DNA of 64,000 bases from Nymphaea colorata (lineage: Eukaryota > Streptophyta > Magnoliopsida > Nymphaeales > Nymphaeaceae). Below, piece by piece: positions 1 through 64,000 of this stretch (its first letter is position 1; each line of letters opens with the position of its first letter). The notes below the pieces were generated by a model, which saw only the letters and a list, made by a program, of their open reading frames with translations, was not told where the DNA came from and ran no database searches. The stretch lies in NCBI RefSeq assembly GCF_008831285.2, contig NC_045139.1:1284204-1348203 (forward strand), read 5' to 3'. The position numbers and the translations under genes were made by a program.

Positions 1-3000
1 AACGTCCCAACCATCAAGTTCAAAATGTCAAATGGTCAGTTTTAGGAGGTCATGTGTGAGACAGGTGTGTTAACTACGAAAAAACTCAGGTAGTAAAGAT
101 ACGATGAACCCCGTACAACAAGAGGGGAAGCAGTCCCGTGAGACATGGGAACTCCATATGGATCTTGACGAGACATCGTTCCTACCATCAAGTTGAAAAT
201 GTCAATTAAATGCACCTGAAATAAATTACTGACTGAAGACATAGCCGATGCAAGGCCAACTAGATGCGTCAGCATAATGGTTAGTTTTAGGAGGTTATGT
301 GTGAGACAAAAGTATTGACTATGAAAAAATTAGGGTAGGAAAAATACGATGAACCCCATACAACAAGGGGGGAAGCAGTCTTGTAAGACATGAGAACTGC
401 ATATAGATCTTGTTGAGGCAACGGCTATACCATCAAGTTCAAAATGTCAATCGAATACACTTGAAATAAATGACTGACTGAAGATATAGCCGATGCATGG
501 CCAACTAGATGCATCGGCATAATGGTCAGTTTTATGAGTTTAGGATGTTATGTGTGAGACAAAAGTATTATGAAAAAACTAGAGAAGGAAAGATGTGATG
601 AACCCCGTGCAACAAAAGGGAAAGCAGTTCCATAAGACATGGGAACTCTATATGGATCATGTTGAGGCAAAGTCCCTACCATGGTGTTGAAAATGTCAAT
701 CAAATACACTTGAAAAAGATAACCGATTGAAGACATGACCGATGCATGGCCAACTAGATGCATCGGTATGGTGGTCCTTTTTGGGAGGTTGAGTGTAAGA
801 CAAAAGTATTGACTATGAAAAAATTAAGGTAGGAATGATACGATGAACCCCGTACAACAAGTGGGAAAGCAGTCCCGTGAGACATGGTAGCTGCATATAG
901 ATCTTAATGAAGCAACGTCCCTATCATGAAGTTCAAAATGTCAATCAAATGCGCTTGAAATAAATGGCTGACTGAAGACATGGCCGATGCATGGCCAACT
1001 AGATGCATCGGCATGATGGTCCGTTTTAGGAGGTCATGTGTGTGACAAAAGTATTGACTATTAAAAAACTAAGGGAGGAAAGATACTATGAACCCCGTAC
1101 AACAAGAGGGGAAGTAGTCCCGTGAGACAGGGGAACTGCATATAGATCTTGATCAGGCAACGTCGCTACTATGAAGTTTAAAATGTCAATGGAATGCACT
1201 TGAAATAAGTGGCTGACTTACGACATATCTGGTGCATGGCCAACTAGATGCATCGGCTTAATGGTCAGTTTTAGGAGGTTATGTGTGCCAGAAAAGTATT
1301 GACTATGAAAAAACTAGGGTAAGAATGATACGATGTACCCCATACAACAAGATGGGAAACAGTCCCGTGAGACATGGGAACCACATATGGATATTGATGA
1401 GGCAACGTCTCTACCATCAAGTTGAAAATGTCAATCAAATGCATTTGAAATAAATGGCTCACTGACGACATAGCCGACCCATGGCCAACTATATGCGTCA
1501 GCATAATAGTTTGTTTTAGGAGGTTATGTGTGAGACAAAAGTATGAACTATGAAAAAATTGGGGTAGGAAAGATACGATGAACCCCATACAACAAGTGGG
1601 AAGCACTCTCGTGGGACATGGGAACTGCATATCGATCTTGATGAGGCAAAGTCCCTACCATCAAGTTCAAAATGTCTATCAAATGCACTTCAAATAAATG
1701 GCTGACTGAAGGCATAGTGGATCCATGGCCAAGTAAATGCATTGGCAATGATGGCCAGTTTTGGGCGGTTATGTGTGAGACAAAAGTATTGACTATTAAA
1801 AATCTAGGGTGTGGAAGATAAGATGAACCCCGTACAACAAGAGGGGAAGTAGTACTGTGAGACATGAGAACTACATTTGGATATTGATAAGGCAACGTCC
1901 CTACCATCAAGTTTAAATTGTTAATCACATTTACTTGAAAAAAATGGCCGATTGAAGACATGGTCGATGCGTGGCCAACTAGATGCATCGGCATAATGGT
2001 CTGTTTTAGGAGGTTATGTGTGAGACAAAAGTATTGACTATGAAAAAACTAGGGTAGAAAAGATACGATGAACCCCATACGACAATAGGGGAAGCAATGC
2101 CGTGAGACATGAGAACTGCATATGGTCTTGATGAGGCAACATCACTACCATCAAGTTCAAAATGTCAATCAAATGCACTGAAATAAATGGCTGACTTAAG
2201 ATATATCCGTTGCATGGCCAACTATATGCATCAACATAATGGTTAGTTTTAGGTGGTTGTGTGTGAGACAAAAGTATTGACTATGAAAAAACTAGGGTAG
2301 GAATGATACGATGTACCCGTACGACAAGAGAGGAAATAGTCCCGTGAGGCATGGGAACCACATATGGATATTGATGAGGCAACGTCCCTACCATCAAGTT
2401 TAAAATATCAATCAAATGCACTTGAAATAATGGCTGACTGAAGACATGGCCGATGCATGGCCAACTAGATCACGCGACATGATTGTCAGTTTTAGGAGGT
2501 TATCTGTGAAACAAAAGTACTGGCTATTAAGAAACTATGGTAGGAAAGATACGATGGACCCCATACAACAAGAGAGGAAGCAGTCCCGTGAGACAGGGGA
2601 ACTGTATATAGATCTTGATGAGGCAATGTCCCTATCATATAGTTCAAAATGTCAATGAAATGCACTTGAATTAAATGGCTGATTGAGGACATTGCCGATG
2701 CATGGCCAACTAGATGCATCAGCATAATGGTCTGTTTTAGGAAGTTATGTGTGAGACAAAAGTAAAAACTAGTGAAGAAAAGATACGATGAACCCCGTAC
2801 AACAAGAGGGGAAGGAGTCCCGTGAGAGATGAGAACTGCATATGGATCTTTGTGAGGTTTCGTCCCTACCATGAAGTTCAAAATGTCAATCAAATGCATT
2901 TAAAATAAATGACTGACTGAAGACATAGCTGATGCATGACCAACTAAATGCATCGGCATGATGGTGAGTTTTGGGAGGTTATGTGTGAGACAAAAGTATT

Positions 3001-3045
3001 GATTATGAAAAAACTGGGGTATGAAGGATACGATAAACCCCGATC
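1..3045. repeat. Satellite-like tandem array, ~245-bp unit, about 12 copies
   Basis: A unit with conserved blocks (GGCCAACTAGATGC, GTGTGAGACAAAAGTATTGA, GATACGATGAACCCC, TCAAGTTCAAAATGTCAAT) recurs with great regularity. The GGCCAACTAGATGC block begins near 254, 499, 748, 993, 1238, 1483, 1727, 1973, 2216, 2459, 2704 and 2938, so the spacing is 243-249 bp except for a shorter last unit. The copies differ by scattered substitutions and small indels. The array is cut by the left window edge and breaks off around 3045 in the middle of a unit, after GATAAACCCCG. Minus-strand reading frames of up to 148 codons occur by chance and show no protein family. No promoter or retroelement sequence is visible inside. 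The unit length fits a plant satellite. Confidence 0.93.
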
Positions 3046-3613
3046 AAATGTGGACTCACTCTTGTGACCCTTTTCCTCAGCCATGGCAGTTTAAAAAAAT
3101 TTGTTGCCAAAACAATATTCAGCAGCTAGGGATGCATGACCAAGAAATTCCAACAATCAACAACCATCAGGTAACTCCAACAATTAACATCTACTCACAC
3201 TTTAAGCAATAATCAGTTGTAAAGATCCAATCATTGATCAAATAGGATCTGGCCAACAAAATCAAATCTGGTTCTCTGTCTTTAATGCAGATAAACTCCA
3301 TGATCTAAATATTATATCCAAGTGACACAACTAGCAGTATCATAAATCCAATGATAGGATCACCACAATCAGCAAACAAGAACTCAGATTAGATGTCAAC
3401 TGCAACAACTAACAGAAATCCTCTAGACCTGATGTCTATTTCATGAAGAAAATTTCAGATCTGAAAAAAACTGAACTAACATCGTCAATAACATGTGAGG
3501 GCTGCACTAGACGACTTATGAACAACCCACCCAATTTGGACTGTGTTGAAAGACCTCAGATCTTCCATGGCTTAGAAATCTTTTTGCAGCTCACCATTTG
3601 TGATCCATGACCA

Positions 3614-3898
3614 TTGACAACAAGAACACGAACTAGAGAAGTCTGCTCATTGCTCCATAACAATCAGCAGCAATCAGATCCCTTATCATCAACGAATGGC
3701 TACCTCCTTGCAGCAATCAGGCGTGTAACAAGAAAAAAAAGGAAAGTAGCGAAGAGAGTAGTGGAATTGCCTTATGATTTCACTAGGAAAAGCATAGTAG
3801 GGGCAGGCATATCTACTGCAAATTGTGGCAATCTATTGCTTACATCAAGGAAATGTCTTAGTTTCTGCTACGAGTTGTTTGGGAATAGCACCTTTTAA
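3614..3898 (+). other. Open frame of unknown significance in gene-like region
   Basis: A 94-codon open frame beside the satellite array, with a basic stretch (RRVTRKKRKVAKR, about residues 36-48) that could act as a nuclear localisation signal. I recognise no domain. Composition here is less AT-rich than in the surrounding intergenic DNA. It may be an exon of an unidentified gene or chance, and no matching splice partner was found. Low confidence. Confidence 0.15.
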
Positions 3899-4174
3899 CT
3901 ATAGATAAACTATTTGTACCTTTACTAGTAACCTGTGGGTGCAAGTCTTCAGTTGAGTTCATGTGGAGAAATCTCAAATATCCTGTCTCCATGGTCATTG
4001 ATGGTACATTTCTGCAGGTCTCAGTGACAGGTACATATGCAATAGATAGTGGTGATCTTATGCTTTTCTACTTTGAATAATTTTTGCAAATGTTTCGGCT
4101 TTTTGGTCACTCGTTTAACATTTTATGTTGTTGCAAGACAATACTCAAGATGGCATTGACTGGATGAGGGTTGA

Positions 4175-4294
4175 TTTGAAGATAATGAAGATTACGTATA
4201 TCTGTTTGAGAAGGTACATGCAAACGCGGTCTCTATACACATTTTTGAAGAAAAGATCGGTTATAAGCTTGACATTTCTAGGGCAAGGAAATAA
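4175..4294 (+). other. Exon-like block ending in a stop, unidentified
   Basis: Thirty-nine codons from FEDNEDYVYLF to DISRARK and a TAA stop. The reading looks protein-like: charged and aromatic residues alternate and there are few low-complexity runs. The frame is closed upstream by a TGA at 4172, and the overlapping frame in front reads DNTQDGIDWMRVDL, so this could be a terminal exon or a frameshifted relic. I do not recognise the family. Confidence 0.2.
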
Positions 4295-4940
4295 CAAGTT
4301 AATAACCATTTTCTTGCATTCTCACGATGTTGTCTGTGCCAACGTACCATGTTTAATGTACTATTAAGACAATTACTATGCCTGCCTGTGCACCAAATGA
4401 GGGGAGAGGTGCTTAAAAGGAGTTCTTAGTGAAACATTTTGATTATCTAGGTAACTGCCCTTACCAAATAATCAACACAATGTGAAGATTAGTTAAAGTG
4501 CATAAAAGAACAGAAAAATTGCCATATAATCAACACGATGTGAAAATTATTTAAAGTGCATAAACAAGTGCAAAAAGCAAAGCTTGGATGTTAACTGAAG
4601 TAAAAGATGCTCGTATTTAATATGGTATGATAAAGGTGTCCTTGTCATATGTAAATTAAATTGTAAATTATAGCTCAAACAAGTGACCCATTTTTTCCTG
4701 AATTGGTCTTTTATTTCCAATTTCGTGGATCTAAATAGATGCTGCAATAAAGCCTGCACTTCCTATAGCTTTTTTTTTTGTTCCTTTTTTTTACCCTTTT
4801 TCCTTTTAATATAAATACTTAGTGTTTACCTTCTTGACTTTTTGATATCTTGGTTTGTCTGTAGTTCTTGACAGACATAATAAGGACGTCATGTGTTTGT
4901 TCATGTTTTATTTATTTGAATCTTACATGATTTTCCACAG

Positions 4941-5047
4941 GTTTGAACCCATATGTAATAGGTGGATTCAGTGAACTGTGTTCATTTATGGGCCTTACTG
5001 CAACCCTTTTATCTGTAGGACTGGGCAAGTGCCCTGGCATTGTAAAG
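4941..5047 (+). other. Candidate internal exon encoding a hydrophobic segment, unidentified
   Basis: A good acceptor (TTTTCCACAG) is followed by a 107-nt open block reading LNPYVIGGFSEL then CSFMGLTATLLSVGLGK, ending at an AAAG/GTCTGA donor. The peptide resembles a membrane-spanning helix preceded by a loop. About 120 bp downstream, after another possible acceptor at ATATCAG, comes GGAAGLFFQAVLLIVTV and a stop, also hydrophobic. Together these could be the last exons of a small membrane protein gene. I cannot name the family and the upstream exons are not resolved. Confidence 0.3.
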
Positions 5048-7520
5048 GTCTGAGTAAACCACCTTCTACAGGCTATTACAGCCATAGATCTTGGCTTCTG
5101 TTTTTATATTTGCTTGTTCTCAATGAATAGACTTACATGGCAATTATGAAATGTACCATCACTTTTAGCATATCAGGGAGGTGCAGCAGGTCTGTTTTTC
5201 CAGGCTGTACTTCTTATTGTTACAGTTTAGCCGAGAGATAGGGTACCATGTATTTGGGAATAATAAAAGAAAAGAGATGGCCAGTAGTTTAATAATGGGA
5301 GAAGGCTGCTGAATTACTTGTTGCTGTACATCGTACTTTTGGCTGGCCTGCAGGTCAACTACTCATGTGGTCCATTTTTTTGGCTTTGATCTTATTGGCA
5401 GTTACTGGCCTACTCTATCTGACCGTTCTGGGAGGACTAAATGTTGATCAGCCTCGAAATCTGGCAAAATGTTACCACACAAAAAGAACTGAAAGAAAAG
5501 TTCTTCCCAAGTTATTCTTGCCCTTGTCTGTAGAACCGTAGATATTATAACAGAAGCTTTGGCATTTTAATATTCATAGCATTATCCAAAGGCATCATTT
5601 ATATAAAAGCGCTCAGATAAATGTCCTAATTTTCTCCTGTCAGCATTTGCGTAAGTTTCATCACTTAATTGTCATTTTTTCTAAAGATGCAGATGGTCAT
5701 GGTAGTTGGTCTCGCTTTTATTCGTTACTTCTTGTTCCTTCTACTCTTACCACTTGAGACTTAAATTGAGGATTTATGACTATATTACCTATTTGAAACA
5801 CCATATCTGCGAGCCACTTTATTTATGATCTTCGGAGCAGTAGAGCACATTTATTCTACATGATGCGAAATATTGAGCATCAACAAATGATTGTTATGTT
5901 AAAAGTGTATCAGCGTACTTTATCCATCGATGTGCTGCTAATGGTCGAAATGGCTGATATTAACAAACTAGTAAGTAACAGACATAAGCGAAATCTGAAC
6001 CGGGCAGGTTATTTCGTTGGTGCCCTGTTGAACTTGAGCGTTTTGTACCTTTTGCTGCGCATATATTAAGTTGGCGGCCGTGGGCTGGCCACTGCGCTGG
6101 ACGAGCGTGTGTCAGGGTGATGAACATTTTACAGCTTCATAGCGCCGTTGTAGCTTCAGAATTCCTATTTTCCTTGTTCTGTTAATTGTGGCTCTCCCAC
6201 TATATCAAATGCTATATAAGTGGGTAGTTTTTTGTGAAGATTTTCTGGTTCGAGACTCACAAAGCTTCTGGCATTCGAAGCAGAAAGGTTCCTACTGTTG
6301 AATATATTCCTTTCTTCCACATCATTGTGAAACTGCTTTTTGGATAGAAGGAAATTTCCTGCCTCACTGAAAAGGCACCTGTGATGCCTGTAACTACTTT
6401 CTAGTCCTGCTTATTCGTAGACCAGTCCTCTAACCCTGAACATTCCAGTGTATCATCATTTGGTACCACCGCAATGCCTAGTCGTGCTTCTCCATTAAAC
6501 GAATGTTTTACCATAACAATTAGCCCCTTGAAGTTCTAAGTCAGGTGGAGATGCATACAACATCGTGCGATCAGCAGGAATCTGCGTGGCTATACCCATG
6601 CTTGGCTTGGAGAAGTCTCGGTCTGCCTAGTTCTCCTTAGAAGTAGCATAGTGGTCTGTTCCAGTGAGGCTGGTGAGATGTTTAGATGCTGGAGGCCTGA
6701 CTGTGAAGCTGGGAGTCTAGGTCCAAATGCAAACCGTTGAAAGTGGTTATTAACAAACTAAGCATGATCTTAAATAACCTGTACATGATGGTTGAATCAG
6801 ATTATATCAGACTCAACCAATCTGGAGATGCCAAATGCTTCCGCATCAAACATTCCGGAGAGTTCCTCTGTAATTTTATTAATCATCAACCAAAAACCAA
6901 GTGTACAGAAGATGATACAAAAACATTTGCTGCACAAAACCAAAGGGCCAATCTAACTACAGCCTACAGCAATGGTAACATGAACAGCGTCTGCACGTCC
7001 GGGTTGACAAAAAAGATGCAGAAACGAAAAAGAAATTACAGCAAAATTGCAGGAGTCTTTATACTCGACCCTCTACTCTGAATACCCATTTGAAGTCAAT
7101 GTAACCATTTCTCGGTGTTAGAACTGATTTCTATCCAGAGGCAGTGAGTGAAATCAGAAGTTTGCAGAGCTAAGCACAGCATTTCTGGAGATGCCAAATG
7201 CTTGGTTTCAAAGTTTCAGTCTCCAATATCAGTTTGGCTCAAGCATCGCACTTCTTCGTTTGGCTTCTATACTCCAGGATCAATTTTTCAGGATTTAATA
7301 TATGCTCCGCGAGGTCGTCCGGGTGATTCAGACTACAACGTTCCCACAGTACAAATCTGTAGGCCTTATATTTTGTTCAAATTCAAATTGCCCTATGTGA
7401 CAAGTAGCAAGTCTGCTCAAAGTAACTCATGTTGGAAGCGGTAGACATTCTTATCTGTGCATGTCTGTGTGTGAAAGAGGAGAGAGAGAGAGTATTGATC
7501 TCACTTTGTGCATCTTTCCT
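5048..7520. other. Gene-free stretch with transcript-like composition
   Basis: No recognisable coding exon is found here. A 19-bp direct repeat (CTGGAGATGCCAAATGCTT) occurs near 6824 and 7184. A short (GA)n run lies near 7480-7490. The open frames at 5860-6069, 6737-7081 and 7148-7444 show no family signature and are probably chance or untranslated sequence. Confidence 0.4.
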
Positions 7521-7523
7521 TTT

Positions 7524-7787
7524 TTAATCCATAACTGTTTCTGCAATTAGAGATTCTCCGCAAATTGTGCAAATAGAAAAAGCGTTAGGCAAATTGGTCC
7601 ATCGACCACTCACCAACTTGGTCCCTCCACTAATTGTAGCAAAACCTTTTATACAATGCAAAAGTTTACAATACCCATGACACAGTGGCATCCCTTCAGA
7701 AGGTTCCAGGTCAATCTCATTATGCTCCAGTGTACAACAGACATCACGGGATGTAACTATCCCCAAGTAAGCCCCAACTGCCATCAC
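7524..7787 (-). other. Possible terminal exon of an unidentified gene
   Basis: An 87-codon minus-strand frame reading GAYLGIVTSRDVC near its start and containing paired cysteines (CHGYC and CTIC), as in small zinc-binding tails. It ends in a TAA stop at 7524-7526. It could be the last exon of the gene suggested by the block at 8030-8182, but the splice phases do not join directly, so another exon would be needed between them. The GAYLGI start faintly recalls the C-terminus of plant Mediator subunit MED16; the rest does not follow that family, so I make no assignment. Confidence 0.25.
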
Positions 7788-8029
7788 ATCAAAAAATTCT
7801 CTAACATATAGCAGCTCCTTAAAGAAATTTCACAAATAAGAAGTTCTTTAACACATCGAGTTGAATCAAGTTTGTATTAGCTAGTTCGCCTAATTTCTTT
7901 GGTTCCAAAGCCAAATTAACCAACTTTAGACCCTGTGCTACTAGTTGAACATGTCAAGTATGGAAGGATGACTCCACGTAAAAAGTGTCCAGCAACTCTC
8001 AAGACTCTGTATTCTCATACTACACAGAC

Positions 8030-8182
8030 CTTTGATGACGGGTCACATCCTGCATAAACCTCCAAACCTGGCTGGTCAAGCTCATCTTCCTTGAAGCATG
8101 CACACCTCTGACTTATTTTTCCTGTTAAGGCTATATCTCCAGGCCTTTGAACTAATCTTGGATAGCCATCATCACACCAAAC
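8030..8182 (-). other. Candidate internal exon (phase 0), unidentified
   Basis: On the minus strand a TTTTGTTCAG acceptor is followed by exactly 51 codons (VWCDDGYPRLVQRPG to VYAGCDPSSK) and an AAAG/GTCTGT donor, phase 0 at both ends. The peptide is cysteine-containing, acidic and free of low complexity, which favours a real exon. Open minus-strand sequence continues upstream to about 8495 (HLSHFFLKEFVSNEG and SSWQLVLGGFVMSFPVVYQ), probably part of a preceding exon. The gene is not recognised. Confidence 0.35.
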
Positions 8183-8499
8183 CTGAACAAAAGACATCCA
8201 CAACACAAACAAGTTCAAAGGTATACTTTGCAATATCGCCTCCACAAGGAGAATGTGAAATACTAGTGTCAGGTTTAACGCATTTGCACACCAAATCTTG
8301 GTAAACCACAGGAAAGGACATGACAAAACCACCCAGTACCAGCTGCCAAGATGATTGATGAGATTGGGCTTTTAAGGCCTGCTTCGTAACCAGTGGTGCT
8401 TCTACTTGAAAGGATAAAAGAGAGCCTTCGTTTGAAACAAATTCTTTAAGAAAAAAATGGCTCAGATGGATTCCTGACTGTATCATCATTTTCAATATA

Positions 8500-9058
8500 C
8501 CAGAAACAGACTACAGGAACCATAGGCTTCATCTCTGTAGGGGAAAAATGTTTCATAAGAACTTGAAACTTTAAGAAGTAAATTAAGAATCAGCTAACAT
8601 AAAAAACTTTTGCCCGTGTATATATGTAAGAAAATTTAGTAGTTTGCATGCATAGCATAATGTGAGGTGCCTAGGAGAAGATCGCATCATAGATCTTACA
8701 GATCTGCAATAAGATATCCGTATCAAATAATTAATCCAAATCCACTATCATAAATTTCTCCCCTAGAAGTGTAGAAGGCAAGCAGAAGACCCATTCATTT
8801 TAAATACGGCGTCAATGTAAGTGTTTTAATTGCCAAATAAAAGTCCACAGAAGAAACAAGCAGGAAAAAACTTATAAATCTAAATTCGAGACATGTAATC
8901 AATTTATGCAAACCTAGGAGTCGGTTTATTTCATTTTTACAACGTTGTCCCAGTCAGGCTGTATCGGCTGATGCATTTTGACCCGATTTATTTTTCTTTT
9001 CAAATCTTATTATTGTTTAATTAAGTGGCTTATTTTAATTTGAGGGATTCAAAGTTTT

Positions 9059-9119
<61 letters not shown>

Positions 9120-10040
9120 TGTAAAGATGTTAAATAGCAAAAAACATATGAGTGTTTTGAATCACTTTAAAGATTGAGGTAGATTTATGAAATAGAAAAA
9201 CACATGAATCTGCATTGAAGTATTAACGGTGATTCTCAAACATTCAAAACATGTACACACCCTTTCTAATAAATATAAGTACACAAACCACCACACTTAG
9301 ATTTGTTAGTTTTTTTGCTTTTCATAGATGGCAGTTCATCCAAACCAATAAACATATATCTTCTATCAAGTAGGAATTTTGGTAGTTGGAAGAAAACCTT
9401 TTAAAGTGTGTTTGAATGTAAAATCTTTTCAATTGTCTTGAAATATTTGATATCCGAGCAAGACAGCGGCGGAGCCACATGTGAGCCTGTGTCTGCAACT
9501 ACTCAATGGCTCTACAAGATTTGAGTTGATAATGAAGCTGAAACTGGGTCCAGCCATATAAGGTGCCCCTAGTGGGTCTAGGTTTGTATCCAGGAGCTTT
9601 AGTCATGGCGACCCTTTAGGCTTAAGGGTTGTTTGGTAGCTGTAACAAATTGTTACTGTAGGGCAGGTTCACGGAACTTTGAAATGTAATGTTATATGAA
9701 TTCGGTTCGATTTTTTAAACAAGTTTATTAAATAAGAACAGTTTGTTATTGTTGTCAAAAGGCCTATCGAGCCAAACATTTGTGGCCCTTGCACTGGATG
9801 AAGATGATCAAAGTGCTCCCGATAGTTGAATAGAGGACCAAAAGAGAAACATATAAAATATTCATCTTATAAAATTACCAAAATGTCCCTTTATTAAAAA
9901 GTGGAAACATGTCTTCTTATGTTAATGACATAACACATGATATAAGTTGCCTTGAAGATATGGTCTTAAATCCACAATTCTCAAAATATTAAAGAGCCCA
10001 AAGATGGCGATGGTCATCGGGTGATCGAGATGGTCAATCC
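8500..10040. repeat. AT-rich intergenic DNA with (AT)25 microsatellite
   Basis: No coding signal. An uninterrupted (AT)n run occupies 9067-9116. Near 9466-9510 there is a GCGGAGCCACATGTG block of the kind that recurs beside the GTGTGGGCA palindromes elsewhere in the window, probably a decayed transposable element. Confidence 0.6.
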
Positions 10041-10262
10041 CACCGCCCGAAGTGAAGCTCGAAGGCCCCCCCATTCCCCCTGCCTCTGGGGTCTTGAGTT
10101 GCATTGGTGTCAGTGATAGAACGGAACACCCTTTAACTTGGATGCCGCGCCCTACCGCCTTAAGACACATGAGCATAACGTTCACGAGAATCAAACTAAA
10201 GACCTACCTTATACAAGCCTTTAACCTGACCAGCTATGCTATGCCCCTTGAGGCTGACTAAC
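10040..10262 (-). mobile_element. SINE-like element, copy A
   Basis: Read on the minus strand, the element starts near 10262 with CCTCAAGGGGCATAGC, then TAGCTGGTCAGG (resembling a pol III A box) and, about 45 bases later, AGTTTGATTCTCG (B-box-like). The body matches the copy at 52915-53118 in the same order: a GTTAAAGGGT block, then CAAGACCCCAGAGGCAG against GAACCCTAGGGACAG. The layout fits a tRNA-derived SINE of roughly 220 bp. No clear target-site duplication was found. Confidence 0.6.
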
Positions 10263-12251
10263 AACGACGACTGACTAAAAATATATCATTTCAAAAATAA
10301 AAGAAATATATAAAAAATAACTAAAATAATGAGTCCCATTTATAATTTGGCAACTTTGTATTGACCATTGAATCAAATCAATTTATACACGGATCTGATT
10401 TTAATCAACTGATTCAAGCGGTTTCATAAAGCTCAATTGATTCAAGCGGTTTCATAAAGCAGACATTATATAGCGTCAAGCTCGAGCTCAACTCACTTAA
10501 TTCGTTTATGTTAAGTTTGTGTTGTTTTCTTTACTTGTTTAACTCAGTTTAATTGATGATCTTTTAACTATTTTCTCCTTATATTTCAGCATTCATAATG
10601 TAGTCGACCCGACTTGAGTTTAAACAAGCCGAGTTCTTATAACTCAACTTGACTTGTTTAACATTTCAACCACACATTTGAGCTCAAGCTCGATTTGTTT
10701 ATAAACAATTCAAGCTTGAGTTGAGTTTTAACCATTGTCACAAAAAAAAAATAAATGTACGAATATTATACAGCGAGAAATTTATTGAGTATAATACGGT
10801 AAAGTTGCATATCTCAAGAATATCTCTCGAAAATCTCGGCAATTTTTTTTTTAAAATTAAAATTTTTAATAAATCTTGGAAATTATAAAAAAATAAAAAT
10901 TCATAAAAAAGTACGAAAAATGATGTATAATATGCACATAATACGCATTTTTTCATGTTTTTTACTTTTTGATGTTTTTTAAAAAGACGCATTTTTTCAT
11001 ATTTTATAGGCTGACTGTGTTTTAGTGTATTATATGTGTCTTTTTCGAATAACTTTTAATTGTTTATAAGTCACATTTCCATTTTTAATTTTTTTTAATG
11101 AAACTTTTAGTGTGCAGTTGTGGGCGGTGGCCCATACCAGCCTCCATGTATCTCCGCCACTCTCTACACAATCTAGAGTAAGGATGTAGAGTGATCTAAC
11201 GACAATGCATGTGCATGAGCAGGCATAATGCATGACCAATAAATTACACAATCCAAGATATAAACATCTTTTCATATCTTTTTAATGGGCCGAACTCTTT
11301 GCAATAATTTTGATAATGGTGTAAAGATGAAATTGATCACTCATTCAATATTGATCACAAAGGTGTTAGTACTTCTACAGGAAACCAAATTGCACTAAAT
11401 ATCTTGGGACTCCAAGGGTCCCATAGAGCAAACATGGTCATTAATAGGCTAGGTCCATGTGGTTTCTTGTTTTCGGGACCCACCATTGGAAGGTTTGTGA
11501 AATAGATAAGGTATCAGCTCTATAATTTAGTCACAGACTGATATATATGTGTCAGTTCTATTCAAGTCACGATCATTGCTGCTTTTTTTGTCGTAGCTTG
11601 TGACATCTACAAGAAATAAAACATGCAGTAGCTAACAAATGCCACCTTTTCAATAGCCTGTAAAACTTACGCTTTCAATATATATATATATATATATATA
11701 TAAAGACCTATTGAAATTCGTTATTAATATTTTTTTTTGAAATTCCACCTTATAGATATGATCTGTGATTTGACGAGATTAAGTTAATTGGTCTTCCTAC
11801 TTAAATAATTTTTTCTAATAGTAAAAAAATGAATGGCTCTTATAACATCAAGAATTTGGTACAATAACAATCATTTTTTTTTTACAAAAATGACTTGAAC
11901 TTGAGCATCATTATGTTAAATTAGTGTTTATAAACACATTAAAATGTTCATATTTTGTTTAAAACACTTTTTAGCATGAATTCAAGATATTTGATTTTTA
12001 CTCTTATCCAAGTGGTCTGGTACCAACCAATATTATATATATATATATTGAATAAATGATAACTCTTACTATAGTCAAAGTTACCTGACCATCTAACCAG
12101 GGCTATCCTTTTGATGGAGATGTATGGTTGAGAGAAAAACATAGAGAAAAAAGTGAAAATTAATATTAAATGACAAAAATATCGTGTTGGATCGAACGAT
12201 TCTAATTAGATGGCGAGGTGACTCTAAAAAGGTAGAATCACCCATGCAATT

Positions 12252-12339
<88 letters not shown>

Positions 12340-13990
12340 AAAGGAATGGTTCTGTCTACACATTTGGCGAGAGAAAAATAAGAAAAAATAATTAATATTA
12401 AAAGATGAAACCTCTTATTTCAATTTCTCCTTTTTCTTTGGAATGAATTGCAAACTAAATCAATGACTAAGAGTCTAAGTAATATCATTCTTGATGGATC
12501 CAGCACCTAACCAACTTGCAAAAAGCTTTTTTTAGAACTTTATGTGATAGAGACTATACTCATAATTGAGGGTGCATGTATACAGTTACCTGTCCCTAAT
12601 TCCCGTGCTTTTCTATCAATGGGAAAAATCAATCAATGTGGTATGCAAAAAATTTCGCCAACTTAAGCGCCATACATTTATAGTACCTCTCAAGCCATTG
12701 GGATGCCCCTCTCTTTCTGCCATAATGGCTGAGCTACGTGTGGGCATGTGTGGGCAGCTGCTCATTTAGACCTACTCATTTTCAACAGATAGCTGGGATC
12801 AGTTATATGGGGTGATCCTTAGACTCGATCGACCGAAAGCTTTTGTAATTGCATTCCCTTTACATAAAATTTCTAGCTTTATCACTATCTTGCATTGTTT
12901 TCAAATTTTGGAATATTGGCAGTTTCTAAATTTTAGAATATTGAAACATGTATGGAGTTGTTTGAGAGCAGTAACATTATGTTATTGTTTCATGTACCTA
13001 ACCAAAAAATTGGTTAGTTTCATTGGTTTAAAGTGTTCGATGAATCTGTCTCACTTTTTTCAACAGATTCATGAAATAGTAACAACATATTATTGTTACT
13101 GTTTTCCAACCCCTATATACCTTGGATATTGTTTTCCACATAATTAACATTAAGTGGGCATTTGATTACTCTGGATTTGCAATCCACGAGCTGATGTGGA
13201 TCTGATCTGACATGTTTTCTCAATGTGGCAAAAGATCCTCAAATAAAATCCTTAATTATTCAAGTTAAGGGTCTGAGATCAGACCTAAGATCTACACTTA
13301 AGACCCTTATTTTATTTCTTTGCATTGAAAAAAATCGGATTTAAAATTAAAAAGGGGAAGGTTTGATGTTAAGTCCACGGCTCTCAAATTCCGAGGATGT
13401 TAAATATACTCTGCCTCAAGGAGTTTAGAGTAGTTGGTTGAACTGGTGATTAATATCAAGCTAGTTACCGGTTCTATTCATGTAATAACCAACCTCTTGC
13501 ATACGCCTAAGCAAACATATTGGGGTTTTATTCTGCTAAGGGTGCAAGAGAGTCTAGGTGCAATTTTGTAGAGACCCAAATGAAAGAAAAAAATGACTTT
13601 CTTTTACACGCATAAGCTAATTCAATTCCTATAGCTAGAAAGCCACCCAATATATATAAAGATTCATTTGTCTAAGTTGTCTAAACCACAAACTATAAAG
13701 ATCTAATATATATATATATATATATGAGCTAAAATCCTTCAACTATCGAGCTTTATCCAATCACAACCAACCAATACAATGAATCTGAAAAATGTGATTA
13801 AACACATTGCTCAATGCATTACTACTCAATGTAGTGTATCGAGGAACATGCTGTGAGAGGTTGAAGGATTTCTCTTGCTCATTGTAATGCATCGAGAAAC
13901 GTGCTGTGAGAGGTAGAGGGATTTCTCCTGTACAGAAAAAAATCATTAATCCTATATGTAATTGTTAGCATAGTGGAGTATATCAATTCT
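10263..13990. repeat. AT-rich intergenic repeats
   Basis: No gene seen. 10471-10735 is an AGCTCGAG/TTGAGCTC-rich dispersed repeat. 11110-11160 carries a variant of the GTGGGC...GCCCA palindrome family. (TA)n runs lie at about 11680-11702, 12029-12048 and 13706-13725, with a very long one at 12256-12337. An AGAGAAAAA...AATTAATATTAAA segment occurs on both sides of the long run (about 12130-12175 and 12368-12405), suggesting one repeat family or a duplicated element. 13800-13925 holds two imperfect copies of a ~60-bp unit sharing TGCTGTGAGAGGT. Confidence 0.6.
12256..12337. repeat. (AT)n microsatellite, 82 bp
   Basis: An uninterrupted alternating AT run of about 41 repeats. It lies between two related AAAAATTAATATTAAA segments. 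A run this long is likely to be length-variable. Confidence 0.95.
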
Positions 13991-13993
13991 CAA

Positions 13994-13995
<2 letters not shown>

Positions 13996-14025
<30 letters not shown>
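13996..14025. repeat. (GA)n microsatellite
   Basis: A GA dinucleotide run of about 14 repeats. The sequence on either side to about 15000 contains no gene I can support. Confidence 0.9.
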
Positions 14026-14028
<3 letters not shown>

Positions 14029-15043
14029 GCATGTTGCCCTGACGTGAAGGAAACTCTTATTCCAACTTTTTACATATTCCCCCCAATTATCATATTCAAT
14101 GCGTGGACTTACAGTATGAACTGGGGAATGGGTGGCCGTGTTCCACGTGGGGTGTTGGCAGGATAACTCAGGACGTTCTAAAAAGTTAGGGCCCTTGTTA
14201 GTAGCAAATCCATGGATAATTCAGGATATTCCAGAAAGAGAAGGTGTGTTTTGGTTTTTTTTTTTTCGCGTGTTTCAAATTATCACATGTAGTGGATTCA
14301 CTAGACCTGAAGTGATTGGAGATTGCGACTCCCATGTTTGACATAAATATAGCTCATCCATGGGCGGAATTCATGGGATAATCCAGGATGTTCCAATAAG
14401 AGTTGGATTTCCTAATACCATGCTACTTTAAGCAGGGCCAACATTTGGTAGGAAACTTGGAAAGCTCAAAACGGATAGAAGTAGAGTTGTACTTGTATAT
14501 GATGCATTATCAAACAAGTCTGCTGCCGTTTGAAATGTGACCAACTTCGTGAAATTGAGTAGTGTTCACGAACTTCATCACGTTTCACATGTCACACTGA
14601 GGATCAAACACAACCAATCATTAGAAACTTCCAAAATCAGGTGAAAACAAACTCTCTCTCTCTGAACTTTCTTAAAGAACACAGAAGAAAGTGTGAACTT
14701 TCCTAACGCAAAAAACAAATTTTCAGACTTGCAATATCTTATCTTTGTTTTCCTGGAGATGCGTTTCCTTCTACATTCCCATATCCTTGAAACTTGCTCA
14801 AGCGCAAGTTAAAAAAAGAAAAGATGAGACAGAAAAAATATACATATGCAAAGCTAATCCTATAGTTACCATATCTTGCCACGCCATTGTCATTTTTCTC
14901 TTTCATTTTTTTAACAAAAAATCGACTTTGTCATAGGCATGGCGAGATCTCCGAAATCATATATACTCGGATTTCTTTTCCCAAGCAAAACAAAGAAGAA
15001 AAGAGATTGGTTTTTCCCATCAAACGAGTTGCAATTGCAAGTT

Positions 15044-15580
15044 CTAGTGCCATTCTTGTTCTTCCCACAATGGACTAAGCTCATGCTCAATGGGGGACTC
15101 TGCATGGTAGAAGGAATAGTCTCTATGCCCATGATCATCATAATTCAGATGATCCCCAAACTGGGTCAGAAGCCCAATGTCATCCATGCATGCATCCATG
15201 TACCATTGGCCCATGCCATGACCAACTGTGCTAGAAACCATCTCCATGTCGACCCACTTGAAGGGATCATCAACATGGCATGGGGACTCCATGAAACGAT
15301 GCTCATCATCCAGCAGCCCATGGGGCTGCCATTCACTGCTTTTGGGCATCATGAAGCCCTCCCTCCCTGAGGTGCTGCTAGACTGAATTTCAGTTTCAAG
15401 GGACTGAATCACACAGTTCAGCCTCTGCTCCTCTGTTTCGCCGGCCTCCGCTTCTTCGAGCAGAGTCATGAGAGCTCCGTCGATCTCTAGCTCTGCCACC
15501 GCCGCCGCCGCCGCCATAGGCTTTTCGCCTTCGTTGGCGGAGATCTTCCATTGGGCAGACTGAGGAGTTGCAGACGCCAT
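15044..15580 (-). CDS. Single-exon plant protein of unknown function, 178 aa
   Basis: An intact intronless gene. The start at 15580 (MASATPQSAQWK) is preferred over an in-frame ATG at 15637 because a TATA box (CTATATAAG on the minus strand, 15645-15653) would place transcription start near 15620, downstream of that earlier ATG. Residues 22-30 are an alanine run. Residues 31-65 (EIDGALMTLLEEAE through VIQSLETEI) form a predicted amphipathic acidic helix. The C-terminal half is rich in Met, His, Asp and aromatic residues and ends LSPLWEEQEWH. It has no signal peptide, membrane segment or known catalytic motif that I can see. Its acidic, soluble nature would suit a small regulatory or interaction protein, but that is inference. 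Codon use is clearly more GC-rich than the flanking DNA. The overlapping plus-strand frame is a shadow. Confidence 0.85.
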   Translation of the reverse strand: MASATPQSAQWKISANEGEKPMAAAAAVAELEIDGALMTLLEEAEAGETEEQRLNCVIQSLETEIQSSSTSGREGFMMPKSSEWQPHGLLDDEHRFMESPCHVDDPFKWVDMEMVSSTVGHGMGQWYMDACMDDIGLLTQFGDHLNYDDHGHRDYSFYHAESPIEHELSPLWEEQEWH

Positions 15581-15644
15581 GAAGAAAGAAAAGAAAGAAG
15601 AAGAGAGCAGTTTTGGATGGGTCTCAAAGGCAGGCACTCTCCCC

Positions 15645-15653
15645 CTTATATAG
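15645..15653 (-). promoter_or_regulatory. TATA box of the 15044-15580 gene
   Basis: CTATATAAG on the minus strand, 65 bp before the chosen ATG, followed by a purine-rich leader (GAAAGAAAAGAAAGAAG-like in the transcribed strand's complement). Position and sequence match a canonical plant TATA element, and it decides between the two in-frame start codons. Confidence 0.7.
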
Positions 15654-15736
15654 TATTACAAACTTATGGAAAAAGGATGACTTCACCACATAAGACGAAG
15701 CTATGTGCACGTAATTGACTCAATCAAGGTGTAAAA

Positions 15737-15925
15737 TTCCTGAGCTGCCCTTATTCTATTGCAAAATGACTTCCATAGCCTCACCTTTTACTCAAGCGGA
15801 ACTAATGTAATTGATTGATGGGCATTTTCATATCGGTCCCAACTTGCTTAGGTCTATTAACTCTGCTTGAGTAAAAGTGAGGGTATGAAAGTCATTTTGC
15901 AGTAAAATAGGGGCAGGACAGGATA
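15737..15925. mobile_element. Foldback/MITE-like element in promoter region
   Basis: Two arms of about 60-70 bp are near-perfect reverse complements. The left arm, about 15740-15806, includes TGCAAAATGACTT and CCTCACCTTTTACTCAAGC. The right arm, about 15862-15920, includes GCTTGAGTAAAAGTGAGGG and AAGTCATTTTGCA. A short loop of about 55 bp separates them. It lies 85 bp beyond the TATA box of the 15044 gene. No encoded protein and no clear target-site duplication. Confidence 0.75.
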
Positions 15926-16277
15926 TCTTGCTTTTATAGATATATATATATATATACTTGGCCGACACCCAAAATATAAAATGTAAAATTATGTTAGAAA
16001 ATACAAAAATCTCATGATGTATGTTATATGTTCCTAAGTTTTATTATATTTTTTTGAAGACAAAATTGCAATGTATGAAGACATTTTCCTTCCTTCGAGA
16101 TAAATTTATGAGGTCCAAACGACAAATGTTCAGAGAGCTGTTGCTTAACGTATCTATCCATTGAGGGAAGACACGAGGACAAGAATGCCAACAATGATGG
16201 GAAGTAAGGGCCTTATGAAGTGCTCATGTAGATGGGTCCCAAGCAAACCTGATCCACAAGCAAGCCATCTTGGTGCA

Positions 16278-16509
16278 GCCTGACCAGTATGCCGGGCCGG
16301 TCAGCCGCGCTAGACCTGCTGGCTCGACAGGTTGGCCAGCTCCGGCGGTGCTGGCACCACCTGTGAGTTGCGCCAAGCAGGCCAGGCCTGGCCGCACTGA
16401 CCATTCATCTATGTCTCTTGTGCCAGCTTGCCCAGCACCGCTGCAGCTGGCCAACCTGTCGAGCCGGCAGGCTTGGCGCAGCTGACCGACTCGGCATACC
16501 GGTCAGGCC
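16278..16509. repeat. GC-rich long inverted repeat (hairpin element)
   Basis: The left arm 16278-16357 (GCCTGACCAGTATGCCG ... GGTGCTGG) and right arm 16430-16509 (CCAGCACCG ... CGGCATACCGGTCAGGC) are reverse complements over about 80 bp with few mismatches, separated by about 70 bp. The block is markedly more GC-rich than its surroundings. Open frames on both strands are by-products of the symmetry and composition. It is probably a foldback transposon or MITE, and a transcript would form a long hairpin. Confidence 0.8.
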
Positions 16510-18430
16510 TAGGGATGTCAATGGTTTGGATATAATTGGATCAAGCGAGAAGCTGGCAGGGGCTATAGCCCTGAAAACCAAAATTATTTGCTATAATTTT
16601 TAGTTAAACAAGAAGCAGCATGAGAATTGCTGAATAGTTGGATTCACGAAATAAAGCCTATACTTAAAGATTATGAAAATAAAGTCATTATTACATATAT
16701 AACATATTTAAAGGTTAAATATCTTGGCCAAACAAGATTACTTGTTCACATTTTTCCTATAAGTATCATTAATTCTTAGATCGTGTATGCTGTTCAAAAA
16801 ATGGCATCTAAAATATTTTTTTCTAAATGTTTTTCATACAGCTGGCTGGACTCGGTTTGACCGACCCGAAAACCTGCTGGACCACGAAAGATTTTGATCT
16901 GTACAATACGTGGAATAATATATTTGAATCTAACATAATATACTGCAAAATTTGTCTGCCGACATGATATTATTCCAACGTTCACACGAGAAGCAGGGCC
17001 CTTAAGAAAAAATAATAAAATATACAAATCTCTAAATGCCTCAAGGATTAAGCTTACCAGTAGGGCAGTTGGTAAATGAGTTTAAACTAGTTGTGTTCAA
17101 GCTGAGATTTGAACTGACTTTGTACAGTTCTACTCTGAGTTCGAGCCGAGCTGAGTCGAGTTCGAGTCGAGTCTGGTTGAATTAACTAAGCTTAAGCTCA
17201 ACTCAGCTCGTGTGCGCGTGCCAAGGTATGTAAGGAGTCAAATGAATGAAATTTTTTAAAATTTGAGTCTGTTTATTAGTGGATTTTTCATATTTATAGC
17301 TACTGATGAACTTAACTATATGTGCAAAGGAGGTGTGGGATAGAGTATGAATGTGGACAACTATTTCCAACCAACCAATGTCATGCCAATGTGATGTGCA
17401 ATCTCAACTCCATTATCATCAGTGGGTGGTGGGCGTGTATCATCCCCATCAACCTCAAACATGATCATGTGATATGCCCTCAACGTAGGGTCGAAAATCG
17501 AGGCAAGTCGGCAGTGGCTCGATTCCCAAGCTGCTCCTTAAGAGCTTTCTAAATTCATTAGTTTCATTGCAACAACTAAGTACATGCGAAAATAAAATGG
17601 GAATAGTTTCATACTTACCAAACTATAAATCCTTTTTTTGTTACTTACAATATAAGTTCATATTTAATTTCAGATCTTCATTCATGGGCATCCTGGCTTA
17701 CATGTAAATGTCATATCTTGTATCTTAAATTTTTTTCCAAGTTTCACTTTTGAATTTATAGGAGGAGAAATCTTTCAGTTAACTAGCAGGAATATTTTGA
17801 TCATTTATAGCCCATAATACATGGTCCCTTGTTAGAGGCAACCTGCTCTGATGTTATTCTAGTCGGATCTGAATTTCGTTTTAAAAAAAAAAAACAAAAC
17901 AAAACAAAAGTTTGGGTTCGAGTAAAATGTCGTTAGGTTGAATTCGGTAAAGGCTGGATTCAACGGGAGTTTGAATCGATTCAACCACCGCCCCCTTCTT
18001 CCCCAACAACCCAATTTATTTTCCTTCTTTAGTGAGGAGTAAAAGCAACAAAGGACAATCATAAATTTGGTTGGAAAGCTTCGAAAGGAAGACGTACATG
18101 GGGGCTGGTGTGGGCAACTGCCCACACCAGTGTCACAAAATATGTTTAGTTTTATGTTGTTGTTTTGACGTGTTTGATTGTTTGTATGCACAAGTACTCG
18201 TAAAAGGACTGATGTTATTGAATTAGTGCCACTCCAGCCAAAATTTTTGGCTGTGCCAGTTGTTTAAAGCGCTTTTTGAAAGGATAAACATTATAATTTT
18301 TGTGTTCTTTCCTTTTCAAGGATGGCTTGTCGATCTGTATTCCTCCAAAGCACTATTGGTATATTTTTTTTCTCATCCAAAACATCTCTCTTTCTGTCGT
18401 ATGTGTTATCCTTTCTCTTCAAGAGGTTAA
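16510..18430. other. Intergenic DNA with decayed repeats
   Basis: No supported gene. 17090-17215 is GAGTTCGAG/CTCAACTC-rich, like 10471-10735 and 42230-42700. A nearly perfect 26-bp palindrome (12+2+12) lies at 18105-18130. The minus-strand open frame 17859-18191 spans that palindrome and shows no family features. Confidence 0.5.
18105..18130. repeat. Perfect palindrome of the GTGTGGGCA/TGCCCACAC family
   Basis: Twelve-base arms around an AC spacer, core GTGTGGGCA and TGCCCACAC. Related palindromes occur at 22998-23019 (10+2+10), about 11110-11150, 49847-49870 and 38640-38670. The recurrence suggests the hairpin end of a dispersed transposable element. Confidence 0.7.
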
Positions 18431-18930
18431 CGAGTTCGATTCGTTAAAGCTCGGCTCCTCGGCTCGTGAATCAGTTCGAGCTGAATCATTTGATTAACGA
18501 ATCGAGCTCGAGTTTATGAGTTGACTCATTCAAGTAATCGAACTGAGTTCAAGTTCAACACGTAACTGTCGAGTCGAGCCTTAATCGAGTTTGTCGAGCC
18601 TTAATCAAGTCGATATATTCAAACGAGCTTACGAGTTTTTCGAGTTCGAGCTCAACATGTAATGATGAATATCAAGTCTATTCAAACGAGTTTGTCAAGC
18701 CTTAATCGAGTTGAACTCGAGCTTTACACGTGAAGATGAATGTCAATTCTATTCAAGCGAGTTTGTCGAGACTTAATCGAGTCGAGCTCGAGCTCAACAC
18801 ATAACTGCCGAGTCGAGTTCGAGCTACTTCCATCGATTTATTCTCAAGCTCGAGGTTTCATTAATGGACCGAGCTCAAGCTGACTGAACTCATGCTCGAC
18901 TCGGCTCACGTTCACCCCTAGCTTGGGATG
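18430..18930. repeat. TCGAG/AGCTC-rich degenerate tandem repeat
   Basis: Units of roughly 60-75 bp share ATTCAAACGAGTTTGTC, CCTTAATCGAGT and GAGCTCGAGCT-type blocks, with unit starts near 18617, 18680 and 18752. The composition matches a dispersed plant repeat seen elsewhere in the window (10471-10735, 42230-42700). No coding content. Confidence 0.7.
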
Positions 18931-21900
18931 CATTGGGACTTGGGTGAAGTATCATACACCCGTCAATTAGATTGTCGTGATCCTAGCCTTTACGTTCGTG
19001 ATGATACATTTTGTACGTGACGGCATGCCGGTCCAGGTATACTACACCCCTTAGACATACTTGGTGATACCTTATCGTCTATTTTGTTGATGTATTTTCT
19101 ACTTTGTGGGTTCTCTCTCTCCCCCCCTCTTTGAGTGGCGGATTGAAACAAAAAAATTTAAGTCGAAAGGTACACCTCATACAATGGCGGTGCAAAAGCT
19201 ACAAGAAAGATTGAACCTCCAACCAGCCACCTAACATGTAGGCCCTTTTCAATTATGCTATCTCCTTTGTGCTCTCTCTCTCTCTCTCTCTCTCTTTTCT
19301 GATCCCACTCTCTGAGTGGTAGAGATGGAAACTTAAATTGGAAGGAAAACATCTATAAAAGTGGCACTTTAGAATTTGCAATAAATTTTGACTCTATAAC
19401 CAGCTACCTAGCAATAAGGTCCTTTCTAGCTACGTTAACTGCCTTTTGTTCAACCCACTCCTCTCTCTCTCTCTTTCTTTTATATATATAAGCTAATGTT
19501 ATCAACGCTTCCGATTCCGGTCCAACCTTCAATCAATCGCCAATTTCCTGTTACTCCATTCGATTCGTAAACTGATTTATGTTGATAATTATCCTTGTGG
19601 CGTAAAACAGAAGTATATGATTTGTATTTTAATGTGAATATATGCACTGGCCACCAGTTTTCAAAGGCCATCAACTTTATAACATGAATTAATTTGTTGA
19701 GATACAGTGTCACACTCAGGTGCCTTTATAGGTCATTGACTCCAATAATGCACTACATTGTGGATAGATTGACAAGTACATTGGGACATATAGGTTTTTG
19801 TTATACTTATTATAATCCAGAAAGGAGTCGCGTTTTTTGAGTTTTTCTAATACGAGGCTTAAATATTTTACTCGTGAAAACTACCAAGAAGGTGCACTAG
19901 CTTAAATTTCATATTATGTATTTTCCAACATTTTCAAATTAAAAGATATATTTCATATTTTGAAGTATGTACATTTTTTTAAGAAGTCAGAAATAAATTT
20001 AAAAAGCATCTTTTTGATGTCCTTTTCTTTGTGCAAGTCACATGGGTGCCCATAAATAGATTTTTGTGGTGTTATTTTTGCCTGCAACACCTAGAGTAGT
20101 TGATGACCTATAAAGATCAACAACAAAAATAACTAAGATGATGGTACTGCAATAAAAGCCTAGATGTTGTTCATTAGTGGTCCTAATCATAATGATAATC
20201 TGATGTTATTGGTGGTCACCAAGACCATGTCTTCTATGACATGATATATTGTTCATATTTATGATGGTAGTGATGTCAAACCAGTCTAATTATGATATAA
20301 TTAAGGCTGATTCCCCATAATAATTGCCATCAAACACCAGGCCAACAATGTTCGGTGCCAAACATTAATTTGCACCGCAATTTGTAGTTCAACTACAAGA
20401 AACTATTTTTACGTATCATAAAAATAACATATAGTTATATTTATATATAGTCTTAATTATTTACTAAGTATAGAAGATTATTTTTCTATGTTCTTTTCAT
20501 TTTGCCTTAGATATAACTACTGGAAGCATCTAGGGCCACTCCAAGGATAGATAGTGAAGAACAGAAATTTGTTGCCTCTAGGGCAAGCAAAGCGCTGGCG
20601 TTAGACCCTAGGTCAAGGGGAAGTGGAGGGGAGCTGGTTCTCATCTAGGTAGTAAGATAGAATACTTCTTTTGCTCACCCCATAAGAAAAGAAACTTGTA
20701 ATGTCTTACTTCGAGAAGTTTAGTTTTCGAGATTTTCAAATGACTTATAAAAGAGGTTATTAAGTGGTTGGTAGTTTTGGTTCTGAACATTTTTTAGGCT
20801 ATAATTGAAATTGCAAGAGGGTATGTTGAGATCTGTCAGACCAGAGGCCCAAGCCTGGTGTAAAAGTAGGTTGGATCGCTGTTGGTTTTAACATCAATAC
20901 TTCTAAAAGAATCGTTATGATACTAAAATCATGTTGTTTGCTTCACCTACCTTCAAATCAAAACTCATTATGAATTATTTTCATGGTTGGTCAGTGAAAC
21001 GAACACTGAAAAAGTGCTTTTTCATGGGTTTGTTACTGAATATGCTTTGCTAACATTTTCTCTAAATGAAAAAAATCTCTTGCTTAAAATAACTAAGCAG
21101 GGCTTAGTATCTTCAAAATGATTATCACTATTTAATAATCACTTCTACCATGTAACCAAAGAAGAGATCGAGTTCAAGAAGTAAACTGCTGATAGCTCAA
21201 GATCAGCATTAGAGCCAGAAAAATTAGCTGGAGGGGCACTTGTTTAAATTACTCATATATTGGGCGGGGGGGGACAAATATTTAGACATATCAATATAAA
21301 AATAAATAAATTTTAAGAAGCTTGCCCACACCAGCCCGCATAACCATTGCTCAAGATGACACTAGCTTTCTGATATTGGCTGATGAATTTGTAAGATGCC
21401 TTATTACCAGGCATTAGAATTCCCGTGTTGATAATGATTGATTCAGAACTTTGCACTACTAAATGAATTCCAATGGCACCGATCCCATACTTTTATATTG
21501 CACAAGGGAACATAATCTGATCATATCAGATCATTGATGCCCACCAGCAATCTGCAGTGGATCCCAAGTTAATCATCTAATCTACCAGATCCAACCAAAT
21601 CCAACCAAATAAAATTTTCTGAGTTAGCAAGGTATCTGAATCAAATGCACAATCATATTGGCCTCTTGTTAGCTTCAAAACCGGGCAAAGCCATTCACCA
21701 ACTGCCAAATAATTGCTTCACAACAACAATGCAACAATAATAACATTGTTGGTTGTTGTTGTTGTTTTATAGCTTGTTTCTTAGGGATGATTGTCATTAT
21801 TGTTGTTTGTGGATATTTCTAAAAATTAAAACATGAAAAATCTATGGTTGCATTTGAATGACACCCGAAAAAAAATGATATTTTGCGAGAACTAGGTTTT

Positions 21901-22060
21901 GCGACAATGTGGTTTTTCAATCAACTTTTGAAACTTGGTTTTTGTATTTAGGTGACAAGATTTGCAATGAGTTTTTGAAACCTTATGTTTAGGTGCCATG
22001 CCCAGTGTCATTAAACAAAACCCATTTTTGTTAATATAAAATGCCGCTAAATGCACGTCC
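18931..22060. other. Intergenic DNA, no gene seen
   Basis: (CT)n runs lie at about 19267-19294 and 19461-19478. AT-rich unannotated DNA fills the rest. Near 21226-21340 there is an element relic (GGAGGGGCACTTG, poly-G, then GCTTGCCCACACCAGCC, a half of the GTGTGGGCA palindrome). 21838-22020 contains GGTTTTTGTATTTAGGTGAC-type blocks resembling the foldback element at 49240-49530. Confidence 0.5.
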
Positions 22061-22065
22061 TCTTG

Positions 22066-22260
22066 CTCCAAGGGGCATAGCTTAAATGAGCGGGCTAGGA
22101 TGCATTATGCAGCGTGTCTCCAATTCAACTCACTGTATATGGATCCTTATGTATAAGTTGAAGCATGTAGAGATCTCACTGCCTAATATCGATGCAGCTT
22201 TGAACCTTAGGAGCAAGGAGAAAGGAGGTCGGGGGCTTCGGCTCTTACTCTCACACAAAA
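22066..22260 (+). mobile_element. SINE-like element, copy D
   Basis: Begins CTCCAAGGGGCATAGC, then a degenerate A box, CCAATTCAACTCACT at the B-box position, and a 3' body GCAGCTTTGAACCTTAGGAGC that matches copy B (GCAGCTTTGAACCCTAGGGAC). Same family as 10040-10262 (-), 40045-40240 (+) and 52915-53118 (-). Confidence 0.55.
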
Positions 22261-25200
22261 TTCAAGTTCTCTCTTTCAAGATAGCTAGGTGCTCTTCTTA
22301 AACTGTTTTTGGAGGGAAGAGATCATTACACCAAGAATCTTATTTAAACATGATGAGGAATTTTTTTATTTTTGGCTCATCCTTGCCAGAATATTTGTGT
22401 CAAGAGTTGCAGCCTAGGTATTGCACTCTTTACATAAATGTATTAAGCCAACCACTTATAACTCAAATTTCGCGTATGGAGTATGAAGATTATGGAATTC
22501 TAATGTTCTTAATTAATCATGATACATTTCTAACGAGCACCTGTAACATGTACCAAAACTTGATTGCATTTAAATTGTTTGTTGAAACCGCTGCGGATTT
22601 TTAGAGAACTTGACTTGGAACTTTCACAATTATTGTTGGTAAACTTCGTTGGTTGTTCTTCAATGGCACGATCATATTGCACCACCAAGCAGCAATAATT
22701 TGCAAGATGTGGTTGTTTGCCTTACTGGAGCGTGGCATGTTCTGATCACATGCACGAGTCAAGGTACAGTTCCTTGTTGGTTCTCAAGCCAGATGGACCA
22801 AATTGCCAGAGCCACATATGAGCAAGAGAGCCACAGACAGAAATTCTCTCATTTTTCAGTTGAGAGTACTAATTCAATAAATAAATTTCAGATCCGGCCC
22901 TTGGAATACATAATGAAGCAAAGAAATGAGGGGTACCAACATAATAAAGCAAATGTTTGAAGACAAACCATATGTCAAAAAATAATTTTTGAGTGACTGT
23001 GTGGGCAACTGCCCACACAACGCTACTCGTTAAGAGAGGCGGATCTAAGGGCTAAGGCCTGACTGCAGGTTGGAGAAGAGGGATCTGACTTCATATCCGC
23101 ACTTACAGCCTTCTTGTTTCGTACGTCTGAAGTAAAGTTATAAGATCTAACCTTAGCTTCCACATGAGCCAATCCATTACTTATTTCACTCATTGCCACA
23201 AATATCAGCCTCGAGATTTTGTTGACAAGAGAAAAGATCTCCTGACAAGCGAACAACCTAATTGAGACAGGAGCAAGAAAATGACAGGAAAAAGTTAACA
23301 ACGATAGTTAAAAAAACAGAAAGAAGAGTCCTTCGGCGCTTCTCAAGTGATGAAAGTTCTTTTTCTTTCTGAGTAGGCAAGCTAAGAGATGGGCGGACTC
23401 TTCTCAGACTATGAGAGAACACATTGAATCCAACCTCCTGGCTACTTGAATGGACCACTTTTTTGTAACTAACAAAACTTGATCAATATATAAAAAAAGC
23501 CCTCGAGAATCGGATCGAAGTTGTAGTTAACATCTGCCACAATCCGACCGGTTGCACTACCCATCACTTGGTAAGAGAAAGAGAGAGGGAGAGGGGGCTA
23601 TGGATCAATACCCATGTAGTAGATCCAGTCTACATCTGCTTCCAATGCCAAATCCCAGGCCATTTATGTATGGGTTAGGCAAGTTTCATTACCAAAACCT
23701 TGTATTTTTTGCCCCCTGAATGGAAAATCAAGGGGAAAAAAGAACCCAAGACGGTGATGTAAGTGTTGAGGACAAATCATATTGCAAAATCATACAAGTA
23801 ACAAGAATGTGAGAGTAGTATTGAGTCCGTGTTTCATTGGTTTATTTTTATTTTTCTAGATTAAAAAAGAAAGAATTAAAAGAAAAATTCAGACAAGAAC
23901 TAGGATTTCGATTGTCCTACAAAGGGAAGTCATCCAATGCAGGGTCCTATGCACCATAGCTTGATTACAATGGCCAGCGACCGGCAACCAGGACTGAATT
24001 AAACCTAGGTGCAGCCGCATTTCAGGAGCTAGTAAAGACCAATAGGGCCTGAAAATTTGAAGACTACAAGCTGATCTTATGAGTGATGGCGCTCTTTCTT
24101 TCAATCTGGACTTTCATAACATAGATACCAGAAGACGCAGTTCACATTTACAATATTTGCCAGCTTCTGCTTCGCCTCTCTCTTGATATCACATCCTTGA
24201 ATCGTGTCCACTGATCAACCAGAGTTGTCCACTGTCCAGTGTTCATGGGTGTTCTTTACCGATGCTTTGGTTTCCTTAACCAATGAATTGCCAGAAGAAC
24301 ATTGAGATACACGACTGGAGTGGTATGTTCGTATTCGACATAACAATCACTCAATTTTTTGAAGTAAATAAAACTACTGGAGTGTTTGGAACAACTAGTT
24401 TCAAAATTACTTTACTTTTTATCTGTGAGCCAATAGGAGTTCCGCATACCTGCTTAGCGGGTACATTGATTCCTTCAAAGAATTCGAAGCTTCTGCTTGC
24501 TGCCTGCAACCGTAGGTGTAATCTTGGAGAGTTGGAGTATGCCTAATGTCGGCCACCAGTAAGAAAAAAAAGGGTAAATCCAAAAGATAAGATTCTTGTT
24601 CATAAAGCTGCCATTTTTGTAGCTAATGTGCATAATTTCGTCTGGAGTAGGCTACAGTGGTATAATACCGTCACCCATGTTGAACACCTGCCATCCTTTT
24701 AGAAAGGTATCTGCTGTGGCCTGAACAATGAACATGCCTCTGCTTAATCTGTTTCTTAGTTAGCCAGCAGAAGCACCTTCCATCCTTTTAATTACATATC
24801 AGGTGTCCCCTGAACAACGCACATGACAGATTTATCAGTTTTCTATCTTAGCAGAAATAGACAAGTTTTGCCCATATTCATCCATCTAGGAAAGTGAATG
24901 TTGGATACTTGGATTGAAAGACGCATTATGAGTTTCTGTTTGTGGAAAAACGATGACTGCATAAGACACTTTACTAACTGATTATAGACTTCAATCATGT
25001 AGCATCCTAAACCAGATTTGGAGAAGCTGACATGCGCAGAGTGGACTATGCGTACCCTTTTGCACGTTGAATCCTGCATAAACAACCTAAACTGACAAAT
25101 GCACATGCCTTTGCTTGAAATTATGTTTTTTCTATCTAGGACAAATGCAGATATAGATAGTGCCTCTGATTGGATTCTTCTAGAGATTATGGCATGAATT

Positions 25201-26860
25201 AAAAAATTACGCTGTTGCGGTAAATGCATGGACAATGTAGGACAGCATCTGCAATATGGCAGACTTTCACATGGAGCTGATGATCTAGATACTCGTACCT
25301 GGATAAGCCGATGGACACACACACGCACTCACACACACCTGCCATCATCATATTATATTATCAGTTTACTATTAAATAATATGCATGCCTCTGCATGTTA
25401 ATTTGTATATCTGTCTGTATTCAGAGATGAAGATGTGTTGTCTGCAATTGTTTTGAGCTGTTACGGACATGGACTGAAGAGCACTGACAACCTTAGACCT
25501 TCCCGTTGGATCTTCTCATATGGTAACTGGTAAACGCAGAGGGCGTGATCCAGTGTTACATATTCGAAGTACAATTGCATCCATAGTCGACATGGAATCC
25601 GGATGCACCTCCTGGGGTTACAACTTACAAAAGACCTCAAAGGTTTTACTGCTGCTCCTATGAAGACCCAGAATCAGAAAAAAGAAGGTAAGCAGATGAA
25701 TGTTGCCATTTACTGTAGTTGTGGTAACATGAAGTAGTTCGTTCTCACCTCATGCATCATCATAGACGGTAGTGAAGAAGTCTGAAGCTATTGGCGTTCA
25801 TGTTCATAGCAGAGTACAGATTGACTGCTCTCCGATCCAACCCTTCAATAGAAATTGTTGCTATGCTCTTTAATACTGTAAATACCAGTTAATGTTACTG
25901 GTTTAGCCTCAACTTGTATAGCAATTTTTGTAATTGTTTTTGCTTATTAAAGGTGGGAGGCCTATCCTTCTGCAGGGTTTGTTTGGGAACTATATGTTTT
26001 GCTTCCCTGGAACCACAATAGAACAGAAACCTGTAGAATCAATGTCATCGGCAATCTTTCCATCCTAGGCAGGATATTGCAGATAGCAATAAATCAAGGA
26101 TACGATTTTTTCGGTTCAGATCGGATACCAGGGTAATCTCCCCCCCCCCCCCCCCGTGGAACACAGCCATGCCTAATGTCTTCCAGCCTACTTATACAAG
26201 ACATGGTTTGTTCCAAGGACAGGTGATGAACAGCTATCTGACTGCTCAACCCGAGGGTGGACCCATTTTGACAACCAGCTGAGAAGTTTGTCTAGAGATA
26301 GACACAAAATTTGCCGGGTATGGCTTCATCAGTTGTGAAGATCACAATTGGTCACTGCTTTTTGGTGTTCAGGGTACAATGACAGAGGTGGAATAAGACT
26401 CCTATCTTGCTACTGAGGAATTATTCCATGGGCTAAAGTTCTCCACCCATATACTTCGCTTTTCTCTTTCCCATGGCCACAAGCACCAGTTGCCGCATTT
26501 TTTTCCTCAGCAATTGCAGCTAACAAGTGGGTTTTCGTTCTGGTCCTGACTCTGTTGTTGTCCACTATGAAAGTCATGATTCTCTAACCTTCCAATAAAA
26601 AATTAATTAATGTTTTTTGGAAATTCTATGCTTCTCAAAGCTATATAACGTGGTCCCTTGAGTCTAGCCACACTACGTTTACACAAGTGAATGCATTTGG
26701 GGAATGTGACAATTAATGATAGTAAAAGATGCAAATCATGGGCAGGATTTGACTGGAGACCGAAATTTCACTTGTATCCCAACTTCATTTATGGTAGCAA
26801 ACGTTACATGGAAACAAACAGGAAAAATCTGCAGACAGTTACCATGAATCTCTGAGGGCC
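22261..26860. other. Intergenic or untranslated DNA, no supported gene
   Basis: A palindrome of the GTGTGGGCA family sits at 22998-23019. On the minus strand, 24252-24160 reads MNTGQWTTLVDQWTRFKD and continues about 13 more codons to a stop; it looks protein-like but is isolated. The 161-codon minus frame 24843-25328 is not recognised. A C16 homopolymer lies at 26140-26155. The stretch nearest 26900 is presumably the 3' flank of the DUF642 gene. Confidence 0.4.
26140..26155. repeat. Poly-C run (16 nt)
   Basis: Sixteen consecutive C bases, rare in this AT-rich window and prone to sequencing length error. Confidence 0.9.
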
Positions 26861-26913
26861 AAATGCAGATAGTTTTACACAATTATAAACTACTGTTCCT
26901 TACAGTCAGCTGG

Positions 26914-29515
26914 TCACTTGGTAGGAAAAACCATGACTTCGTCGATCACAGGCCCACAAAGGGAAGCAGGATCGTTAGCCTTTGTGTGGTAGAAAGAGCT
27001 GAAGAAAGTAATCCGTGTTGTTTCCCCAACGGCTGTGAACTTGAGGCTTGCTGCTTTAAACCCACCTAGCCCTTTGGATTCAAAGGGAACCTTGAGCGTT
27101 TGCTTTCCTGCAAATGCTTCAACCAGCATCGACCCATGGCAGGAGTTCTTCGCATCACCAACTTTGAACGCAAGGATATACATTTTGTTGGGCACTGTTC
27201 TTATCACTTGAGCAATGGCACTCTCTCTTCCAGCAACAAGCTCGACTGCAGCAAGTCCTGATGGGACTGCAAAATGGCGGGCATCAATGTATTTTACTGC
27301 TTTCAGGGATTCCACAATCCAGCCAGGAAGTGGAGATGTTAAGTCTTCTTGTTTCGGGGGGAGAAGCACACCAGAGGAAGAGTTCTTGAATATAATAGGT
27401 CCCTCTTCAAAGCCACCATTTCTTACCAGATTAACTGCCAGACAGAGGAAAAAGCATTGGTTTCAGAATCTGAATATTTAGATACCAAGAAAGAATAATG
27501 GTGTGAAAACACCACTACCATGACAATGTGAGGTTCCCCAGTTCTTCCAGAAATATTCGTTTCAGAACAAAGGAAAGAAACATGTTTAATAGTGCCATGT
27601 TTAAGGACAGGAAAGTTCAGGTTGCCATGCTTGATTCCTATAGCTGGAATAGACCAAGCAGCCCAACCTTGCCCCATTTTGAGCCACACATACAGAAGCT
27701 CAACAATGGCCACATGAGCAGTCGTCCAAGATTAAAACTATAAACGTGGTATGCTTATCACAATCAAATAGAAGATAAAGAAGAAAACCTTCATTGGAAC
27801 CTGTTTACTACATGGAAATGCAGCTGATACTGAATATCAGAATTTTGTTTTCATTCCTGTCATCTATGATGAGTCACCACCCGGAGATGACAGTAAAAAA
27901 GAGGACCGTTCTGAATTTCACGGAATTCACAAAGCCAGTTTTTTAATTTCCCATGACGCTCAATGTGCTACAAAAAAGCGATTATAAAATGAAATTCCAC
28001 AAAAGCAGCTAAAGATTTTAGACTCATTTGGCCTAGTAATCAAGGCCAGAAGATTGAGATAACCGGCATATGACGTGAGAGTTCAAGGCAAGTCAATCAC
28101 AGCTTTTATTACCTCTTGTTGGTAATGGAGGGGATAACTCCTTGATTGCAACAGCATCCAGAAGAGGTCCACAAGCAGGGTCTTCTTGAATCCCTGGGTT
28201 GTGAAAGGTAAGCCGAGCAATGCTAGAGTTAGGCCTGAACCCCCATGCGTAAGTATCACCACCATCACTGCTGTAGAGTGTCTGAAGGGGGAGTTCACCA
28301 GTTAGAGGTGGAACAGAGACCCTCAGTATCTCGTCCTGTGCACATGTTCTTGAAGCACTGAAGGTAAGGGAATATAAAGTCCCTGGCTTCACTGAGATTA
28401 ACTGGGAGATGGAGGCTTCATTACCAAGCCTGACAGCCCGTGTGCCGTGGGGCACCGCGAACACCATCCCCCCAGGCTGCGGACCACCAGAGATGTACTC
28501 AACCATGCCATGGATCTCCCATTTGGGCAGTGAATACCTGCCTATGATGACAGTCTTCTTCAGGTTGGAAGGACTTGGTGCTTCCTCAAAGTTCCCATTA
28601 GGAAGAAGACCTACACAAAGAAGAGCAACTCCAAATAAACTACATGCTTCAAGCATCTGTTCTTTGAAAGGGAAGTGGACATAGAATGGGGTAATCAGAA
28701 ATGCCAACAAAGAAAAACAGTCAAAAATAACCACAGAAGAACATTCCACCATAAATGACTAGAAAGTAGAGTAATGGAGTAAAGAGAAAGTTGTTCTTGG
28801 AAAAAGAAAAAAGCAAAATTGGCATTTCTGAGAGAACTATAGCATGAGTTTCAGACCCTCATCCTTCATTCACATGAGAACTATGGTAGTCAATCCGAAG
28901 AAGAGATAAACTTATATAGACAGCAAGGCCATAAAATGGACTTTGAACTACCAATGCAGACCCTGAATATCAATATTGCAAAAGGAATAGCCAGAGATAG
29001 TTATTTTGTTTCAGAGGAGACAAAAATCCATAAATATCACAATGACTGATCCCGTGAGCTCCAACATTTTCAAAAGGTGCCACAGAATGAAAACTTTAAA
29101 AAGATCCAACGAGCTTTAAAATAATTTAACACATAAAGAAAAAGCATTGGCTAGATCTTCCGAACCGAAAAAACATTGCTCTCATTAACTACAAAGAATG
29201 CCAAGAAGACAATGGTGGAAAAGGAAGCGAAAACAAAAGAAGAAGAAACCTGCAACAAGACTAAACCACCTTGACCTAGTCCTCCAAGCCAAAAGTTCCA
29301 GACATATCTATATCTCACTTTAAGATAAAGGAAACCAACAATGGGTCCGATAAGAAACACAAAAGGAAACGAAGAACAGGAGCAGAACAGAACAGATGGC
29401 CGAAATGAACATTACCATCAAGCTCTTCCAATGCCGCATCGGTCAGAATGAGATGGCTGATGAAGAAAACAGTAGCAAGGAAGGCTGCCACTCTGAAAAG
29501 AATCCCAACACCCAT
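26914..29515 (-). CDS. DUF642 cell-wall protein (BIIDXI/TEEBE family), 372 aa
   Basis: Three exons on the minus strand: 29515-29416, 28610-28113 and 27434-26914, with GT-AG introns of 805 and 678 bp, both phase 1, giving 1119 nt (372 residues and stop). Residues 1-28 are a signal peptide (MGVGILFRVAAFLATVFF...), so the product should be secreted to the wall. Two tandem DUF642 modules follow. The first begins GLLPNGNFEEAP (residue 34) and contains PHGTRAVRLGNEA, SASRTCAQDE and CGPLLDAVAI. The second begins VRNGGFEEGP in exon 3 and contains PSGLAAVELVAG, VGDAKNSCHG and CGPVIDEV. Length and paired cysteines match the family, whose members bind wall polysaccharides and influence pectin methylesterase activity. 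It ends MVFPTK without a hydrophobic tail, unlike the paralogue at 47885. The exon coordinates are set by phase and conservation. I cannot say which subfamily it belongs to. Confidence 0.93.
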
Positions 29516-29598
29516 TGTAAGAGAGAGATCGAGAGGGGGAGACAAAAAAGAGAGAGAAGCTACTTGTAGCTGACTAGGTAGTAAGAGCTCAGCAATGA

Positions 29599-29606
29599 AT
29601 TTATAG
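29599..29606 (-). promoter_or_regulatory. TATA box of the DUF642 gene
   Basis: CTATAAAT on the minus strand, 84 bp before the ATG at 29515. It predicts transcription start near 29570 and a leader rich in CTCTCT on the coding strand, typical of plant 5' UTRs. Confidence 0.6.
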
Positions 29607-29609
29607 AGC

Positions 29610-32600
29610 ATCGAAGGAAGAAAACCTAGCAGAAATCACGTTGATGTTGTCGAAAAATATGGGGACTATAGTAATGCAGTGTGGTGGTGTCGGTCTGTTG
29701 GTAGACTGCTTTTTTTATTTACTTAGCATCCTCCCGGACCTCTCCTGTATTTATTTGTCCAAAATTTCAAGATGACAGGCTTTCCCTCATGTTCTGCCTA
29801 ACAAGGGACTCAAGCTGCCGCCCCGATTTTGAAAATGTGTACTCTTCATGCTTTCGTTTCGCATTTCTTAGCCTCTAAATTCAACATGCAATATCTGCTT
29901 TTCTAAATATCAATGTTGACAAATATAATGATATGTTTCTAATTTACAGGATTAATAAATTAAATCCCAGTTGTAAAAATGAAATTGAATCGAATCAGGC
30001 TGGATTTTGTGAATGTGAATTGATCGACTCAATGATGGCTGAATTGATTATGAAATAAAAATTATTACGGTTATCTTTTCAAAAAAATGAATGAGAAATA
30101 TGAATAATTAGAAATGAAAACTAAAAATTGCTGAAAAGTAAATAGTGCACCAATTTCGGAGCCTAGTATCAATGGATTGATTTGAATAGGATGGTTCACA
30201 CTGATTTTTTCAAAAATTAAAGCACGGGACTAATTTAGTGTAAGTACTCCTCATGAGACCTCTTCAAAGTTCGCATTCTTGAGAACTTCTGGAAACAGCA
30301 AAAAGGAAAAGGATAGAGCCGCTGGGCAATAAAATTCCAGAAGCTAAGTTGTTATTTTAATTTCAAGGTAAAAACTCGGCCTAGGTGAAAAATACATCTT
30401 CCTTCTTTTCTCCTTATCTGGAGCGGAAGGCATGTGCAGACCCTCGAGAACCGGTCTGTGGGACCCACCTGATTTGCACCTCCTTAGTTTCCAATTATAC
30501 CCCTCGATTCGGTGAGGTTCACATGAAGGTCCTCGTCTTCCAACGGGTCCATCGCATGTATATTTGCTTCCCTCGACCCAACGTTAGTAAAACTCACGTT
30601 GTCTTTCAATACGTTCGGTACTCGGCCTGACTCAGCCCAGAAAAAAAGGGATCCAGTTCGGCCCGACTTGTTATCGGCCGGCATGGGTAGGTTCGATAAT
30701 TTATTTTTTATTTTTTATTAATTTATATATATAATATTTTATTATAATTAATTATATTTATATATTATTTTATATTAAAAAATATATTTTTAAATTTAAT
30801 ATAGCCGAGCTCAGGCTCTAGTTTTCCGAGTCGAGTTGAGCTGGCCTGATGCCCAAGCTTAAGTCAAGATAGTAACGCGATCACAGTGTGCGACTACTAC
30901 AAATGTCTAAGAAGGTTGACCTTTTTTTTTCAGCAATAAATCGTAATCCTCTTGTTTACATGCAGGGGTGAAGCTAAAAAGTTTTTATGAGAAGGGATAA
31001 ATTAAAGTTTTTAAATTTTGAGAGGAACTAAAATATCATTTTCCCAATGAACCATGAAGTTTGTACACAAATATCCTTTTGAAGTTTACATTAATCATAT
31101 TATGGTACATGACATCCTAGGCCGTGCGGAGTCGGTCCAATTATATAATTTTGTTTGATTTTTTTTAGTCCTGTTTTTTAGAGTAAAAGAACATTTCATT
31201 ATTTACAATTTTTAATTTTATTAAATAACAAAAATATTATACAAGTGCCTTTCAAAAAGATGATTGTTATCAAATCAATGACTCCGTTGGACTGGTATTG
31301 TGGTTACAATAAGTTAGTGTTCGATTTAGAAAATATTTAATTTTTTGAAAATTTGGAAAGGCACGAGGGATTAAGCTACACTTTTCTTAAACCTGTCAAG
31401 ATTTAAGGGAGTGTTTGTTAGCACGAAAATATTTTTTTTTATTTGAAATATTTCATGTTTTATTTAAAATAATGCATCACTACATTATTTTGAACAAGGC
31501 ACAAAGAAACTATAATTCCAAAAAGAAAAAAAAATTTCATTTCAAATTTAAATGATATAATCTGTAATTTCCTAATAACAGTTGAAATTAAACTTTTTAT
31601 TAATATCTGTCCTGTTCTGCTCAAATTTTTTTATCAGTAGGCTGAAGTTGGGCAGATTCCTGACATGCTTCCTGATAAGCATATTCTTGGTGCAAAATTT
31701 TCTCATTTGTTAAATTCCATTTCACATATGAAAAAAACAAATTTTATTATTGAAAATTATTGTCTGTTGATGTGGAAACATTTTATATATATATATATAT
31801 ATATATTCAAAATAATGCATCACTACATTATTATTGCATTTTCTCTTTCTATGGTTAGTAGCCACGTGATACTCTCTCTCTAACAAGGGGCAACTATCCT
31901 GTTTGATTTGAGCATCCCATAGAGTAGAGGGAGATTTCTTTCTCCTTCTTTTGAGGAGACGAGGTAGAATTTTTCTTTTTAAAGATCAAATAATATTTCC
32001 AAAAATTGTATATGAGATGAACAATATTTTTCAGAATTTTTACATGTGCCAAATTAACTTTATATTTTAAACATTGAATTTTTCAAAATGTGAATTTTTC
32101 AAAGTATTTTTATCTAATGTGTTCTCTTTTAAACTCCTAAGTTGGCTGGATTCGTTTGAACGCCTTCAATCGAATGCAACAAATTTAGTTGTCTAATCTT
32201 AATCTATGAAACACAAAATTAATTATTTTAGAGATAGAATTCGAGATACAATGCATTCGAACAACCCTAACTTCAGTTTAATGCATACTCACCAAGCGTT
32301 TTTTTTTTTTAAAAAAAGCACGATAAATGAAATAACCATTTAAAACTTTTAAGTTTTTTTGGAAAAAAACGTTAAAATCGATGTGTTTTTTTGTGTTTTT
32401 TTCACTTTTTTATTTTTTCCAGTTTTTTAATGTCAAACAGTTTTCTTTGTATTTTTTATTTTTTATTTGTTACAAATCTACTTTTGTTGTTTGTACCAAT
32501 ATTATCACTGCCGTATGGTATCGCATATCGGTTGGGTCGATCTCTACGTCGTATCATAATGTATCATAAAAGTATTGTAATGTATCGTAAAATTAATTTT

Positions 32601-33430
32601 TTAATTTATAAAAAACATTAAAATTTATAAATAATAATTTTTTTAAAAAAAATCTAAAAAAACAAGCAAAAATTAAAAAAATAAAAAAAAAATGTATTTA
32701 AATAAACATTCATCATTCACATATATAAATTATGAAGTATGAACTATGAGTTATTTTTTACCTTGTTTGTGTTAGAAACCAAAAAACCCTTTTTCTCCAA
32801 GCTTTCCACCGTGTGGAGACTCCCACAACGAGAAATAAAACTTTTTTACCGGTAAATTTTGATGCAAATTAAGAAAATCTCTCACTCTTACGTCTCTTGC
32901 AGGGTTTAGAAACAAGAAAAGAGAAAAAGAAGAGTGTAAGTTTCAAAATAAGACACAAAAAAGATTTCATTTTACGATAAGAGGGTGTATCACATGTATC
33001 GTGCGATACGTACGATACACGTGCGTATCACATTTTGACCTATACGATACGTGTCATACCATAATAACATTGGTTTGTGCTATTAATTTTTTATTTATTT
33101 AATTTTTAATTTTTAAATTTTTTTAAAAATTTGTCGTATTTTTTTGGTTTTTTTAAAGCTGTATTAGCCGTTGAAAACTTGAAGACGTTCGTGACTATGG
33201 TTTTTTAGCATCAAGGGGTCCGAATTTGAACATTTACTATTTTTTAATTTACCAATCCAATTCAAATTCGACTTGTAATGCGTTTTGCTATCCAGATCGG
33301 ATCTATTTGCAACCCTAACCAGACGATCCGCCCGTAGTCGGGATCAGACTGGAGTCTGAAACCAGAATGTGGGCCTGGATCTTTAAATTCTGACCCATAT
33401 CCGGAGCCTACCGCCCCCTCCTTGCCACTG
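29610..33430. other. AT-rich intergenic DNA with element relics
   Basis: No gene supported. 30660-30850 is an A/T-rich relic flanked by GCCCGACTTG and CGAGTTGAGCT blocks. 30965-31080 resembles a decayed element (GGGGTGAAGCTAAAAAG, TTGAGAGGAACTAAAAT), related to 42720-42920. An (AT)n run lies at 31783-31806. 32491-33073 is listed separately. Confidence 0.5.
32491..33075. mobile_element. GTATCGTA-rich element with short terminal inverted repeats
   Basis: The left end ACCAATATTATCAC and right end (reverse complement) CCAATGTTATTATGG are similar, and TTTGT flanks both ends, a possible 5-bp target-site duplication. The interior termini are rich in GTATCG/CGATAC (for example GCGATACGTACGATACACG near 33001), the centre is AT-rich, and no protein is encoded. 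It is probably a non-autonomous DNA element of about 580 bp. The ends are approximate. Confidence 0.45.
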
Positions 33431-33431
33431 G

Positions 33432-34575
33432 ATGGCACTATTACTATATTTCAGATCGGGTCGGAAAGGCGCCACGTCCGGATCCCGCCATTTTCCGTCG
33501 TCTGAGTTCTCCGACTTGCCTTTGCCCCTCTGCCGTCCTTTCTTGACTCTCCTCGTGAATCTTGTGGCCCAATCTTTTCACTCTTTCCGGAACCGAAGGA
33601 ATCGATCCTTGGGGGTGGAAAGCTTCCGCCTCCCATTCTTCGACCCTGAAGTGTAAGTTTTTCTGATTCGCCAATTTGTGCGGTTGAAGGATTCGGGAGT
33701 TCGATGCCTTTTCGTCTGTGAGTTTTCGATTTTTTTGGGTTTCGTTTTTGAGTTTTTGCAATTGGTTGTTGATTGGTTTGGTGGTCTCTTCAGCTAATCT
33801 TGCGCGCTTAATTCTCACATGACCAATGGAAAAAAGAAATTGGAAAAGAAAAGAGGGAAATTTCGTTTACCATTGAAGGAGTTGACGTCTTGGAATTCTT
33901 TATTTCCTCTACTTTGGCATTAGTGGATAGGAAAATTGATATGGTATCTGCTTTTCTTTCGGTTTTGAATATTGGTATAAATAATTGAACTTGGATGGGG
34001 TTATGTGTTTGGAGTTTCCAGTTTCCCGGTTTCTGTTTTTCTCTCCTAAGGTTGGCTGAAAGCTTTTATGATTGCATGTGGAACTATAAGAACTATATTT
34101 TGATATTCATGCCCACCATTTGCTTGTTGTTGTGAAGTCGTCTATTATGGTCTTCCTCTTCTTTTCCGAACTAGTTGAATTGTTTTTCTCCTTTTCCATA
34201 TGGGGATCTTCACTTGTGTGATAGTTCTCATTACATGTCACGTGGGGAATGAGTACATTTGCAGATTTATGGACACTTTCATTTTTTTGTTCTCAGATTA
34301 GTACTGCGTTTGGTCAAATAGCAATCATTTATCCTTGAGGACTAGATAAGAATGTTTTATGATCCATTTCTCGGGATCCCGGTCTTCATCTTCAACGGTG
34401 AAAATTTTCATCCTTTTTTATATTAATTTCTTCATCGTGATGGATGATTGACCATCCTTTAGCTCATCAAACTTTGTTTAACACCAGCATGCTTTCTTTT
34501 TGTTTCATAGTGAAATAAGCTATCAAACGGTTTATGGAAGGGTAAACTTGCTGGTCTGGTCGACAATTGGAAGTC
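33432..34575 (+). promoter_or_regulatory. Probable promoter/5' UTR of the RLF-like gene with leader intron
   Basis: A GC-richer block (33432-33652) ends at a strong donor, CTGAAGT/GTAAGT (33653). A pyrimidine-rich acceptor TTTTTGTTTCATAG ends at 34510, 66 bp before the ATG at 34576. This fits a 5' UTR exon plus an 858-bp leader intron. Inference from splice motifs and composition; the transcription start is not defined. Confidence 0.45.
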
Positions 34576-37500
34576 ATGGATGGTTCTACCGATTTCTCTT
34601 TTTGTCAGGCATGACAAACCGTTACTTTCTATGGTTCTTATTTAGTTTACTTACAATATGCATTTGATATTTGTGATCTAAGTATTTTTAGTGCGACCGA
34701 CCTGAATATGATCCCTGTTGCTCTTCAGGTTGCTTTTGCGGGTGATACGGATCAATTAGAGTCACCAAAGTTCATGGGTGACAGAAGTAAAGATCATGAA
34801 GATATTTTTAGAGATTTTGGTTCTGGTCCAGCACCGTTGTTGTCACTTAAATTTAACTCAGATGCAGGCACTAACGTATTTCAGTCACAGAATTCCAATT
34901 TGATAATGGAGGGTTCACACCAGCGTCAATCTGAGTCGTCTGCAGGGTTTGGTTCATCAACCGTGAAAGTAATTGGTGAACAAAGTCTTAAGGCAAAAGA
35001 ATCTGAAGCAAAGGTGATAAATGAACTGGGAACTTCCATCTCCAATAATTTGCAAGTTGATGAGAGGAAGAAAAAACCAGTTCAGCGAGCAAAGGTCCCT
35101 TTTGAGAAAGGATTCAGCCAAATGGACTGGTTAAAGCTGACAAGGACGCACCCTGATTTAGCAGGTTTTCATTTGGGTCTTAGCTAAACTATTGTTTCTT
35201 GCTTTCACTCGTGGTCTTTCTTCAATGTCATGCCTTGTAGGCTAGCTTTCACTAAGAACATGAATGGTTTCCAGTAATAACATTTTTCAACTTTTTTTTT
35301 CATCATCTAATTGACTTCTTTGGAAAGCCTAGCTCACTTGAGTAATGTTCTTAATTTATTGTAATGATATTACCTTTTTTTTTTTTAATTGTGCGTTCAG
35401 ATTTAAAGGGACAATCGAGCAGAAGACTCATCACCATGGATGAAGTTAAGCAGCATAACAGTGAAGGCTCTATGTGGACAGTTTTGAAAGGCCGTGTATA
35501 CAACATTTCACCATACATGAAATATCACCCTGGAGGTTCTTGTTTGCATATATTGATGATTCTTTCTGCTTTGCATTTCAGTTTCTCATTTTTTTTTTCG
35601 TTTTGTAGAAAGAGCTTCTGATGTTTAAATATAATCTATTAGGGTTGGTCACAGAATTGATTAAGCAAAAATATCCCTGTGCTAACATTTCACCATACAT
35701 GAAATATCACCCTGGAGGTTCTTGTTTGCATATATTGATGATTCTTTCTGCTTTGCATTTCAATTTCTCATTTTTTTTTTTCGTTTTGTAGAAAGAGCTT
35801 CTAATGTTTAAATATAATCTATTAGAGTTGGTCACAGAATTGATTAAGCAAAAATATCCCTGTGCTAACATTTCACCATACATGAAATATCACCCTGGAG
35901 GTTCTTGTTTGCATATATTGATGATTCTTTCTGCTTTGCATTTCAGTTTCTCATTTTTTTTTTCGTTTTGTAGAAAGAGCTTCTGATGTTTAAATATAAT
36001 CTATTAGGGTTGGTCACAGAATTGATTAAGCAAAAATATCCCTGTGCTAACATTTCACCATACATGAAATATCACCCTGGAGGTTCTTGTTTGCATATAT
36101 TGATGATTCTTTCTGCTTTGCATTTCAATTTCTCATTTTTTTTTTTCGTTTTGTAGAAAGAGCTTCTAATGTTTAAATATAATCTATTAGAGTTGGTCAC
36201 AGAATTGATTAAGCAAAAATATCCCTGTGCTAACATTTCACCATACATGAAATATCACCCTGGAGGTTCTTGTTTGCATATATTGATGATTCTTTCTGCT
36301 TTGCATTTCAGTTTCTCATTTTTTTTTCGTTTTGTAGAAAGAGCTTCTAATGTTTAAATATAATCTTTTAGAGTTGGTCACAGAATTGATTAAGCAAAAA
36401 TATCCCTGTGCTATCTTGCCAATATTTTTCTTCATCACTTTACTGAATGCTTGCTATGGATGCTTTAAAAAATTACTATCCACTTGATATGGTTTTTCAG
36501 GCGAGGGAACTTGTTCATGGAAGTGTGTACATACTCAGGGAATGACTTGAAAAAAGAAATTTGTTCAGTATTTTCTTAAAGTTTTTTCTACTTTGCAAAC
36601 TGTTGACTGGAAATTACAAATAATTTCTCACTGATTCTCGTAGCAATGTATTTCAAGCTGATCTCATGTTGCACATTATGATTGAATGAGTTTAAAGTCT
36701 GTTAGTCTCCTGCTCCAGTTTTCTTTATGGCACTTCACATAGAGGAAAATAACTACTCCTTGGGGTTGAGAATGCTTTACTGTGATGATACTTTATCATG
36801 CAGGCATCAAGCCAGAGGCACACACTTAACTCATCAATCCCCCGTGGTGTTGACTCACCACATAGGCATGAAAAGGGAATATGTTGTAGAATTTCTGAGC
36901 ATCAGTGTTAGAGAGACTGAATATGTTGTTGAAAACTAGTTAATCATTTGTGAGAGGAAAGTAGGGAACTGGTGTACAAGGTGACAATAGTCATCTCACA
37001 GAGGAAATAACAAAAGAAGCATTTGAATGTCAAAGGATAGTTAAATTTCTGTATCTCTCTCTCTCTCTCTCTCTTATGTGTGGGCGATTCAACTGCATCT
37101 GATTATCACTCTTGGGGATTTCCAATAAACTAATGAAGATGTACTGGAAGGCCTGATAATAACTAATTTTTTTTTTTTTAGATTATACCTAGTTCTTGGA
37201 TCATTTTATAACTTGCATTCTGAATTGACCAATTTGTTTGGTTGCTTTCAGGTGCAGATATGCTTATGAAAGCTGGAGGGAGAGATGGCACCTCTTTATT
37301 CAGTATCCTTACATAAAATCTTGTTTTTCAAATCCAAAATCTGCAATTTGAGACTGTTGGGAGGTGTTGAAGGTTTAGATATTTCTGAGGCTAAACTGCT
37401 GTCCGGTCTACTGCACTTCAGTGCGCTGGGACAGCAAGTCATGGTTTGTGCTTGAACTAATGGCTTAGGTTATAGTAAACCTTCATTCGCCTCCACAATC

Positions 37501-37661
37501 ACCGGCTCCTGGTGTATGATCCCTTTCAACCCTTTTTTTTGAAGACCGTGAATCTATATCGACTGTGATTCTTTTACTTGCTGGTAGACAAGTATCATGC
37601 TTGGGTGAATGCTGATTTTTTATTGGAGAAATGCTTGGTGGGCTTCCTGGATGTTAGCTGA
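34576..37661 (+). CDS. RLF: RLF-like cytochrome b5 domain protein, 242 aa
   Basis: Five coding exons: 34576-34608, 34729-35164, 35401-35535, 37252-37302 and 37588-37661 (729 nt; 242 residues and stop). Every junction keeps frame. The first intron has a GC donor (TGTCAG/GCATGA); the others are GT-AG. The N-terminus [12 protein letters not shown] leads into a long, polar, probably disordered region (residues 12-140), then [19 protein letters not shown]. The cytochrome b5 domain runs from about residue 165 ([12 protein letters not shown]) to 240. It has haem-ligand His199 in YHPGG and a second His222 in FNKYHAW. Order and motifs match REDUCED LATERAL ROOT FORMATION of Arabidopsis, a soluble haem protein needed for auxin-dependent lateral root initiation. 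There is no C-terminal membrane anchor, so it is unlike ER cytochrome b5. The third intron (1716 bp) contains repeats of the exon 3 end (see 35502-36413). Confidence 0.88.
35502..36413 (+). repeat. Five-copy ~182-bp tandem repeat of an exon 3/intron 3 segment
   Basis: Copies begin at 35502, 35684, 35867, 36049 and 36232 (period 182-183) and the array ends near 36413. The first 34 bp of each copy repeat the end of RLF exon 3 ([12 protein letters not shown] and its GT donor); the rest is intron. Diagnostic differences alternate: copies 1 and 3 have TTTCAGTTTC, CTTCTGATG and TTAGGGTT; copies 2 and 4 have TTTCAATTTC, CTTCTAATG and TTAGAGTT; copy 5 is a mixture. This implies duplication of a dimer of about 365 bp. 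Each copy also has a potential acceptor (CGTTTTGTAG). Confidence 0.95.
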
Positions 37662-39540
37662 CAATGCAGGCTCTGAGAAGCTTGTTTTTGTATGCATACA
37701 GCTGGATGACATATAGCACGCCTTCTGGATCAACCACATACAAGAATCCATATCGTCAATAAGAAGCATTGTTACTGGAACCTTGAACTCGTAATTGCCA
37801 TCTAATTGTAGAAATAATTATGGGATATCAATAATATCCCCTCAAATGTAGAACTTTGACATTTGATATCTTCTGTGTAATGGAATGGAATTTGGAAGTA
37901 ACTTCTTGTTCTTTCCTATCTTTATGTAGAAACTGTTTTCTCTTTATTCCACTCCATGGTTATACTTTTTTAAGGGTCTTGCTCTGTGCAATTCAAGAAA
38001 CTGCCTTCAAGTGCTTAAAACTTTCTGCAATGTGGTTATTGTTGTTACAAGTCCTGTGCCATATTGACTGCATTGTTTCACTGGGAAAATGCTTCTTTTT
38101 CCAACTTCAACTGGCATCATGATTCTGCGTTATGAGTTTAAGTAATTTGTCTATACGGGTATAGGTGCTGGTGCTGGTATGGGTATGGGTGCAGGAGATT
38201 TTCAAAAAACTCGAGTGTGTCTATTTGTTTATCTAAAAAGTGAAAACACTACCGGACATATGATCGGACTTCAAAATCATATTATAAGTCTTAACCATCA
38301 AATCAGTTCATAACTTCATATTCATATGATAAAACAGCACTAACAGATAAACATAAATAAAATCTGATTAAAACAAGTGATAAACAGACTTAAAAACAAG
38401 ATTAGAACTGCTAAATCAGATCATATTCATATAATAAAGACAATAACAGACTCGGTAAAAATATAAAATCAAGGAAAATCTTAATGTTGGATGATTTTAA
38501 GTTGGGTCAAGGTTGATAAAATCGGACAGAGTCTAAAAATTCTGGCTAAGTTGCACTAGTTAATTTGAAAGGGCACCAATATGTAAAAAAAAAAAATACC
38601 ATGAACTATTGATATGAAAATAAGCATTGTTTGTTAGTCTTTGTAGGCAATTGCTTACACAGTGCCCACATATGCCTCCACCCGTGCATAGCATGTTTAT
38701 GTTTCAAGACCTTAGTGTTATACACCCACATCCTTGCATTTTTTTTTTTATTTTTTTTCTTCGGAAGTGTGTATTTTGAAAGCGTCATACCTATGTTTCA
38801 AATAAAATATGACTGAAATGTTTTATTGGCTGACGGTTGCATGATCTCACTCAAGTTTCTCTTGAAGCATGCTTGGATGAGATTAGTACCCAAGGTTGTA
38901 ACTTGTGTTTGATATCACGGGGAGATTATTTGTGATATTCTCTCCATACGATCAGGCAAACCATGCAACGGCTCCCTGCTCACCTGAGCTTCCTTGGACG
39001 CTCACCCTTCCGACTGCAAATCCAGAAAAAGAAAGGGCCAGGTTGGGCGTCACCCGGATCGATTCGTCAGGCTATCAAACACGTACGGCTCCCCCTTTGG
39101 CTCCGGTCTGTGGGCTATCAATTCATGTGCATGGCTACTAATTAGATTTGTCAAGCAGAAAAGCCCAAAAGGTCTGTTATGTCCTCCAGTATTTTGCCTT
39201 TGATAGGATCCTCATCTTTATATTAATGCGATATATAATACTATCAGTGGTAGGAAAAGTTTTACTGCATTATGTTTTCCCATGCATATTTTTAGCTCAA
39301 TAAATTTGCACCAACCTTTTATATAACCACTGGTTAAATTGTCTTTGTTTGATTATAAAGTGTTTGGTGGCACGTACATGTCTTTCATTGCATATCAATG
39401 GATCCCACCAGGAATCATTTACACTTCCTGTCAGGAGTGACGAGACAGGAAACCACTTTCAAGCTAGGAGATGTGAACCGCACATTATAATTATTTTTAT
39501 TATTTTGAATTAAAGGAAGAATTTTTGCATAACTATGATG
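37662..39540. other. 3' flank of the RLF-like gene and intergenic DNA
   Basis: No gene supported. 37662 to about 38110 has exon-like, less AT-rich composition and probably includes the RLF 3' UTR. 38640-38670 (TTGTAGGCAATTGCTTACA) is a variant of the palindrome family. The overlapping frames at 38905-39203 are more GC-rich but show no recognisable domain. Confidence 0.4.
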
Positions 39541-39568
39541 CACCACTTACAAGCTCATTGCCTTTGTG

Positions 39569-39571
<3 letters not shown>

Positions 39572-39616
<45 letters not shown>
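39572..39616. repeat. Poly-T run (45 nt)
   Basis: An uninterrupted run of T. It may be the poly(A) end of a minus-strand retroposed sequence or simple slippage. No source transcript is recognisable beside it. Confidence 0.9.
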
Positions 39617-39619
<3 letters not shown>

Positions 39620-39734
39620 GGTGAATGTCCATTTCACTGTCATTAACAGAGGCCACTGCCTTTTCTTTGTATCTTTCATTCTCCGGGTTCACAGCCAACA
39701 TGCTTAAAATCTGTTACAGTTCAGTGGAAGATCA

Positions 39735-39950
39735 TAGCAGAATGTGGAGTGACTACTCCAAGATTTGAACACAATTCCCTTTACAAAGTGAATCACCTTA
39801 CCACATTAAGACCTATTATTGTTCAGCGCAAGTGTGATAGTGACTACTATAGGATTTGAACGCAGTGTGATAGTGACTACTATAGGATTTGAACACAGTG
39901 TAATAGTGACTACTATAAGATTTGAACACGAGTCCCTTTAAAAAGTGAAT
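39735..39950. repeat. Short tandem repeat, ~34-bp unit
   Basis: Three adjacent units, each AGTGTGATAGTGACTACTAT followed by AGGATTTGAACRCAG, begin near 39831, 39863 and 39897. A more diverged copy precedes them (GGAGTGACTACTCCAAGATTT near 39746). The flanks TCCCTTTACAAAGTGAAT and TCCCTTTAAAAAGTGAAT show that a larger unit was also duplicated. Confidence 0.8.
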
Positions 39951-40044
39951 TATCAATGCATTACAATCTATTGGGCATGTCTGTATAGTGCAGGAGAAGA
40001 TAAAAATTTGTAATATCACTGTTGGTTTTAAATGATTATTGATG

Positions 40045-40240
40045 AGGCCTTGAGGGGCATAGCTCAAACAGGTGGACTTCTAGGCACGTTGGAGGTGTGT
40101 CTTCAGTTCAGAACCCATCAAGGGCTATACTCCATGTACAATAACAAGGGTGGACATCTCACCATCTGGTATCAACACAGCTCTGTACCTTGGGGCAAAG
40201 GGAAGGAAGGGGGTTTCAACTCTTGCCCTAGCAATGGGAT
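40045..40240 (+). mobile_element. SINE-like element, copy C
   Basis: Starts GCCTTGAGGGGCATAGCTC, followed by CAGGTGGACTTC at the A-box position and CTTCAGTTCAGAACCC at the B-box position. The 3' body reads CCTTGGGGCAAAGGG then GGTTTCAACTCTTGCCC. Same head as the copies at 10262 (-), 22066 (+) and 53118 (-). Confidence 0.5.
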
Positions 40241-41390
40241 AATCTGCTCATGCACCCAGAAATGACTATTGACGAGATTATTTTGAGCGATGCAAAATTT
40301 GTATACTCGAATCAGTGACTTCGTTCGAGTTTCTAGCAATGGAAGCTCCCAGTACTGCATTTGGTTCTGTTGGTTCTCCTACAAGCAATCGACAGGTTCT
40401 GAGTAGCTTCGAGAATCACATATCTAAGATCATCAGATCTTGAATTCTCTTCTTCTTATGAAGGTTGGATCTAGAATTTTTCGACCACATTTGGTTACTA
40501 AGCAACGGAAGAAACCCGGATTGGACCTCGAATGAGCAAACTTCGGCCATTTTGTTAATCTCAGATTGGCAGATATTAGATCTCCAGCTTGCTTGAAGGT
40601 TGAATCTGTTTATACTCAAGAAAGCATTTTAACTCTTGGGCTTTATGTGGAAAGGTACAGTCCAGGAACATAGTCGAGTTCAATTTGGAACAGCAAAGAC
40701 CATAAAATTATTTCTATGCTGTGTGAAATCTGGTGAAGTCTACTTTGGAACAGCTTAGACCATACAAATATCTCTATGCTATGTCAAATCTGCTTCTGTT
40801 TGGACACAGTTGTCGTTCTGGTACTTGTCCGAACAAGTGCTGTCTATATAGAGGAAATAGAAGGGCACAGTCAAAGATCAAAATCAATGGATGATTCCAC
40901 TTAAAAAAAGAAAAATTATAAAAAATAATTATCTTAAATATCTAAACGAATATTTGAAATCTGACGCATGGCACTCTTGAATTGACCGTTGAATCGAATT
41001 TATTTGCCACTGATTCCATTCCAATCTGCCGATAGGGAAGGAAATTTCCTTTTGGTGTCTATGCCTTGGGAGAATCTGCTCATGGCATTCAGGTCAAACG
41101 TCCTATCAGAACAATAAAACCCCTTACATAACTTCATGCAATAAATTTTAGGGGCATTCACCAACTTCTTTTTAATACAGTACCTTTATATGCACCTACA
41201 GTTTGACTTCATCTCTTTCTTCCTCCCCATGTAAATTTCTTTCACTAGTTACCAACACGATCTTGATGTTAAGCCTATTTTAGACCGGGAACCTGCAACT
41301 GGGGCCATTCCCAAAGGAAGCTCGAGCCCAGTTCGAGCAAATTCGAACCGAGTTCAATTGAAGAGACCAAGATAAGGCTTTGATAAACTT
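40241..41390. other. Intergenic DNA with a 60-bp duplication
   Basis: 40684-40744 and 40745-40805 are two copies of a ~60-bp unit (TTTGGAACAGC...AGACCATA...TCTATGCT). Otherwise no feature is recognised. Confidence 0.5.
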
Positions 41391-41812
41391 GCACATAGAT
41401 GTGATCCCAAGTTCATCCTGAACCATGGTCCTAAGTCTAGGCTTAAGCAACAGCTACCCATGTTTACTTAGCTCCTTATCTTGCCCCAATACGGCATCGA
41501 GCTCGGGCTCATGATCAATTTATGTCCTTCAAGCCAAAGGAGGTCGAAGGTTCGATCCTTGGAGTGGCATAATCTTGTAGGGGTCTTTTCAAATTGCACA
41601 TAGTTGTGATCCCAAGGTCATCCTGAACCATGGTCCTAAGATTAGGCTTAAGCAACAGCTACCCATGTTTACTTAGCTCCTTATCTAGCCCTGATTCCGG
41701 TTCGAGCTCGGGCTCATGGTCAACTTAAGTCCTTCAAGCCGAAGGAGGTCGAAGGTTCGATCCTTGGAGTGCATCTCTTGGCATAATCTTGTAGGGGTCT
41801 TTTCGAATTTTA
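41391..41812. repeat. Tandem duplication, 2 x ~205 bp, carrying a B-box-like motif
   Basis: Two units start at 41391 and 41596 with CACATAG(A/T)TGTGATCCCAA and are over 90% similar by eye. The second has a small insertion (CATCTCTTG). Each includes GAAGGTTCGATCCTTGG, whose GGTTCGATCC matches the pol III B box. No convincing tRNA fold is present, so this is more likely a SINE-related or chance motif. Confidence 0.8.
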
Positions 41813-42224
41813 TGTCGGATCCAGAACCTTCCATACTTTCAAACAGCACTTTTAGTTCAAATTCACAATCAAGAGCCCCACCAAAGATTTTTGATGTTCA
41901 GATATGACAAAAGCACCTGGCAGGCCTCCATGCCTTTCCATGTGACTTCAATGCAAGTCCATACACTTGACATGTGCCAAGAATAATACTTCATATTTGT
42001 ACTACTTGTAAGATAAGGTGTGCTCTTTGGTTTGTGTATTAATTAATTTCAAAAATATTAGCTGGGGGATATCACTTGTCAATCACTTCTCTGTTTGAAA
42101 TTTGAAAGCAAGTGGTTCCTCTTAACTTTGAGAAAATTAGCTCCTTCTTACCCTCCCCCTTGTTTTCAATGGCAAGCTAATGGTTTTGATCTGAATCATG
42201 CCCTTACCAGATCCATTTCACTTG

Positions 42225-42920
42225 GAGGGCTGCACACGAGCCGAGTTGACCCCTAGCTTGGCCAGCTCGAGCTCGACTCGGCTCAAAAAACTTGAGCTCG
42301 AGCTCGGCTCGAACTCAAGTGGAGATCCTTATAGCAAGCTAGAGCTCGACTTGACTACACAAAATTGAGCTCAAACTCGATTTGTTTAACCCATTTAACT
42401 CGCTTAAGCATTAACTCATTTGACATTAACTCGCATAAGCATTAACTTATGTAACTTGTTTAACTTGTGTAAGCATTTAACTCGTATAACTTGTGAAAAT
42501 TTATTTTTGCCCTAAAAGTTAAAACCGGTGAACCGTTTTTGGCAGCATTATATAAAGTATCGGTTTGCGAGTAAAGTATAAATGAGTCAAGTTTCTGAAA
42601 CTCGAACTCTTTATCGTTTCGAGTATCTTTGTAAGTACTCAAACTCGGCTTGTGTATAAATGAGTCGAGTTCAGCGCGAGCTGGGTCGGCTCGTTGTGCA
42701 GCCCTAGACGTCATCACAACCAGGGGTGGGGCCACGGGGACAGGCAAGGGCTATGGTGCCCCTCTCAAAAGTTAAAAAAAAAAAGAGATTTTTACATGTA
42801 ATTTGTAAAAATTTTCATTCAGACCATATAAAAAATCTAAAAAAAAAACTTATATTTGAGCTTCTATTGAAATTTTGGAACTATAGTTCTACCTTCTTAA
42901 TGAAAAATTTCTATCTCCAC
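42225..42920. repeat. AGCTCGAG-rich repeat and adjacent element relic
   Basis: 42230-42700 is dense in GAGCTCGAGCTCGGCTCG-type sequence with TTTAACTCG/TTAACTTG blocks, a dispersed family shared with 10471-10735 and 18430-18930. 42720-42920 (GGGGTGGGGCCACGGGG ... ATCTCCACCCCTGGTC) looks like a separate decayed element with short inverted ends (CCAGGGGTGG / CCACCCCTGG). Confidence 0.6.
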
Positions 42921-43789
42921 CCCTGGTCACAATCAATACCCTCGACCCTCGGCCATATGACTGCTGAGCATAGCTATAGAAATCAAAACATCAACCTCTC
43001 ATTGGATGACTGAGTCCGACCCCACTATGCCAATGTATGTTCGAAAGTTTTACACGTGTAGGGAGGCGTCCCGACATCGAAAGCAGCATTTCTTATCCCG
43101 AGAAACAAAATGTAAAATTCCTCTAGAAGCTAGACACCAACATATATTATGTCAGCTACCATAGGTAGCATAAATGGCACTTATTGGAGCTCAGCTCACC
43201 TCTCTCATTCAAAGTTTCAGCAAAATTCTCACTGCACCATCATGAGAGAAGGTAAGAAAGAAGGGAAGAAAAGTAAAAGATATCATGAGGGGAAGAGAAA
43301 AAGAGAATGCACCTAACTTTCCTCATGTCATAAATTTGTGGGTCCATTTTGTCACTGCATCAGCCTTTGCTTTAGCATTCTGTGCACAGCCATCTATGGC
43401 TCTATAGCCACTTGCATTTATGTAAGAAATAGCTCTTCAACCCAAAAAGACAATGGAATAATGTATTTATATTTTGAATATCAACCAATAAGATAAGTAG
43501 ATTTGTATGTAAATGGTTCCAAGGTACCATACATAGGCCTGCAAATGATCCAGACCCAGTATATGGGTCTTTCCATTTCTGGGCTCTCAGATATTCTGAT
43601 CCAGATCTGAGTTTAAATGAATTTAACTAAAGAAACCCCTATGGGACCTCAGTCTTTCAAAAGATATTTGCTTGATCTTTAATGAATCACAGACATTGGA
43701 GGGCTTCCAAAAGGCATTAATTTGCTTGATCAGAAGTATTTCCTTAAGTGGGACAATGCCAAGAAGCAGTGTGCCCATTCTACTTTATA

Positions 43790-44188
43790 ATGCACCAACT
43801 AAACTTCATTATGGACAATTATATGGCACAACAAACTGTGTTGATTACATGCAATAAAATGGCAACTGGCTATCTTATAAAGGCCAACAAGCAACTTGAT
43901 TATATGCATATATGTAATAAAATGGCACTCAACTTTTTTGTATAAGCCAACAATCTGTCTTGATTGCCTGCAATAAAGTGACAACAAACTATCTTATTTA
44001 GGTCAACAGGATAGATCTTGATTATATGTAATAAAAACGGCACATAACTTTTATTATATAAGAGAACAAGCTAGCCTGATTACATGCAATAAAGTGGCAC
44101 CCAACCATCTTTTAAATGCCAACAAACTATACTGACACTGTGCAATAAAAATGGCACCTAACTTTCTTATATAGACCTAATAATTTCG
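43790..44188. repeat. Degenerate minisatellite, ~57-bp unit, about 7 copies
   Basis: Successive units start TTGATTACATGCAATAAAAT or variants at 43842, 43897, 43961, 44019, 44077 and 44133, with a more diverged unit before 43842. Each unit has TGCAATAAA, GGCAC, ACTTTCTTAT-like and GCCAACAA blocks in order, and spacing is 55-64 bp. No recognised protein or RNA. The array ends where the CT/TA/GA block and the inverted repeat begin. Confidence 0.8.
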
Positions 44189-44209
44189 ATTACTTTTACT
44201 TTTAGTCTA

Positions 44210-44211
<2 letters not shown>

Positions 44212-44300
<89 letters not shown>
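44212..44300. repeat. Self-complementary (CT)n(TA)n(GA)n microsatellite
   Basis: About 15 CT, then about 19 TA, then about 11 GA repeats. The CT and GA runs pair with each other and the TA run folds on itself, so the whole block can form a hairpin of about 90 nt. Confidence 0.95.
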
Positions 44301-44640
44301 CCGATAATATGAGAGAATGCATAACAAAATTTGAGAACAAGAAGTCCTCTAGATACAAGAACAACAACAAAAACAAAAATAGAAAGAACGAAATATATAA
44401 GACAACAACACAATAAAACAAAATAAGAGAGGTGGGGAAAGAGTGGATAGACGAAGCGGTGGAGTCACCCGACAGCAAACGAAGGATGGTGCCCTAGCTT
44501 AATAGCAAAATGGACATCTCCCTACATAAGGCGTACCACAGAATCTGGCGATGAGAAGCTACCCCTGAAGACCCTGTTGTTGCGCTCCTTTCAAATGTGT
44601 CACCAAAACGACATGAGCCATAACCTCCAAACACAACCCC
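44301..44640 (-). mobile_element. Degenerate LINE (L1-type) 3' end
   Basis: On the minus strand around 44605-44555 the sequence reads W-stop-HI-stop-KERNNRVFRG, the IWKERNxRxF motif at the C-terminus of plant L1-clade ORF2 with two tryptophan codons mutated to TGA. Downstream (lower coordinates) comes a 3' region ending TTATCGGCTCTCTC. A second copy of that 3' tail is at 46195-46320. It is decayed and inactive. Confidence 0.6.
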
Positions 44641-44685
44641 TGAGAGAGAAAGAGGTTAGACTAAAAGTAACTTTAGTTCCAAGAG

Positions 44686-46060
44686 TATGGTATTTGTTAT
44701 GGGTCCAACATGTACACCGTTGATGTATTTGACCCCTTAACAAGAAGCACATGAACCATAGCAAATGCATTTTTTACTTTTCCTATTTGCTTTTATAAAG
44801 AAGCATTTTCTCCATTTTTTTTAAGGGGCTTATTTCAGAGCAATTTAGATATTTCGGGCAACTGAATACTTTGATGGGGGTGAAGGCAAAATCTGGTCGG
44901 GCTATTTAGATTGGAATCTTAAACCTCTTAAGTGTGAGCCGCCTTGCCACTCAATTACGCTACGCCCTGAGCCAGATAAATTGGAGAAAAGTTCTAATAT
45001 ATGTAAAGATTGCACTCCAAACAACCCACCTAAGTGAGGGAGTGACTTCTTGAGCTTACAATGAGTGTGGAGGTACAGGGCAACCTGGTGTTAATAATGT
45101 CTGAACAACTTATTGAGGCCACACAAGATATGGTGTGACCGTTTCTTTATATCTTTGTGCATTTTAATTTATGAATAGGTGAAGTGATGAAAATCATTAT
45201 ACAATTAATTGGAGAGCGACAAAAGAGAATTATTGAGCCCCAAGTTTGGATCTAACAAACATATATACGCTTACTAGATTATGGCACAGTTTCTAGGATG
45301 CCATTTTAGCTTTTCTAGCAGCACTAAATTCAAAATGTGCGAGTTGTTTTCATGAAAAATATTTTAATTTTTTAACATCAAAATTTTGACGATATATAGG
45401 ATCTGTTTACTTTTGAATTCTTATAAAAAATACCATTAAACACAAAAAAAACAATTAACTTAATATATGTTTCTCATCAAATTTTTTTCTTAAAATCGTG
45501 TATTTAAGATCAGATATATGTGAAAAGAGAGTTGCTTGTGGGAAGATAGATACTTAACAAGACGATCAGAGAAAGGGATGCGGACGAATATTTGACTCTT
45601 AAAGAAAGGGGAGAAGGATATTCCCAATCTTTGGCAAACAAATTCAACTATGTGCGAAAAAGTCTTGACTACTTTTTACTGCCGAAAGGCATTTTCTCAC
45701 TGCTTTTCCCCCAAAAACGCGTTCCTCCTCGTGAATGGAATCACTAATCGCCAACACTTGTGGGGCCCACACCCAAAAGATTCAGTCCACCGCCTAAGGA
45801 CAAAATGGGGAAATCAAAACTATTCATTTTTTAGGAAAAGATAAAATTATCTTTAACAAAAGAGGGGAAAATACGTGAAAAGAAAAGAAAAAAATGCCTT
45901 GGTCTTATTTTATGTATTTATTTATTTATTTTTTATGGGTGGAGGTAGAATTTTTTTTTTGATGAAGTACTGTTTAATAAATTTTTATTTTATTATTTAT
46001 CTAAGTTGCAAATGGTAGTAAATATGACATTTGAGTTGAACAATATACCTTATGTCAACC
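44686..46060. other. Intergenic DNA, no gene seen
   Basis: AT-rich sequence with a few short open frames that show no family features. A TTTATTTATTTATTT-like run lies near 45918-45932. Confidence 0.5.
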
Positions 46061-46061
46061 G

Positions 46062-46356
46062 CTTGATATTTGTTTAAAACCAAAACAGTTCAATCATATA
46101 TTCAATTTGAATCATATATCCAATTTGAATGTGATCCATTGACGACTTTGTGTTTATCCTAAAAACGAGATTTTTGAACATTGCTACATAAAAGAGACTA
46201 AGAGAAAAAGAGAGCGAGAGAGAGAAAGAACCGATAAAATAGGAATGCAAAACAAAATTTGAAAACCAAGAATTAAACACAAAAACGAAATAGAAGAATG
46301 AAATATACAATACAACAGCTTGATATTTATTTAAATCAAAGCAGTTCAATCATATA
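46062..46356 (-). mobile_element. Second LINE 3' tail flanked by ~38-bp direct repeats
   Basis: 46195-46320 on the minus strand repeats the 3' tail of the 44301-44640 element (TATTTCATTCTTCTATTTCG, GTTTTCAAATTTTG, TTTTATCGGTTCTTTCTCTC). It is flanked by imperfect direct repeats CTTGATATTTGTTTAAAACC (46062) and CTTGATATTTATTTAAATC (46320), each followed by AGTTCAATCATATA. The repeats are longer than a normal target-site duplication. Confidence 0.5.
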
Positions 46357-46379
46357 TCATATAGTATGTTTGACTTTGA

Positions 46380-47640
46380 ACCAAAAGGTCTTGGGTTCAA
46401 CTCCCAATGTGCTTGCTTCTCTTAACCATGGAAGAGAGAGAAAGAAAAAGAGGAGCTAATTGGGGTAGAGGAGACCCATCCTGTTGAAGGCAAAAGAGCA
46501 TTGCTTATAAAGCTGGGCATCGGGCCGATCTAGCCCAGCTTGACTACCCAAAACTTGGGTTCATGCTCAGCTTGGTTAAAATAAAAAATATATACTAAAA
46601 TAATGTATATATATATATATATATATATATGCTAATAAAGTAAGTTATTGGGTCTAGCCAAGGCGGCCCAATCCAGTCCGACAACTTATGGAGCCGGCCA
46701 TGAGGCCCACGAGCTGGAGTCGGGCCGGGTAATGCCGAGCTTTAATTGCTTAGGTATTGAATGAAAGGTGTAACTTGCCAGATAATAAAAGTAGCGATCT
46801 GAGGCTCAAAGTGGGTACAACAAGGGCAGCTTTCTTTCACCTTTCGGTACCTTTTAAATTATTAAGGGCAATTTTGTCATTTTCAAAATAGTGTTTGCGT
46901 TCTCCTTATAGAAGGACTTCTTTGGACCGTCTTGTTGACTTCAATCCGATGGACAGTGAACCCTCGGATTGCATCTGCTGTGAGATTTTTTGTTTCAGTC
47001 TGGAGCTTCATTGTTGAAAGCACAAGTAGTGTGAAACAGAGAAAATCATGGCACAAAAAGTGTCGCAGATAATATATCTTACGACCTTTGCAGAAAAGGT
47101 AAAAATTGGAAAGATATTATTCTCCATGCAAATGGTGAACATAATCCAACTATATTCCCTAAATTAAAAATACATTTCTTAAGAACATATCCTTTGAAGC
47201 TACAATATCTTCTAAGTATTGGTAGACTAAAAAAAATGCAGAGACATGTAGATTATCTTAAATTATTATATATATAATTATACATTTTTATTATAACTAA
47301 TTATATTTTTATATTAAAAATATTTTTAAATATTAATTAAGCTTAACCTAAGCTTAGGTTTCAAGTAATTGAGTGACGAGTCGAGCTTATAGGCTGCGGC
47401 TAGGTCCAAATTTTGTAGTCTCATCCGGTAATCATGAAAAAGTGTAGGGATAAAGTTGTCATGAAAAGTTTACACGGCATCCTCTGTCCACATCGGACAC
47501 CGCCGATTCGGTGGAAAACGACGCGGACGAATTCCTGAGAAGGACATAAATTTACCAAAAAAAAAAGAAAATCGAATTTTAAAATATAAAAAAAACAAAA
47601 GAGAGCGCGGCGAATAACTGCAGAAATATTATTATTAAAA
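46380..47640. other. Intergenic DNA upstream of the second DUF642 gene
   Basis: 46390-46420 has GGTCTTGGGTTCAACTCCCA, a B-box-like motif without a full tRNA. An (AT)n run lies at 46604-46630. 46640-46745 is a GGGCCGGGTAATGCC / AGCTTGACTACCC-type dispersed repeat. 47260-47340 is almost pure A/T. Confidence 0.5.
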
Positions 47641-47884
47641 AATTAGCATGTTAAAAAATTAAAGAAAAGGAGAAAAAGAAAAGCAAAAGGGAGAGTCAGA
47701 GAGTGGCAGAGTGAGAATAAAAAGCGAAGCTTCTTTCCTTTCACTCGCTCACTCACTGCGAGAGAGAGAGAGAGGAGAACAGAGGAGAGAGCATTTTCAG
47801 GCGGAAGCTCCATCCAGCGGGAGATTTCTTCGAGCAGCCGGAAGTTTTCAGAGGAGGAGCTTTTGCCGTCTGCGGCTTCTTGGA

Positions 47885-50800
47885 ATGGCTCGGTTCCTCC
47901 TGGCGTTTCTGCTCGCGGTCCCCTGGATTCTAGCATCGGCCGATGACGGTGAGTTTTCATCCGATTTTTCTGCAAGAAATTTTTGTTTGCCTGAAAATGC
48001 GGCACTTTTTCTTGCATTTCCCTGCTTTTCGAGTTTAGAGTGATCGATCTTGGTGTTTTCCTTTTCCCTTTGATGATCGCTGAGATTTAGGGTTCAAGTT
48101 TTTAATTTGTGAGTGTTCCTGATGATGACGCCTCTGTTTCAGCTCAGGAAATGAAGATTATCTTTATCGTTGAGATAATTGCCTTTGAATCTGGCATTTC
48201 CTGTGAGAAATATGTTTGACGGATAACTCTCGTTTTTAAGTGTCGGCGAAGATAGATAATGCGGTTTTTTTTCCCTGGAGAATATAATTTTTGTTTAATT
48301 TTAGACAAAAATGATGAAAGAATTACTTAGCTGGAAGCCTAGAACTAGAAATAATTTCTTGTATTAAATGGACTACGGAAATAACTGATTATATTTTTGA
48401 AATTAAATTTATTCATTAATTTCTTAGCTTATGTTTAAGTTTCGCGTAGATATGTTCCTACCTGCTGGCTCATCAAAAGATTTGAAGTCCAGTATTCTTT
48501 TGCGTAGATATGTTTCTACCTGCTGGCTTATCAAAAGATTTGAAGTCCAGTATTCTTTTGGACCATTTGAACAATTTTTTTCCCCTCTTCCCGATTACTA
48601 GTTTCACTTTCAGTTGCCCCTACTTAGGCTTTCTTTAGTTATTTTCGTTTTTCTTTCTTTTGCATTCAGAAGAGTGCATCTCTCACTTTGCTTTTCCTGA
48701 ATTTCTTGTAGACATGCTTATTTATTTTTTTGCCTCCTAAACCCGGAGATTCGGAAAGCGGATCCAGGGCTCGTTTTTCTTCGCTACTTTCTTCCTTTTT
48801 GAATCGCAACGTCTTTTATGCGGTTCACCTTATTCTTGGTGATGACCAAAATAGGCGCACTTATCTGCAGGACTAAAAAATTTGTCGAATAAATTCCTTT
48901 GCTTCTATAGATTATTTTATTAGTAACTGTTCTATGTTGGTCTGTCGTTTTTCTTTTGCCGGAGCGTGCTCCTGTCCCTTCACATCGTCAGTCAATTTCT
49001 ATTTTTGTTTTTTAACTGTTTAACTTTTATTTTAACTATTGCTCCAGGCAACGTCGTGTTACGGCGGTCAAATTCTCTTGGATTCTTCGTTCCTCACGCG
49101 CTTTCTTTGTCCGGGGTCCTGTAGCTCGAGTTTGACCTCTTTCTGTCCGCATTCCTTTCTCTGTTCCAAGTATCTTGTTATTCGCCCATGACTCGCAAGT
49201 GACTATTGTTTAAGAAAATAAAAAGGCTTAAGGGTCTGTTTTGTTATTATGACACTCTTAGCAAACCAGGTTTTGTCAAAACCTGGTTAGGAAATCAATT
49301 TTGTAAACTTTGTTTAGATGTTTGGATGTCAAGTGAAAAACTTAGTTTATAGACAAAAATAAGTTTTACATGAAAAGCTTGAGAGGCAGGTTTTTCGAGC
49401 CCTTTATGCAGACCAGATTTTGACAAAAACTAGTTTTAATGTCATCCAAACATTCTTGAAATGGTGTTTTGAAAAACAACTAGGCTTTGAGAGTCAAAAC
49501 CTGGTTTTAGTTTGTCATCCAAACACCCTCTAAATATTATTGGTATTCTGAAATTTTGCCATAGCTTCAACGCGATTGTTTAAGAAACATGTTGAACCGA
49601 AATCAGGCATCTTCCGGAGCTAACTTTTTGAGAGCCTAGAGTTTTCACAAAACGAAACGTCACTAAATTCGCCATAACACCACACATACATTGGAGACAC
49701 ACACATTGGAGAGTCAGGGATTCTTGGCCAACAGTAAATTTAAATTTTAGAGGGCACTCACATATAAATAAGTAAAAATTGATAAATTACCAATATACAA
49801 ACAAATAATGTAAAAGGTTATAAATAAGACAATTTTTTGGGCTGGTGTGGGTATACCCCACGTCAGTACCAACGTGCCTTCACACGCACAGACACACACC
49901 CCTCTCGATCTGGTTTCTTCTGAGAGAATCCTTGATTCAAGCAAGGGAATCAAAACAATAAAAAAGTTTCGGCCGGACAAGGTATGGGATTTAACCCACG
50001 CCCCCCTAACAGAGGGCATGGACAAGGTACGGTTAGGTTGGTCGGAACTCATTGGACTTACTCGGACCGAGTTTCTGAAGTATCCTGCACAATTTTACGA
50101 AAGTCACTGCTTTATTTTTACGACATTAGTGGGACATCTAACTGGATTGAATTCAGTGACACCGTTCGAACATTGATTTGGTCTACATCCTTCATCGATT
50201 TCTATGTGCTGGTGACATTCGTTCGACATATGCTTCCAATTTGTGGCCGGTAATTGACGCTCTTTATGACTGCAGGCCTGCTCACGAACGGAAATTTTGA
50301 GACGCCACCGCCCAATGGCTTTCCAAACGGTGGTTTGGAGGTAGCTGATGTCTTGATCCCGGGGTGGCGAACCAACGGAACGGTGGAGTTGGTCCAGTCT
50401 GGGCAGAGGCAGGGTAGCATGATCTTAATTGTGCCCGAGGGGTCTCATGCTGCGAGGCTTGGCAATGATGCGGAGATTGGGCAGTCTCTAAATCTCGAGA
50501 AGGGTTCCACTTACGCCGTTACTTTTAGTGCGGCTAGGACGTGTGCACAGCTCGAGTCCCTTAACATATCCATCCCACCGGTCTCTTCTCAGACTGTTGA
50601 TCTTCAGACTCTCTACAGCGTCCATGGATGGGACTCATATGCCTGGGGGTTCATTGCAAATACTGCAAATGATTATTTGGCATTTCGGAACCCCGGAATG
50701 GAGGATGATCCCACATGTGGGCCTATTCTTGACAACATTGCCATAAAGCAAATTACCACACCAGAGAAACCCAAAGGTATCGACTCCTTTCTTGCTTTCT

Positions 50801-51794
50801 GATGTTTTTTTCTTTATGTCATGAATGTCAGATGATTCCAAATTGGCTTACGTATTTAGGTGCAGAGGAGAGGAATATTGGTTTCGAAAGCTGGAATTCA
50901 CAAACTTGGCATGCTTCATTTGAAATGTAGTTTATGATCCTATAGTTATACCTTGTAGAGAACGTTATTCCTCTCCTAACGAGATCATCTGATTTGGTGA
51001 ACTTGAAGACATTAGATTGTGAATAGTTCACAGATAGAGAACCCCGTTGCTCTTCTAACAAAGTTATCTGGCTTGTCATGTGAATCCAAATTGGGTGGTC
51101 ATGCTTTTTGAATATGCCTTTTATGAGTTCATCTTAGTTGTCAATATAGAGCACTTCTCACCGTCTTCTGCTTTTACACTTTGCTTCAGACAATGCTGTT
51201 GTCAATGGTGATTTTGAAGAAGGCCCATGGATGTTCCGCAATGTATCACTAGGAGTCTTGCTCCCAAACAACCTCGACGCAGAAACCTCTGCGCTACCTG
51301 GGTGGACTGTGGAATCCAACAGGGCCGTCCGGTACGTTGACTCCTATCACTACTCTGTGCCTCAAGGAAAACGCGCCGTCGAATTGCTCTCTGGCAAAGA
51401 AGGCATCATATCTCAGATGATTGAAACCTCGCCGGAGAAGCGTTACACCCTCGCTTTCTCCGTAGGAGATGCCGGGGATTCATGCCAGCAGCCACTGGCA
51501 GTAACAGCATTTGCCGGCGACCAGGCAATGAACATACATTATGCGCCCATGGGCAACATGACCTACCAGCCGGCCAACCTCTCATTCACTGCCAGGGCCG
51601 AGAGGACGCGGATTGCATTCTACAGTGTGTACTACAACACGCGCACAGACGACCACAGCTCACTCTGCGGTCCGGTGGTCGACGATGTTCGAGTGTGGGA
51701 AGCATCGGGAGCAGCGGCCGGCCGTCAGGGTGGTGGGGCTCTGCTGCTTGGCCTTGTGGTGTATATGGTTTTCAGCTTGTGTTTTGGTATGTGA
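47885..51794 (+). CDS. DUF642 cell-wall protein with C-terminal hydrophobic tail, 389 aa
   Basis: Three exons: 47885-47948, 50276-50776 and 51190-51794, with phase-1 GT-AG introns of 2327 and 413 bp (1170 nt; 389 residues and stop). The intron positions equal those of the DUF642 gene at 26914-29515. Residues 1-19 (MARFLLAFLLAVPWILASA) are a signal peptide. The first module starts GLLTNGNFETPP (residue 22) and has PEGSHAARLGNDAEIGQSL, SAARTCAQLE and CGPILDNIAI. The second starts AVVNGDFEEGPW and has PQGKRAVELLSGKEG, VGDAGDSCQQ and CGPVVDDVRVW. After it comes a small-residue linker (ASGAAAGRQGGG) and a hydrophobic end (ALLLGLVVYMVFSLCFGM), as expected for a GPI-anchor signal. Some Arabidopsis DUF642 members are predicted to be GPI-anchored. 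Likely site: cell surface or wall. The first intron contains a foldback element and a 58-bp duplication. Confidence 0.93.
48444..48559. repeat. Tandem duplication 2 x 58 bp in DUF642 intron 1
   Basis: Units start at 48444 and 48502 (GCGTAGATATGTT(C/T)CTACC) and differ at only two or three sites, indicating a recent duplication. Confidence 0.9.
49240..49535. mobile_element. MITE-like foldback element in DUF642 intron 1
   Basis: The left end GGGTCTGTTTTG...CCAGGTTTTGTC and right end (reverse complement) GGGTGTTTGGATGAC...CCAGGTTTTGAC are related terminal inverted repeats, with CCAAAC/GTTTGG blocks inside. This fits a non-autonomous hAT-type element of about 295 bp. No clear 8-bp target duplication could be assigned. 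Confidence 0.55.
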
Positions 51795-51799
51795 GCTTA

Positions 51800-52910
51800 G
51801 TTCCTTCTCAAGTGGTGTTAGCATTCGTGGAAGGTGTGGATGCGGGGCATTTTATGGTACTTGCAGCAGGTGTTTTGGGTTCTTCCTGGCTCAGTTTGGC
51901 TCATGGCAACCGTGGGCTCCGGGCTAAGGATGTTAGAAGGTTTTTGTTGTGGTTTACTGCCTTGCTTTAAGAAACCATGTCTAGGGCTAGTGAAGGGCGA
52001 TGTGCATATGAGCATCTATATGGGTGTTTTGAATGTTTTTGTGGGCCTTAATTTCCACACGCTGCCAGTAGGCTGTTTAACGAACCGAAGGAACTGAACG
52101 CTGCATCGAACTCTCGGCTCATGTTCAATCACTAGTCCAGCTCAGTCACTTAATAGTAAACATGGCTTGTTCGGGCTTGTCGTGCGAACTGTTTGTTTCA
52201 TTAACATAACAAAACCTAACTTGTTCAGGCATGAAGTTGTGAGTGTGAATTAACAGAAGTGAGATCAAGCATAATTTAATCTTGAAAAGTTTTTTTTTTT
52301 TTGGTTGCTTATGGTAATTTTATATGAACTGAAATAAACTTTTAAAAAATGAATTTAGTCGAGAATTTCAACTATGCTAAAAAAAGGTTAACACCAGACC
52401 GAGAAAAGCGCCAAAGAGCTTCCTTTTCATGGAAACAGAGCCGGACAGCAATGCTATGCAAACCAAATTGGAAAATATAATTAAGCAAAAAGTTAGGTAG
52501 AGAAAGCACTATTACATGTCAAGCCCTAACAAAAATCCAAAACGTACATGCAACATATGACATGCGGAAATTCTGAACACCGTTTACCAATATAAATGAG
52601 GTGCTGGGCAATAGATTGTTGGAATTCTGGGGTGAAGGAAGGCTGCTCTTTCCTCCAATATCTTGCCTGTTTGCCCTTGTTTATTGGAAAATTGTCTATC
52701 AGGAAACTGTGATGAACTCAGAAAGAAGATCTCTGATTGGTTTGCGGAATGGAAATGGCGGGCATTATCACAGCTGGTAAAGCATATGTGGTTAAACACG
52801 TGCTTAATCAGATTTTAGATCTTTGGACTATGGCTTTGAAGACATCGATGTTATTGGTCATACAATTCATTGAGAAAGACTGCAATAGATTCTGATGGGT
52901 GTTTGCGAGA
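51800..52910. other. 3' flank of DUF642 gene and intergenic DNA
   Basis: 51800-52000 probably contains the 3' UTR. 52080-52215 has CGAACTCTCGGCTC/TTGTTCGGGCTTG blocks of a dispersed repeat. No other gene is supported. Confidence 0.4.
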
Positions 52911-52914
52911 GATG

Positions 52915-53118
52915 ATGCTACCCATTTTCGCTGTCCCTAGGGTTCAAAGCTGCTTTGGGATCTGGATGGTTTATAGTAGACCCTTTAACTCGAGTGTTGC
53001 AGCATACCCACTGTTTCCAGTCTCTAGCATTAGCACCCACGAGAACCAAACTGAGGATGCATCATCAGCATGACCTATCCACCTGACTAGCTATGTTATG
53101 CACTTCGGGGGCTAGATG
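52915..53118 (-). mobile_element. SINE-like element, copy B
   Basis: Minus-strand head GCCCCCGAAGTGCATAAC, then ATAGCTAGTCAGGTGG (A-box-like), CAGTTTGGTTCTCGTGG (B-box-like), GAGTTAAAGGGT and GCAGCTTTGAACCCTAGGG. It parallels copy A block by block and shares its 3' body with copy D. Confidence 0.6.
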
Positions 53119-54645
53119 TTGAGCTTTTGAACTTGTGCAAGTTTAACCAAGCACAATATTCACTTGGTGTTCAGGATGTGTCTGGCAAATTCTTGTTGAG
53201 CCAGATTCATGAGAAGAAAGTAATTGGAGACTGACAGTTTGTGGTCTTGCAAGGCAAGAGTGAGGGCGTCGAGGGCTTGGAAAAGGCCGCTTTGGGGGCT
53301 GGGAGGAGATCAGTTGCATGATCAGATGGAGAAAAGTGACTTTCTGGTCTAAAAATTGTAGGTGGGGGTTGTTGATGTATCTCCTTAATAAGGGGTCTTA
53401 ATTTTATCTGAGATGAGTTTGGTGATAAGGCTGGGTGCTGGCCAGGCCGCTGACGGGTACCTGGTACCTGGCTGACTTGAGCTCGGAAAAAGGGGTACCG
53501 GGCCGGCCCGATATGCCTGGGTGGGCCCGTTAATGTTGAAGCGACCAAGCACCTTTTAGTTGGCTTCCTGAATTATTCCTTTCCTTCAACGGCTCCGTAT
53601 TGGTCAGTGCAGGGCTGTATTAACCAATATAGGCTGATTTTAGCCGATGCGTGCATTATTTATGTGGGCTGACATGCTAAAGAACCCACTTTGAGCCTTC
53701 CTATCATTTCATTCTCCTCTTGATCCTCTGTGCATCTGCCAACATGCATCGATTCCTACTGTTAGATCTTACCTGGTACTATTAGATCAATAGTTCTCCT
53801 TGAAAAATTTGCAGAAAAATACAGTGAAAGGGAAGGGCAAAATTCGGTTTCTTGATCAACTACTGCTTTTCATGCTTCAGAAAGATGTTCTTGTGATTTA
53901 TGCTTGGTTTTGAATCTTTTTTTTTTTTCAAATTAAAACATGTTTTTGTAAAGCTTTCGGATATTAGCGTGCTGTTGAGAAATTTTCAGAAGTTGTTTCA
54001 TAGTAGGTTTGCGTTCTTATAAATTGATATAAACATGAACCTTATAATGAATGGTTTGTATTGTATGTCTCTACAGCTTTCACCCCTAACCATGACTAAC
54101 CTGAACCTAGGAGCTGCATGGGTCTGAAATTCACATATATACTCATAATGGATGCATGGGAGCTCGATCTAATGTGGGTGCAAAATTATTTGTCAAACAA
54201 CATTAGGACAGCCTATAAATAAGATCTTTGGCACAAAAATGCATCTCTCTCTCGGATACGAACACACACACATTTTAAAGTTTGAGTCTTATCTTAATAG
54301 TATTAAGTAAAATAGATTAACAAGATCTTCGATCTTCATACAAGAACTGCCTGGTTTTAGTTCCCAAGATGCCAATGTCTATCTCTGAGAACAGGGGCGT
54401 GGTTGGTCGACTTGGGTAATGCGCCTATTTAGCTACTATGAGCAGATTTTCTCCACAATTTAAAATTTTAATCAATTAATGTTAATTTATTATGCTTGCC
54501 GATTTGTTCTTTAAGATGGATTATTCACCATCATCGACAAGATGTAAGTCATGCTCGAGAAAAGTGTCTACTTGATCTACAATCAATTGGCACCCACTAT
54601 GTTGGGATAATGCATGCTAAAACCATGTACTTCATTTCTATCATG

Positions 54646-54735
<90 letters not shown>

Positions 54736-56013
54736 TTTAGTTCCAAGTGAGTGCATATATATATATATATATATAGAATTATATGTTGCTAAAAACCATT
54801 ACAAACGATACATTCCATTTTCGATTTATAATATACATTCCATTATTGTTCATTCATACATATCAAGAACTTGCACTTGGCCTTTTTTAAATTGGTCTTT
54901 AAGGCAAGTCCCTAACGTGGGTGAACTGCATGTTGTAGCTCTCCTTCCTTCTCTCTTTCGTTCCCTGGACGGACTACAACAAAAAGATGTCAAAATCAGC
55001 ACTGTACCTAATGTAAGCATATCAAAACAAAACAGTACTAATTCTAAACAGTGCTGACTCCTCAAGGAAGAGATGGGTCACCAACCACTTCTACTGATTT
55101 GTTTCGGTGGAACAAATCAGTGTATATTTTTCTTATTTTTTGTGTTTTTCATTTTCTATTCCCTTGGTTTCCAGAGAAAGTTAATTGTCTTTTCTTTGAG
55201 TTTTCGTTCATTGTGATATTTTACCATGTTGGGAACAGTATCAAGTCCCTTTTCCACTGAAAAAGAAAAGTAATGTGCATATGATAACATAAACTATGTT
55301 AAACTTTCTTTTAATTCAAATATTTGATAAGGAATTGAGAAATTAATTTCTTTTTTTTTGTTTTAAGTCAGTCAGGTTTTTTCACTGCCCAACAAAAGAC
55401 CGAAGGCCCGACCCAACCCCTCGTCCTTCTATAATACAGGGCCTGTTTTCGATGTTTTGGGGAACCATTCCTCACATCGCTTCAGTATGTGTGTGTAAGT
55501 GACTAATTTTTGCAGCACAAATAGTTGACGCTGCGAGGATTCAAAATGAAAATGGGCTGCCTACACCAACCTCCTCAAGGACAACTTCAGTCTTTCTTTT
55601 CCTTTTTCTCCAGTGTAACTGAATGGCATTTTTCTACCTCATTTTGTGGTTCACCTGAGCAATTTCTAAAAAATTTGCACATTTATCATCAATGTTTGAA
55701 GACGAAGACATATAAATTCAAAAATAGCATATGTACATTTATACGAAGTGATTCCGCTATAATATAAATTTAAAGCTAAATGGAAGTTTTACTTAAAGAT
55801 GGCAGTAGGAGGGGCCAGGCATATTGGCGTTTCAAAGTGCCTAAATATAACAGGTTCTCCTCCTAGCAACAGGCTTTTCTGCAATTAGTAGCTGATAACC
55901 TTTAACTAGTAAATAATCGTTTTCCTTCAGAAGTGAAACAAATTTTTCCCTCAAAGATGTGGTTTTCAAAATAGCGTTGTTTCACTTCTTGTTTTCTGGT
56001 GGTTCAGGTCTGC

Positions 56014-56056
<43 letters not shown>

Positions 56057-58600
56057 TTAAAATTCTGTGGATATATAAGTTAAAATTCTGTGGTGATCTG
56101 GGCCTCAGTCTGTCCAATCATGGTTGACAGATGCAATACACAGGTGGGCATGATTAAACATACCACCCGGATGCAATGCAATGCAATGTATCAGGTGGTC
56201 CGTCTGTGCATTGAGAGACCAGACCAGACGATTTTTCCATCCATATTTCCCTTTCGAAACCCATTTTTTTGGACAAGAAAAGATGAGCTGGAGGTTCGAG
56301 AAGAAATCAAAACAATGAAAGATCATCGACGCACTGTGTGGCTATGTTTCAGTCAACTCGCGAAGCATTCGGCTCCAGTTTTTTCTGTTGTTTTATAGAT
56401 TTTGCGTCAAAAATTTTCTGGTTAGAATGAGTATATTACACAGATCCAACCAGGGACAATCCCCACTGATGGGCCACGATAACAATCAAGACAAATTCTT
56501 GATACCCAACTCCCCACTTTTCTGGGTGTTGAACACAGAGACAAGATTTGTGAATCGACCTTCCTTTTTGTTTTTCTCTGCAATATTGTTTCTAAAATCA
56601 GCTTTCCCCCCCGGTTGCGTTGCTTTTGGCTTACGATTCACGAAGAGTTTAAGTTATAGATAATGAAACGGAAAGATGAAAGGAAAAGTGCCACTTCTGC
56701 TTTCCTCTGACTCCACTCAATCAGAGTTGTGATCCTCATCTTGATATCTTGGCCCTGGAGCAGCCACATGTTATTTCTGTTGTGGCAACGCAGAAGCCTC
56801 TCTTCTCTATCATTGCATAAACGTTGCAGAAAATCAATATTGCATGAAAAAGCTCTTTGTTGATCGATTTAGTGATGAATTATTGTTCTGTGGTCTCTCT
56901 GTCTCTAGCTTCTGAACCGTCATAATAAATGTTGCAGCATGTGCTTCACCATCTTGTGAAAGCCATGACAATATGAAACGATCCAAGTTCATGAACTTTG
57001 TAATGAATTATTGTCCTACGTTTTGCTGTTGCGGGGCTCACAGTATCCACTTGTCTGGTTCTTTGTGTACATGTCATCCGCTTCCCACATGACGAAAAAT
57101 GGCACCACCACACACAGAGACACAGAAAGAAGCATCCAAATGCTGGAATGAAGTGCTATAGTGCCGTGTCATTCCGGAAGCCCATTAGAGACAGCAACCT
57201 GAAAATATGACAGGTTTTACCGTGGCAGTTACAGGAGTTAGATCACTTCATTTTCTTAGTCATGGACAGGTATTGGTGCGCATGCAACCACTCAATTTCA
57301 TGCGCATAGGCACAAGCTAGAACGATAATAGACACATTTTACAAAGTAGTATCATCATAAAGTCATTTTTCTTAAGCCTCGTGCCTTTGTTCTCCTGTGA
57401 GAAAATCCCAATTTGGTTTACATGCATGTGAGATCTGCTTGAATGCTACCAGTATACACTTCTGAAAATTCCAGAAGAGGTGAACAAAGTTTTTTTTTTT
57501 CAAAAAAAAAAAGAGAAGGGACATGCAAATCAAGATTTGTATGAATGAAACATGGAAATAAAAAGGATCCACTTCAAAAAATAACTGAATATCCATCTCA
57601 GAAAGATCTGCATACAAGAACAAAGAAGACATTGCAATGTTATTGGGGTAAATTTCAAGATCAATCCTCTACGTAAAATATTTCAGTTTTGTCGTATCTG
57701 TTACTGTAAAAATATGGGCCATCAATATAATAACAAAAAGGTTACTGTAAGAAAATGGGACATATTGTTGAAACACGGACCACTCAATACAAGCAACAGA
57801 ATCCCACTCTGCAGAAAGAGCACATGTAGCGAGGAACACATGCAGTCCTTACCTGCAGAATGAGAAGAAGAAACAAACAATTTCAGCCAGATATACCAGT
57901 ATGCACTTCTCCATTATTTTTTTAGATCCCACAAATCTGAGCACTTTTCTTTTATGCCTTCAGTAAGAGCAATAAAGTACCATATACAAAGCAAACAACG
58001 AGCCAGAACATTCACATGCACAATCCCAAAGAGAACATGGTGACTTTCAAGAAACAAGAGTTCCCATATTAACAAGTTTTAAATAAGCTGTTTTGAATCT
58101 GGTTAAAAGCAGAAAGTACTCTCTCTCTCTCTCTCTCAAGGAAAGGGGAGCCATCAATTAGAAACACTGCCCTGCACCCTGAGGTTTGTGCACATATTTT
58201 TAGTTCCCACTACCTCTGGAGGAATGAAGACAGCAAATAGCCCCATAATCTCTCCTGATGACAGACAGGTAAGTAGAGAAAGGAGTCGCCATCGACTTCA
58301 ATTTCCGGGTTAAATTTGGATAATGTCACTCACAGAACTCCATTGCTTCTTGTCTTCAGCTAATCACAGCTACCATAATATTCAATGGTGATATTATCTC
58401 CACCCACAGCCACAAATATCAACTTCTTTCTTCTGCAACTCTATATCAGAAGGCACCATGCCAATTGTCAGCATAGAAACCACAAGCTGACCCAGGCCGT
58501 GTTGCCAACTTTCATCTTCATTTTTAACCTTTTTGAAAAATATACTGGCTTTTCGGCTAGCTGGTCATGGATGCTACCTGTTGAATTTAAGAAGATTAGC
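53119..58600. other. Long intergenic region, no supported gene
   Basis: (AT)n runs lie at 54648-54732, 54756-54774 and about 56018-56052. A T10-C-A11 palindrome lies near 57491-57512, and a (CT)n run near 58119-58136. Several open frames up to 113 codons (53207-53548, 54731-55057, 56090-56398) have no recognisable domains and no matching splice partners. 53440-53530 is locally GC-rich. Confidence 0.45.
54648..54732. repeat. (AT)n microsatellite, ~85 bp
   Basis: An uninterrupted alternating AT run of about 42 repeats, followed after 23 bp by a second, shorter (AT)n run at 54756-54774. Confidence 0.95.
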
Positions 58601-58654
58601 AGACCTTCAGAGCTGATATCAATGGCTTAGAAGGAATAGACAGAGCAACAAGCA

Positions 58655-58672
58655 ATGGCTGCTGTTCCTTGA
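58655..58672 (+). promoter_or_regulatory. Upstream ORF overlapping the K+ channel start codon
   Basis: ATG GCT GCT GTT CCT TGA, whose stop shares bases with the first in-frame channel ATG (TGATG at 58670-58674). A still shorter uORF (ATG GCT TAG) lies at 58622-58630. If both are in the transcript, translation of the channel would depend on reinitiation or leaky scanning, possibly favouring the internal ATG at 58708. The transcription start is unknown. Confidence 0.4.
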
Positions 58673-61600
58673 TGACCCTCCTGACTGGTCAACCACTTGA
58701 AGCAACAATGTCAGGCTTTAAGTCCTTTTTGCATCAAAAGCAACAGACGAAAGCTCAAGTTGGAGGAAGCTCATATGACTACTCCATTGACCTTCTACCT
58801 TCATTGGGTGCCAGAACCAACCAACGAACTGGAACCAGGAAATTCATCATCTCACCTTTCAATCCACGATACAGGTAATCCTATAACCTGTTCTCCTCCT
58901 ATTCTCCAATTTTTGCATGCTCAACAAACTCACAGGAAGAAGCTTGATGTTCCTTTGCTTCAGGGTGTGGGAGAGTTTCCTGATTCTTCTTGTCATATAC
59001 TCGGCTTGGATTTGCCCATTTGAGTTTGCTTTCTTAGACTACAAACCGGCTACCTTATTCATCATTGACCACATCATCGATGGCTTCTTTGCCATCGATA
59101 TTGTTCTCACCTTTTTCCGTGCATATCTTGATCGCAGAACTCATCAGATGGTTGACAAACCGAAGGAGATTGCTAAAAAGTAAGAAGCAGTGAACTCTGT
59201 CTAGATAATCAAATAAAAAAACGTTACTTTTTTATTCTTTACCCTCTTTTGTTGTGATTTACTCCAACAAAAGAACAGAGTCTCATGATTAAATGGTATT
59301 TGGTGACCAGTATAACTTTGAATTTGGTGTCTGAGTGTTACAGGTACCTATCTACATGGTTCATATTTGACGTATCTTCAACAGTACCCCTTCAGTCACT
59401 TTTCCTTCTCTTCACAAGCCATGCGGCCGGAGTTGGTTTCAAAGTTCTTAACATGCTCAGGCTCTGGCGCCTTCGAAGGGTTAGCTCCCTGTTCGCAAGG
59501 TTCAATCAATGACCACCCAGAAAGATTGCTTCAGTTTACAGTTGTACAATTCAGTGCTTCTTTCTACTTTCTAGCAAAAAACAGAACAAGTTGGGATCTG
59601 CATTCTCACATTAAACCTTGATCCAAGGATAAAATTTCAAGCACCGACTTTTTCTTCCTCATGTTCTTGATGTTTCTGCTTGAAGGGCAATAACTGACTA
59701 ACGCTTTCACATTTCAGACTTGAAAAGGATATCCGTTTTAATTACTTCTGGACTCGCTGCACAAAACTGGTTTCGGTAGCCCTCAAATATCTATCTGTTT
59801 TAATATCTACTGTTTACCATTTTGCCTCTTCTGCTCACACTCCAAAATTGATGTTTCAGGTTACACTGTTTGCAGTTCATTGTGCTGGCTGCTTTAACTA
59901 TCTACTTGCTGATGGATATCCAGATCCAAGAAGAACCTGGATTGGTGCAGTAGTTCCAAACTTCAAACAAGAAAGCTTGTGGACAAGGTATGTGATGGCC
60001 ATCTACTGGTCAATCACGACTTTCTCGACCACTGGTTATGGTGATCTGCATGCTCAAAATGTAAGGGAGATGCTTTTTGGCATCATGTACATGCTTTTCA
60101 ACCTGGGTCTGACAGCATACATTATTGGGAACATGACAAACCTTGTTGTCCATGGTACAAGTCGCACCAGAAACTTTGTATGCTTTCTCCTCCTCCATCT
60201 CTGATTATTACTTTTACCATTTTACTAATGCAGATTCATCTATATCTACTGTAAACATATATCCAAACTAGCAACTATTCTAAAAAGTGACACAGCTATT
60301 CATATTTACATACAAATGGATGGAGCATTAAATGAGAAAACTGACATTTAGATCAACAATCCAGGCGATGCAGCAAAAATTTTGCAGCAAATGAACTCAA
60401 AAACATTAATCAACCTGTTTATCAAGAGAGGGAGGCTATCCCAACAGATGAAATTGCAAGTGATCCAATTATCATTTCCAAGCAAAAACTTTAAATTCAC
60501 CAAAAAATTCATGGAACTGGTCTGGAAATTATCATGTTTTTTTTTTTCTTTTAAATTAAAATCTCAAACCAAATGAAAACCTACAATCATCTAGCTAGGA
60601 GAATAAAGGAAAATGTAAATCCTGGTTATTGCATTTTCTTTCAACATTTTTCGCTTTTTGGGTTTTTAAAAAATTGGCACTTGAATCCACCATCCTTGTT
60701 GTAAAAACCATCCAACCACGAAACCAATCAAGGTGAACAATGACTTTTTTAGCAGGAAGAGTTTGCAAAATAATATACTTTATAGTTTATATTGACTAAC
60801 AAAGCATTCTGGTCAAAATGCACAGATAAAAGGAAAATCAGATCTAACGTAATGAAACATTCTTTATTAATCAGTGCATGATAATCAAGCAAAATGGAAT
60901 GAAAAAAATTACTAATCGCGAGTACTAATGCAACCGACTCATAAGATGAGCTTGTTCTCTTGTTAATTTCACTTTTCATGAGGTACGAGATGCTGCATCT
61001 CTATTGATCACTAAACTTCAGAATGTTATTCTAGAGGAGTACAATACAATCAGCCTCAGAATTTGCTACCAGGAACCAGTTACCTCCACGCCTACAAGAC
61101 CAGATACTAGCTCATATATGTCTCAAGCACAAGACAGAAGGGCTAAAACAGCAAGACACACTCAACGATCTCCCGAAGGCCATTCGTTCAAGCATATTGA
61201 ATTATCTGTTTTTGCCGATCATTCAGAAAGTATATCTTTTCCAAGGAGTTTCATTTGACTTCCTTTTCCAATTGGTACGTGGAAACAAAAATTTGCAACT
61301 CGACATTGGCTTTTTCATTGTCATTAATACATCCGCATCATACTTCTCATGAAAGATTTGACAAATAAGGTTACTCTCACTGAAAGGTGCCAGAGATGCA
61401 AGCAGAGTATTTTCCACCAAAGGAAGACGTGATGCTGCAGAATGAGGCACCAACAGACCTCTACATTTTGGTCTCAGGGGCTGTGGTTCGTATCATATAT
61501 GTATCTCGAATTATATAATGGAAGTCTGGAAGATGTTTACATTTTTATTTCTTCTCTGCAGGACTTCATCATACACAAAGATGGGTGTGACCAGGTATAG

Positions 61601-63006
61601 TATATAAATTATGAACTAAGAAAAAAAAATTGAAAAATCAGCTTCCTGAATAATCTCTTGAACAAAATCCAGATTCATGGCGAGGCAGCCGATGGTGAAA
61701 TGTTTGGGGAAATTGGGGTTCTGTGTCACAAGCCGCAGCCATTCACAATTCGAACTAGCAAGCTTTCTCAGATTTTGCGGCTCAGCAGGAGCACATTCGT
61801 TAACATGGTCCAGACAAACATTGAAGATGGAAACATAATAGTGGGCAACTTTATCAAGGTATAGAATTGAAAAGCTGCCTTGTCAAGAGCATCAAATAGA
61901 ATTTTATTTATCATATTCTTGTGGTATTATGACTGATTGATGGCTAATCGTTTTTTCCCATGCTAAGCGTCTAGAAAGCAGAGGAACCAGCAGCATGAGT
62001 ATTGACCCAGAAATAATATTCTCCCGAGGGGGTCAAAATATAGACGATCCTGTGACAACTGACAGGAGGTTACCACACACAGGCGTTGGAACAGATACTT
62101 ATGGGCTGAGCAATTCAGCTGTAGAGAGAAGGAAGAATGGAACTTTCATGCATTTGGCATCAGAGAAAGATGGCTACATTAGTATCTATGATGCTATCAA
62201 GCATGGAGCTCACACAGACTCCACAGATGCCCAAGGAAGAACTGCTCTCCATATTGCAGCTCTTACAGAGAACACAAAGATGGTCAAGTACCTGCTAGAG
62301 TGTGGAGCAAATATGGACAAACCAGATGCCAATGGGAAAACACCAATGATATTGGCTAATGAGCAAGGCAATAAAGACATTCAAACTCTGTTCAAGAAGT
62401 ATAGGAACCTGGACCAGAGGAAACTACAGACAGCAGGGGAAGAGGGAAGGGAAGACATGATGGCCCATAAACAGCAACAAAGAAGTGGAAGCTCCAGAGA
62501 CAGCGACTCAATGCCTGACATGGTTGGTGGCCCTTCAATTCCAAATAATAGCAGCAGAATTGGTACAGAAACCTTGAGAATTTTCAAGAAAAGGGTTTCC
62601 ATTCATATGCACAGGGAGATGACAGAGACTTCCAGACAACAGCATGGAAAACTAATAAATCTACCCGATACTTTGGAAGAACTTCTCAAAGTTGGTGGTA
62701 AGTATATTACGGTTGGCACCACAAGCAAGAAATTTGTACTACATAGTTCCTAACCAATCAAGTGTTGATAGAATAAGATAATAATTGAACAAATTGCGAT
62801 AACTAGAACCAAATAGGTAAGTATTTTCTCACATTTCCTTTGCTCATCATTCCTATGTACTTCCTATACATGCAGGGCAAAAGTTCATAGGGTTCCATCC
62901 CACAAAAGTGGTCAATGAAGAAAATACAGAAGTGGATGACATAACTGTTGTCCGGGATGGTGATCATCTGTTTCTTGTTGAGGAAGAGAGAGAAAGGACA
63001 GAGTGA
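58672..63006 (+). CDS. KAT3: Shaker-type K+ channel subunit, KAT3/KC1 group, 789 or 777 aa
   Basis: Eleven exons: 58672-58874, 58964-59179, 59344-59499, 59718-59775, 59860-60177, 61035-61274, 61387-61485, 61562-61594, 61673-61858, 61968-62697 and 62876-63006. All junctions are GT-AG and in frame (2370 nt). An alternative start at 58708 ([10 protein letters not shown]) gives 777 residues; numbering below uses it. S1 is about 57-80 and S2-S3 85-150. S4 is 163-180 ([17 protein letters not shown]), S5 197-216, and the pore has filter TTGYGD at 256-261. The cyclic-nucleotide-binding-like domain is about 375-491 ([18 protein letters not shown]). Only about two ankyrin repeats remain (560-636), then a KHA domain (about 700-770; [20 protein letters not shown]). 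The cNBD sequence ([37 protein letters not shown]) and the T in place of V in the filter resemble AtKC1/KAT3, a plasma-membrane modulatory subunit that assembles with AKT1 or KAT1 in roots. No break is seen. Confidence 0.88.
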
Positions 63007-63559
63007 AATGTGGAAGAGTCAAGTTTCAAATGGCAAGATACGGAGGTGGAACAGGAGAGACATCTAAAGCACAAATGAGTAAACAACTCATTTTCAAGTC
63101 AAAGCAGGAAGCAAGGCATAATTAATGTCAATCGAAATTTTATACTGAATTCTTCATGTCATTTTTTAAGATTCTGCTCATAGAATACAAATTTAATTAA
63201 CAGAAACTGTGAACTTGAGAGTAGAGCCAAAATCATTTACAAGTCCCATTAGATTGACAAGGAATTGTTACACAAAAATTGAATGAAGCCAATGCCACAG
63301 AAGAGCAACCAAAAGCAGCTGCTTCGAGTCCACAAGCAGTGGTAGCCAAAAAATGCAATGGCTGAAAAACTCATGAGCCTGTGTGCAACTGCTAACATGT
63401 GCAAAAGAATTCTTCAGATGATTTCATCCATCTGCTGTACATAGATCACAATAATGCCATTCAGGAACCCTGCAGCAAATGAGGAAGAATCCTGTGTGTT
63501 ATCTATAACAGGAATGCAGCCAGATGCCTCATTAACATAATATATCGTAAGTAGAAACA
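63007..63559. terminator. Convergent 3' ends of the K+ channel and mannosidase genes
   Basis: 553 bp separate the two stop codons in tail-to-tail arrangement, so both 3' UTRs and polyadenylation sites must lie here or overlap. AT-rich polyadenylation-like sequence is present (AATTTAATTAAC near 63190) but no site can be fixed by eye. Confidence 0.4.
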
Positions 63560-63818
63560 TCATCTGAGTTTTGCTGTCCAGTTGATTGGAAGAGGATGAG
63601 CTTCCGTATTGAAAACAAACTCGTCCAAAGGTAGGACATTGTCATCCCCAAATAGAAGATACAGATACTTCAATGTTTCTCCCAAGAAGAAGGTTTCCAT
63701 CTTATCTCTCTTATGAGGCGGTACAGTTGTGACATCATCTAGGGAAGTATAACCCCCAGTTTCAACCTTTGTATATTTCTCAAACGCCTGAAATATCTGC
63801 CAGCCCCACTCACGATAC
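63560..63818 (-). CDS. MNS1/2-like: Class I alpha-1,2-mannosidase (GH47), last exon only
   Basis: The terminal exon on the minus strand begins after a TTTTTGCAG acceptor at 63819-63820 and ends with TGA at 63560-63562. The translation runs [58 protein letters not shown] and [12 protein letters not shown], ending NWTAKLR. These are the conserved C-terminal blocks of GH47 enzymes; [16 protein letters not shown] lines the catalytic barrel, and the Thr of NTEAHP binds the active-site Ca2+. Plant MNS1 and MNS2 are Golgi enzymes that trim Man8 to Man5 during N-glycan maturation. The N-terminal exons, with membrane anchor and catalytic acids, lie beyond the right edge, so completeness cannot be judged. 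The final seven residues extend beyond the usual HPLPI end. Confidence 0.9.
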
Positions 63819-64000
63819 CTGCAAAAAGTTTTTAAAGCAAACATTTACTAAGTATTGTCAAACAAGAAAAAGAAACCGATATCAACAAGAGTAGCTTCCA
63901 TGAACAGAAAAAGAAAAAGACTAGTTAACAGTAATATGTGACATAACCAAGTAGAAACTAGAAAACTTAATTAAAAACTAAGAGAGGTTGTGAAATAGAA
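63819..64000 (-). other. Intron of the mannosidase gene (incomplete)
   Basis: Sequence upstream of the last exon on the minus strand shows no coding continuation; the TTTTTTGCAG-type acceptor marks its 3' end. The donor lies outside the window. Confidence 0.7.

Follow-up and report, generated by a model that had tools for sequence, protein, structure and literature searches.

A plant gene in which the end of one exon recurs inside the following intron raises the question of how such an arrangement arose and what it does to splicing. A gene of this kind lies in a window of 64,000 nucleotides, the whole stretch of DNA analysed, from Nymphaea colorata (contig NC_045139.1). Our main reading, to which we give a probability of about 0.68, is that a recent tandem duplication took place in an intact protein-coding RLF gene, and that the extra units would be spliced out with the intron and be nearly neutral. 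The duplication is probably mostly silent, with at most some transcripts diverted into dead-end splicing.

The gene model possesses five coding exons, and their joined product is an open frame of 242 aa followed by a stop codon. The exons are as follows.

34576..34608, + strand: RLF coding exon 1, joining in frame to exon 2 and followed by a GC donor
34729..35164, + strand: RLF coding exon 2, its C-terminal part within the 8tgb alignment, which starts at residue 126
35401..35535, + strand: RLF coding exon 3, 135 nt long; its end carries the haem-ligand HPGG motif and the donor (GAG, then GTTCTT)
37252..37302, + strand: RLF coding exon 4, with the intron 3 acceptor at 37250-37251, in the 8tgb alignment
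37588..37661, + strand: RLF coding exon 5 with the stop codon, from the gene model and the 8tgb alignment

Exon 1 is the least certain exon; it lies outside every database alignment, and its placement was guided by the reading frame and by what we take to be the N-terminus of RLF. Intron 1 of the model (34609-34728) is an apparent GC-AG intron of 120 nt. The model protein contains a Pfam Cyt-b5 domain (PF00173, E 1.1e-23) at residues 168-239. Among the 51 distinct sequences matched, the best was PDB 8tgb_A, a 'root lateral formation protein (RLF)' (E 2.1e-62). It is identical to residues 126-240 of the model protein at 92 of 115 positions, including the conserved stretch before the Cyt-b5 domain, while the second-best match was a cytochrome b5 reductase 4 (E 1.2e-24). 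By its domain and the 8tgb match, the predicted gene is an intact member of the RLF family, which is plant cytochrome b5-like. An RLF-like gene with exon 3 ending at 35535 and spliced to 37252 had been proposed in an earlier note on this DNA, and both points agree with the model. The junction from 35535 to 37252 keeps the reading frame, and as the exon 3/4 junction falls within the 8tgb alignment, donor and acceptor are supported by homology. Arabidopsis RLF (REDUCED LATERAL ROOT FORMATION) is described as cytosolic, with a domain resembling cytochrome b5, and seemingly acts in lateral root initiation (PMC3872734). The Nymphaea gene shares this domain along with the high identity to 8tgb, and the feature that stands beside this likeness is an array at the exon 3/intron 3 boundary.

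The array is composed of five units, which are distinguished by three sequence types.

35502..36413, + strand: whole array, five head-to-tail units of about 182 bp in the order A B A B C, spanning the exon 3/intron 3 boundary
35502..35683, + strand: unit 1, type A, T10, its first 34 bp being the true exon end
35684..35866, + strand: unit 2, type B, T11, copied donor at 35718
35867..36048, + strand: unit 3, type A, identical to unit 1, copied donor at 35901
36049..36231, + strand: unit 4, type B, identical to unit 2, copied donor at 36083
36232..36413, + strand: unit 5, type C, T9, with one private substitution, copied donor at 36266

The 34-bp end of exon 3 was found exactly five times on the + strand, at 35502, 35684, 35867, 36049 and 36232, and no sixth occurrence was present on either strand of the window. 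These are the tandem copies of about 182 bp already described at 35502..36413, and TRF agrees with them, reporting a period of 183 with 5.0 copies at 97% match and a period of 365 with 2.5 copies at 99%. From start to start the units measure 182, 183, 182 and 183 bp. The last unit, up to 36413, measures 182 bp when the final A common to the junctions is counted and 181 bp without it. The unit represents a 182-bp segment, in which the final 34 bp of exon 3 are followed by 148 bp from the start of intron 3, and each one joins the exon 3 end to the intron 3 start and holds both a donor and an acceptor-like site.

Variation among the five units is confined to four substitution sites and one T-run (10, 11, 10, 11 and 9). 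Types A and B differ by 3 substitutions, A and C by 3, and B and C by 2. Unit 5 matches A at one of the four variable sites and B at two, the remaining site being private to it; with this mixed pattern it may be a recombinant or else have been copied early. The two A-B dimers (35502-35866 and 35867-36231) agree at 365/365 positions. The longest exact direct repeat in 35000-37500, for copies 20-1000 bp apart, is 461 bp at an offset of 365. As the longest such repeat in 20/20 first-order Markov controls was 10-14 bp, a chance origin of the repeat is excluded.

The identical dimers and the exact 461-bp run are also what would be expected if the assembler had doubled an A-B dimer and the true units were fewer, for example three. 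We consider such an artefact in copy number improbable, as an array of 912 bp would be short relative to any long reads used. Moreover, the three types are set apart by four sites and by the length of the T-run, and at least three distinct units are likely to be real. That the units are instead remnants of a transposable or dispersed repeat, carrying exon sequence by capture, is hardly credible. The unit is contiguous with the exon and intron of the gene itself, and no point was found that speaks for capture. When unit 1 was searched by blastn, no second convincing place was found in the window (next best E 0.031), and a transposon or dispersed-repeat origin is not supported there. A 29-base pattern from the exon end had no exact match in viral contigs, and a 29-base intron pattern had none in bacterial and archaeal genome contigs; both collections are non-plant and these searches say little.

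The reading as a recent tandem duplication also permits a course of events to be proposed. The repeat junctions and the array flanks, read directly, have a single base (A) in common. The first duplication would have arisen with almost no homology, by end joining or replication slippage. Later steps would have been unequal exchange or slippage between repeats, the last of them copying an A-B dimer. A monomer duplication followed by a dimer duplication had been suggested from the alternating variants. The dimer step is borne out by the identity of the dimers, but two events are insufficient, as C represents a third type. Reaching five copies would take three events or more, the simplest course being 1 -> 2 -> 3 -> 5. 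The view that the expansion is recent stands, with low divergence among A, B and C and identical dimers. At assumed rates per site and year of 7e-9, 2.5e-9 and 1.5e-9, the age suggested by the mean A/B/C divergence is about 1.05, 2.9 and 4.9 million years, respectively. The dimer step is younger; with no differences between the dimers, it would be at most about 0.59, 1.6 and 2.7 million years old at the same three rates. Gene conversion could make these ages too young. Selection on the copied exon ends was considered. The 34 bp are invariant in 5/5 units, yet by our own arithmetic such invariance would arise by chance in over one third of cases, given four variable sites and one variable T-run across about 183 bp, and therefore selection is not claimed.

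Tandem duplication is not unusual in this DNA, as TRF detected six more arrays in the window whose units reach at least 50 bp, with matches of 74-95%. The RLF array has the highest between-copy match of all the arrays in this unit range. The others are as follows.

31-3042: satellite-like array near the window start, about 12.3 copies of a 245-bp unit, 81% match
13825-13927: tandem array
18646-18804: tandem array
41389-41771: tandem duplication, 1.9 copies of a 205-bp unit, 91% match
43842-44124: tandem array
48440-48560: tandem array

With regard to splicing, the true exon and its own donor remain at the 5' end of the array, and the four extra units would merely lengthen the intron. Intron 3 is 1716 nt long with the array, compared to about 986 nt without the four extra units. 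Near-neutrality is expected because the true donor remains first and the extra units would leave with the intron, and use of the first donor preserves the reading frame of the gene. Most transcripts would be spliced from 35535 to 37252, and the copied donors along with the T-rich acceptors may yield a minor dead-end share.

The donor in 5/5 units is GAG followed by GTTCTTGT, in line with the earlier proposal of five potential donors, and all are identical in sequence. Its pairing with U1, calculated as a duplex energy with the register not forced, is -4.2 kcal/mol, and 19.7% of the 6445 GT sites in the window are equal or better. On these energies the array donor is weak, as are the other donors of the gene (-4.5 for the GC site, -5.6 and -2.3). 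The T-rich acceptor TTTTGTAG follows the donor in every unit, the distance between the two being 73, 74, 73, 74 and 72 nt in units 1-5. Among the 7627 AG sites these internal acceptors rank within the best 0.13% for units 1-4 and the best 0.33% for unit 5, while the four real acceptors of the gene rank below them at 0.84-4.3%, that of intron 3 being at 0.84%. The ranking is by an ad hoc pyrimidine score which favours T-runs and does not replace a trained predictor. In the units scanned (1, 2 and 5), a branch-like YTNAY motif is situated at a distance of 19-21 nt from the AG, and one is also found at 23 nt before the real intron 3 acceptor. A second acceptor-like site, TTTCAG, is present in units 1, 3 and 5 and is replaced by TTTCAA in units 2 and 4. 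On the same pyrimidine score it ranks at 0.5%, above the real acceptors of the gene. It lies 46 nt after the donor of its own unit, a distance too short for a plant intron, but it could still serve an earlier donor.

An acceptor had been attributed to each copy, with splicing to the next donor giving a 109-nt cassette that meets an in-frame TAA after about six codons. All five acceptors were found, yet only four cassettes are possible, as no array donor follows the acceptor of unit 5, which would join at 36338. The cassette length and the TAA after six codons hold for all four. Each is preceded by TTTTGTAG and begins 73-74 nt after the donor of the unit to which it belongs.

35609..35717, + strand: first possible 109-nt nonsense cassette
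35792-35900, + strand: second possible cassette
35974-36082, + strand: third possible cassette
36157-36265, + strand: fourth possible cassette

The TAA is at nt 18-20 of each cassette, 89 nt from the cassette end and 140 nt from the exon 4/5 junction. A stop sufficiently upstream of an exon junction marks a transcript for decay (the 50-nt rule). With these distances, transcripts bearing a cassette are a predicted decay target. Among the five donors joined to the acceptor at 37252, only donor 1 gives the full-length 242-aa frame. Extension of exon 3 to donor 2, 3, 4 or 5 gives the same truncated product of 229 aa, and a product of 207 aa results when any single cassette is included, or the first two, the first three or all four at once. 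Every modelled product that includes a cassette or uses a later donor thus carries a premature stop. Skipping of exon 3 (135 nt) would be in frame, giving 197 aa and removing about the first half of the haem domain.

Decoy splicing or nonsense-mediated decay, as proposed earlier, is plausible in that it fits the sequence. Minor unproductive splicing is plausible because the donors are weak while the internal acceptors outscore those of the gene itself, and for the latter reason aberrant splicing may exceed a minor share. A stronger reading takes the array as an unproductive-splicing device, in which the four nonsense cassettes and the alternative donors would lower RLF through nonsense-mediated decay in a copy-number dependent manner. 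We regard this as unlikely, with a small but real chance. All four cassettes are 109 nt long and frame-shifting, with the position of the TAA fitting decay, and the acceptor tracts with their branch-like motif outscore the real intron 3 acceptor. Against this, the array donor is weak, the copied donors merely equal the first in sequence, and only the first is preceded by the full exon 3. An intron of 73-74 nt is also near the lower size end for plants. The boldest form of the proposal takes donor, mini-intron of 73-74 nt containing a branch-like motif, strong acceptor and 109-nt cassette, the last closed by the following donor, as a self-contained module. This module would have expanded into a newly born, copy-number-tuned poison-exon array of RLF, setting haem-protein dosage and root branching; we find this very doubtful.

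As read from its sequence, the RLF array is a donor-containing tandem repeat, with precedents in human ABCA7 and potato RdRp. The human ABCA7 intronic VNTR has a unit of 25 bp that opens with the GT of the exon 18 donor, and ranges from about 12 to about 427 copies (PMC5954066). Use of the donor one unit further retains one unit and leads to a frameshift and premature stop, a precedent which favours the device reading. In the same report, array length altered exon 19 skipping and left second-donor use unchanged, which speaks against it (PMC5954066). Both arrays start at the donor of an exon, and the authentic donor sequence is present in each RLF unit (5/5). The RLF array differs in its unit of about 182 bp, which holds 34 coding bases and an acceptor, and in having five copies.

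In potato RdRp a boundary-crossing tandem duplication gave a truly spliced new intron with 106 RNA-seq reads, and the authors used reads across the duplicate boundaries as a check on assembly error (PMC4974935). The RLF array is similar in being an exon-intron boundary tandem duplication in a plant gene, carrying ready-made splice signals. The potato duplication concerns the 3' intron boundary (acceptor), whereas the RLF array concerns the 5' boundary (donor) and has five units. The ABCA7 effect rests on RNA data and the new potato intron was shown by RNA-seq, while for the RLF array splicing effects are predicted from the sequence. Park et al. (2007) reportedly described an intragenic tandem duplication of ItIVS in morning glory. 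This bHLH gene, as cited in a later report, yields different transcripts (PMC8222801), and its likeness to RLF lies in a tandem duplication inside a plant gene. No published report of the RLF array was found in the literature, where word searches could hardly find such an array, and the search for classical duplicated-splice-site experiments gave nothing evidently to the point.

At present the RLF array, by its sequence features, is a clear anatomical case. If real and recent, it represents a natural duplicated-donor experiment, with five identical donors in one intron of which only the first would lead to the full-length protein. RNA-seq alone could then show whether position or exon context governs donor choice in a plant, and whether tandem duplication is able to create nonsense cassettes in a single step.

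Other reading frames were observed in the window, and the DUF642 and ankyrin/KHA potassium channel genes among them, like RLF itself, point to a land plant. For an open reading frame of 197 aa at 15044-15637 (- strand), Pfam gave nothing at E 0.001. At 59848-62753 (+ strand), two reading frames contain parts of a plant-type potassium channel gene, with ion transport domain, ankyrin repeats and KHA domain. The RLF gene is flanked by two DUF642 (PF04862) loci of opposite orientation, at 26914-28752 (- strand) and 50254-51794 (+ strand), each with two frames.
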